The notes beneath the pieces are model-generated. The model searched no databases, had not been told where the DNA came from, and was given only the letters and a program-made list of their open reading frames with translations. From positions 1 to 34,532 of the forward strand of contig JAGBBZ010000032.1 in assembly GCA_017938215.1 (NCBI GenBank): DNA of 34,532 nucleotides, written 5' to 3'. This DNA is from Eubacterium sp. Its GTDB lineage: Bacteria; Bacillota; Clostridia; Lachnospirales; Lachnospiraceae. The position numbers and the translations under genes were made by a program. Shown piece by piece: positions 1 to 34,532 of the stretch; position 1 is the stretch's first letter; every line of letters starts with the position of its first letter.

Positions 1-119
1 AATTTTCAGGGTTGTTTCACTGTTCAGTTATCAAAGTTCAATGTCGTTTCCCTCTCGGAAACTCGGTACTTTTCACGGTTGTTGTTTGCTTCGCTGTGAA
101 GTTGCTTTTCCGTGTCAGC
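1..119 (-). other. rRNA operon leader (5' part, operon continues off left edge)
   Basis: Transcribed leftwards from the strong promoter at 127-155. On the minus strand the leader is GC-balanced and folds: CTTC/GAAG around 90-105, CACGG/CCGTG spanning about 77-115, and GTTTCC/GGAAAC near 46-63. Near the edge it reads GAACTTTGATAACTGAACAG, a stretch resembling the spacer and leader sequences next to 16S rRNA in Clostridia. No rRNA sequence itself is inside the window, so 16S starting just beyond base 1 is an inference. Confidence 0.55.
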
Positions 120-126
120 GAATACT

Positions 127-155
127 ATCTTATCAAAATTATTTTGAGATGTCAA
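127..155 (-). promoter_or_regulatory. Strong promoter with AT-rich UP element (rRNA-type)
   Basis: On the minus strand, TTGACA (150-155), a 17-bp spacer and TAAGAT (127-132). Directly upstream (156-185) lie phased A-tracts typical of an UP element. The next stretch, 182-189 with 203-210, is an inverted repeat (TTTTCGAC/GTCGAAAA). No protein gene starts downstream within the window, so the target is outside, most plausibly an rRNA operon. Confidence 0.7.
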
Positions 156-291
156 CAACTTTTTTAAACTTTTTTAATTTTTTTTCGACTTTCGTTAAAA
201 CCGTCGAAAATCCGTTAATTTCACCACATAATTTTCTTTCGGAAACACCTTGTAGAAATCTCAATCCCCATTTCCACTTTGTCGTATTCGA

Positions 292-393
292 TCAAATCCT
301 TTTTTCAATATCCGACTGGCCATTCGCTTTCTGCGCCAAGCAGGCTTTACACTCAGATTTCCCACATACCAATGCCGTACATCCGATGAACAT
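292..393 (-). CDS. Candidate 33-aa four-cysteine small protein
   Basis: An ORF starting MFIGCTALVCGKSECKACLA and ending IEKRI. A GGGG Shine-Dalgarno-like tract lies 7 nt before the ATG. Four cysteines (residues 5, 10, 15, 18) in 14 residues suggest metal binding or a thiol role. It sits between the rtcB terminator hairpin and the rRNA UP element. I do not recognise a family. It may be a chance ORF, but the Cys pattern and ribosome site justify listing it. Confidence 0.3.
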   Translation of the reverse strand: MFIGCTALVCGKSECKACLAQKANGQSDIEKRI

Positions 394-405
394 CTTATAA
401 CCCCA

Positions 406-435
406 AAAAGTGCTCCTGAAACCAGAAACACTTTT
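406..435 (-). terminator. Probable terminator after rtcB
   Basis: Inverted repeat AAAAGTG/CACTTTT (406-412 with 429-435) with a 16-nt loop. On the minus strand it is followed by five T residues counted from the stem end. It lies about 100 nt beyond the rtcB stop codon. The stem is short and AT-rich, so efficiency is uncertain. Confidence 0.45.
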
Positions 436-531
436 ATTTATCCTTCATATTACGAATGCCAGTTGCATTATTCATGATAATGTGAATAATAGATGTAACT
501 AATTTCTGTGTTCATGTTCAATTTCTTCAAA

Positions 532-1764
532 TCACTCCCCCGCCTTGAAGTTATACACTGGCTTAATCACCTTCAATATTTTTGCTGTGGGTGTAATGTT
601 GTTAACAATATCTTCCATATTTTTATATGCCATCGGGCATTCATCCAATGTTGCCTCTCCGATGGAAGTTGTAAAGATTCCCTCCATTTCTTTCTCGAAG
701 TCGCTTACAGAAAATAGTTCCTTTGCTTTTGTCCGGCTGAACAGACGACCAGCTCCGTGAGGCGCCGAATAATTCCACTCTGGATTCCCCTTTCCGACAC
801 AAACCAAACTTCCATCTCTCATATTAATTGGAATCAAAAGTTTCTCTCCCTCTTGGGCAGATACCGCGCCTTTTCGCACAATATTGCTCTCATGGTCAAT
901 GTAGTTATGAATTGTTTCAAAATATGAAAAATCCTGCAAACTCTTTCCATAGAGATGTGTCAAAATCGTCTCTGCGATGGTATATCGATTTTTCGTAGCA
1001 AATTGCTGACAAATCTTCATATCTGCCAGATACTGCTCACGATATTTTCCGGTCAAATAACACAACTCCTTCGGTGTATCCGTTCCCTTTTCTTGGAACT
1101 CTTTCTTTAAGCGCTCGAGGGTTGGTTGAATTTCCTTCCGTCTTCCCTCTGATTTATATTCACGAATGATACGCTCCTGCTCTTCAAAAAGCTCCTCTTT
1201 TCCACAAAGCAAATCATAGGCAAGATTTTGATAATACTCCGCCACCTGCTTTCCCAAATTTCGACTTCCCGTATGAATGACAAGATACGAATCCCCCTCA
1301 TCATCTACATCAATCTCGATAAAATGATTGCCGCCGCCAAGTGTTCCCACGCTTCGCTCCAACCATTTTGTACGTTTCAATCCACGATAACAATGCAACT
1401 CTTGCAACTCCGGATAACGTGCTTTACGACCTTCATGGACTTTTTTGCCCGAAGGGACATAAGCACGAATTATCTCATCCAATGTTGCAAAATCAACTTT
1501 GTCTTTGCCTAATTCCACTGTCAACATACCACATCCGATATCTACACCTACGATATTCGGAATCACCATCTCGCCCAAGTCTGCCGTAAATCCGATGACG
1601 CATCCAGCTCCTGCATGGACATCCGGCATGATACGTATTTTACACCCTTTCACAAAAGGCTGGTCACAGAGTCGTTTCAACTGCAACTCTGCTCCCTCCT
1701 CCATCACATCGGTATACACAATGGCCTCGTTAAAGACCCCTTCTATTTTCTTCACTTTCCTCAC
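532..1764 (-). CDS. rtcB: RtcB-family RNA ligase (RNA repair)
   Basis: A GTP- and Mn2+-dependent ligase that joins 2',3'-cyclic or 3'-phosphate RNA ends to 5'-OH ends. At 410 aa it matches bacterial RtcB. Visible motifs: D75 and C78 in VGVDIGCGM, the GGGNHF motif (N146, H147), H164 in IHTGSRN, H286 in ETIHNYIDHE, all expected for the two-metal site, and PHGAGR with H336, equivalent to the His guanylylated in E. coli RtcB. All key residues are present, so it should be active. It lies only 5 nt behind the slipin gene, with no RtcA cyclase, Ro60 or PrfH gene nearby. The operon context (slipin plus tRNA-like RNA) points to repair of cleaved tRNA or related RNA rather than tRNA splicing; that role is inferred. 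Confidence 0.95.
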   Translation of the reverse strand: MRKVKKIEGVFNEAIVYTDVMEEGAELQLKRLCDQPFVKGCKIRIMPDVHAGAGCVIGFTADLGEMVIPNIVGVDIGCGMLTVELGKDKVDFATLDEIIRAYVPSGKKVHEGRKARYPELQELHCYRGLKRTKWLERSVGTLGGGNHFIEIDVDDEGDSYLVIHTGSRNLGKQVAEYYQNLAYDLLCGKEELFEEQERIIREYKSEGRRKEIQPTLERLKKEFQEKGTDTPKELCYLTGKYREQYLADMKICQQFATKNRYTIAETILTHLYGKSLQDFSYFETIHNYIDHESNIVRKGAVSAQEGEKLLIPINMRDGSLVCVGKGNPEWNYSAPHGAGRLFSRTKAKELFSVSDFEKEMEGIFTTSIGEATLDECPMAYKNMEDIVNNITPTAKILKVIKPVYNFKAGE

Positions 1765-1769
1765 CTTCC

Positions 1770-2867
1770 TTATTTTCCTACAATCTGTGCCAACTGAGTC
1801 AACAGATTTTCATTCGCCCCCACCGTAATGTTCCCAACATTTTCACAGATTTTTTGCAAATATTCCATTTCCTTCAGCTTGTAAAGAGTTTTGTTTTCCT
1901 CCATGAGCCGAGCCGTATTGAGAAGGGAACGAGTGGATGCCACCTCTTCCCGACGAGTAATGACATTGGCCTGGGCGCGTTTTTCCGCAATCAGTACCGT
2001 GTTCATTATGTCTCGGATTTCTCCCGGAAGAATGATGTCTTTCACCCCCGCATCCGCAATTTCAATAAACAAATCCTTTTCCTGCGACTTCAGCTTCTCC
2101 AACGCGTAACGAGTAAGCCCTTCCTTATCTTCCAAAATTTCATCCAGACGATATTTTCCTACATACTCACGCAAAGCAAGCTGGGCTGCCACGTGTAGTT
2201 GTTCCCGATAATTATCAATATCGTTCTTTACAGAAATGTAATCTGTGATGCGGTATTTGCAAATGAAATTGATGCGGAGTGCCACTTTGTCGTGGGTCAG
2301 AATTTCCTGACCGGCAATATCCATTTGCTGCAATCGGGTGTCTACCGTATCCACTTTCACTCTCGTTTTTCCATTCCAGAAATAATACGCTCCCGGCTCC
2401 AGCAAGCGCACGAACTGGTTATCAAAATAAAGACGTCCCTTTTCGTACTCCAAAATATCAAAGCGAGTGTAGTACTTGATTGGAATATGCCGAAATATGT
2501 ACTCTGGAACTTCTGCTGCCACCTCTGGCTCCGCAACGCTTATATTGCGAAACTCATGTTGATCAAACACATTCCAAAATGCGTAACGACCGGCCGGAAG
2601 CACTTCCCGAAAGTTTCCATTGATATAATGGAGAGAAATTTCTTCATCTTTCACTTCCACTTGAACGGTCTGGGAAAGAATTTCCTGATCCTTCAATAGT
2701 ACCGGTAGCAAAATCGTCTCCGACTCCAATGGCTGACAAATATCCAAAATCTCAATTTCCTTTTCACCGTATTCATAATATTTTCCCGGTCCCAATAGTT
2801 TTATGTACATTCCATTTTTTGTTAACAAACCTCTTTCATTTTCCTGAATCACTACTTTTCTTATCAT
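1770..2867 (-). CDS. Slipin-like SPFH/band-7 protein paired with RtcB
   Basis: A 365-aa protein starting MIRKVVIQ; this ATG follows AGAGAGGAAAAAG, whereas the longer reading has no ribosome site. Residues about 172-320 form an SPFH/band-7 domain (TVDTRLQQMDIAGQEILT, then a helical stretch ending in EKRAQANVITRREEV). The N-terminal half has three copies of a short module with core (Y/N)G-x-(Y/F)-x-x-x-L-x-PG-x-Y at about 12-32, 78-99 and 144-165. There is no hydrophobic N-terminal hairpin, unlike classical slipins, so it is probably a soluble oligomeric scaffold. Pairing with rtcB 5 nt downstream and a tRNA-like RNA upstream matches the proposed role of SPFH proteins as cofactors in RNA repair. 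Function is inferred. Confidence 0.88.
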   Translation of the reverse strand: MIRKVVIQENERGLLTKNGMYIKLLGPGKYYEYGEKEIEILDICQPLESETILLPVLLKDQEILSQTVQVEVKDEEISLHYINGNFREVLPAGRYAFWNVFDQHEFRNISVAEPEVAAEVPEYIFRHIPIKYYTRFDILEYEKGRLYFDNQFVRLLEPGAYYFWNGKTRVKVDTVDTRLQQMDIAGQEILTHDKVALRINFICKYRITDYISVKNDIDNYREQLHVAAQLALREYVGKYRLDEILEDKEGLTRYALEKLKSQEKDLFIEIADAGVKDIILPGEIRDIMNTVLIAEKRAQANVITRREEVASTRSLLNTARLMEENKTLYKLKEMEYLQKICENVGNITVGANENLLTQLAQIVGK

Positions 2868-3092
2868 CTCTTTTTCCTCTCTTTCTTTTTGTAACCAATG
2901 TGCCGGCACAGACTGCAACTGCGGCCAGTGGATTGAGTATCATCTTCCAGCCAGCGGAAGGCCCCTTCTTGGGAGTTTCTTTGGCTGACTTTCATTATCA
3001 TACGGTATCCTCCCCGGACAAGGCAGCTACATTCCGCCCACCCTTTGTCTGACAATTGCCAGACAACTTGCCGGAACACGTTACGTTTTTCT
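2868..3092 (-). other. Structured untranslated leader between tRNA-like RNA and slipin gene
   Basis: About 225 nt without a credible gene. Local hairpins on the minus strand: TTGTCTG/CAGACAA with an 8-nt loop (near 3045-3066), CTTCC/GGAAG nested with CAGCCA/TGGCTG (about 2944-2987), and the perfect 10-bp palindrome GTGCCGGCAC (about 2900-2909) 34 nt before the slipin start. No T-run separates it from the tRNA-like RNA, so both are probably on one transcript with slipin-rtcB. It may be a processing site or a translation control element. Confidence 0.5.
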
Positions 3093-3270
3093 TCACCATG
3101 TCGTATGGGTGATGTATCTTTACATCTGAGAGCAGGATTCGAACCTGCACAACACGATTAACAGTCGTGGCGCCAACCAATTGGCATCTCTGGCACAAGG
3201 CTCCTGGCATACGTTTTGGTACTCCTGACGCACCGCGGTGGTTTCATACACCTGCGTTAGGCGACCTTGT
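3093..3270 (-). ncRNA. tRNA-like RNA of the slipin-RtcB locus (tRNA-Asn mimic)
   Basis: The minus strand has a perfect tRNA T arm (GCAGG, TTCGAAT loop, CCTGC; 3132-3148) and a perfect anticodon arm (CACGA, CTGTTAA loop, TCGTG; about 3153-3169) with anticodon GUU. A D-arm-like hairpin GCCAA-TTGG-TTGGC lies at 3172-3185. The acceptor stem is not canonical: only GAGA/TCTC (3187-3190 with 3128-3131) pairs cleanly, and no CCA follows. A 5' domain is closed by CACAAGG/CCTTGTG (3265-3271 with 3194-3200). 3' hairpins follow at 3111-3126 and 3093-3112. Its own promoter is at 3277-3305. It is therefore a tRNA mimic, not a translating tRNA. A cognate tRNA-like RNA for SPFH-RtcB systems was proposed by Burroughs and Aravind (2016). 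Confidence 0.75.
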
Positions 3271-3276
3271 GATTGT

Positions 3277-3305
3277 ATTATAAAAAAAGAAAGGAAAATT
3301 ATCAC
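3277..3305 (-). promoter_or_regulatory. Promoter of tRNA-like RNA / slipin-rtcB operon
   Basis: On the minus strand, GTGATA (3300-3305, 4 of 6 matches), a 17-bp T-rich spacer and a perfect TATAAT (3277-3282). The predicted start, near 3270, falls on the first base of the ACAAGG stem that closes the RNA's 5' domain, which supports both calls. Confidence 0.65.
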
Positions 3306-3307
3306 GG

Positions 3308-3540
3308 AAAAAAAGGTGCGAACTGTCTTGGTTACTTAATCTCCCACTAAAACAGCTAGTGAATTTCTTTTACAGTTCGGAACACACTCTCGTTCGAAAA
3401 ACAACGTAATGGCACCGACCTTACGGTCGTCAAATCGCGCCAAAGACGCTCTTTGAGCGCCAACGTTGTTTAACGGTTCCGTCTCGTAAAAGAAATTCAC
3501 TAGCTGCACATAGTACGCTATTAACTAACCAAGACATATA
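3308..3540 (-). ncRNA. Large branched-hairpin RNA, unidentified
   Basis: About 230 nt that fold back almost completely. Pairs: outer TGTCTTGGTTA/TAACCAAGACA (3526-3536 with 3324-3334), then TTAAT/ATTAA, ACTA/TAGT, a perfect 21-bp helix (3486-3506 with 3353-3373), CGGAAC/GTTCCG, and AACAACGT/ACGTTGTT. A terminal junction carries CGCTC-AAA-GAGCG and CGACC-GUAA-GGTCG, the latter a GNRA tetraloop. On the minus strand the outer helix is followed by seven T residues (3308-3314), and a promoter sits just upstream. It shows no coding potential and matches no RNA class I know. A palindromic mobile element is the main alternative. Confidence 0.55.
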
Positions 3541-3545
3541 TGAAT

Positions 3546-3574
3546 ATAATGTATCGCAACTAAGCACGCATCAA
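3546..3574 (-). promoter_or_regulatory. Candidate promoter of the large hairpin RNA
   Basis: On the minus strand, TTGATG (3569-3574, 4 of 6) and CATTAT (3546-3551, 4 of 6) with a 17-bp spacer. The predicted start, near 3539, is within a few bases of the outer helix of the hairpin RNA. It lies in the 60 nt after the WYL gene stop. Confidence 0.45.
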
Positions 3575-3599
3575 GTTACTTTCTTTTGTATCTACACAC

Positions 3600-4511
3600 C
3601 TAAACACCCCAAACGCGCTGTTGTTTCAATCGTTCTTTGATAAGTTCTACAAAGGATTCAGGTTCGGTTACCCGGACGAATGGTCCGAAGGATAATACCC
3701 GAATTAACAATTCAGTTTCGTCGTCTTTATTATAGAAGATTTTAATGCGATAGTGATCATTGTCTAAGCGTTCTGCTTCTTTTTGAAAGTGAGCAAAATG
3801 CAGCATCACTCGCTCTAGGGCATTTCGCCCATCGTAAAGTTCCATAACAAAAAAGTCCCTGGCGGGTTCTTGTAATCTTTTCAGAAATCGCATCGGGCGT
3901 TCCATCACTTCCACCTCAGCAACACGCGCCACATTGATTATATGTATATGACGAGCACCTTGGAGAAGCACACGGAATTTATCATCCTTTTCTGAGTATT
4001 CCAATCGTGTCGGAACACCGTATACGATAAGTTCCCGACCCTTGCCGCTCTCATACAACAATTTCACTTTCTTCTTATTATGAATGGCAGAAAGTAATTT
4101 CTGGAAATTTTCAATATAGGAAGGATCATTATAGGAGTCTCCGTCCCTGTACTGGTCATACACCACAACATCTTCTGGTGTATATAGGGGGGTGATTTCT
4201 TCGGACATTTCTGGTATCTCGCCAAACAAATGCGCCCGCGGGTCCTGCGACACCGCTTTCAACCATTCCCTTTCAAGATTCGAGATAGGAAGTGCGGGTT
4301 TGTTCATCACTGGACTTTCCATTGACTCCATATCCACAAGCTGCCAACGTTCTTCCTCAAATGCAGGGATAATAGTCAATGCACTTTCCGAAAATCCATA
4401 GGTATCAATGGTCTGCTGCATGGATTCGCGAGTCAGCGTTCCCTCCACAGCCTGCTCCAAGATCTTTGCCACTGCCTGGTAATAGCATCCATATATCTCA
4501 TGAAATATCAT
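3600..4511 (-). CDS. WYL-domain regulator, second of a pair
   Basis: 303 aa starting MIFHEIYG; the ATG at 4511 follows GGGGGTGA, better placed than the upstream TTG. The central part (about 155-235, IHNKKKVKLLYESGKGRELI...YGVPTRLEY) is a WYL fold, a ligand- or nucleic-acid-sensing SH3-like domain. The end (YRIKIFYNKDDETELLIRVLSFGPFVRV) is a WCX-type extension. The N-terminal 120 residues show no clear helix-turn-helix, so it may act as a sensor or partner rather than bind DNA alone. It overlaps the upstream WYL gene by 14 nt, suggesting coupled translation and a heteromer. The next elements downstream are the two RNAs and slipin-rtcB, so control of that RNA-repair operon is a reasonable inference. 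Confidence 0.8.
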   Translation of the reverse strand: MIFHEIYGCYYQAVAKILEQAVEGTLTRESMQQTIDTYGFSESALTIIPAFEEERWQLVDMESMESPVMNKPALPISNLEREWLKAVSQDPRAHLFGEIPEMSEEITPLYTPEDVVVYDQYRDGDSYNDPSYIENFQKLLSAIHNKKKVKLLYESGKGRELIVYGVPTRLEYSEKDDKFRVLLQGARHIHIINVARVAEVEVMERPMRFLKRLQEPARDFFVMELYDGRNALERVMLHFAHFQKEAERLDNDHYRIKIFYNKDDETELLIRVLSFGPFVRVTEPESFVELIKERLKQQRVWGV

Positions 4512-5745
4512 GGTCGTCACCCCCAATCCCGTACATTCGATACATTCTCTTCAAGTCTACGCGGAACATATTTTCCATAATTTTATTGGAAAAATCCATG
4601 GACATAATGCGGCAAATATAGCTTCGTATCCATGGAATCATCTCACTGGTCTCGTACACATCTGCCGTAAAGCGAGCCGTGGATTCATCCAGACGTTCCA
4701 CCTTCCCACAGCGTTTTTCCCGTTCCAAGCGCCCCCAGATATGCTCCTCTCCCAGTCCGATGTGAACGGTAAATTCCACATGTTCCAGTTTTTCATGCCG
4801 ATGACACACCACGCCCCACATATGTTTTTGCAAGCGTGACAATTCCTGGCGCAAGGAATCAAAGGAAACCTCCTCTTCCCGCGCTTTCACTTCTTGTATG
4901 TAATCCAAGCGAATGGAGCAAAAATCCTTTTGTCTCGCATCAAAGGCAATCAAGTGACGACGCCCGTTCTCTGCGCTAACAAAGATGCGAAGAGGTGTGA
5001 TATTTCGCACCGTTTCTTTCTCCATCCGAGGACTGTATTTTTTTATCTCTACGTTACACTTCTTTTGCATTGCCTGCAAAAGTGCGTACAAAACCTCACT
5101 ATCCAGCGCTTGCGTAATGTAGTGATGTTTATACGCCAACACCTTCTCCCGATGTTCCAACCGATCCAAGAGATAACTTCCCACCACGCCACACAGACCG
5201 ATTTCCGAGAAAAAATGAAGGGCATCCCGATACGGCTCCAGTTCCATATCGGTTCCTCTGCGATAATACATTTGCTTACCTTGCTTTTCCTTCAAAACCA
5301 GCCCCATCTTATGGTATTCATTGAGTTTTTTTCGCAACGTGGATTCATCCACCAAGAGAGGCGTCGTAAATCCCACAAAATATTCGTCCAGCTCTTCTAC
5401 AAGTTCCGATAATGTCATGGAAATCTCTGGAGAATCCAAAACATCAAATAAGGCAAAGTGCAAACTGATATCTCCGTCAGTAAAGCTCTTTGCCCGAAAT
5501 GCTTTATAAAACGGATTGCCTTCTGTGGTTCTGGTATCCACGGACAAAAACATGCGCTTTCCTGTTTTCGTCTGATGAAAGCTCATGTAATCGCCCAGAT
5601 AATTTTCAATCCGTCTCCGCTCATTATCGTAGGAGCGGGCACTTTTGCGGTCATACTCGTCTCTGGTTTTGAAACCGTACACATAAAAATCCCGCATGTA
5701 CTCCCGTATCCGCTTAAAGTTTTTGATCCGCTCCGTATATGCCAT
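4498..5745 (-). CDS. WYL-domain transcriptional regulator, first of a pair
   Basis: 415 aa starting MAYTERIKNFK; the ATG at 5745 follows CGGAGGAAC. The middle (about 105-180: MTLSELVEELDEYF...DESTLRKKLNEYHKMGLV...GKQMYYRRG) reads like a winged helix. About 215-315 is the WYL domain (LLQAMQKKCNVEIKKYSPR...NITPLRIFVS...RHLIAFDARQ), followed by a WCX-like region ending in the VETSEMIPWIRSYI-type helix. It overlaps the second WYL gene and follows a membrane-protein gene by 25 nt. WYL regulators are known to control defence and DNA-damage genes; here the neighbours suggest an RNA-damage response. The ligand is unknown. Confidence 0.82.
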   Translation of the reverse strand: MAYTERIKNFKRIREYMRDFYVYGFKTRDEYDRKSARSYDNERRRIENYLGDYMSFHQTKTGKRMFLSVDTRTTEGNPFYKAFRAKSFTDGDISLHFALFDVLDSPEISMTLSELVEELDEYFVGFTTPLLVDESTLRKKLNEYHKMGLVLKEKQGKQMYYRRGTDMELEPYRDALHFFSEIGLCGVVGSYLLDRLEHREKVLAYKHHYITQALDSEVLYALLQAMQKKCNVEIKKYSPRMEKETVRNITPLRIFVSAENGRRHLIAFDARQKDFCSIRLDYIQEVKAREEEVSFDSLRQELSRLQKHMWGVVCHRHEKLEHVEFTVHIGLGEEHIWGRLEREKRCGKVERLDESTARFTADVYETSEMIPWIRSYICRIMSMDFSNKIMENMFRVDLKRMYRMYGIGGDDHDIS

Positions 5746-5770
5746 AGTTCCTCCGTTTTTGTTTCGTTCG

Positions 5771-6766
5771 TCAACGCTCCATTTTTCGTTTACCAATAAA
5801 ATACATAACAATACCAATTATTGTCATAGGACTCATTGCCAAACTTCCCACTAGCGCACTAATTTGTTTTTGCCGTTCCACATCCGCCACCGAGCCATCT
5901 GAATAGTTCGCCATCGAAATACCAGATAGAACTCCTACCAAAATCGCCAACACAATCGATACTATCACAATTAATATACCTGATATTTTCAGATGCTCGC
6001 CATATTGTTTTCTTTTGTCTTCTGTGTCTGGTTCTGAAATAATTTGTTCTACAATTTCCCTCGGCAATACAACACGGTTATTCCGTCCCACACCTTCTCG
6101 GTTTGCCCAATCCAAATCAATTTTTCTGATGTTTATCAAACCTTTCTTATATCTGGCGACTCGCTCTTTATGGACAGCTCGATTACTCTTTGTATTCTCA
6201 AACAATATATTGGGATTGTACTGATAACATATTCGTACAACTTCTAAAAGTTCATCCTTATTCATAGTTCCACATATGCTATAATCCTGACCATCCAACA
6301 AACGGATTCGCACAACGTAGCAAACAGTAATATCTTTGAATTTTATTTCATGTTGATACATCATACTGATTGTCTGATAATCAATCATAATCTTTCGAGG
6401 AATTATAATCATACAGTTAGTAAAATATGTTTTGAATATTCCTAGCGTTTTAAAAGTATGTTGATTACACATCGACAAATGTTTTGCAATCTCATCTTCA
6501 CTAAATCGCTTCAATAAATAGTCTTTGCTACGCGAAATGCGAAAATATCGTAGTATGTTTGCAACTCCAGCAACCAAAATAACTCCCGCAACCATCGACA
6601 TAAAAACCATAGCCACATTAAAAGATACACCTGCAATTCCTTTGTAACGAAAATAAACGCCAGCTCCCCACACACTCATCACTGCAACAAGGATCAGCAT
6701 AGAACCTTGCCAGAACAGCCAATGATGAAGTCTTGACTTGGGTTTCAATACCTTTTTTCCATTCAT
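5771..6766 (-). CDS. Hypothetical four-TM membrane protein
   Basis: 331 aa, family not recognised. Two hydrophobic segments near the N-terminus (about 18-40 and 48-68) and two near the C-terminus (about 264-288 and 304-324) flank a cytosolic-looking middle rich in charged residues. The middle has alternating beta-like stretches (IIPRKIMIDYQTISMMYQHEIKFKDI) that resemble a PH-like fold; this is a guess. The gene begins 3 nt after the S1-gene stop and has only a weak ribosome site, suggesting coupled translation. The WYL pair follows closely, so it may be co-transcribed with both modules. Confidence 0.8.
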   Translation of the reverse strand: MNGKKVLKPKSRLHHWLFWQGSMLILVAVMSVWGAGVYFRYKGIAGVSFNVAMVFMSMVAGVILVAGVANILRYFRISRSKDYLLKRFSEDEIAKHLSMCNQHTFKTLGIFKTYFTNCMIIIPRKIMIDYQTISMMYQHEIKFKDITVCYVVRIRLLDGQDYSICGTMNKDELLEVVRICYQYNPNILFENTKSNRAVHKERVARYKKGLINIRKIDLDWANREGVGRNNRVVLPREIVEQIISEPDTEDKRKQYGEHLKISGILIVIVSIVLAILVGVLSGISMANYSDGSVADVERQKQISALVGSLAMSPMTIIGIVMYFIGKRKMER

Positions 6767-6769
6767 TTC

Positions 6770-7699
6770 TTAATCCAACTGAATTCCTTTCAATAGTCCT
6801 GCCAAAGATGTTGTCGCTTCCTCGTCGGTGTACTCCATGGAAGTTTCTTCCTCTTTTACCGCTTCCTCTACTTCCGGAGCGATATCCTCTGCTTCTTTCA
6901 TGCTGAGGCGGATTTTACCATCCTCCACGGAAAGCACCTTAACTTTCACTTTCATGCCTAAACTTACAACTTCTTTTGGTGACTTTAAGAATTTGTTGCA
7001 AATCTGAGAAATATGCACCAATCCCGTCAACTCATCTCCAAACTCCACAAAGCATCCATAGGACTCAATTCGTGTAATGGTTCCTTCTGTGATATATCCT
7101 TTCTGCAATGCATCCAACTTCGCCTCATGGGCTTTTGCCACTTCTTCCTTCGCCACCTCTTTTGCAGAAAGCACCAATTTATTTGCTTCCTCGTCCGCTG
7201 TAATCACGCGAACCTTCACCATTTTTCCCACATAACGTTCCAACTCATCTTCTTCCACATAAGAAAGCGCCAGTTGCGATGCCGGGATAAATCCTCGAAT
7301 TCCTTCCACATATGCCACCACACCAGAAGGCACCACCTGTTTTACTCGCACTTCGTAAACACGTCGATCCGCCAATGCCGCTGTCAAAGATTCCCAACTT
7401 TCCAATTCCTTTGCCTGTTTTAACGAAAGCACCGTACGTCCCATCTCATCTTCATACAGAACAATAACACTCAGAACATCCCCAACTTTAATTTCGTCCA
7501 TGGCGTGAAAATCCGGATCATCGCTGTATTCACCACTTGGGATCACACCCTGGGAAAAGGACTGAAGGTCCATTAAAACTTCTTCCTCGTCCACAGCTAC
7601 AACCGTCCCCTTGATTCGGTCTCCTTCGCGAAATTTTACAAATGATGCATTGATTTCATCTTCAAAATCCGCCATTGTCTCTTTGATTTCTTCACTCAT
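6770..7699 (-). CDS. S1 RNA-binding domain protein (short RpsA-like)
   Basis: 309 aa with three S1 OB-fold repeats: about 22-94 (GDRIKGTVVAVDEEEVLMDL...GRTVLSLKQA), about 108-175 (more divergent, VKQVVPSGVVAYVEGIRGFIPASQL) and about 194-263 (GYITEGTITRIESYGCFVEF...GLVHISQI...KIRLSMKEA). The N- and C-terminal tails are acidic. It resembles the short ribosomal-protein-S1 homologues of Firmicutes, which bind RNA but are shorter than the six-repeat E. coli S1. The ribosome site AAGGAGACG precedes the ATG. It lies 12 nt after ksgA, so it is linked to ribosome biogenesis genes. Confidence 0.88.
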   Translation of the reverse strand: MSEEIKETMADFEDEINASFVKFREGDRIKGTVVAVDEEEVLMDLQSFSQGVIPSGEYSDDPDFHAMDEIKVGDVLSVIVLYEDEMGRTVLSLKQAKELESWESLTAALADRRVYEVRVKQVVPSGVVAYVEGIRGFIPASQLALSYVEEDELERYVGKMVKVRVITADEEANKLVLSAKEVAKEEVAKAHEAKLDALQKGYITEGTITRIESYGCFVEFGDELTGLVHISQICNKFLKSPKEVVSLGMKVKVKVLSVEDGKIRLSMKEAEDIAPEVEEAVKEEETSMEYTDEEATTSLAGLLKGIQLD

Positions 7700-7711
7700 C
7701 TTTTCGTCTCC

Positions 7712-8575
7712 TTACATTTCTAATAATACGTCTGCCAATCGGGCAAACTCCATAAGTCCCAATTTCTCCCCTCTAACGTTTGCGTCAAATCCAGCTTTCT
7801 CGATCGCCTCCGCCACCTGTGCCTTGGAATAAGACAATTCACTGCTATTGGCAATTCCGTTTTGTAACGTTTTTCTTCGCTGATTAAATGACGCCCGAAT
7901 CAATCGGAACATCAATTTTTCATCCTTCACTTCTACTGGTGTCTTCGCCAGACAGTCCAGGCGAATTACCGCACTTCCCACATTTGGCCTTGGCATAAAA
8001 CAATTCGGTGGCACAAAAGCCGCGATGTACGGCTCCGCATAATATTGCACCGCCAAAGAAAGCGCACCACAATCCTTACTTCCCGGCTCCGCCTTCATTC
8101 GATCCGCCACTTCCTTTTGCACCATAACTGTCACATTGGCAAGAGGCACATGGCTTTCGAAAAGTTCCATAATAATCGGAGTGGTAATATAATATGGTAG
8201 ATTCGCTACGACTTTAATCGGTTTTCCCGCATTATATTTATCTGCAATCGCCTGTATATCCTGTTTTAAAATGTCTCCTTGTAACACATCGACATTATCA
8301 TAGGCAGAAAGCGTTTCTTGCAAAATCGGAATCAAATTTTTATCAATCTCTACCGCCAGTACTTGCCTTGCGTGTTCACAAAGATACTGGGTCAATGTTC
8401 CGATTCCCGGTCCGATTTCCAACACAAAATCATCCTTCGTAATCTGTGCCGCATCCACAATCTTATCCAGTACATGGGGATCGATCAAAAAGTTCTGTCC
8501 AAATTTCTTTTTAAATTTAAAATCATGCTTCTGCAGCACTTGTATGGTTTGCTGCGGATTGCTGAGTTTTTCCAT
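7712..8575 (-). CDS. rsmA: 16S rRNA (A1518/A1519-N6) dimethyltransferase KsgA/RsmA
   Basis: Dimethylates two adjacent adenines in helix 45 of 16S rRNA using SAM and acts as a checkpoint in 30S assembly. At 287 aa it has the usual length. Motifs: KKFGQNFLID (about 22-31), the SAM-binding loop LEIGPGIGTLT (about 53-63), acidic VEID, and the catalytic NLPYYI (about 124-129) that flips the adenine. The C-terminal helical domain contains FNQRRKTLQN. The start ATG follows GAGGTGACTT. It lies 18 nt after tatD and 12 nt before the S1 gene, an arrangement common in Clostridia. Confidence 0.96.
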   Translation of the reverse strand: MEKLSNPQQTIQVLQKHDFKFKKKFGQNFLIDPHVLDKIVDAAQITKDDFVLEIGPGIGTLTQYLCEHARQVLAVEIDKNLIPILQETLSAYDNVDVLQGDILKQDIQAIADKYNAGKPIKVVANLPYYITTPIIMELFESHVPLANVTVMVQKEVADRMKAEPGSKDCGALSLAVQYYAEPYIAAFVPPNCFMPRPNVGSAVIRLDCLAKTPVEVKDEKLMFRLIRASFNQRRKTLQNGIANSSELSYSKAQVAEAIEKAGFDANVRGEKLGLMEFARLADVLLEM

Positions 8576-8593
8576 AAGTCACCTCATTTTTCT

Positions 8594-9364
8594 CTATCCT
8601 AACATGCGATACAATCGTTTGGCATTTTCCTCCGTTATCGCAATCACTTCTTCTTTTGTCATCCCTTTCAATCGGGCGATTTCCTCGGCTACATAAAACA
8701 AATTCGTGGAATCATTGCGCTTCCCACGATTTGGCTCTGGTGCCAAATACGGACAATCCGTTTCCAAAACAATATGTTCCAATGGAATATCTTCTACGGT
8801 TTCTTTCAACTTGCGACCATTTTTGAATGTAACAACGCCACCAACACCGATGAAATACCCCATCTTCACAAACTCTCTTGCCAATTCTTTGGAGTAGGAA
8901 TAACAGTGAATGACGCCACCACACTCGTAAGCTTTTGTATCCTTAATGATCTTCATCGTTTCTTCCGCCGCTTCGCGACTATGAAAAATAATAGGAAGAT
9001 CCACTTCCTTCGCCAACGCAATTTGTTTTTCAAACCAAACTTTTTGCACCGCCGGCTCCGGCTCCTTCCAATAATAATCCAGTCCAATTTCACCGATGGC
9101 TAGCACCTTTTTCTCTGATGCATTTTGGCGAATCCATTCCAAGCCTTCTTCGGTCAAATCCCCGGTCTCACTGGGATGTACCCCAAGAGCGGCGTAGACA
9201 TGATCGTATTTTTTTGCCAACGAGAGCGCCGCCTTACTGGTGGCAATATCAGCCCCCACCGTAACCACGGTGCCAATTCCCTGCTTTGGAAAGTCCGTCA
9301 AAAGGGCGTCCCGATCTTCATTAAATGCCTCGTCATCGTAGTGACTGTGCGTATCAAATATCAT
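8594..9364 (-). CDS. TatD-family metal-dependent hydrolase / deoxyribonuclease
   Basis: 256 aa starting MIFDTHSHYDD; the ATG follows GTGAGGAAAACT, and upstream extension would run through the hairpin at 9403-9447. Metal-binding TIM-barrel residues are visible: the two His of DTHSH (residues 5-8), Glu in GEIGLDYYW (about 93), His in FHSREA (about 129), His in HCYS (about 153) and Asp in ETDCPYL (about 204). Family members are 3'-5' exonucleases acting on DNA or RNA ends. It sits between metG and ksgA, the usual Firmicute order. Confidence 0.93.
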   Translation of the reverse strand: MIFDTHSHYDDEAFNEDRDALLTDFPKQGIGTVVTVGADIATSKAALSLAKKYDHVYAALGVHPSETGDLTEEGLEWIRQNASEKKVLAIGEIGLDYYWKEPEPAVQKVWFEKQIALAKEVDLPIIFHSREAAEETMKIIKDTKAYECGGVIHCYSYSKELAREFVKMGYFIGVGGVVTFKNGRKLKETVEDIPLEHIVLETDCPYLAPEPNRGKRNDSTNLFYVAEEIARLKGMTKEEVIAITEENAKRLYRMLG

Positions 9365-9402
9365 AGTTTTCCTCACTTTGCCTTCGCGTATATAATCAGA
9401 AA

Positions 9403-9447
9403 CCCAACGACACCAACCAAGGAGCTGTGCCCTTTGGTGCCGTTGGG
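9403..9447 (-). terminator. Strong hairpin between metG and tatD
   Basis: A 14-bp stem with a single G-U pair (9403-9416 with 9434-9447) and further AAGG/CCTT pairing in the loop. On the minus strand it is followed by TTTCTGATTATAT, a weak T-tract. It may be a leaky metG terminator or a processing hairpin. Confidence 0.55.
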
Positions 9448-9469
9448 GATACAATACTTATTTAAACAA

Positions 9470-11422
9470 TTAGCAAACCTCTGCGCCTGCAGGCATTGGT
9501 TTCTCCGGTGTCATCAATGCAAGATTACCCTCGGCATCTTCCGCGCAAAGAAGCATTCCTTCCGAAAGAACACCAGCCAACTTCGCCGGTTTCAGGTTAA
9601 CAAGAACCAGCACTTTTTTGCCTACCATTTCTTCCGGTGTGTAATGTGCTTTAATACCAGATACGATTTGTTTCACCTGACTTCCAATGCGTACCTGGGA
9701 GCAAAGAAGTTTTTTGGATTTTTTCACTTCTTCGCAAGCGATAATCTCGCCTACCTGGAACTGCATTTTCATAAAGTCATCAAAGGTAATTTCTTCTTTG
9801 GGTTCGATGTCAATGACATCACCAGGTGCTGCCTCTTCCTCATCAGTCGCCTGTTTGTACGTCTCATCGATATGTTTCATAAATTCCTCTACGTCAAGAC
9901 GCGCAAAGAGAATCTCTGGTTTTTCTACCACTTTTGTGCCAGATTTGTAATCGCCGGCTTTCAATGTCTCCAGTTCACCCTTTTCGGATACAATCTGTGC
10001 CAAAATCTTCTCTGAAGTTTCCGGCATAAAGGACTCAAGCAATGTTGCACCCACACGGATACCATCCATAAGATTGTAAAGGACCGTTGCAAGACGTGGT
10101 TTTGTCTCTTCTTCTTTTGCCAACACCCAAGGCATGGTCTCATCAATGTATTTATTGCAACGTTTAAACACAGTAAAGATTTCCGTGATAGCGTCTGCCA
10201 CTCGAAGTTTCTCCATTTTTTCTGCCACTTTCGCTGGCGCCGCATTGATTACTGCTTTCAAATCATCATCAACGTCTTCTGCCACACCGGTATCTGTCAC
10301 CACACCGTCAAAATATTTATTAGACATGGAAATGGTACGGTTTACCAAGTTTCCAAGAGTATTTGCCAAGTCAGAGTTCATGCGCTCTGCCATGAGCTCC
10401 CAAGTTACCACACCATCGTTTTCAAATGGCATCTCGTGAAGCACGAAATAGCGAACGGCATCTACGCCAAACTCATTGACAAGGTCATCGGCATAGAGAA
10501 CATTCCCCTTACTCTTACTCATTTTTCCGTCTCCCTGCAACAACCAAGGATGTCCGAAAATCTGCTTTGGCAATGGCTCACCAAGTGCCATCAGGATAAT
10601 TGGCCAATAAATCGTATGGAAACGAAGAATGTCTTTTCCGATCAAGTGAAGATCTGCCGGCCAGAATTTGCCATACATCTCATCGCTATTACCATCCACA
10701 TCATAACCAAGTCCGGTGATGTAGTTGCTCAGCGCGTCCATCCAAACGTACACGATGTGACCCGGATCAAAATCTACCGGGATTCCCCAGGTAAAGCTGG
10801 TACGGGATACACAAAGATCCTGAAGTCCCGGCAAAAGGAAATTGTTCATCATCTCGTTTTTACGGGATTCCGGCTGAATAAACTCCGGATGTGTATTAAT
10901 GTGTTCAATCAATTTGTCCTGATATTTGCTCAGTTTCAAAAAATATGCTTCTTCCTTCGCCGGCTGGCAGTCTCTGCCACAGTCCGGGCATTTTCCATCT
11001 ACTAACTGAGATGGGGTAAAGAAAGACTCACAAGGAGTACAGTACATACCCTCGTAATGACCTTTATAAATATCGCCCTGATCGTAGAGCTTTTTAAACA
11101 TTTTCTGAACCTGTTTTTCGTGATCTTCATCCGTAGTACGGATAAATTTGTCGTAAGAGGTATTCATGAGATCCCAGATTCTCTTAATCTCTGTAGATAC
11201 ATCATCTACAAATTCCTTCGGTGTAATGCCAGCTTCCCCAGCCTTCAACTCAACTTTCTGTCCATGCTCGTCGGTTCCTGTCTGGAATCGAACGTCATAG
11301 CCCTGATTTCTCTTATATCGCACAATCGCATCCGCAAGTACGATCTCATAGGTGTTACCAATATGTGGTTTACCTGATGTATAGGCAATGGCTGTTGTCA
11401 AATAATATGGTTTGTTTGCCAT
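9470..11422 (-). CDS. metG: Methionyl-tRNA synthetase with C-terminal tRNA-binding domain
   Basis: Charges tRNA-Met with methionine. 650 aa, full length. The class I signatures are HIGN (residues 20-23) and KMSKSKGN (about 300). A zinc-knuckle insert is seen as CTPCESFF...CPDCGRDC (about 127-150). The last ~110 residues (FDDFMKMQFQVGEI...) are an EMAP-II/Trbp111-like OB fold that binds tRNA and dimerises. The start follows GGAGGAAAACAAAC. Its own strong promoter at 11489-11517 leaves a ~60-nt leader, too short for a T-box. The hairpin at 9403-9447 follows it. Confidence 0.97.
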   Translation of the reverse strand: MANKPYYLTTAIAYTSGKPHIGNTYEIVLADAIVRYKRNQGYDVRFQTGTDEHGQKVELKAGEAGITPKEFVDDVSTEIKRIWDLMNTSYDKFIRTTDEDHEKQVQKMFKKLYDQGDIYKGHYEGMYCTPCESFFTPSQLVDGKCPDCGRDCQPAKEEAYFLKLSKYQDKLIEHINTHPEFIQPESRKNEMMNNFLLPGLQDLCVSRTSFTWGIPVDFDPGHIVYVWMDALSNYITGLGYDVDGNSDEMYGKFWPADLHLIGKDILRFHTIYWPIILMALGEPLPKQIFGHPWLLQGDGKMSKSKGNVLYADDLVNEFGVDAVRYFVLHEMPFENDGVVTWELMAERMNSDLANTLGNLVNRTISMSNKYFDGVVTDTGVAEDVDDDLKAVINAAPAKVAEKMEKLRVADAITEIFTVFKRCNKYIDETMPWVLAKEEETKPRLATVLYNLMDGIRVGATLLESFMPETSEKILAQIVSEKGELETLKAGDYKSGTKVVEKPEILFARLDVEEFMKHIDETYKQATDEEEAAPGDVIDIEPKEEITFDDFMKMQFQVGEIIACEEVKKSKKLLCSQVRIGSQVKQIVSGIKAHYTPEEMVGKKVLVLVNLKPAKLAGVLSEGMLLCAEDAEGNLALMTPEKPMPAGAEVC

Positions 11423-11488
11423 GTTTGTTTTCCTCCAATTTCTTATAACTTAAAGCGAATTGAATATAGATAAAATCGCTACGTATTT

Positions 11489-11517
11489 ATTTTAGAGGGA
11501 AATATAGAAAATGTCAA
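11489..11517 (-). promoter_or_regulatory. metG promoter
   Basis: On the minus strand, a perfect TTGACA (11512-11517), a 17-bp spacer and TAAAAT (11489-11494). The predicted start is near 11482, 60 nt before the metG ATG. An 8-bp inverted repeat GGTGGATT/AATCCACC lies directly upstream (about 11519-11554) and could be an operator or an upstream terminator stem. Confidence 0.8.
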
Positions 11518-11638
11518 TGGTGGATTGGAAAGGATTGATTGGCTCAAATCCACCAAACGAATTCGTATGATTCGGCAAATCGTATACAACTTCTGTTTTG
11601 TATTGCTTTCCTGCAATACTCACCCCCTTGCAGTTCCC

Positions 11639-11725
11639 AAAAGACAACACAAGCCCGAGAGGAAACATTCGCTTGGATTCGTTGTGAATCTCTTAGCGCC
11701 GTTTCCGGTTCGGACTTGTGTTGTC
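11639..11725 (-). terminator. Large multi-stem terminator after pta
   Basis: An 11-bp closing stem (11643-11653 with 11715-11725) encloses nested GGAAAC/GTTTCC, CGCT/AGCG and GATTC/GAATC stems. On the minus strand TTTT follows. It starts 6 nt after the pta stop. At about 83 nt it is unusually elaborate for a simple terminator and may be a stable 3'-end RNA. Confidence 0.6.
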
Positions 11726-11731
11726 ATTCTT

Positions 11732-12715
11732 TTATGCCAAAGCTGCTGTAATAATCGCCATGGAATAAACCTCCATCGCATTACAACCTCTGGAAAGGTC
11801 ATTGATTGGAGCATTCAATCCCAAAAGAATTGGACCGTATGCTTCAAAGTTACCAAGACGCTGTGCAATCTTGTAACCAATGTTTCCTGCATTGATATCA
11901 GGGAAAATAAATGTATTCGCATGTCCTGCCACTTCACAGTCTGGACATTTTGTACGTGCTACACGTGGAGAAACCGCTGCATCAAACTGAAGCTCACCTG
12001 CAATTGGAAGATCTGGTGCTGCTTTCTTTGCTTTCTCTGCTGCGTTTCTCATTTTATCTACATCTTCTCCTGAACCGGAACCGAAGGTAGAATAGCTAAG
12101 GAATGCAACTTTTGGATCTACGCCGAAGAGTTTCGCACACTCTGCAGACTCCAATGCGATTTCAACCAGCTCGTCCTCGGTTGGTTTGATATTGATGGCA
12201 CAGTCACCCATTGCCAACACTTCATTTTCACCAGTAGCCGCTGGACGAACCATGATGAAGCAAGAAGATACAATGGAATTGCCTGGTTTTGTCTTAATGA
12301 TCTGCAATGCAGGACGTACGGTATCCGCTGTGGAATATGTGGCACCACCAAGAAGTGCATCTGCTTTTCCCATCTTTACAAGCATTGTTCCAAAATAATT
12401 TGCCTGACTACAAATGTCACGAGCCTGCTCCGGTGTCATACCTTTGCTCTTACGAAGTTCACAAAGAAGATCCACCATCGCATCCATTTCCTCATAATTT
12501 GCTGGATCAATAATCTCTGCACCGCGAATATTGTATCCGCTTTCCTCTGCTGCCTCAGCAATCTCCTGTGGATCACCGATCAAAATCGGAGCAAGGAACG
12601 TACTTGCCAAAAGTCGTGAAGAAGCCTCCAAAATACGTGGGTCACTTCCTTCTGTAAACACAATTTTCTTTGGGTTTTTTTTCAAGATGTCAATCATCTG
12701 ACCGAAACCAAACAT
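11732..12715 (-). CDS. pta: Phosphate acetyltransferase
   Basis: Interconverts acetyl-CoA and acetyl phosphate, the first step of acetate/ATP formation in fermentation. 327 aa, the short single-domain form. Recognisable blocks: KKIVFTEGSDPRILEA (about 16-31), GKADALLGGATYSTADTVRPAL (about 116-137), SYSTFGSGSG (about 225-234) and PDINAGNIGYKIAQRLG near the C-terminus. AGGAGG precedes the ATG by 9 nt. The usual partner ackA is not adjacent: the downstream side is a terminator and metG, and upstream is an unrelated DNA-repair gene. Confidence 0.96.
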   Translation of the reverse strand: MFGFGQMIDILKKNPKKIVFTEGSDPRILEASSRLLASTFLAPILIGDPQEIAEAAEESGYNIRGAEIIDPANYEEMDAMVDLLCELRKSKGMTPEQARDICSQANYFGTMLVKMGKADALLGGATYSTADTVRPALQIIKTKPGNSIVSSCFIMVRPAATGENEVLAMGDCAINIKPTEDELVEIALESAECAKLFGVDPKVAFLSYSTFGSGSGEDVDKMRNAAEKAKKAAPDLPIAGELQFDAAVSPRVARTKCPDCEVAGHANTFIFPDINAGNIGYKIAQRLGNFEAYGPILLGLNAPINDLSRGCNAMEVYSMAIITAALA

Positions 12716-12765
12716 ATGATACTGCCTCCTAATGTATTAATATTTTTAATTTATCTCTATCTTCT

Positions 12766-12793
12766 ATCATAACAACTTTTCCTCAAAATACAA
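12766..12793 (-). promoter_or_regulatory. pta promoter
   Basis: On the minus strand, TTGTAT (12788-12793), a 16-bp spacer and TATGAT (12766-12771). It lies about 50 nt before the pta ATG, between it and the stop of the preceding gene. Confidence 0.6.
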
Positions 12794-12804
12794 GTGTTAA
12801 ATTT

Positions 12805-13509
12805 TTAACGTTTTTTCGCCCATAACATCTGCTTATCTTCCTTGCTTACTCGGTACGACTCACGCATTTTCTGAATGCTTTTGTTGTAAGTAAAATCATC
12901 CAAACGACAATTGTCCATGTAATCCAATGTCTTTTCTCTAAAATGTACAAAGCACACGGATATCCCCCATGCCACTGCCATTTTCACATAATACCCTTCA
13001 TGTTGAATGCGATCATAAATTCGCAACACTTCATCAATGTATTCCTCCGTGATGAAATATTGCATCAAGATTACGATTGCAAAACGTAGTTCATATTCTT
13101 CGTTGGACGCCAAGTACGGCTTTAGAAATTCATACATTTCTTGTCGATGCTTTTTTATATCCTTCAAATCCCCACACACGATATCGCACACCGCCCAGTT
13201 GTTAATACATGGAATAAATTTCTCTACATACGTAAGCTTCTCAGAGAACTCACATTTTGCCAGTGCCGTCACCATACCGCATAGCATGTTCATTTCGTAT
13301 ACATTTGAATTCTTCACTTCCTCGACAAATCCACGCCAATCTTCCTTGCAAATCTCCTTTGCAATTTTTCGTAGTTCCGGAACACGTACGCCGAGAAATT
13401 CTGACTCCACCCCCGGAATCAATTTCGCATGAAACTGGCGATATTTCTCATCTGCTTTTTCTCGAATCTGTTGCTCTGCCCATGTAACCAATTCATTTGT
13501 TTCCTTCAT
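12805..13509 (-). CDS. AlkD-like DNA alkylation repair protein
   Basis: 234 aa starting MKETNELV; GGAG lies 6 nt before this ATG. The family are HEAT-repeat DNA glycosylases that remove cationic N3/N7 alkylpurines. It is all-helical throughout, with the signature NNWAVCDIVCGDL (about 119-131), whose Trp and Asp match AlkD's active-site W and D. Arg in YELRFAIV (about 157) fits the third catalytic residue. It lies 21 nt after the YaiI gene, so is likely co-transcribed with it. The substrate is inferred from the family. Confidence 0.88.
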   Translation of the reverse strand: MKETNELVTWAEQQIREKADEKYRQFHAKLIPGVESEFLGVRVPELRKIAKEICKEDWRGFVEEVKNSNVYEMNMLCGMVTALAKCEFSEKLTYVEKFIPCINNWAVCDIVCGDLKDIKKHRQEMYEFLKPYLASNEEYELRFAIVILMQYFITEEYIDEVLRIYDRIQHEGYYVKMAVAWGISVCFVHFREKTLDYMDNCRLDDFTYNKSIQKMRESYRVSKEDKQMLWAKKR

Positions 13510-13530
13510 CACGATCTCCATTTCATAAGC

Positions 13531-13989
13531 CTATTCCATCCGTGCCTTATCCAATAATTTTCGCAAAGACTTCTCGTATCGTTCATCATCTTCCGGTGTT
13601 CTTTTCCGCGGACCTTTTATGTGTTTCCCCTTACCACGCTTCGCCTGCTGCCGTGCCATCTTTGCCATATGTCGTTCCATTAACATTTGGTCGATATTTT
13701 CATTGGTATACCATTTTCCGCTTTGATGGATGGCATACGCCTTTTTCCCTAAAGCCATAGCGGCCACACCGTAGTCCTGCGTCACCACCACATCCCCTGC
13801 CTGGCAATAACGAATCAAGGCAAAGTCCACCGCATCTGCCCCCGCATCGATAACCTTCACCTCGCTATAGTCCGATTGCAAGATATGATTGGTGTCGCAT
13901 AATAAGATTACAGGAATCCCATATTCCTCCGCCACACGTTCCGTCAGGTGTACCACCGGACAGGCATCCGCATCAATTAGAATCTGCAT
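13531..13989 (-). CDS. YaiI/YqxD family (DUF188) protein
   Basis: 152 aa starting MQILIDADACPV. The second of two adjacent ATGs is chosen because GGGAGG is 6 nt away. DUF188 has a PIN/NYN-like nuclease-type fold; the conserved acidic residues are visible in DADACPV and in TQDYGVAAMAL (about 83-93). A basic C-terminal tail (QQAKRGKGKHIKGPRKRT) suggests RNA or DNA contact. Its biochemical function is not established. The start codon overlaps the stop of the small CPHC ORF upstream (ATGATG). Confidence 0.9.
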   Translation of the reverse strand: MQILIDADACPVVHLTERVAEEYGIPVILLCDTNHILQSDYSEVKVIDAGADAVDFALIRYCQAGDVVVTQDYGVAAMALGKKAYAIHQSGKWYTNENIDQMLMERHMAKMARQQAKRGKGKHIKGPRKRTPEDDERYEKSLRKLLDKARME

Positions 13990-14078
13990 CATTTTCCTCC
14001 CTTGCTTCTGATAATACAACTATTTTTCCCCTTCTCTACGTTGTCTCCAATTTCAAATTCACAATGTGGACATATCAT
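13989..14078 (-). CDS. Candidate 29-aa CPHC small ORF upstream of yaiI gene
   Basis: Reads MICPHCEFEIGDNVEKGKNS and ends SKGGK. GGAAGG lies 8 nt before this ATG, and the stop overlaps the yaiI-family start. The frame is open further upstream (ATG at 14135), but the promoter at 14119-14147 would start transcription after that point. One CxxC pair without a partner suggests half a zinc ribbon, so it may be a remnant or a coupling leader peptide. Confidence 0.4.
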   Translation of the reverse strand: MICPHCEFEIGDNVEKGKNSCIIRSKGGK

Positions 14079-14118
14079 TTGTATGACCTTCCTTCCCTTT
14101 GGTATTTTCAACACCCCA

Positions 14119-14147
14119 ATTATCTCATACTCCATCCCAATATTCAA
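14119..14147 (-). promoter_or_regulatory. Candidate promoter for the yaiI-alkD transcript
   Basis: On the minus strand, TTGAAT (14142-14147), a 17-bp spacer and GATAAT (14119-14124). It lies just after the ABC exporter terminator, the right place for a new transcript. Confidence 0.5.
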
Positions 14148-14163
14148 GTTTCCGTTACAAAGC

Positions 14164-14207
14164 AAAAAAATCACCCTGTGCATGCAACAAATCTTCCGCA
14201 TACACAG
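14164..14207 (-). terminator. Rho-independent terminator of MarR-ABC exporter operon
   Basis: A 10-bp stem with one G-U pair (14176-14185 with 14198-14207) and a 12-nt loop. On the minus strand GGTGA and then seven T residues follow (14164-14170). It starts 18 nt after the exporter stop. Confidence 0.85.
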
Positions 14208-14224
14208 AATGACTTTCCGATCAT

Positions 14225-16117
14225 TTAATCCAACTCCACCGCTCCGGTATACAACTGATAATACCGTCCTTTCTGCTCCAGCAACTGCTTGTGGGTTCCT
14301 CGCTCGATGATTTCACCTTGCTCCAAAACCATAATACAATCTGCATTTCGCACCGTGGACAGACGGTGGGCGATAACAAATGTGGTACGATTTTTCATCA
14401 AACGCTCCATTCCGTGATCGATGTGCATTTCCGTTCGTGTATCCACCGAACTAGTCGCTTCGTCCAACACAAGAATCGGCGCCTTCGACACTGCCGCTCG
14501 AGCAATGTTTAGAAGCTGACGCTGTCCCTGACTCAAGTTAACTCCGTCGCCTTCCAGCATCGTATCATATCCATCTTCCAGACGCATGATAAAAGAATGG
14601 GCACTGGCAGTCTTGGCAGCCTGCTCCACTTCCTCGTCTGTGGCATCGGGACGACCGTATCGAATATTTTCCCGTACCGTCCCAGTGAACAAGTGGGTAT
14701 CCTGAAGTACCATGGCGATGTTACTACGAAGACTTTTTCTCTCATAACTCTTGATGTCTTTTCCATCGATGGTAATGCTTCCTTCTTGAATGTCGTAAAA
14801 ACGATTCAGCAAGTTGGTAATCGTGGTTTTTCCGGCACCTGTGGACCCTACAAACGCCACTTTCTGTCCGGCATGAGCGTAAAGGTCAATGTTTTTCAAA
14901 ATCACCTTATCCGGGTTGTAGCCGAAGGTGACATTTTCCATGATCACTTCGCCCTTCACATCGTCCATGACAATCGCATCCTGGGCATCCGCTTCTTCCG
15001 GTGCCTCATCCATCACTTTAAATACACGCTCTGCACCGGCAAGGGCAGAAAAGATCGTATTTACCTGCATGGAAATTTCATTGATCGGACGACTAAACTG
15101 ACGAGAAAAGTTTACAAATGCACTGAGTTCTCCCAAGGTAAGACGGCCAGCCAGACACAAAAGCCCACCGATGGAACCCGTCAAGCTATAACTAATCTGG
15201 CTGATATTTCCCATAACCGGTCCCATGATACCTCCGAAAAATTGTGCCTTAATCTGCTTCCCCTTCAAATCATCATTGAGTTCTGCAAATTCATTGATGG
15301 CACGTTCTTCGTGGCAAAATACCTTCACTACCTTCTGTCCTGTCACCGTTTCTTCGATGTAGCCGTTCAAGCGCCCAAGGGCCTCTTGCTGAAAACGATA
15401 ATACTTGGAACTTCGCTTCGCGATGGAACCGCAAGCCTTGATCATCAATGGTACAAGAAGGATAATCAATGTTGCCAACAGTGGATTCATACAATACATA
15501 ATGATAATGGTTCCTGTCACACTAATGAATCCTGACAAAAGTTGAACCACGGTATTGTTTAGCATTTCTCCCACCGCATCTACGTCATTGGTGAAACGAC
15601 TCATGACATCTCCCGTTGCATGGGTGTCAAAATATCGCACCGGTAATGTTTGCAAATGATCGAACAAATCCTTACGTAGCGTTTTCAGCGCACGCTGAGA
15701 TACACCAATCATAATTTTCTGTTGCATATAAGAGGCGATGACACCGATTCCATACACGCACAACATCGCCACCACACCGACAAGCAACGTCTGCACACCT
15801 GCCTGTATCAGCGCATCCGCTTCTGCTCCGACACCTGCTTTCAGCACTTTCTTTCCGCAAGATTCCACGTGATTGATAATCGGCACCAGCAAATAGGTAC
15901 CAGCCAAAGCGGACATACTGGTTAATATGGCACAGAACAACGCTGCCACCACTTTTCCCTTATCTTTCCCAAGGTATCCCAAAAGTCGCCCGATGGTTTT
16001 CTTCGCATCCTTTGGTTTTCCACCTGCCATAGCTCTGGCGCGGGCTCCCGGCCCTCCGCCTGGTCTACCCATTCCTCGCATTGGTGGTGGACCTGCTGGG
16101 GCTTTCATTCCACTCAT
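14225..16117 (-). CDS. ABC exporter half-transporter (subunit with canonical Walker B Glu)
   Basis: 630 aa: six membrane helices (about 57-340), then the ATPase. Walker A GSTGAGKTT (about 427-435), a non-consensus signature LSQGQRQ, and Walker B ILVLDEATSSVD with the catalytic Glu. The N-terminus is a Gly/Pro/Met/Arg-rich tail. It overlaps the partner gene by 4 nt (ATGA), with AGGAGGTG before the start. Together they form a heterodimeric type IV exporter like LmrCD, BmrCD or TM287/288. The degenerate signature here pairs with the Asp Walker B of the partner, making one degenerate ATP site. A multidrug substrate range is likely from the family and the MarR gene, not proven. Confidence 0.93.
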   Translation of the reverse strand: MSGMKAPAGPPPMRGMGRPGGGPGARARAMAGGKPKDAKKTIGRLLGYLGKDKGKVVAALFCAILTSMSALAGTYLLVPIINHVESCGKKVLKAGVGAEADALIQAGVQTLLVGVVAMLCVYGIGVIASYMQQKIMIGVSQRALKTLRKDLFDHLQTLPVRYFDTHATGDVMSRFTNDVDAVGEMLNNTVVQLLSGFISVTGTIIIMYCMNPLLATLIILLVPLMIKACGSIAKRSSKYYRFQQEALGRLNGYIEETVTGQKVVKVFCHEERAINEFAELNDDLKGKQIKAQFFGGIMGPVMGNISQISYSLTGSIGGLLCLAGRLTLGELSAFVNFSRQFSRPINEISMQVNTIFSALAGAERVFKVMDEAPEEADAQDAIVMDDVKGEVIMENVTFGYNPDKVILKNIDLYAHAGQKVAFVGSTGAGKTTITNLLNRFYDIQEGSITIDGKDIKSYERKSLRSNIAMVLQDTHLFTGTVRENIRYGRPDATDEEVEQAAKTASAHSFIMRLEDGYDTMLEGDGVNLSQGQRQLLNIARAAVSKAPILVLDEATSSVDTRTEMHIDHGMERLMKNRTTFVIAHRLSTVRNADCIMVLEQGEIIERGTHKQLLEQKGRYYQLYTGAVELD

Positions 16118-17856
16118 GCTGACACCTCCTCTTCCTTATCTTTCTGAGAATAATAAATCTCCTGATATTCTTCACAAGATTTCAATAATTCCTTGTGGGT
16201 TCCCTGCCCCACAATCTCACCTTCGTCCATAACTAAAATCCGGTCTGCACTCTCCACCGAAGAAATACGCTGCGCAATAATGAGCTTCGTCGTATCCTTC
16301 AAAGACGTATTAAAACTCCTACGAATCTCCGCCTCCGTAGCCGTATCCACCGCACTGGTGCTATCGTCAAGAATGAGGATTTTCGGCTTTTTCAACAACG
16401 CACGGGCGATACAAAGACGCTGCTTCTGACCTCCCGAAACATTGACACCACCTTGACCAAGCTCCGTCTCATAACCTTCTGTAAAGGACGTAACAAACCC
16501 ATCCGCTTGCGCGTAACGTGCCATCTCAAACACTTCTTCATCCGTAGCAGTTTCATCTCCCCAGCGAAGATTTTCCATAATCGTACCAGAGAACAATGTA
16601 TTTTTCTGAAGCACCATTGCCACACCATCACGAAGATTCTTCAAGGAATATTCTTTCACATTGACGCCATCCACCAAAATTTCTCCTTCATCCGCATCAT
16701 AAAGGCGAGGAATCATCTGCACAAGAGACGTTTTTCCCGAACCGGTAGAACCGATAATCCCGATGGTCTCCCCCGGATTGGCAGTAAAGGAAATATGCTT
16801 CAACACATTATTTTTGTGCTTCTTATAATAACGGAAACTCACGTCGCGAAACTCGATGCGACCACTCTCCACACGACGTTCTTTCTCCGTTGCTTCTTGG
16901 TCATTTAAATCAATTTTTGCTTCCAGCACTTCCTTAATACGTTTGGATGACGCCAAGGCACGAGATCCCTGAATCATAATCATTCCCATCATCATCAAAG
17001 ACATCAAAATCTGGGTAACATATGTCGTAAATGCTGTCAAATGCCCGATTGGCATATCCCCGATTATAATTCGATTTCCGCCAATCCATACCACCGCCAA
17101 CGTGGTAATGTTCATTGCCAATGTCATAATTGGCATATTTAAAATAACCACTTTTAACGCGCGCAAACTCTTATCCATGAGTTCTTCATTGGCTTCGTTA
17201 AAGGTCTCTTTCTCAAAATCATCTCGTACGAAGGATTTGACAACGCGAACATTGGTGATATTTTCTTGAATCCGGGAGTTCAAACCATCGATTTTCTTCT
17301 GCATAATGTCAAATCGCGGAAATGCCGTCTTCATTACAAGTACCAACGCAATTACCAAAAGTGGAATTACGACACCCAGCACAACCGCAAGGCTGGCATT
17401 CAGACGAAACGCCATGATGAGTCCACCAATCAGCATTCCCGGGGAACGCAACATCATTCGCAAAATCATCATAACCACATTTTGCATATTGGTAATATCG
17501 TTTGTCAATCGAGTAACAAGAGAACCTGTGGAAAATTTTTCGATATTTGCAAAAGAAAACTCCTGCACTTTTTGAAACACATCTTTCCGAAGAGCTGCGG
17601 CAAAATTCACCGACGCTTTCGTTCCAAAATAAGCTCCCATAACGCCACCAAACATCATGATCAGCGCCAAAATAACCATCATAATTCCTCGGGATATGAT
17701 GAATTCTTTTCCGGCACCGCCTTCCACTCCATAGTCAATAATGGATGCCATGAGGGTTGGCATAAACACGTCACCCACTACTTCTACAATCATAAAAATC
17801 GGTCCCAAAATAAACGCCGATAAGTAGGGAGTAATATACTTCTTATATGTACTCAT
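16114..17856 (-). CDS. ABC exporter half-transporter (subunit with degenerate Walker B)
   Basis: 580 aa: six membrane helices (about 15-310) and an ATPase domain. Walker A GSTGSGKTS (about 372-380), consensus signature VSGGQKQ, and Walker B ILILDDSTSAVD, in which Asp replaces the catalytic Glu. This is the usual asymmetry of heterodimeric exporters. It sits between marR (17-nt gap) and the partner gene (4-nt overlap) in one operon ending at the terminator at 14164. GGAAGG precedes the start codon. Confidence 0.93.
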   Translation of the reverse strand: MSTYKKYITPYLSAFILGPIFMIVEVVGDVFMPTLMASIIDYGVEGGAGKEFIISRGIMMVILALIMMFGGVMGAYFGTKASVNFAAALRKDVFQKVQEFSFANIEKFSTGSLVTRLTNDITNMQNVVMMILRMMLRSPGMLIGGLIMAFRLNASLAVVLGVVIPLLVIALVLVMKTAFPRFDIMQKKIDGLNSRIQENITNVRVVKSFVRDDFEKETFNEANEELMDKSLRALKVVILNMPIMTLAMNITTLAVVWIGGNRIIIGDMPIGHLTAFTTYVTQILMSLMMMGMIMIQGSRALASSKRIKEVLEAKIDLNDQEATEKERRVESGRIEFRDVSFRYYKKHKNNVLKHISFTANPGETIGIIGSTGSGKTSLVQMIPRLYDADEGEILVDGVNVKEYSLKNLRDGVAMVLQKNTLFSGTIMENLRWGDETATDEEVFEMARYAQADGFVTSFTEGYETELGQGGVNVSGGQKQRLCIARALLKKPKILILDDSTSAVDTATEAEIRRSFNTSLKDTTKLIIAQRISSVESADRILVMDEGEIVGQGTHKELLKSCEEYQEIYYSQKDKEEEVSA

Positions 17857-17873
17857 ATTACATTCCTTCCTTT

Positions 17874-18344
17874 CTATTTTTCGGATAAGTTTTCATAAAT
17901 TCGTTTTAGATAAGACCGCAATTGCACCAATTCTTCTTCGGAAAAATCGAGAATCGCCTGTGTATCAATGGCTTCAAAAATCGTTCGGCTTTTTTCCACC
18001 ACTTCTTTTCCTTTGTCCGTCAATGTCACAAATTTCGCGCGACTATCTTCTGCTTTTGCCGTCTTTTGAATATACCCGTCTCGTTCCAATTTTTTCAATG
18101 AAACCGCTAACGTAGCTGTAGACACTTCCAATGCCTTTGCCAACTCCACTTGAGATTGGTACTCATTTCTGGAAAGTACCATCAACGTACGATGTTGCGC
18201 CCGATGAAGTCCGGTTCCTTCAAAGGCTTTTTCTACTTTTGCCCGATGAAGCCGATTCGCCGAAATCATTGCCTTCATCGGATTCGCCTCACGGAGATAT
18301 GCCTCTTCGCTCATCTCCCAACAACTCTCTGGTCCGTATTTCAT
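17874..18344 (-). CDS. MarR-family repressor of the ABC exporter
   Basis: 156 aa starting MKYGPESCWEM; AGGAG is 7 nt before this ATG, while the upstream ATG at 18374 has poorer spacing. The winged helix-turn-helix runs about 50-115: QSQVELAKALEVSTATLAVSLKKLERDGYIQK is the recognition part, and DSRAKFVTLTDKGKEVV the wing. Helices at both ends form the dimer. It leads the operon with both exporter genes, and two identical palindromes overlap its transcription start, so ligand-released autorepression is the likely mode. The inducer is unknown. Confidence 0.92.
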   Translation of the reverse strand: MKYGPESCWEMSEEAYLREANPMKAMISANRLHRAKVEKAFEGTGLHRAQHRTLMVLSRNEYQSQVELAKALEVSTATLAVSLKKLERDGYIQKTAKAEDSRAKFVTLTDKGKEVVEKSRTIFEAIDTQAILDFSEEELVQLRSYLKRIYENLSEK

Positions 18345-18404
18345 TTTCTTGCTCCTGTTCTTGTTTTCATACATTGGTCCTGAATCGTTACTTTTAAAAA
18401 ATAA

Positions 18405-18431
18405 TTAGCATGCTAACAATTAGCATGCTAA
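18405..18431. promoter_or_regulatory. Double palindromic MarR operator
   Basis: Two copies of the perfect 12-bp palindrome TTAGCATGCTAA (18405-18416 and 18420-18431), centres 15 bp apart. The second extends to a 16-bp palindrome (18418-18433). They cover the predicted transcription start of the marR operon. This spacing would place two dimers on nearly opposite faces, about 1.4 turns apart. Confidence 0.85.
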
Positions 18432-18437
18432 TTAACT

Positions 18438-18465
18438 ATTATACTCTTTATTCTTATGTTGTCAA
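18438..18465 (-). promoter_or_regulatory. marR-ABC operon promoter
   Basis: On the minus strand, a perfect TTGACA (18460-18465), a 16-bp spacer and a perfect TATAAT (18438-18443). The operators lie immediately downstream, fitting repression of a strong promoter. Confidence 0.88.
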
Positions 18466-18600
18466 CGAAAAAATCATTCCTTTTTTCAATTCAACATCCC
18501 TATCCTTTCTCATAAAAATAATTTGCTCCATTATAAATAAACATTTTGCATTTGTAAAGAAAGAATTCATAAAAAAGGTGCACAAAAAGAAGTTCTATGG

Positions 18601-18606
18601 TATACT
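18601..18606 (+). promoter_or_regulatory. -10 element for the GGDEF gene
   Basis: TATACT preceded by TGG, an extended -10. No convincing -35 is seen (GTGCAC at the 17-bp position). It lies 41 bp before the ATG. Confidence 0.45.
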
Positions 18607-18646
18607 TATAGCAGCTACATTGATATACAGATTGGAGGAGATAGAC

Positions 18647-20575
18647 ATGTTTGGTAATGGTAGAAAAACAATTGGTGTTATCATCTGTGATATTACAATC
18701 GACTACTCGTCTAAGGTTTGCCAAGCAATATCTTCTTATGCTCGAAAAAAGGATTATAACATAGCATTTTTCACTTATTTTACCAGTTTTGGAACCGAGA
18801 CGAGAAACGGGCGTGGTGAAGCAAGCATCATTCATCTCATCCCGTACGAAAAATTAGATGCAGTCATCTTTTGCTATGATACGATGATCAATGACGAACG
18901 ACGTGTACAACTGATTTTGGATGAAATGAAAACGCGTTGTGGGTGTCCCATCGTCACATTTCGCCATGACACCGGAACATACCCTTGCGTTCTTGTGGAT
19001 CCCACACACACCATAGAAGAATTGGTGTATCATATGATTGATAAACATCATAAAACTCGTATCGCTTTTATGAGTGGACCCGCCGAACATCCAGACACCA
19101 TTACACGTTTGCAAGACTATAAAATTGCCCTTAAAAATCGAGGCATTCCCTATGAAGAACGCTTGGTATTTGAAGGCGATTTTTGGACGGACAAAGCAAA
19201 AGATGCTGTCCGATACTATACAAAAGAGTTAGAGGAATGTCCCGAGGCTATTATATGTGCCAACGACTATATGGCAACTTCTGTCATTGACGAATTGGTG
19301 TTGCAAGGTTTTCATATTCCCGGTGACATTGCCGTTACCGGCTATGATGATATCGAAGAGGCATCCTTATCGGTAACACCTGTTACTACGGTTTTTGTCC
19401 CTGTAGAGGAAATGGTACAACAAGGAATGCGCATAATTGAACATATGTGGGAAGGCATCGACGTACCTCGTATAAATTATGTCCGTGCACAAATCCGCAT
19501 TCGTAATTCATGCGGCTGTCACAAAATCAGCGAAACAGATTTGTACGTACAACGAATTCTCAAATCACAAGCAGATGCAAGATCCGCCATCTTGATGAAA
19601 AACAATAACTACATGTTTGTACACTTGTCGGATTTGGATACGCTGGATAACATTGAAAATCAAGTTCGAATTTTGAAATGTCCACAACTCTTTATTCGAA
19701 ATTTCTTCATTTGCTTGGGAAAATTAGAGGGAAACGATTACTTGAAATTCCGTTCTGCGGAGCCAGGGTTTCCGCCTCAGACAAAGGCAGTCGGTGCGGT
19801 ACTAAACCACACCATCATTTCAACTGAAGTATTTCAGACCAGCGACTTGCTTCCGGCAGAAGCCAGCGAAGACAAGCCAATGATTTATTACTTCTATCCA
19901 TTGCATAAAAATGAATTTACATTTGGATATTTTGCAACCGCTTACGAGAAAGACAACGCTTGCGACCATTCTTTTTTGCAATGGCTCTCCATCCTTGGAA
20001 ATACATTGGAAATGATACGAATCAAGCAAAAAAATCAAGGTCTCTTAAACGAATTAAAAGAATTGTATGTTCAAGATGCCTTGACTGGTCTACTGAATCG
20101 AAGAGGGTTTGATCGTACTTCACAGGAGTTCTATAGCGAAGCAAAAAAAGAACAGCAGAACTTCTTTATCATCGCCATTGACATGGATAATCTAAAAATC
20201 ATCAACGATCAATTTGGCCATAAAAACGGTGATATTGCATTGAAGACAGTGGCCACAGCTATGAAAGAAGTCGCCCGAGAGCAAGATGCATGTGCTCGCG
20301 TAGGCGGAGATGAATATAATATCACTGGCATCGGTTTGACGGAAGAACAGGTATCCGATACCATACAATCATTTCAAAATTGCTTAAGAAACTTTAATGA
20401 AACAAGTAACCTACCTTATCTGGTTCATGCCAGCGTGGGCTACTATTTATGGGAGCCAGGCGACACAAAAGATTTGGAAAGTTGCGTTATAGCTGCCGAC
20501 GCTCATTTATATGAACACAAACGGCAGAGAAAGGAACGTGGAGAGTGCCAAGCTCTTCGCACCACGCCATCCTAG
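18647..20575 (+). CDS. Diguanylate cyclase with LacI-type ligand-binding sensor domain
   Basis: 642 aa starting MFGNGRKTIGVII; GGAGGAG is 7 nt before the ATG. Residues about 8-290 resemble the periplasmic-binding-like sensor of LacI repressors (IGVIICDITIDYSSKVCQAI...AIICANDYMATSVIDELVLQGFHIPGDIAVTGYDD) but with no helix-turn-helix and no signal peptide, so it is cytosolic. A middle region (about 300-470) is less clear. The end is a GGDEF domain: DALTGLLNRRGF, then FFIIAIDMDNLKIINDQFGHKNGD, and the active loop GGDEY at 553-557. No RxxD inhibitory site is seen. It likely makes c-di-GMP in response to a sugar-like ligand. It is divergent from the marR operon. Confidence 0.9.
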   Translation: MFGNGRKTIGVIICDITIDYSSKVCQAISSYARKKDYNIAFFTYFTSFGTETRNGRGEASIIHLIPYEKLDAVIFCYDTMINDERRVQLILDEMKTRCGCPIVTFRHDTGTYPCVLVDPTHTIEELVYHMIDKHHKTRIAFMSGPAEHPDTITRLQDYKIALKNRGIPYEERLVFEGDFWTDKAKDAVRYYTKELEECPEAIICANDYMATSVIDELVLQGFHIPGDIAVTGYDDIEEASLSVTPVTTVFVPVEEMVQQGMRIIEHMWEGIDVPRINYVRAQIRIRNSCGCHKISETDLYVQRILKSQADARSAILMKNNNYMFVHLSDLDTLDNIENQVRILKCPQLFIRNFFICLGKLEGNDYLKFRSAEPGFPPQTKAVGAVLNHTIISTEVFQTSDLLPAEASEDKPMIYYFYPLHKNEFTFGYFATAYEKDNACDHSFLQWLSILGNTLEMIRIKQKNQGLLNELKELYVQDALTGLLNRRGFDRTSQEFYSEAKKEQQNFFIIAIDMDNLKIINDQFGHKNGDIALKTVATAMKEVAREQDACARVGGDEYNITGIGLTEEQVSDTIQSFQNCLRNFNETSNLPYLVHASVGYYLWEPGDTKDLESCVIAADAHLYEHKRQRKERGECQALRTTPS

Positions 20576-20590
20576 GTTTTATGGGACATT

Positions 20591-20670
20591 AATGTGAATG
20601 TGAACAACACTTTAACAAATCGTTCACAAAATTTCGTCAAAATGAACATTCTTTATTCACATTTTTATTT
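20591..20670 (+). terminator. Composite terminator after the GGDEF gene
   Basis: AATGTGAAT/ATTCACATT (20591-20599 with 20655-20663) encloses GTGAAC/GTTCAC (20600-20605 with 20622-20627), followed by TTTATTTTAT. The loop is large, so strength is uncertain. Confidence 0.45.
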
Positions 20671-20843
20671 TATACTAAGTTCATAAGTTAAGAACAAACG
20701 AAACAACAACTTAACTTATACCCCATAACCTTTTGGCAATTTTCTTATTTTGATATTTTTTCATAAAACTCCTCTTTCAGATAAAGGACTGCGACGGCGG
20801 TCCTTTATCGCGTTATAAGGAATTTTCATAGGAGGGATCGCAA
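20671..20843 (+). other. Hairpin-rich leader of the Cys-rich small gene
   Basis: A possible -10 TATACT (20671-20676) without a good -35. Then ATAAGTTAAG/CTTAACTTAT (20683-20692 with 20710-20719), and a strong 10-bp hairpin GATAAAGGAC/GTCCTTTATC (20780-20789 with 20800-20809) ending 34 nt before the ATG. No T-run follows it, so it looks like a leader element rather than a terminator. It does not match the c-di-GMP riboswitches I know. Confidence 0.4.
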
Positions 20844-21218
20844 ATGAATCTTTGGGACCAAATCGACATCACCACGGAAACCAAATACCCTTGGGACAAG
20901 ACACCGGGAAAAAACCGTTCTGACGACGGCAAGGAAATCACCTATGTCACCGCTGGAAGCCAACTTCTCCTAACGACAAAAGAAGGCACCCAAACGACAT
21001 GGGCACCTTCCCTGTATCAAAGTTGTATGAACTTGGAGCAAAAAGAAATCCGAACATTGACGGTGACGGTGCGAGGGGATGAACTCCACCTGCAGACACG
21101 CTACCAGGATTGTTCTGTCAATCTTTCAGAAGTGTCGGTGCAAATCACATCGTGGGCGCCTGTCCAGAAGAAAAGTGACTGCCGCCAGTGTACGAATTGT
21201 GGGCGGTGTAGCTGGTAA
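20844..21218 (+). CDS. Small Cys-rich hypothetical protein
   Basis: 124 aa, family not recognised. AGGAGG is 8 nt before the ATG, a strong reason to accept it. The body is hydrophilic and beta-rich (EIRTLTVTVRGDELHLQTRY) and the C-terminus ends with a compact Cys cluster CRQCTNCGRC (about 113-122), perhaps a metal site. There is no signal peptide or membrane segment. It follows the diguanylate cyclase on the same strand, 268 nt away with a possible terminator between, and converges on the ABC cassette with only 3 nt between stop codons. Confidence 0.72.
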   Translation: MNLWDQIDITTETKYPWDKTPGKNRSDDGKEITYVTAGSQLLLTTKEGTQTTWAPSLYQSCMNLEQKEIRTLTVTVRGDELHLQTRYQDCSVNLSEVSVQITSWAPVQKKSDCRQCTNCGRCSW

Positions 21219-21221
21219 CTT

Positions 21222-21869
21222 TTACTCCATTTTTCTTGATTTTGCTACGCCTAGGATCCAAAATATGAGGCCGGCTAGGATGAATTTGAAGTAGCTTGAG
21301 TAATTTTCATCATACGGCGCCTCTTGCAATACAGTGAACTGTAACGGCGTAAATAATTTCACAAATCTCTCATCCTTAAATGTGTAATTGGAAATGGTAC
21401 TGTAAAGCATTACAAGTAGCATGGATACCGTGACACTTTTTGTATAGTAATTTAGAAAATAACAAAATCCTCCCATAAAGAAAGCGATAATCACTAATTG
21501 TACATATAAATCATATCGAGCAATTGCCCAAAAATCTTCTACTTTCAAATACAAAACAGGGATGTAACAAATCGAATTTATGATCCAAAATAGTACCGCA
21601 CCCAAAAACGTATGTTTCCCTAAAAGTAAGACTTCTCTTCCATCCCCTTCGATATACTCCTTTAAAATCAAGTAAATCCACCATGTAGACAAGAAAGGAA
21701 CTAGAAGATAGCCCATTTCCTCTACCGCGTTCAACGGAGAAAAATCCGAACTATAAGACTTCACCCACACGTACAACGGAATGATACCATAATATCCGAT
21801 AAAAGGGACCAGAAATAGCGTTCGCATACCTTTTATTTGAAGCCATAGTCTTTCAAATAACTGAATCAT
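21222..21869 (-). CDS. ABC-2 type permease-like membrane protein
   Basis: 215 aa with about six hydrophobic segments (roughly 17-36, 50-70, 84-107, 120-140, 145-163, 192-210). It follows the ABC ATPase gene by 10 nt, with AGGAGGTGCGAG before the ATG, so it is probably the second membrane component of that transporter. There is no catalytic motif. It is AT-rich like the rest of this cassette and unlike the housekeeping genes to the left. Confidence 0.75.
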   Translation of the reverse strand: MIQLFERLWLQIKGMRTLFLVPFIGYYGIIPLYVWVKSYSSDFSPLNAVEEMGYLLVPFLSTWWIYLILKEYIEGDGREVLLLGKHTFLGAVLFWIINSICYIPVLYLKVEDFWAIARYDLYVQLVIIAFFMGGFCYFLNYYTKSVTVSMLLVMLYSTISNYTFKDERFVKLFTPLQFTVLQEAPYDENYSSYFKFILAGLIFWILGVAKSRKME

Positions 21870-21879
21870 CTCGCACCTC

Positions 21880-22737
21880 CTACAACCCTTTTATTGTCAT
21901 CATATAGCCATCTTCGATGGTAGGTTCCATGTAAGGAAATTCCATTTCATCCTGCTCCCCAGATACCAATACGCGATAAAAGATTTGACCTTGCTCTTCG
22001 TATTGCTTTTCAATGTAAAAGTCTCCAGAGATTTTCGATTCCTCTCCCTTTTTACAAGAAATAACATGTTTTCTAGCAAGTTCTTTTAACTCTTCACAGG
22101 TTTTAATACAACATATTTGCCCATTATTCATGACGATTACTTTCTCACAACAAGCCTCGATATCTTCCACAATATGGGTAGATATGATAACCACTTCATT
22201 GGTTCCAAATCCCGAAATAACATTCTTAAATCGCATACGCTCTTCCGGGTCAAGACCAGCAGTTGGCTCATCAAACAATATCACATCCGGTTGATTCAAT
22301 AACGCCTGTGCCACACCGATTCGTCGCATCATTCCACCAGAAAGTTTTCCGCATGCTTTCTTTGCGTTTCCTTCCATATTAACAGCCTTTAAGCATCTTG
22401 TAATCTCTTCTTTGCGCCTCGCTCGCGGCACATCCTTCAAATTGCAAAAATATTGCATGGCATCATATACCGTTAATTCTTTAAATAGTCCAAATGACTG
22501 TGGCAAATATCCAACATTTATTTTCTTATTCTTTTTGACTGGAATATCATTCACCAATATCTCTCCCCCTGTCAAAGAATACAAATTCGTTATGCAACGC
22601 ATCAGCGTCGTCTTTCCTGCACCATTTGGACCTAACAATCCATAAATTCCTTGATCAATTTCACAATCTATATTTTTTAAAATTGGTTTCTTGCCAAACT
22701 TTTTACTTACGTTTTTTAACTCAATCAACTTCTTCAT
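21880..22737 (-). CDS. ABC transporter ATP-binding protein
   Basis: 285 aa starting MKKLIELKNVSKKFG; this start is chosen because the domain begins there and GGAAAG lies 7 nt upstream. Walker A GPNGAGKTT (about 36-44), Q-loop LPQSFG, signature LSGGMMRR, Walker B VILFDEPTAGLD and switch His in STHIV are all present, so it should hydrolyse ATP. The C-terminal ~75 residues are an accessory region seen in ABC-2 drug or peptide transporters. It overlaps the upstream large permease by 17 nt. It probably powers export of, or immunity to, the secreted peptide encoded upstream; this is inferred. Confidence 0.92.
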   Translation of the reverse strand: MKKLIELKNVSKKFGKKPILKNIDCEIDQGIYGLLGPNGAGKTTLMRCITNLYSLTGGEILVNDIPVKKNKKINVGYLPQSFGLFKELTVYDAMQYFCNLKDVPRARRKEEITRCLKAVNMEGNAKKACGKLSGGMMRRIGVAQALLNQPDVILFDEPTAGLDPEERMRFKNVISGFGTNEVVIISTHIVEDIEACCEKVIVMNNGQICCIKTCEELKELARKHVISCKKGEESKISGDFYIEKQYEEQGQIFYRVLVSGEQDEMEFPYMEPTIEDGYMMTIKGL

Positions 22738-24487
22738 CCTCACTTTCCGTATCATCATCCATTTCCATATAATTAGGAGTATATCCATTTTCTAAATAAA
22801 ATTCACCCAACTCTGGCTCAAAGTCAATGGTATGATCACTCGCCATATACCATGCCAAATCGCCATCGCCCATACAAGCCACATCAAAAATTTTCAAATC
22901 TTCTCCCCACATAGGGATATGGGCATTTTCAAGATTTCGCTCCCATTCCGCAATGGTATATTCTATATTTTTTTCATAATATTGGGCATCTAACATGGAA
23001 TAATATAGTGTTCCGTGTTTTAACTTTCGTTCTCTCATAAACTTCGACTGCACAAAGGTCGCTCCCTGAGATTTCCCTGCAAATCTGGAAGGGGATATTT
23101 CTTCTAAATTCGACAGAATTTTCTTCTCCGTATCAAAAGAAATATCATATTCCGTTTCATAGGGAAGACCTCGCAAATTATATGATCCTGTGTCAAACAC
23201 ACCATCCACCAGTTCCGGCTTATACTCCATCCAGCCCGGATATGGTAAATACGGGAAATTACCAGCCAGAAAAATCGCTTGATTGGTGGCTACATATTTT
23301 CTCGAATAGCCTGCATATTCAAAATGAATTTTCTCAATCTTAGACTTCGAAGGATTTTTTATCAACACATGGTCCACATCTTGCTCAAAAGGAAGATGAT
23401 TTCCGTCTTGATCCGTAATTTTCTTTATGTCATAGCCATGATATAATGTAAAGCAATACTCATCCAGATTGTCTTTATCAATCACCACATCAATAGATGC
23501 TTTCAAAAGACGTTTGGCAGAAAGTTCTCCAGTATAACTTTGAATCTGGAAATCCGCATCCTTATATTTACGACCGATCCCCTCATAATTTTCAGCATCT
23601 TCATAGCCAACCTGCACGCCTGAATAAAATAATTGAGAATAATAATGTTGATCGGCCATATATACTCCCCAGTCTCCGCTAATGTATCGTTCTCCAGAAG
23701 GTTGAATATATAGGACAAACATAACAATTGTAGCTAACAGTGTTCCAATGGTAACTACATTGATTTTCTTACGACTCATGCTCAACGCAAGCAAGAATGT
23801 GGTCAACAGTATCCACACCATAATCCGCTGAATATTTACTGCCTCTGTGGAATAATTGTAAAACAAATCTAGAAATGCCCCAAAACTTCGATTCATAATC
23901 CCTAACACATCGAAAATATGGGTCAACCGAACACTAAAATTAACAAACTGCATAATGATAGGCAACATAACACGCGAAAATACAGAGAACACACCAAGTA
24001 AAAAAGTAAATCCACAAAGACGTGATTGTATCATGGATGCCAACATTCCTACTAAAATAGCGAACAAATATAGCAAAAAGTGATACTCAAAACACACCTG
24101 TAATAACATGATATTCCAGTCTTGATTCACTTCCCCGATTACACACTGAAAGCCCCACACGGATGTGACAAAATATGTAATACTCAACACCAAGTCAAAC
24201 AAGGAAAACAGAAGCAATCCGTACATTTTTTCTTTCCACTCTCCTAATTTTGATACAGCTATAATTTCATTCATCTTGTGACGTCTCGTCTGGTAAAAGA
24301 ACTCATAAGATAGTATCATAAAAAATAGAAATGAGAACGTCTGTGTTACTAATGCGCTGTTCGACACATCTTCAATTACTGTAGGCTTCTGTACTGATAC
24401 CATCGTGTACAACATGACGACATAACAAACACTAGCCACCAAGAACACGGGTGATTTTACAAATCGTTTTATATTAAGCAAGAACAT
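22721..24487 (-). CDS. Large ABC-2 permease with M1-aminopeptidase-like ectodomain
   Basis: 588 aa starting MFLLNIKRFVKS; GGAGGGATAAA precedes this ATG. The N-terminal ~265 residues have about six membrane helices. About 290-588 is hydrophilic and beta-rich; the stretch with LYHGYDIKKITDQDG, EYAGYSRKY, FLAGNFPYLPYPGW and YDISFDTEKK resembles the N-terminal domain of M1 aminopeptidases found fused to some Firmicute ABC permeases. No HExxH zinc motif is present, so it should not be a protease. The tail is very acidic (DDDTESEDEEVD). It is in one operon with the ATPase and second permease, behind a secreted peptide gene. Confidence 0.75.
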   Translation of the reverse strand: MFLLNIKRFVKSPVFLVASVCYVVMLYTMVSVQKPTVIEDVSNSALVTQTFSFLFFMILSYEFFYQTRRHKMNEIIAVSKLGEWKEKMYGLLLFSLFDLVLSITYFVTSVWGFQCVIGEVNQDWNIMLLQVCFEYHFLLYLFAILVGMLASMIQSRLCGFTFLLGVFSVFSRVMLPIIMQFVNFSVRLTHIFDVLGIMNRSFGAFLDLFYNYSTEAVNIQRIMVWILLTTFLLALSMSRKKINVVTIGTLLATIVMFVLYIQPSGERYISGDWGVYMADQHYYSQLFYSGVQVGYEDAENYEGIGRKYKDADFQIQSYTGELSAKRLLKASIDVVIDKDNLDEYCFTLYHGYDIKKITDQDGNHLPFEQDVDHVLIKNPSKSKIEKIHFEYAGYSRKYVATNQAIFLAGNFPYLPYPGWMEYKPELVDGVFDTGSYNLRGLPYETEYDISFDTEKKILSNLEEISPSRFAGKSQGATFVQSKFMRERKLKHGTLYYSMLDAQYYEKNIEYTIAEWERNLENAHIPMWGEDLKIFDVACMGDGDLAWYMASDHTIDFEPELGEFYLENGYTPNYMEMDDDTESEDEEVD

Positions 24488-24517
24488 TTTATCCCTCCAT
24501 TCCAAAGCAAACAGAAT

Positions 24518-24553
24518 AGTTGCCCACACAAAACAAGTTTTGTGTGGGCAACT
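24518..24553 (-). terminator. 17-bp perfect hairpin after the secreted-peptide gene
   Basis: Perfect inverted repeat 24518-24534 with 24537-24553, with a loop of only 2 nt (GC core CCCACAC/GTGTGGG). On the minus strand ATTCTGTTTGC follows, with no clean T-run. It lies between the peptide and transporter genes, so it may be an attenuator or an mRNA-stabilising element giving more peptide than transporter. Confidence 0.6.
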
Positions 24554-24566
24554 GATTATAAAGCTT

Positions 24567-25004
24567 CTACTTATTACTATTTACAATTTTACTAGTTCCA
24601 TAACAACCTGTTTTCTGATCATCACAATGTTTTCCGTACATACGAACTCCAAACTTATTCGCATAGCTTTTACTTCCCCAATGGCTTTGTGCAAAACTGC
24701 CTACATTATACTTTCCTGTAATACTATGCCCTATTGCACATTTTTGCGCTGGATACATAAGCCAAACCTTAGCCTCACCATCTGCTTTTTGACCTATAAC
24801 AACTGCCATTGTTCCATATCTACTGCCAGAACTACATTTTTGAGTAAGGGTACCATAATCTCCTATGCTCCACTCTGTTGATGAAGTAACACATTTTTTA
24901 CCATCTAACGAACACGATCTCTGCACTGCTGCCATTGCATTTACCGAACCAAAAACAAGTCCAACAATAGCATATGTAGCAATCACTTTTCTAAACTTAT
25001 ACAT
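24567..25004 (-). CDS. Secreted six-cysteine small protein (bacteriocin-like candidate)
   Basis: 145 aa starting MYKFRKVIATYAIVGLVFGS; this ATG has AGGAG 9 nt upstream, while the one 9 nt earlier abuts it. A signal peptide (basic start, hydrophobic core, AMAA cleavage at about 26) gives a ~119-aa mature protein with six cysteines (31, 38, 57, 89, 127, 134), enough for three disulfides. No family is recognised. It resembles the layout of lactococcin-972-type loci (secreted peptide, large membrane protein, ABC ATPase) but lacks a clear matching motif. It lies upstream of the three transporter genes and is driven by the (TA)8 promoter. Confidence 0.72.
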   Translation of the reverse strand: MYKFRKVIATYAIVGLVFGSVNAMAAVQRSCSLDGKKCVTSSTEWSIGDYGTLTQKCSSGSRYGTMAVVIGQKADGEAKVWLMYPAQKCAIGHSITGKYNVGSFAQSHWGSKSYANKFGVRMYGKHCDDQKTGCYGTSKIVNSNK

Positions 25005-25072
25005 TTTTTGCATCTCCTTTGATTTATATTATGTCCTTCTAAATGCGCACTCAAAATCGACACAAAGCATAT

Positions 25073-25095
25073 TATATATATATATATAATGTCAA
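25073..25095 (-). promoter_or_regulatory. Promoter with (TA)8 spacer for the peptide cassette
   Basis: On the minus strand, a perfect TTGACA (25090-25095) followed by a (TA)8 run (25073-25088) that contains overlapping -10 candidates (TATAAT at 13 bp, TAATAT at 15 bp). Each TA unit gained or lost changes -35/-10 spacing by 2 bp, so expression may be phase variable. Confidence 0.6.
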
Positions 25096-25145
25096 GTAAT
25101 ATTTCCATTTTTTACTTTTTCCATTGCCCACAGATCTACCAATTC

Positions 25146-25310
25146 CTAAAACGGAACAAACCACATCGCTGCAGATTCCCACATCCCAGTCATCTTAAAT
25201 ATAACTAGCACAATCCCCACTACCAACCACCAAAAAGCCTTACCAATTCGTTCTTTTTGCAAAGCCATGGCCGCTAAAATAAAACAAATTATTGCACCTA
25301 CCACCATCAT
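25146..25310 (-). CDS. 54-aa two-helix membrane protein behind niaR
   Basis: Starts MMVVGAIICFILAAM and ends MWFVPF. Two hydrophobic helices (about 2-16 and 27-40) are separated by a basic turn (QKERIGK). GGAG, within the last niaR codons, lies 9 nt before the ATG, and the gap to niaR is only 6 nt, so translation is probably coupled. I do not recognise a family. The compact structure, ribosome site and tight spacing argue for a real gene. Confidence 0.65.
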   Translation of the reverse strand: MMVVGAIICFILAAMALQKERIGKAFWWLVVGIVLVIFKMTGMWESAAMWFVPF

Positions 25311-25316
25311 CTTTCT

Positions 25317-25835
25317 CTACTCCTTCACAATCAAATACTTCTTCTCCATCAACGCTTTCTCGATCAGATCCAGCGTCTCCTCCGAATCCGCCGATACCGT
25401 ATGATAATGATAGTCCGAAGTAATATTTTTCAAAGGGGTGGACTTTCCGCTCTTGATGCCATGGACAAACTCCGTCACGTCCCGGCTGGTACGGATGTTT
25501 AAATCCACCTGCACCCTTCCATATACTTTGTGATTAACAAAATCATTTTCCACCACGCCACCGTAATATACGATGGTATTCAATGCATCTTCTGTCTGCT
25601 CATCGGTGTTACTCATCTTAAACACACGAATCGCATTTCCTCCTGCCCCGCCGTTCAATATGTAGCCACGGTTGGTGGACAGGATATCCATATGGGCAGC
25701 ACGAAGAATCGCGATATCTTGCACAATCACCTGTCGGCTCACGCTATATTCTTCTGCCAGCTTTGTACCTGATATTGGTTTCTTCGATTCCCGCAGTCGG
25801 CGTACGATCGAATCCCGGCGTTCATTACCGCTCAT
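25317..25835 (-). CDS. niaR: NiaR-type NAD biosynthesis repressor (HTH + 3H domain)
   Basis: 172 aa. The N-terminal helix-turn-helix (about 7-60: RRDSIVRRLRESKKPISGTKLAEEYSVSRQVIVQDIAILR) is followed by a 3H domain (about 75-170) with His in VNHKVYG, FVHGI and DYHYHTV, the residues that name the domain and bind metal. NiaR/YrxA uses nicotinic acid as corepressor to shut down NAD synthesis and niacin uptake genes. It lies just after nadABC, its expected target. AAAGGAAAGG precedes the ATG. No niacin transporter gene is in the window. Confidence 0.92.
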   Translation of the reverse strand: MSGNERRDSIVRRLRESKKPISGTKLAEEYSVSRQVIVQDIAILRAAHMDILSTNRGYILNGGAGGNAIRVFKMSNTDEQTEDALNTIVYYGGVVENDFVNHKVYGRVQVDLNIRTSRDVTEFVHGIKSGKSTPLKNITSDYHYHTVSADSEETLDLIEKALMEKKYLIVKE

Positions 25836-25874
25836 ATCTACCTTTCCTTTCTATCAAACTCTCTCATATTCACT

Positions 25875-25919
25875 AACGATTCAGAGCCACGCCCTCTCCA
25901 ACGATTCAGAGCCACGCCC
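25875..25919. repeat. Tandem 20-bp direct repeat upstream of niaR
   Basis: AACGATTCAGAGCCACGCCC occurs at 25875-25894 and again at 25900-25919. The core TTCAGAGCCAC is inverted at 26074-26084, so the region can form alternative stems with the nearby hairpin repeat. Confidence 0.8.
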
Positions 25920-26013
25920 CCGCATTCGCATTTTCGCACTCTCTACGAGTGCTCACCCGCTTTTTCAAAGCTTAAATGCTCATTTAGAGGGCGGTAACTC
26001 TATTCGAGTCATC

Positions 26014-26092
26014 CTATGATGTAACAGACGAATTCTTAAGCATAAATGCTATGAATTTGTCTGTTACATCATAGTGGCTCTGAATAGTTACT
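26014..26092. repeat. Hairpin repeat element after nadC (TAACTATTCAG family)
   Basis: A 22-bp inverted repeat with one G-U pair (26014-26035 with 26053-26074), flanked by TAACTATTCAGAGCCAC (minus strand) that overlaps the nadC stop codon. The same outer motif recurs at 29211 and 29402. It may also stop or stabilise the nad transcript. Confidence 0.7.
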
Positions 26093-26942
26093 CGATTGGA
26101 CGAAGATTTTTCAACGAAATGTCCAAAATCGGGGCAGAATGTGTCAACGCACCGCTGGAGATATAATCCACTCCGATGTCGATGAGGCGCTCTACATTTT
26201 CTCTTGTTACATTTCCGGAGCACTCTGTCTCAGCTCTTCCGTCGATGATACGGATGGCTTCTTTCATCTCATCTGGTGTCATATTGTCTAACATAATGAT
26301 GTCTGCTCCGGCATCTGCTGCCTCTTTTACCATGTCAAGGTTCTCCACCTCAACCTCGATCTTACGAACAAATGGCGCATACTCTTTTGCCATCTGAATC
26401 GCTTCTTTCACACCACCTGCTGCCCCGATGTGATTGTCTTTCAAAAGTACACCATCGGAGAGATTGTAACGATGATTGTAACCGCCGCCAACCTTTACGG
26501 CATATTTTTCAAACACACGCATATTCGGTGTGGTCTTTCTTGTATCCAAAAGTTTTGTCTTAGAATTCTCAAATAAAGAAGCAATGGAATTGGTATAAGT
26601 AGCAATTCCGCTCATGCGCTGCAAGTAATTCAATGCCACACGCTCTCCGGAAAGAAGTACCCGAATGTCACCTGTCAGCACTGCCATCAGCTGGCCATTG
26701 GTTACTTTGTCGCCATCCTTACAGTTGAACTGGATTTCCACAGAAGGATCCAGCAAATGGAATGTTCTTGCAAGTACATCCAGTCCGGCGATGATACCGT
26801 CCTGTTTGCAAATCAGCTCTACTCGCCCCTGCTTCGCCTCGGGCATAACCGCATTGGTAGTAATATCTTCACTTGTAATATCTTCCTGCAACGCCTGAAG
26901 AATCAGGGCGTCTGCGTTACATTTCATCGTAATTTCATTCAT
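26088..26942 (-). CDS. nadC: Nicotinate-nucleotide diphosphorylase (quinolinate PRTase)
   Basis: 284 aa. Makes nicotinate mononucleotide, CO2 and PPi from quinolinate and PRPP. Type II PRTase blocks: EDITSEDITTNAV (about 19-31), GERVALNYLQRMSGIAT (about 98-114), DTRKTTPNMRVFEKYAVKVGGGYNHR (about 132-157), LLKDNH and EVEVENLDM, ending with SSGALTHSAP. Overlaps nadB by 8 nt at its start. It ends on the repeat element at 26074-26092, whose sequence supplies its stop codon region. Confidence 0.97.
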   Translation of the reverse strand: MNEITMKCNADALILQALQEDITSEDITTNAVMPEAKQGRVELICKQDGIIAGLDVLARTFHLLDPSVEIQFNCKDGDKVTNGQLMAVLTGDIRVLLSGERVALNYLQRMSGIATYTNSIASLFENSKTKLLDTRKTTPNMRVFEKYAVKVGGGYNHRYNLSDGVLLKDNHIGAAGGVKEAIQMAKEYAPFVRKIEVEVENLDMVKEAADAGADIIMLDNMTPDEMKEAIRIIDGRAETECSGNVTRENVERLIDIGVDYISSGALTHSAPILDISLKNLRPIE

Positions 26943-28236
26943 TTTCGGTACGTTCCTTTCTCTTCTTTTTCATTCGCTCGATCTCCTGAAGGACGATGTC
27001 ACGATATTCATTTTTCAATGTCTCCATGTCCGGATATGTAGTCAAATCCACCTGTGGCTCATGGGAAATATGCTGATAGTTATCACGAATTTTCTTCGCA
27101 GCCCGCTTAGCAAATACAAGACTTTCTAACAACGAATTGCTGGCAAGACGATTGGCTCCATGGACACCATTGCAACTGGTTTCGCCGATGGCAAACAACT
27201 GCTTCATAGATGTTTTACTATCGGAATCCACCCAGACGCCTCCCATAAAATAATGCTGTGCCGGCACAACCGGAATCGGCTCCTTGGTCACATCGTATCC
27301 TTCCTCCAGACAGCGTTTATATATATTCGGGAAATGTCCCCGTATTTCTTCTTCCTCAATAGGTGCCAGACTCAGTCGCACATAAGGCATCTGGTCCTTT
27401 TCCATTTGCTCATATACCTTCTCCGTCAAACGATCTCGTGGCAAAAGCTCGTCCACAAATCGCTCTCCCTTTTTATTTAAAAGAATGGCACCTTCCCCAC
27501 GCACGGACTCCGAAATCAAAAACCGACGTCCCGGTTTTGTGGAATACAATGTAGTCGGATGAATCTGTACATAGTCCACATTTTCCAACTCGATGTCGTG
27601 TTTCAATGCGATTGCCAACGCATCTCCCGTAATGTGACGGTAGTTGGTGGAATGTTCATACAAACCACCCAGACCGCCACAGGCAAGTACGGTATAATCC
27701 GCCCGAATGGTAGTAAGGTCACCTTCCGGATCTGCCACAACAGCACCAAAACAGGTGTTTCCTTCTGTAATGAGATCCACCATAGTGGTGTACTCATAAA
27801 TCGATACATTGTCTCGCTTCTTCACTTGTGCAAGAAGTTTGCTCGTAATTTCTTTTCCCGTCACGTCCTTGTGAAACAGGATACGCGGCGTGGAATGGCC
27901 TCCTTCTTTGGTGAAGATAAAACTTCCGCGGTCGTTTTCAAAATCCACCCCATACAACACAAGGTCATCGATGATTTTGTGGGAGGAACGAATCATGATA
28001 TCCACCGATTCTTTTCGGTTTTCATAATGTCCCGCTTTCATCGTATCTTCATAATACGCCTCATAATCATCCTCTGTTTTTAGCACACAAATACCGCCTT
28101 GTGCCAAAAAGGAGTCGCTGCTTTCCACATCGTCCTTGGATATTAACACGATTTTTTTGTCTTTGGGAAGATTCAGCGCGCAGTACAATCCCGCCGCACC
28201 ACTTCCTACGATCAAAATATCTGTTTTCTTTTTCAC
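26935..28236 (-). CDS. nadB: L-aspartate oxidase
   Basis: Oxidises L-aspartate to iminoaspartate with FAD. About 433 aa. FAD-binding GSGAAGLYCAL is near the N-terminus; SFLAQGGI, HKDVTGKEI, QIHPTTLY, SESVRGEGA and GETSCNGVHGANRLASNSLLE are typical of NadB/SdhA flavoproteins. The C-terminal helical domain is shorter than in E. coli NadB. The GTG at 28236 (GGGGGTGA 5 nt upstream) is preferred over the GTG at 28245 that abuts the same site. The gene lies about 20 nt after nadA. In anaerobes fumarate is the likely electron acceptor. Confidence 0.96.
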   Translation of the reverse strand: MKKKTDILIVGSGAAGLYCALNLPKDKKIVLISKDDVESSDSFLAQGGICVLKTEDDYEAYYEDTMKAGHYENRKESVDIMIRSSHKIIDDLVLYGVDFENDRGSFIFTKEGGHSTPRILFHKDVTGKEITSKLLAQVKKRDNVSIYEYTTMVDLITEGNTCFGAVVADPEGDLTTIRADYTVLACGGLGGLYEHSTNYRHITGDALAIALKHDIELENVDYVQIHPTTLYSTKPGRRFLISESVRGEGAILLNKKGERFVDELLPRDRLTEKVYEQMEKDQMPYVRLSLAPIEEEEIRGHFPNIYKRCLEEGYDVTKEPIPVVPAQHYFMGGVWVDSDSKTSMKQLFAIGETSCNGVHGANRLASNSLLESLVFAKRAAKKIRDNYQHISHEPQVDLTTYPDMETLKNEYRDIVLQEIERMKKKRKERTENE

Positions 28237-28254
28237 CGTCTTCACCCCCGAAGC

Positions 28255-29163
28255 TTATTTGCCGAGTTCTAACATGTTCACCAAAGGGGCATTGGCACGA
28301 GCTCGAAGTTCATCGCTCACCTGCACTTCATTTTCCTTTGTCTCCAGTACATGTATGATTTTTTCCAATGTAATCTTTTTCATATCCGGGCAAATCTGTT
28401 GCTCCATAATCGGATAAAAGATTTTGTCCGGGTTTTTATTTTTCAATTCATAAAAGACGCCAACTTCCGTGCAGACGATAAACTCTTTTTTATCACTTGC
28501 TTCCGCATAGTCGATGATTCCCGATGTACTTCCAATATAGTCAGAAAGTGCAACCACTTCCTCCGTGCACTCTGGATGTGTCAATACCTCTGCCTCTGGA
28601 TGTTCTGCCTTAGCCTTCTTCACCGCATCTGCGGTCATCTGTGCATGGATTGGACAATATCCTGTATTTAAAAGTACATTTTTCTCTGGCACCTGCTCTG
28701 CCACGTAGCGTCCCAGGTTTCCATCCGGAATAAAGAAAATGTTTTGATTCGGAAGTGCCCGAACAATCTTTACCGCATTGGAAGAAGTCACACACACATC
28801 GGAGAGCTTCTTAAGTTCCGCGGTGGAATTGATATAGCAAACAACCGCCAGGTCCTCATACTTCTCCCGCATCTGACGAATCTTCTCTTCTTCTGCCATG
28901 TGTGCCATGGGACAATCTGCTGTAGCATCCGGCATCAAAACGGTTTTCTCCGGATTCAGAATCTTCGCACTTTCGCCCATGAAGGAAACACCACAAAACA
29001 CGATGGTATCTGCCTCCACCTTCGTAGCAATTTGGCTCAGATAGAAGGAGTCCCCTATGTAATCAGCGATATCTTGAATGTCATCCTCCACATAGTAGTG
29101 GGCAAGAATCACTGCATTGTTTTCTTCTTTTAATCGTCGAATCGTATTTTTGAGTTCGCTCAC
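28255..29163 (-). CDS. nadA: Quinolinate synthase (4Fe-4S)
   Basis: 302 aa. Condenses iminoaspartate with dihydroxyacetone phosphate to quinolinate. The three cluster cysteines fit VFCGVSFMGE, NTGYCPIHAQ or HPECTEEVV, and QQICPDMKK. The opening LKEENNAVILAHYYVEDDIQDIADYIGDSFYLSQ is the family signature. A GTG start at 29163 has GAGG 6 nt upstream and gives the usual N-terminus; ATGs at 29169, 29175 and 29199 lack well-spaced sites. First gene of nadABC. Its leader contains a hairpin repeat. Confidence 0.96.
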   Translation of the reverse strand: MSELKNTIRRLKEENNAVILAHYYVEDDIQDIADYIGDSFYLSQIATKVEADTIVFCGVSFMGESAKILNPEKTVLMPDATADCPMAHMAEEEKIRQMREKYEDLAVVCYINSTAELKKLSDVCVTSSNAVKIVRALPNQNIFFIPDGNLGRYVAEQVPEKNVLLNTGYCPIHAQMTADAVKKAKAEHPEAEVLTHPECTEEVVALSDYIGSTSGIIDYAEASDKKEFIVCTEVGVFYELKNKNPDKIFYPIMEQQICPDMKKITLEKIIHVLETKENEVQVSDELRARANAPLVNMLELGK

Positions 29164-29208
29164 AATCATCCTCATTTCTGCGCTTTGTCTTTTGCGCATG
29201 TAGTTTTC

Positions 29209-29306
29209 ATGTGACTATTCAGGATTTAATGTGTGAAAATCAATAAATCGCCGTGCTTGCACGTAAGAGACATTGATTTTCACACATTAGGTCCTAATAG
29301 TCACAT
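29209..29306. repeat. Hairpin repeat element in the nadABC leader
   Basis: Outer ATGTGACTATT/AATAGTCACAT (29209-29219 with 29296-29306), inner perfect 18-bp stem (29227-29244 with 29272-29289) and apical CGTGC/GCACG. It lies between the nad promoter and nadA, so it is transcribed in the leader. It shares the GT(A/G)ACTATTCAG edge motif with the copies at 26074-26092 and 29402. Confidence 0.7.
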
Positions 29307-29314
29307 TTTCACCT

Positions 29315-29343
29315 ATCTTAACACAAAACTTTACAACTGACAA
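29315..29343 (-). promoter_or_regulatory. nadABC promoter with possible NiaR operator
   Basis: On the minus strand, TTGTCA (29338-29343), a 17-bp spacer and TAAGAT (29315-29320). The -35 lies in a quasi-palindrome CTGTCTTGTCAG (29337-29348), which could be the NiaR site; that is a weak inference. Confidence 0.6.
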
Positions 29344-29350
29344 GACAGAA

Positions 29351-29396
29351 AATAAAAAAGATGGAACAACGAGCTTTTCGCGCTGTTTCCATCTTT
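29351..29396 (-). terminator. Terminator after the BspA-type lipoprotein gene
   Basis: 10-bp stem AAAGATGGAA/TTCCATCTTT (29357-29366 with 29387-29396) with extra CA/TG pairing and a GC-rich loop, followed on the minus strand by six T residues. The edge motif GTAACTATTCAGAG (about 29402) lies between it and the gene stop. Confidence 0.85.
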
Positions 29397-29424
29397 ACTT
29401 TGTAACTATTCAGAGGGACTAACG

Positions 29425-30597
29425 TTACTCTACTACGATACTCATCTTTCCCTGCCACGGAAGGGCATCTATCGTATCCCAATCATCCAGATCCTCAATA
29501 ACCGCATATTCTACATAGTATCTCTTACCGCCTTGAAGATTAGCAATAATTGTTTCTGTTTCATTCCTTTCCATTCTTACATATTCATAATCTGACATAT
29601 CTTCGTTCAAACTATATCGAATATTGCAATCCAGATATTCATCCCCTTTTTCTTGGAAAGACTGAAAATCCCAAAAAGCTCGAAGCTTCATACCTTTGAT
29701 ATTTTCTAACTGGAAATTCATCCACAATGCTCTCGCAATTTTATTTCCTCGCTGTCCATGCTTGATAGCATCCGTTATGGAATATCCTTCTTTTTCACTA
29801 CCAAGTTCCCAGCCAACAAAGGAGTATCCTTTTCGTCTCACTGTATTAGGCAACTCGCATCCTTGTGTATGGTCATAGGAAGAGGGCAATGTTCCCGTCT
29901 CCATGCCACCATTTAAATCGTATGAAATCTGATAAATTTCTGGTTTGATCGTAATGGTCTTTCCTGCCGGAATTTTTTTGACAACTTCGCCATCACACTG
30001 CCATTGGCTTTTCTCAATCCCAGCCCATTTGCTAAGTTTAAAATCATTTGAACTTTGATTTTGAATTTCAGTCAACATGGTACAGCCAGATAATACACTC
30101 GCCGGACAACGTTCTAACTTACTTGGTAACACCACTTTCTCTAGCAGTGAACAGTCATAGAATGCCTCTTTTCCAAGTTCTTTAAGGTCTTTGGGAAAAA
30201 TTATTTCTTTCAGAAAACAGCAATTGTAAAATGCACCTTCCTCCATCACTTGGACAGTGTTTGGCATGTCCACTTTTTTTACCCCTAAATTCGCAAATGC
30301 GTATTCGCCAATACCGGTAATACCCGCCCGTATTTGAATCTCACAAACAAAATCTCCTGAATAATTGCATTCATCCAGTGTCTTTTTTACTTGTTCTCTC
30401 TCAATGACACCATTACCACTTACACTTAATACTCCTTCTTCACTCAACTCGCATCGAATTTCCTCCGTGAGCTCTGATGTTTTTGCTTTTTCTTGATTCG
30501 TTGAAGTCTGCGTTGTTTGGTTCTGTACTTGCATATTTCCACATCCAACTAAAGTCATTATCAAGAGTAGTAATAAGATATATTTTCTATGCATCAT
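29425..30597 (-). CDS. Lipoprotein with BspA-type LRR and InlB-like repeat
   Basis: 390 aa starting MMHRKYILLL; AGAGGA lies 6 nt before the ATG. Lipobox LVGC gives a lipid-anchored surface protein. About 90-190 holds LRR_5/BspA-type repeats (IGEYAFANLGVKKVDMPNTVQVMEEGAFYNC, then KELGKEAFYDCSLLEKVVLP). About 225-270 has an InlB B-repeat-like module (YDLNGGMETG...GYSFVGWEL). The rest is beta-rich. It overlaps the preceding lipoprotein gene end region closely (12 nt gap) in the Rhs operon. It may be a surface-binding accessory or a second immunity candidate. Confidence 0.82.
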   Translation of the reverse strand: MMHRKYILLLLLIMTLVGCGNMQVQNQTTQTSTNQEKAKTSELTEEIRCELSEEGVLSVSGNGVIEREQVKKTLDECNYSGDFVCEIQIRAGITGIGEYAFANLGVKKVDMPNTVQVMEEGAFYNCCFLKEIIFPKDLKELGKEAFYDCSLLEKVVLPSKLERCPASVLSGCTMLTEIQNQSSNDFKLSKWAGIEKSQWQCDGEVVKKIPAGKTITIKPEIYQISYDLNGGMETGTLPSSYDHTQGCELPNTVRRKGYSFVGWELGSEKEGYSITDAIKHGQRGNKIARALWMNFQLENIKGMKLRAFWDFQSFQEKGDEYLDCNIRYSLNEDMSDYEYVRMERNETETIIANLQGGKRYYVEYAVIEDLDDWDTIDALPWQGKMSIVVE

Positions 30598-30608
30598 ATC
30601 ACTTCCTC

Positions 30609-31796
30609 TCACCATACTTTTTTCACAACTTGTACATCCGGTGTGGTATCGGCATAATGGATCACTACTTCTTTAAAATTCACACATCCATCCACGACAA
30701 TAATGTTAAGTGATCCATCGTAATCGTACACTTTTTTCTCTTCTAAGGTCTGCAAATCCTGATAATAAACACCATCCAGCTTATGTGTCAAAAGATGTTC
30801 CCCATCCGTGTATACAAGTTCCAATTTGTCATATTCCTTTATCTTATACAACGTATCCTGATTTTCGTCATAACTAAATGTAAAGCTGTATTCAATCTCC
30901 TCGGTTAATAAGTTTAACATTCCACCGCTATCACGATACACGTTACACACACCATATATCTTGTTATCCTTTTGAAAGGAATACATGACAAAATTTTTCT
31001 CTTTCTCATGCATCATATTATAAATCTGTTCCAATCGCCCTTTTACAAATTTATCATTTTCATCCGAAGCGATTCTCCCATTGCAATACCTCAAGTAAGA
31101 AACTTGTTCCAAAACATCCAGTTTTTTTTCAGTGCTGTAATACTCTACTGTATGATAGTAATCCATAGGACATCTGTATAACATCTTCTTACTTATTGCT
31201 ACTTGTGTTTCTCCTTCAATCTTTTTCCATTGAGATATATCTGACGAACATGTGTCAAGAAACTCTTTTTCCCCTATATAATGTGTAGCCTCAACATTGC
31301 TGTTACTATTATTCCACCCCCACGCATGTGACGACGGCAACTCCTGAATATCATAATATCCAAAAATTATCCCCTCTGATGCTAATACTTTTTGAAACGG
31401 CAATTCAAACTCTTTCATTAATTCAGCTTTTGTATTATAAATTCGCAAATATCCTTGGTCATCCTCATCGGAACAATACACATAAAAATATTTATCTCCA
31501 GCTGTGATTTGAAGACTCTCATATGATTCTGGCAATTTAGCAACCATTTCTTCTTGTGTTTCTTTATTGTAAAATTCGACTGCATCCGTACTTCTCGTAA
31601 TGTATGCAATTACATTTTCTTTATAAGCAATCGAAAAATTCGATGATACATCTTCCAACATACATGCTTGTTTTTCAATCCCTTGCTTCTGCTCTTCTCC
31701 ATCCCCCGCAAGCAATATCGCCAACATTTTAGGGGTACATCCTGTAAGCAGTAACATAACCATTACCATTATCAAAAAGTATTTTATCTTTTCCAT
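30609..31796 (-). CDS. Lipoprotein next to the Rhs toxin (immunity candidate)
   Basis: 395 aa starting MEKIKYFLIMVMVMLL; a GTG at 31817 is the alternative, and the signal peptide fits the ATG better. Lipobox LLTGC anchors it outside the membrane. The remainder alternates short beta strands with YxxD/N turns (AYITRSTDAVEFYNKETQEE, YFYVYCSDEDDQGYLRIYN), like an irregular beta-propeller. Family not recognised. It directly follows the rhs stop codon, the usual position of an immunity gene in polymorphic toxin loci; a lipoprotein would fit a toxin acting at the cell envelope. This is inference. Confidence 0.75.
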   Translation of the reverse strand: MEKIKYFLIMVMVMLLLTGCTPKMLAILLAGDGEEQKQGIEKQACMLEDVSSNFSIAYKENVIAYITRSTDAVEFYNKETQEEMVAKLPESYESLQITAGDKYFYVYCSDEDDQGYLRIYNTKAELMKEFELPFQKVLASEGIIFGYYDIQELPSSHAWGWNNSNSNVEATHYIGEKEFLDTCSSDISQWKKIEGETQVAISKKMLYRCPMDYYHTVEYYSTEKKLDVLEQVSYLRYCNGRIASDENDKFVKGRLEQIYNMMHEKEKNFVMYSFQKDNKIYGVCNVYRDSGGMLNLLTEEIEYSFTFSYDENQDTLYKIKEYDKLELVYTDGEHLLTHKLDGVYYQDLQTLEEKKVYDYDGSLNIIVVDGCVNFKEVVIHYADTTPDVQVVKKVW

Positions 31797-31835
31797 ATTA
31801 AACTCAACTCCATTCACAAAAGTATTTACACAAAA

Positions 31836-34532
31836 TCACCACTTCATTGTAGCTCTTTTCGCTTTCACTTTCCAATATTTTGAAAAATCATTGTCTCTTT
31901 GATACTTGTCTATAAAAGCGTGCATTACATCCTTTGTACCTCTTGTAAATCGAACTTCACAAGTAATGGCTAATTCTTTAGCCTTGGCCGTTTCTTCTTG
32001 TGGTTTGAATCCGGTTATCCACCACTCAAGGTGATTAGGTTTCCATTTGATAATCTGCACTCCTCTTCGTTTTATCTTCAAAGAACTATAAATCGGCTTC
32101 AACATCTCCGCCTTTGAGTGAACATCTAAATGCGTTGAATATATTCCCATCTCGCCTCCTGCACCTAGATTTAAATAATCTCCTTTCCAAGCCCACAGCA
32201 CATAGACTTTCTTTAAATTAAAGCGATATTTTTTTGTCGTTAGCTTGAATCTTTTAGGCACTGCCCCTGTAGCCGCGTTAAAAACAAAGTCATAACTTTT
32301 ATTGTATCCGAACTTACTTTGCCAACATAAATAGTATGTATGATAACTGCCATCTTCTTCATAAAAATGAAGTAAATTCATAAGTTTCTCATTTTTACCA
32401 CTTATTGTTGCTTCGGTAAACGCTTTACCAAAATCAGATTCTCTCGCTCTATTAACTACAGTTCTTATTCCTTTCTTCACAGTACGCTTGGCTTTATTCC
32501 AAAGATTCTTAATAGATATATTCCCACTTGGATCCACATAATTCACCCCATCATTCTCACAATAGGTATACAAATGCAAGCTCAGCGGATCATCATTTTC
32601 TCCTGTGTATGTGTCTCTTGTAAGAAATCTTCCCACAGCAGGCTGATAGTACCGTGCTCTTAAGTAAATCTCCTCTGTCTCTTTATCATAGTACTCCCCA
32701 CAATAACGGAACGGATTTTCGTCCTCCTTCTCCGGATTCACTTCATTTCCAAAAGAATCGTACTCATAAGTTTTTGCAACGCTTCCTGTTTCATCTAGTA
32801 ACTGCACCACATCTCCATGCGAATTTGTCACATAGAACTGCTTTTCTGTTCCTTCACCCTTATCCGCATACACAAGGTCATTTCCGCGCACATAACGCTT
32901 CTTTACCTCTCCACCTTTGGACAGTTCCATCACTAACTGGTCTCCGTCCCACACGAACACTGTTTTCTCACTATTTACAGTCTTACTGGTACGCAATCCT
33001 TCAGCATCATAAGTAAAGCTTACTTTGTAATTCTTCGTAAGCGTCTTTGTTAACTGATCAAATGCATCATAATGATTGACTACATTCTCATTCAAGCGAT
33101 TATCTCCCAATGTCACATCCACATCGATGTAACTATCCGCTTTGGAGACATTTGGAATATTGTATCGGTTTACTGTAGCCAATTGATTTCCGTTGTTGTC
33201 ATTTTTATAAATGACTACATCGTTTTCCTCCGTATCTGTATTTAATGTATCCGTGCGAAGCAACTCATCATTTTTGTTGTATCTATAAGCAATCACTTTG
33301 TTTCCTATCTTCATCTCTTTTCGATTATTGTGATTATCATAGGTATATGAAATATCCTCAGCACCTGTTTTTGTTTCTTTTGTCACACGCCCAAGCAAAT
33401 CATATGTATAGGTTGCAATCTTTGTGCTGTTCTTTCCCTCCACATCTTGAATGGTGGAATTCTCTTTTTCCTTCTGTCCATTTAGCAAATACTGAGAATT
33501 GTATTCCGAAATTACTCCAGCTTTTTCTGTTACATTCACCATAGTAGTTAACTGATTCTGATAATTATACGTATTCGTTGAGGTAAGATTTGCACCTGCT
33601 ACCGTTCTGGAAGCCAGATTTCCTTCTAAATCATAGTCATAGTTAACGACTTCATTTCCATTTCCATCCGTAACGCTGGTGAGCTTAGATTCTCCATCAT
33701 AATCATAGGTTAACGAAAGTTTGGTATCTTCTCCTATCTGGACACCAAAAGAAGACTTATTTCCAGCACTGTCATAAGCATAATTCTTTACTATATCTTT
33801 ACTTTTTGTAAGCTTTGTCGTTTCTTTTGTTATCTGCCCGGACACGTCTCCATAAGAAAAAGTAGTCTCGTCCTGTGTTGCCACCTCTCCGTAGGCATTG
33901 TAACTGTATGTATGAGTAGTTTCTTTTCCAGTTTTCTTCTCTTTTGCCACTGCTTTTATCAAACGGTTTTGATAATCATAAGTGTTCTTTAATGTATTCC
34001 CGTTCTTATCCACCGTCTTGATAAGATTACCGTTGACATCATATACATAAATTTCTGTTCTACCCTCTGGATCCGTACAAGAAACAAGTTCATTATTGCT
34101 ACTGTATTCATATTTTGTTTCACAGATTGTATCCGATTTCTTTTTATCACTAATTTCAATCTGATAATTCTTTCCGGCATAACTAAAAGTATTCTTACCA
34201 TCTTCCACATTCGTAATCTCAGACACAGTAAGTGTAAGCGGGCTGGTCATTCCTGTATACTGGCGCACCTTGTTTCCTTCATTATCATACACATACTGAA
34301 CATACTGTGCCGAAGAATCGCCAGATTCTTTGCCATCTTCCAGACAGCTTTTGACCATGGTAAGGTTACCGCGTTTATCATAAGTATACTCGGTTCTTGT
34401 AGTTCTGTCACTATCAATTTTTTCAACCAAAGCAGATACTCGTCCCGCCGTGTCATACTCTGCTGTTGTAATCTGATAGCGAATCCTACCATCTACTTTT
34501 TCTTGCGGAATCTCTGTCTTTACCACCCTTCC
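31836..34532 (-). CDS. Rhs/YD-repeat protein with DUF4474-like C-terminus (5' partial)
   Basis: At least 898 aa; the frame stays open to the right edge (GRVVKTEI...), so the N-terminus is outside. YD repeats (YTYDKRGNL, YDVNGNLIK, YDYDGESKL, YDAEGLR) run to about 580, then the RHS-associated core (FRYCGEYYDKETEEIYLRARYY, ...GRFLTRD, ...NYVDPSGN) at about 610-667. After that boundary the C-terminal ~225 residues change character: KNLWNKAKRTVKKGIRTVV, then YVLWAWKGDYLNLGAGGEMGIY and WWITGFKPQEE, matching my memory of DUF4474. Such C-terminal domains are toxin or effector tips released by the Rhs shell. The activity is unknown. Two lipoprotein genes follow. Confidence 0.88.
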   Translation of the reverse strand, partial: GRVVKTEIPQEKVDGRIRYQITTAEYDTAGRVSALVEKIDSDRTTRTEYTYDKRGNLTMVKSCLEDGKESGDSSAQYVQYVYDNEGNKVRQYTGMTSPLTLTVSEITNVEDGKNTFSYAGKNYQIEISDKKKSDTICETKYEYSSNNELVSCTDPEGRTEIYVYDVNGNLIKTVDKNGNTLKNTYDYQNRLIKAVAKEKKTGKETTHTYSYNAYGEVATQDETTFSYGDVSGQITKETTKLTKSKDIVKNYAYDSAGNKSSFGVQIGEDTKLSLTYDYDGESKLTSVTDGNGNEVVNYDYDLEGNLASRTVAGANLTSTNTYNYQNQLTTMVNVTEKAGVISEYNSQYLLNGQKEKENSTIQDVEGKNSTKIATYTYDLLGRVTKETKTGAEDISYTYDNHNNRKEMKIGNKVIAYRYNKNDELLRTDTLNTDTEENDVVIYKNDNNGNQLATVNRYNIPNVSKADSYIDVDVTLGDNRLNENVVNHYDAFDQLTKTLTKNYKVSFTYDAEGLRTSKTVNSEKTVFVWDGDQLVMELSKGGEVKKRYVRGNDLVYADKGEGTEKQFYVTNSHGDVVQLLDETGSVAKTYEYDSFGNEVNPEKEDENPFRYCGEYYDKETEEIYLRARYYQPAVGRFLTRDTYTGENDDPLSLHLYTYCENDGVNYVDPSGNISIKNLWNKAKRTVKKGIRTVVNRARESDFGKAFTEATISGKNEKLMNLLHFYEEDGSYHTYYLCWQSKFGYNKSYDFVFNAATGAVPKRFKLTTKKYRFNLKKVYVLWAWKGDYLNLGAGGEMGIYSTHLDVHSKAEMLKPIYSSLKIKRRGVQIIKWKPNHLEWWITGFKPQEETAKAKELAITCEVRFTRGTKDVMHAFIDKYQRDNDFSKYWKVKAKRATMKW

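Follow-up and report, generated by a model that had tools for sequence, protein, structure and literature searches.

Conserved WYL regulators, a promoter site and a structured RNA precede RNA-repair genes in Clostridia, suggesting a dedicated repair switch

Introduction

RNA-repair modules in which an SPFH/slipin protein is combined with the RNA ligase RtcB and a tRNA-like RNA were reportedly described by Burroughs and Aravind in 2016 (NAR 44:8525). In the rsr-yrlBA-rtcBA system of Salmonella, RtcB is similarly accompanied by a scaffold protein and by non-coding RNAs that carry a tRNA-like domain, and the regulator of this system responds to damaged tRNA (PMC7790460). That regulator, RtcR, is a CARF-domain enhancer-binding activator. 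In Anabaena, deletion of trcR raises the transcripts of rtcB and of a distant slipin in a translation-stress response; TrcR, a repressor, belongs to a different protein family, and neither a WYL pair nor an RNA of the kind considered below is described in the accessible text (PMC10272220). The closest studied pair of WYL regulators is PafBC of mycobacteria, for which ssDNA, but not the ssRNA tried, acts as an activating ligand (PMC11804915).

Here we analyse a stretch of 34,532 nucleotides from Eubacterium sp. (contig JAGBBZ010000032.1; hereafter, the window), in which two WYL genes precede slipin and RtcB. The succession of conserved regulators, a highly conserved promoter site and a structured RNA ahead of RNA-repair genes suggests a dedicated switch for the repair of broken RNA, in the window and in many of its relatives in Clostridia.

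Organization and conservation of the locus

All six elements listed in the initial annotation are indeed arranged in series on one strand, in the order WYL1, WYL2, hairpin, tRNA-like element, slipin and RtcB (Table 1). WYL1 and WYL2 share a 14-nt overlap, and the N-terminal extension of slipin holds repeated L-PG-Y blocks. The 3' RNA domain and the operator with its -10 box were not part of that annotation. Slipin next to RtcB and a tRNA-like RNA are shared with the slipin-RtcB modules, and the RlaP nucleotidyltransferase is found near some of the relatives studied here. As far as could be checked, the additions are the WYL pair, an operator and promoter with unlinked targets, and a ~400-nt RNA with a covarying 3' domain. 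Among the literature matches listed, there is no report of a WYL pair with slipin/SPFH, RtcB, DUF2828, TROVE or RlaP; Burroughs and Aravind 2016 might mention WYL genes.

Table 1. Features of the locus in the window, ordered from WYL1 to RtcB
Feature	Positions	Strand	Profile or model match
WYL1	4498-5745	-	Pfam WYL 8.9e-8
WYL2	3600-4511	-	WCX 20.4 bits, 6.5e-4 (under the curated cut-off)
Long hairpin insert, between WYL2 stop and operator, outside the conserved system	3324-3536	-	
Operator TTCGCA-N-CTTTTTTTCCGTG, 0 mismatches, proposed site of the WYL pair, predicted -52 to -33	3303-3322	-	
-10 box TATAAT, 20 nt past the operator	3277-3282	-	
Large RNA, ~400 nt, promoter to slipin start, 5' end predicted ~7 nt past the -10 box	2868-3270	-	
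tRNA-like part of the large RNA	3124-3193	-	Rfam tRNA 39.5 bits
T-arm GCAGG-TTCGAAT-CCTGC	3132-3148	-	
Conserved 3' RNA domain, core GCCUUG...GGAUACCG, internal loop CCA/CCG	2911-3043	-	61.9 bits (window itself among the model's sequences)
Slipin (SPFH/Band 7)	1770-2867	-	Pfam Band_7 2.2e-25; stomatin 4.7e-20 (profile A1)
RtcB RNA ligase	532-1764	-	Pfam RtcB 1.8e-61

The best 80 of 150 relatives were kept for comparison. One carrier, Oscillibacter valericigenes Sjm18-20 (L109), is culturable. Of the 67 slipin loci with at least 2.7 kb of upstream DNA, 57 have the WYL pair no more than 6 kb from slipin, co-directionally in 55 and in the opposite direction in two (L138 and L142), and eight of the remaining ten genomes encode WYL1 elsewhere (E 6.8e-173 or better). 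Clear WYL1 relatives have RtcB on the same stretch in 10/11 loci, the window excluded. These counts support the earlier proposal of a WYL pair dedicated to slipin/RtcB loci. The proposal was to fall if the WYL genes or the RNAs were missing beside most slipin-rtcB pairs; the opposite was found, as most loci retain the WYL pair and the RNA with its T-arm is present in 75/78 (see below). RtcB itself follows slipin at a distance of 2 kb or less in 46 of 70 loci. Since loci with slipin, the RNA and WYL genes are common without a nearby RtcB, and only 7 of 22 genomes without an adjacent RtcB have a match anywhere, RtcB is not an obligatory part of the system.

The hairpin had been taken for a second large RNA of the system, a role that its distribution contradicts. 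Its arms (3324-3373 and 3486-3536) fold with a z-score of -11, reached by 0 of 100 shuffles. Operator and WYL2 stop codon are at most 70 nt apart in 55/64 loci, the hairpin core is found in two copies in the window's genome and in none of 59 other genomes of the family, and the seven other large gaps inspected at this place contain unrelated sequence. The hairpin is thus an unconserved insert; no exact pattern match to this core was found in viral contigs.

The WYL pair and its predicted operator

WYL1 consists of a putative winged-helix-like region (approximately residues 100-185), a WYL domain (217-287) and a WCX-like C-terminus, and its profile matches to PafB/PafC and to ArsR-type winged helices are all weak (E 0.008-1). 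Structure models of WYL1 (mean pLDDT 73.3) and WYL2 (AlphaFold, 83.5) resemble both activators and repressors of the WYL class in PDB. The top Foldseek matches are to activators, namely, DriD 8tp8 (3.8e-11) and PafBC 9fnd (1.9e-10) for WYL1, and PafBC 6sj9 (7.0e-9) and DriD 9pfq (1.3e-8) for WYL2. Overlapping genes, these folds and the presence of both genes at 57/67 slipin loci identify two tandem WYL-WCX proteins, an arrangement shared with PafBC. Unlike in PafBC and DriD, no HTH was recognised in WYL2. WYL1 and WYL2 probably represent a PafBC/DriD-like pair which is predicted to bind the operator and to run, probably as an activator, a small RNA-repair regulon.

The site TTCGCA-N-CTTTTTTTYCGTG is found upstream of the RNA in 76/77 slipin loci, with no mismatch in 54 of the 76 and with at most two in 71. 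The best -10 match follows at 20 nt in 67/78 loci, and a -35 hexamer is weak at best, with four of six matching positions in 26/78 promoters and more in none. WYL folds, a -10 box with at best a weak -35 and a motif at fixed distance are also characteristic of PafBC of mycobacteria and DriD of Caulobacter. The differences are in the motif itself, in its position, predicted at -52 to -33 here versus -26 in the PafBC type, and in the targets, which here belong to RNA repair. Control of the RtcR type is not matched at the locus: the linked regulators are WYL proteins instead of a CARF-domain sigma-54 activator, the promoter has a sigma-70-type -10 box, and slipin takes the place of Rsr.

A repressor of the BrxR/CapW kind, blocking the promoter until freed by a nucleic-acid ligand, would also be consistent with some of these features. 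The WYL models match BrxR and CapW (both found for WYL2), the operator overlies the -35 region, and the -35 scores are slightly above those of control positions, of which 251/1560 reach at least four of six. Moreover, at least 42/78 promoters have an extended -10 (TGn), and such promoters could thus work without a -35 and be repressed. The lack of any good -35, the fixed spacing between operator and -10 and the activators DriD and PafBC as top structural matches argue for activation instead. BrxR and CapW are single-gene homodimers, whereas WYL1 and WYL2 are nearly always two proteins, as in PafBC. Repression is therefore considered unlikely, and a PafBC/DriD-like activator is preferred.

Unlinked sites and DUF2828 relatives

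Sites with at most one mismatch are present in six of 146 genomes of the order and in three of 398 genomes of the phylum (the window's genome included in both), and all of these genomes encode WYL1; a reversed control pattern had no match among the 398. Eight of the 14 order genomes with a WYL1 match have no site at this threshold, and G400 combines a strong WYL1 (1.3e-129) with no site at one mismatch. Co-occurrence of the site with WYL1 is largely linkage at one locus, and clear unlinked targets are few.

An unlinked site precedes an RNA and DUF2828 unit in G008, another is located ~100 bp upstream of RtcB in G152, and L080 has two sites, one ahead of DUF2828 and one ahead of slipin. Recurrence of the conserved site at unlinked units supports a regulatory role of the WYL pair. 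It is improbable that the operator is instead bound by another factor, or is a strong core-promoter element, with the WYL genes linked for other reasons. WYL-site binding is a prediction, and the genome of L079 has the site without a WYL1 match, as this explanation would have it. However, sites are confined to WYL1 genomes in both samples and persist in genomes whose WYL genes lie on a separate contig; L130 lacks both site and WYL1 match, and L058 and L060, with more divergent WYL1, show altered site-like stretches.

The nameable targets, slipin, DUF2828 and RtcB, are all RNA-repair-type units. No DNA-repair gene was seen among them, although for some of the second sites the target could not be named. 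This composition argues against ssDNA as the ligand, that is, against a DNA-damage response carrying RNA repair rather than a direct sensor of RNA damage. By contrast, the activation of PafBC by ssDNA but not by the ssRNA tried (PMC11804915) and the titles of matching PDB entries, which name ssDNA-bound DriD and CapW, are in line with an ssDNA ligand. Such a ligand is a serious possibility, though short of probable.

Slipin-less relatives (L053, L055 and L166) encode proteins with Pfam DUF2828 and DUF7788, preceded by a different RNA-like leader (six DUF2828 RNAs). An assignment of DUF2828 to TROVE/Ro60 found no support, with no Pfam TROVE match in the three loci; Ro60 entries were also absent from the PDB sequence matches for L055. 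In L099, there is no operator ahead of DUF2828 on its contig.

The large RNA

The tRNA-like RNA of the initial annotation is present, but it is not a separate element and forms the middle of a larger RNA. The distance between operator and slipin is 357-581 nt in 67/78 loci, and the RNA contains conserved sequence blocks. Judged by eye, the tRNA-like part in the window has an Asn-type anticodon arm and a mispaired acceptor arm; the latter, a negative ARAGORN result and the general retention of the T-arm in relatives led to the rejection of an ordinary tRNA gene. The T-arm is the sole tRNA-like feature general in relatives, where it is perfect over 5 bp in 75 of 78 RNAs, compared to 10 of 1560 mononucleotide shuffles.

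Covariation supports the structure of the 3' domain. Alignment A4 contains 68 of the 75 sequences of this domain (L052, L079, L107, L129, L138, L142 and L146 were omitted), and L084, L103 and L110, with no anchor match, are outside the set. In the 68 sequences, 88.5% of cells are paired, compared to 64.7% after shuffling; two-sided changes affect 559 cells versus 178, and the covariation score is 0.663 versus 0.227, with none of 500 shuffles reaching the real value in any of the three measures. Simply counting the pairs that show two-sided changes gives 26/30, a value close to that of shuffles (mean 23.3, with 26 reached in 16/500). RNA model R1 recovers L052, L079, L138, L142, L084 and L103, and L110 weakly. 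It also matches L062 and the operator-less L130, so that the RNA is present in both, and gives no match in L053, L055, L061 and L166. Matches in genomes G023, G117 and G125 are weak, and a search with a stricter filter overlooked G016, although its locus L062 otherwise matches R1. A long-range helix between 5' GCAAGG and 3' CCUUGC was considered and rejected: pairing is 5.11/6 versus 5.07 (sd 0.03) in shuffles, and 74 RNAs contain 27 perfect helices versus a mean of 25 in partner shuffles.

Scanning three slipin loci and L069 against Rfam found no family for the large RNA. Scans at gathering scores covered the window, L052-L055 and L061-L063, and gave tRNA matches in the window, L053 and L055, a glycine riboswitch in L063, a group II intron in L062 and, in L054, an ordinary tRNA-Thr, with nothing else. 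Permissive scans of three stretches gave, besides the tRNA in the window, sub-threshold matches only, including short matches to tmRNA; the best sub-threshold match was ssnA in L069 (E 0.03, 18.7 of 37.3 bits).

The position of the RNA, which lies wholly downstream of the promoter and ahead of the slipin start codon, and its persistence in L130 and L062 would suit a cis-acting slipin leader, riboswitch-like or an attenuator. Its length and its nearly universal T-arm, the tRNA-like partner RNA reportedly associated with SPFH modules and the replacement of this RNA by a different leader where DUF2828 takes the place of slipin point rather to a trans-acting partner, and the leader function is regarded as somewhat doubtful.

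Discussion

The reading that we favour, with some confidence, is a regulated RNA-repair operon composed of a WYL heteromer of the PafBC/DriD kind, a structured RNA, slipin and RtcB, together with a small regulon. WYL1 and WYL2 would together make up a heteromeric transcription factor that is probably an activator. Its WYL domains would receive a damage-derived ligand, either a fragment of nucleic acid or an end carrying a 2',3'-cyclic phosphate. The ligand-bound pair would then occupy the operator in substitution for a -35 box and bring in the housekeeping RNA polymerase at the -10 box, located 20 nt further downstream. The resulting transcript would start with the ~400-nt structured RNA, with its T-arm module and 3' domain, and continue into slipin and RtcB. 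The RNA may be the cognate partner of slipin, which as a scaffold would unite broken RNA with RtcB. In related units, a DUF2828 protein and another RNA would replace slipin, and unlinked units driven by the same site would constitute the regulon.

More tentatively, the PafBC-like heterodimer could be a dedicated sensor of broken RNA in Clostridia, switching on RtcB and interchangeable RNP scaffolds through a near-invariant site. The scaffolds would be slipin with the 400-nt T-arm RNA and DUF2828 with a repeat-built RNA. If true, this would be the RNA-damage counterpart of the DNA-damage response of PafBC.

The analysis yields a pair of candidate regulators, a 20-nt site open to mutation, a short list of regulon members and a model of the RNA whose helices were tested. 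Thus, control of RtcB-type repair outside the RtcR group, as well as the roles of slipin and the RNA, become directly testable. Should the ligand prove to be RNA, RNA damage would join DNA damage and phage defence among the processes in which WYL domains act as sensors.

WYL regulator pair at slipin loci

The six elements that the initial annotation had placed in series on one strand all map to the minus strand of the window, running from 5745 to 532, and the upstream neighbours (a 331-aa membrane protein, an S1 protein and KsgA) look unrelated to the system. Best PDB matches of the AlphaFold models are PafBC and DriD for WYL2 (mean pLDDT 83.5), and DriD and PafBC for WYL1 (73.3). Full-chain superpositions are loose (TM-scores 0.13-0.52), so the resemblance of WYL1 and WYL2 reflects fold membership, not close kinship; the DriD C-domain alone gives TM-scores of up to 0.73, by target length.

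Features of the window and of related loci
Feature	Source	Coordinates	Strand	Remarks
WYL1	window	5745-4498	minus	first in transcription order; Pfam WYL
WYL2	window	4511-3600	minus	sub-threshold WCX match, its sole Pfam match
Long hairpin	window	3536-3324	minus	between WYL2 and promoter-like block
Promoter-like block	window	3322-3277	minus	3' of hairpin, 5' of RNA
RNA of about 400 nt	window	about 3270-2868	minus	5' of slipin
Slipin	window	2867-1770	minus	Pfam Band_7
RtcB	window	1764-532	minus	last in transcription order; Pfam RtcB
RNA-like leader before DUF2828	L055	8570-8945
RNA-like leader before DUF2828	L053	7447-7820
RNA-like leader before DUF2828	L080	5336-5951
RNA-like leader before DUF2828	L166	8440-8775
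Second hairpin copy	L005 (G000 contig C19)	about 1440-1560		common core, unrelated long stems

Slipin relatives were collected by scanning with an alignment of three slipins, and the best 80 of 150 were kept; by title they are mostly Clostridia MAGs, two being from Fusobacteriaceae and Erysipelotrichaceae. The proposal of a dedicated WYL pair is borne out among them: both genes lie within 6 kb of slipin in 57 of the 67 loci for which 2.7 kb or more of upstream sequence is available, pointing in the direction of slipin in 55 and oppositely in two (L138, L142), and at least one of the two is present in seven further loci with shorter flanks. For eight of the ten loci lacking a nearby pair, a strong WYL1 is found elsewhere in the genome (12 genomes were searched and 10 were positive, two of these, L106 and L093, representing short-flank loci); WYL1 was not found anywhere in the searched genomes of L079 and L130. 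Some of the distant cases could be contig breaks. Four loci (L076, L122, L124, L128) have about 8 kb of upstream sequence, yet no WYL pair nearby. Slipin and WYL1 are about 26 kb apart on one contig in the genome of L144, and the unlinked WYL pair in that of L124 adjoins an RtcB gene. A distant WYL1-like match in L066 falls within an 892-aa open frame, with a WYL2-like match just 3' on the same strand (8366-10873); this frame is perhaps a fused WYL pair, like some PafBC.

Operator and promoter

Alignment of 46 of the 64 WYL2-slipin intergenic regions, those of 400-600 nt, revealed a near-invariant block directly 3' of the WYL2 stop. The 1.6 kb before slipin contain the operator, TTCGCA-N-CTTTTTTTYCGTG, in 76 of the 77 loci whose upstream sequence reaches 500 nt or more; it has no mismatch in 54, one in 10, two in seven, three in three and four in two. 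It is also present at slipin-less WYL loci, including the divergent arrangement of L055. In 67 of 78 promoters (the 76 loci, the window and L052), 20 nt separate the operator end from the best -10 match, most commonly TAAAAT or TATAAT. At a spacing of 15-19 nt, TTGACA is matched at four of six positions in 26 of 78 promoters and never better, slightly above control positions inside the RNA (at least 4/6 in 251 of 1560). We read this arrangement as a promoter in which a bound factor would substitute for the -35 contact. The main alternative is an extended -10 promoter under repression, and an extended -10 is present in at least 42 of the 78 promoters.

Across 146 genomes of the order, sites with at most one mismatch were found in six (seven sites), all six with WYL1. 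The other eight order genomes with a WYL1 match, in most of which this WYL1 is divergent, yielded no such site; altered site-like stretches are present in L058 and L060. The 11 two-mismatch matches, all in genomes without WYL1, do not rise above the reversed control (18 matches at up to two mismatches). Among 398 genomes of the phylum, sites with at most one mismatch occur in three, all with WYL1, and the control pattern in none; WYL1-profile matches are found in 12, eight of them weaker than 1e-50, and G400 in this sample has a strong WYL1, yet no site at up to one mismatch. The genome of the window is counted in both samples.

Co-occurrence of site and WYL1 is partly explained by linkage, and unlinked sites are stronger evidence that the operator follows WYL1. 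G008 carries a second site in the interior of a different contig, where an RNA-like leader and then a DUF2828 gene follow it, and in G152 a site lies about 100 bp before RtcB, the slipin locus being elsewhere and without RtcB. Sites with at most one mismatch were present in 19 of 26 selected genomes (control 0). No convincing target was found for the second sites in G163 and G171, and those in G169 and G170 (C6) are near a contig end. In the genome of L106, a second operator is followed by an RNA-like stretch and then by the gene for a protein of 683 aa without a Pfam match (L216, 1500-3990), a possible further regulon member.

Structured RNA preceding slipin

The distance from operator to slipin is 357-581 nt in most loci (67 of 78) and longer in the other 11. 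Of the tRNA-like part, the T-arm is general: a perfect 5-bp arm with a TTCRANY loop is kept in 75 of 78 RNAs, versus 10 of 1560 mononucleotide shuffles. The tRNA shape beyond the T-arm is not general in relatives; among the window, L052 and L062, the three slipin loci scanned, an Rfam tRNA match at gathering score is confined to the window, and further matches occur in L053 and L055, which are of the DUF2828 kind. The predicted fold of the 3' domain comprises 30 pairs (68 aligned sequences). Of all cells, 88.5% are paired; shuffles give 64.7% and slid controls 40-47%. Two-sided changes are present in 559 cells versus 178 in shuffles, and the covariation score is 0.663 versus 0.227, values reached by 0 of 500 shuffles in all three cases. 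The structure was derived from the tested alignment itself, which biases these figures in its favour; the margin is large. The number of pairs with any two-sided change separates poorly (26 of 30, shuffle 23.3, reached by 16 of 500). A covariance model of the domain (R1) finds it before slipin in loci outside the training set, including L130, with weak matches in L062 and L110; over the 146 whole genomes, strong matches are confined to the genome of the window and G008. An association of slipin with a tRNA-like RNA was reportedly described by Burroughs and Aravind in 2016, and we regard the novelty of the present system relative to it with reserve.

RtcB, DUF2828 and other partners

Loci that lack slipin, too, combine the WYL pair with RtcB. 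WYL1 matches were found in 14 of the 146 order genomes. RtcB is on the same stretch in 10 of the 13 fetched (window excluded), being divergent in three of these (28-32% identity), about 3.5 kb away in L059 and matched only over residues 155-410 in L053; it is missing from L057 and from L065 and L066, the last two being distant relatives of WYL1. RtcB lies within 2 kb downstream of slipin in only 46 of 70 loci. It had no match in 15 of 22 genomes picked for non-adjacent RtcB and was matched in all four comparison genomes having it adjacent, counts that rest on incomplete draft genomes. The slipin-RNA-WYL core may have partners other than RtcB. An RlaP nucleotidyltransferase (Pfam PF10127) is encoded directly after RtcB in L055 (5053-5808) and directly after slipin in L144 (9119-9886). 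WYL1 copies next to an RtcB gene look broken or reduced in L061 (4364-8903), as does the DUF2828 gene there, and in L063 (7719-7982), which suggests decay of the module in certain lineages.

A DUF2828/DUF7788 protein occupies the position of slipin in L053 and L055, and L061 holds the seemingly broken DUF2828 copy; in the phylum sample, a further case has DUF2828 (G263) and another has slipin (G504). By eye, the six DUF2828 leaders contain a repeated stem with AAARRYRC..ACAGCMA, and three have a T-arm of at least four pairs. In L055, L053, L080 and L166, two to several such stem repeats, with a CUUGU partner, are seen per leader under the same operator. Such a leader is possibly a Y-RNA-like multi-site binding RNA. 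R1 has no match in L053, L055, L061 and L166 and the leaders look repeat-built, which suggests that the two scaffold proteins, slipin and DUF2828, each have a partner RNA of their own under a shared site.

The N-terminal extension of slipin (window 2400-2867) shows, by eye, repeated L-PG-Y-like blocks, and L126 (3858-5732) gives three successive matches to the N-terminal part, reminiscent of repeat-built SPFH scaffolds.

The long hairpin

The hairpin of the window is very stable (z -11), and it had been proposed as a second large RNA of the system. This did not hold: the gap from the WYL2 stop to the operator is at most 70 nt in 55 of 64 loci (median 3; 277 in the window), and no copy of the hairpin core was found in 59 other genomes of the family, the fetched loci or viral contigs. 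Seven of the eight other larger gaps hold unrelated terminators, repeats or plain sequence, and in L080 a DUF2828 unit lies in the gap, under an operator of its own. Folding stability exceeds that of mononucleotide shuffles in six of the seven inspected gaps (z -3 to -17), L112 being the exception; stable inserts are therefore no rarity at this position, though mutually unlike. A second copy of the core, with different arms, is on another contig of the genome of the window, by eye before a Y-family DNA polymerase-like gene; the folded common core reads GTTAAAYAACGT...ACGTTRTTTTTCGAACG.GAGTGTGT.

Relation to known systems

The analysis shows the conservation of the parts, the geometry of the site, its unlinked occurrences and the structure of the RNA. 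The WYL pair would bind the operator, would activate the promoter and may sense a damage signal. The closest studied pair is PafBC, which is activated by ssDNA but not by the ssRNA tested and which brings in sigma-A polymerase through 'sigma adaptation' (PMC11804915). The analogous operon of Salmonella is reported to respond to damaged tRNA via RtcR (PMC7790460). There is precedent for controlling slipin and RtcB together, since deletion of the regulator TrcR in Anabaena is reported to raise transcripts of both rtcB and a slipin gene (PMC10272220). For such joint control, the WYL pair with its site seems to represent an alternative solution.
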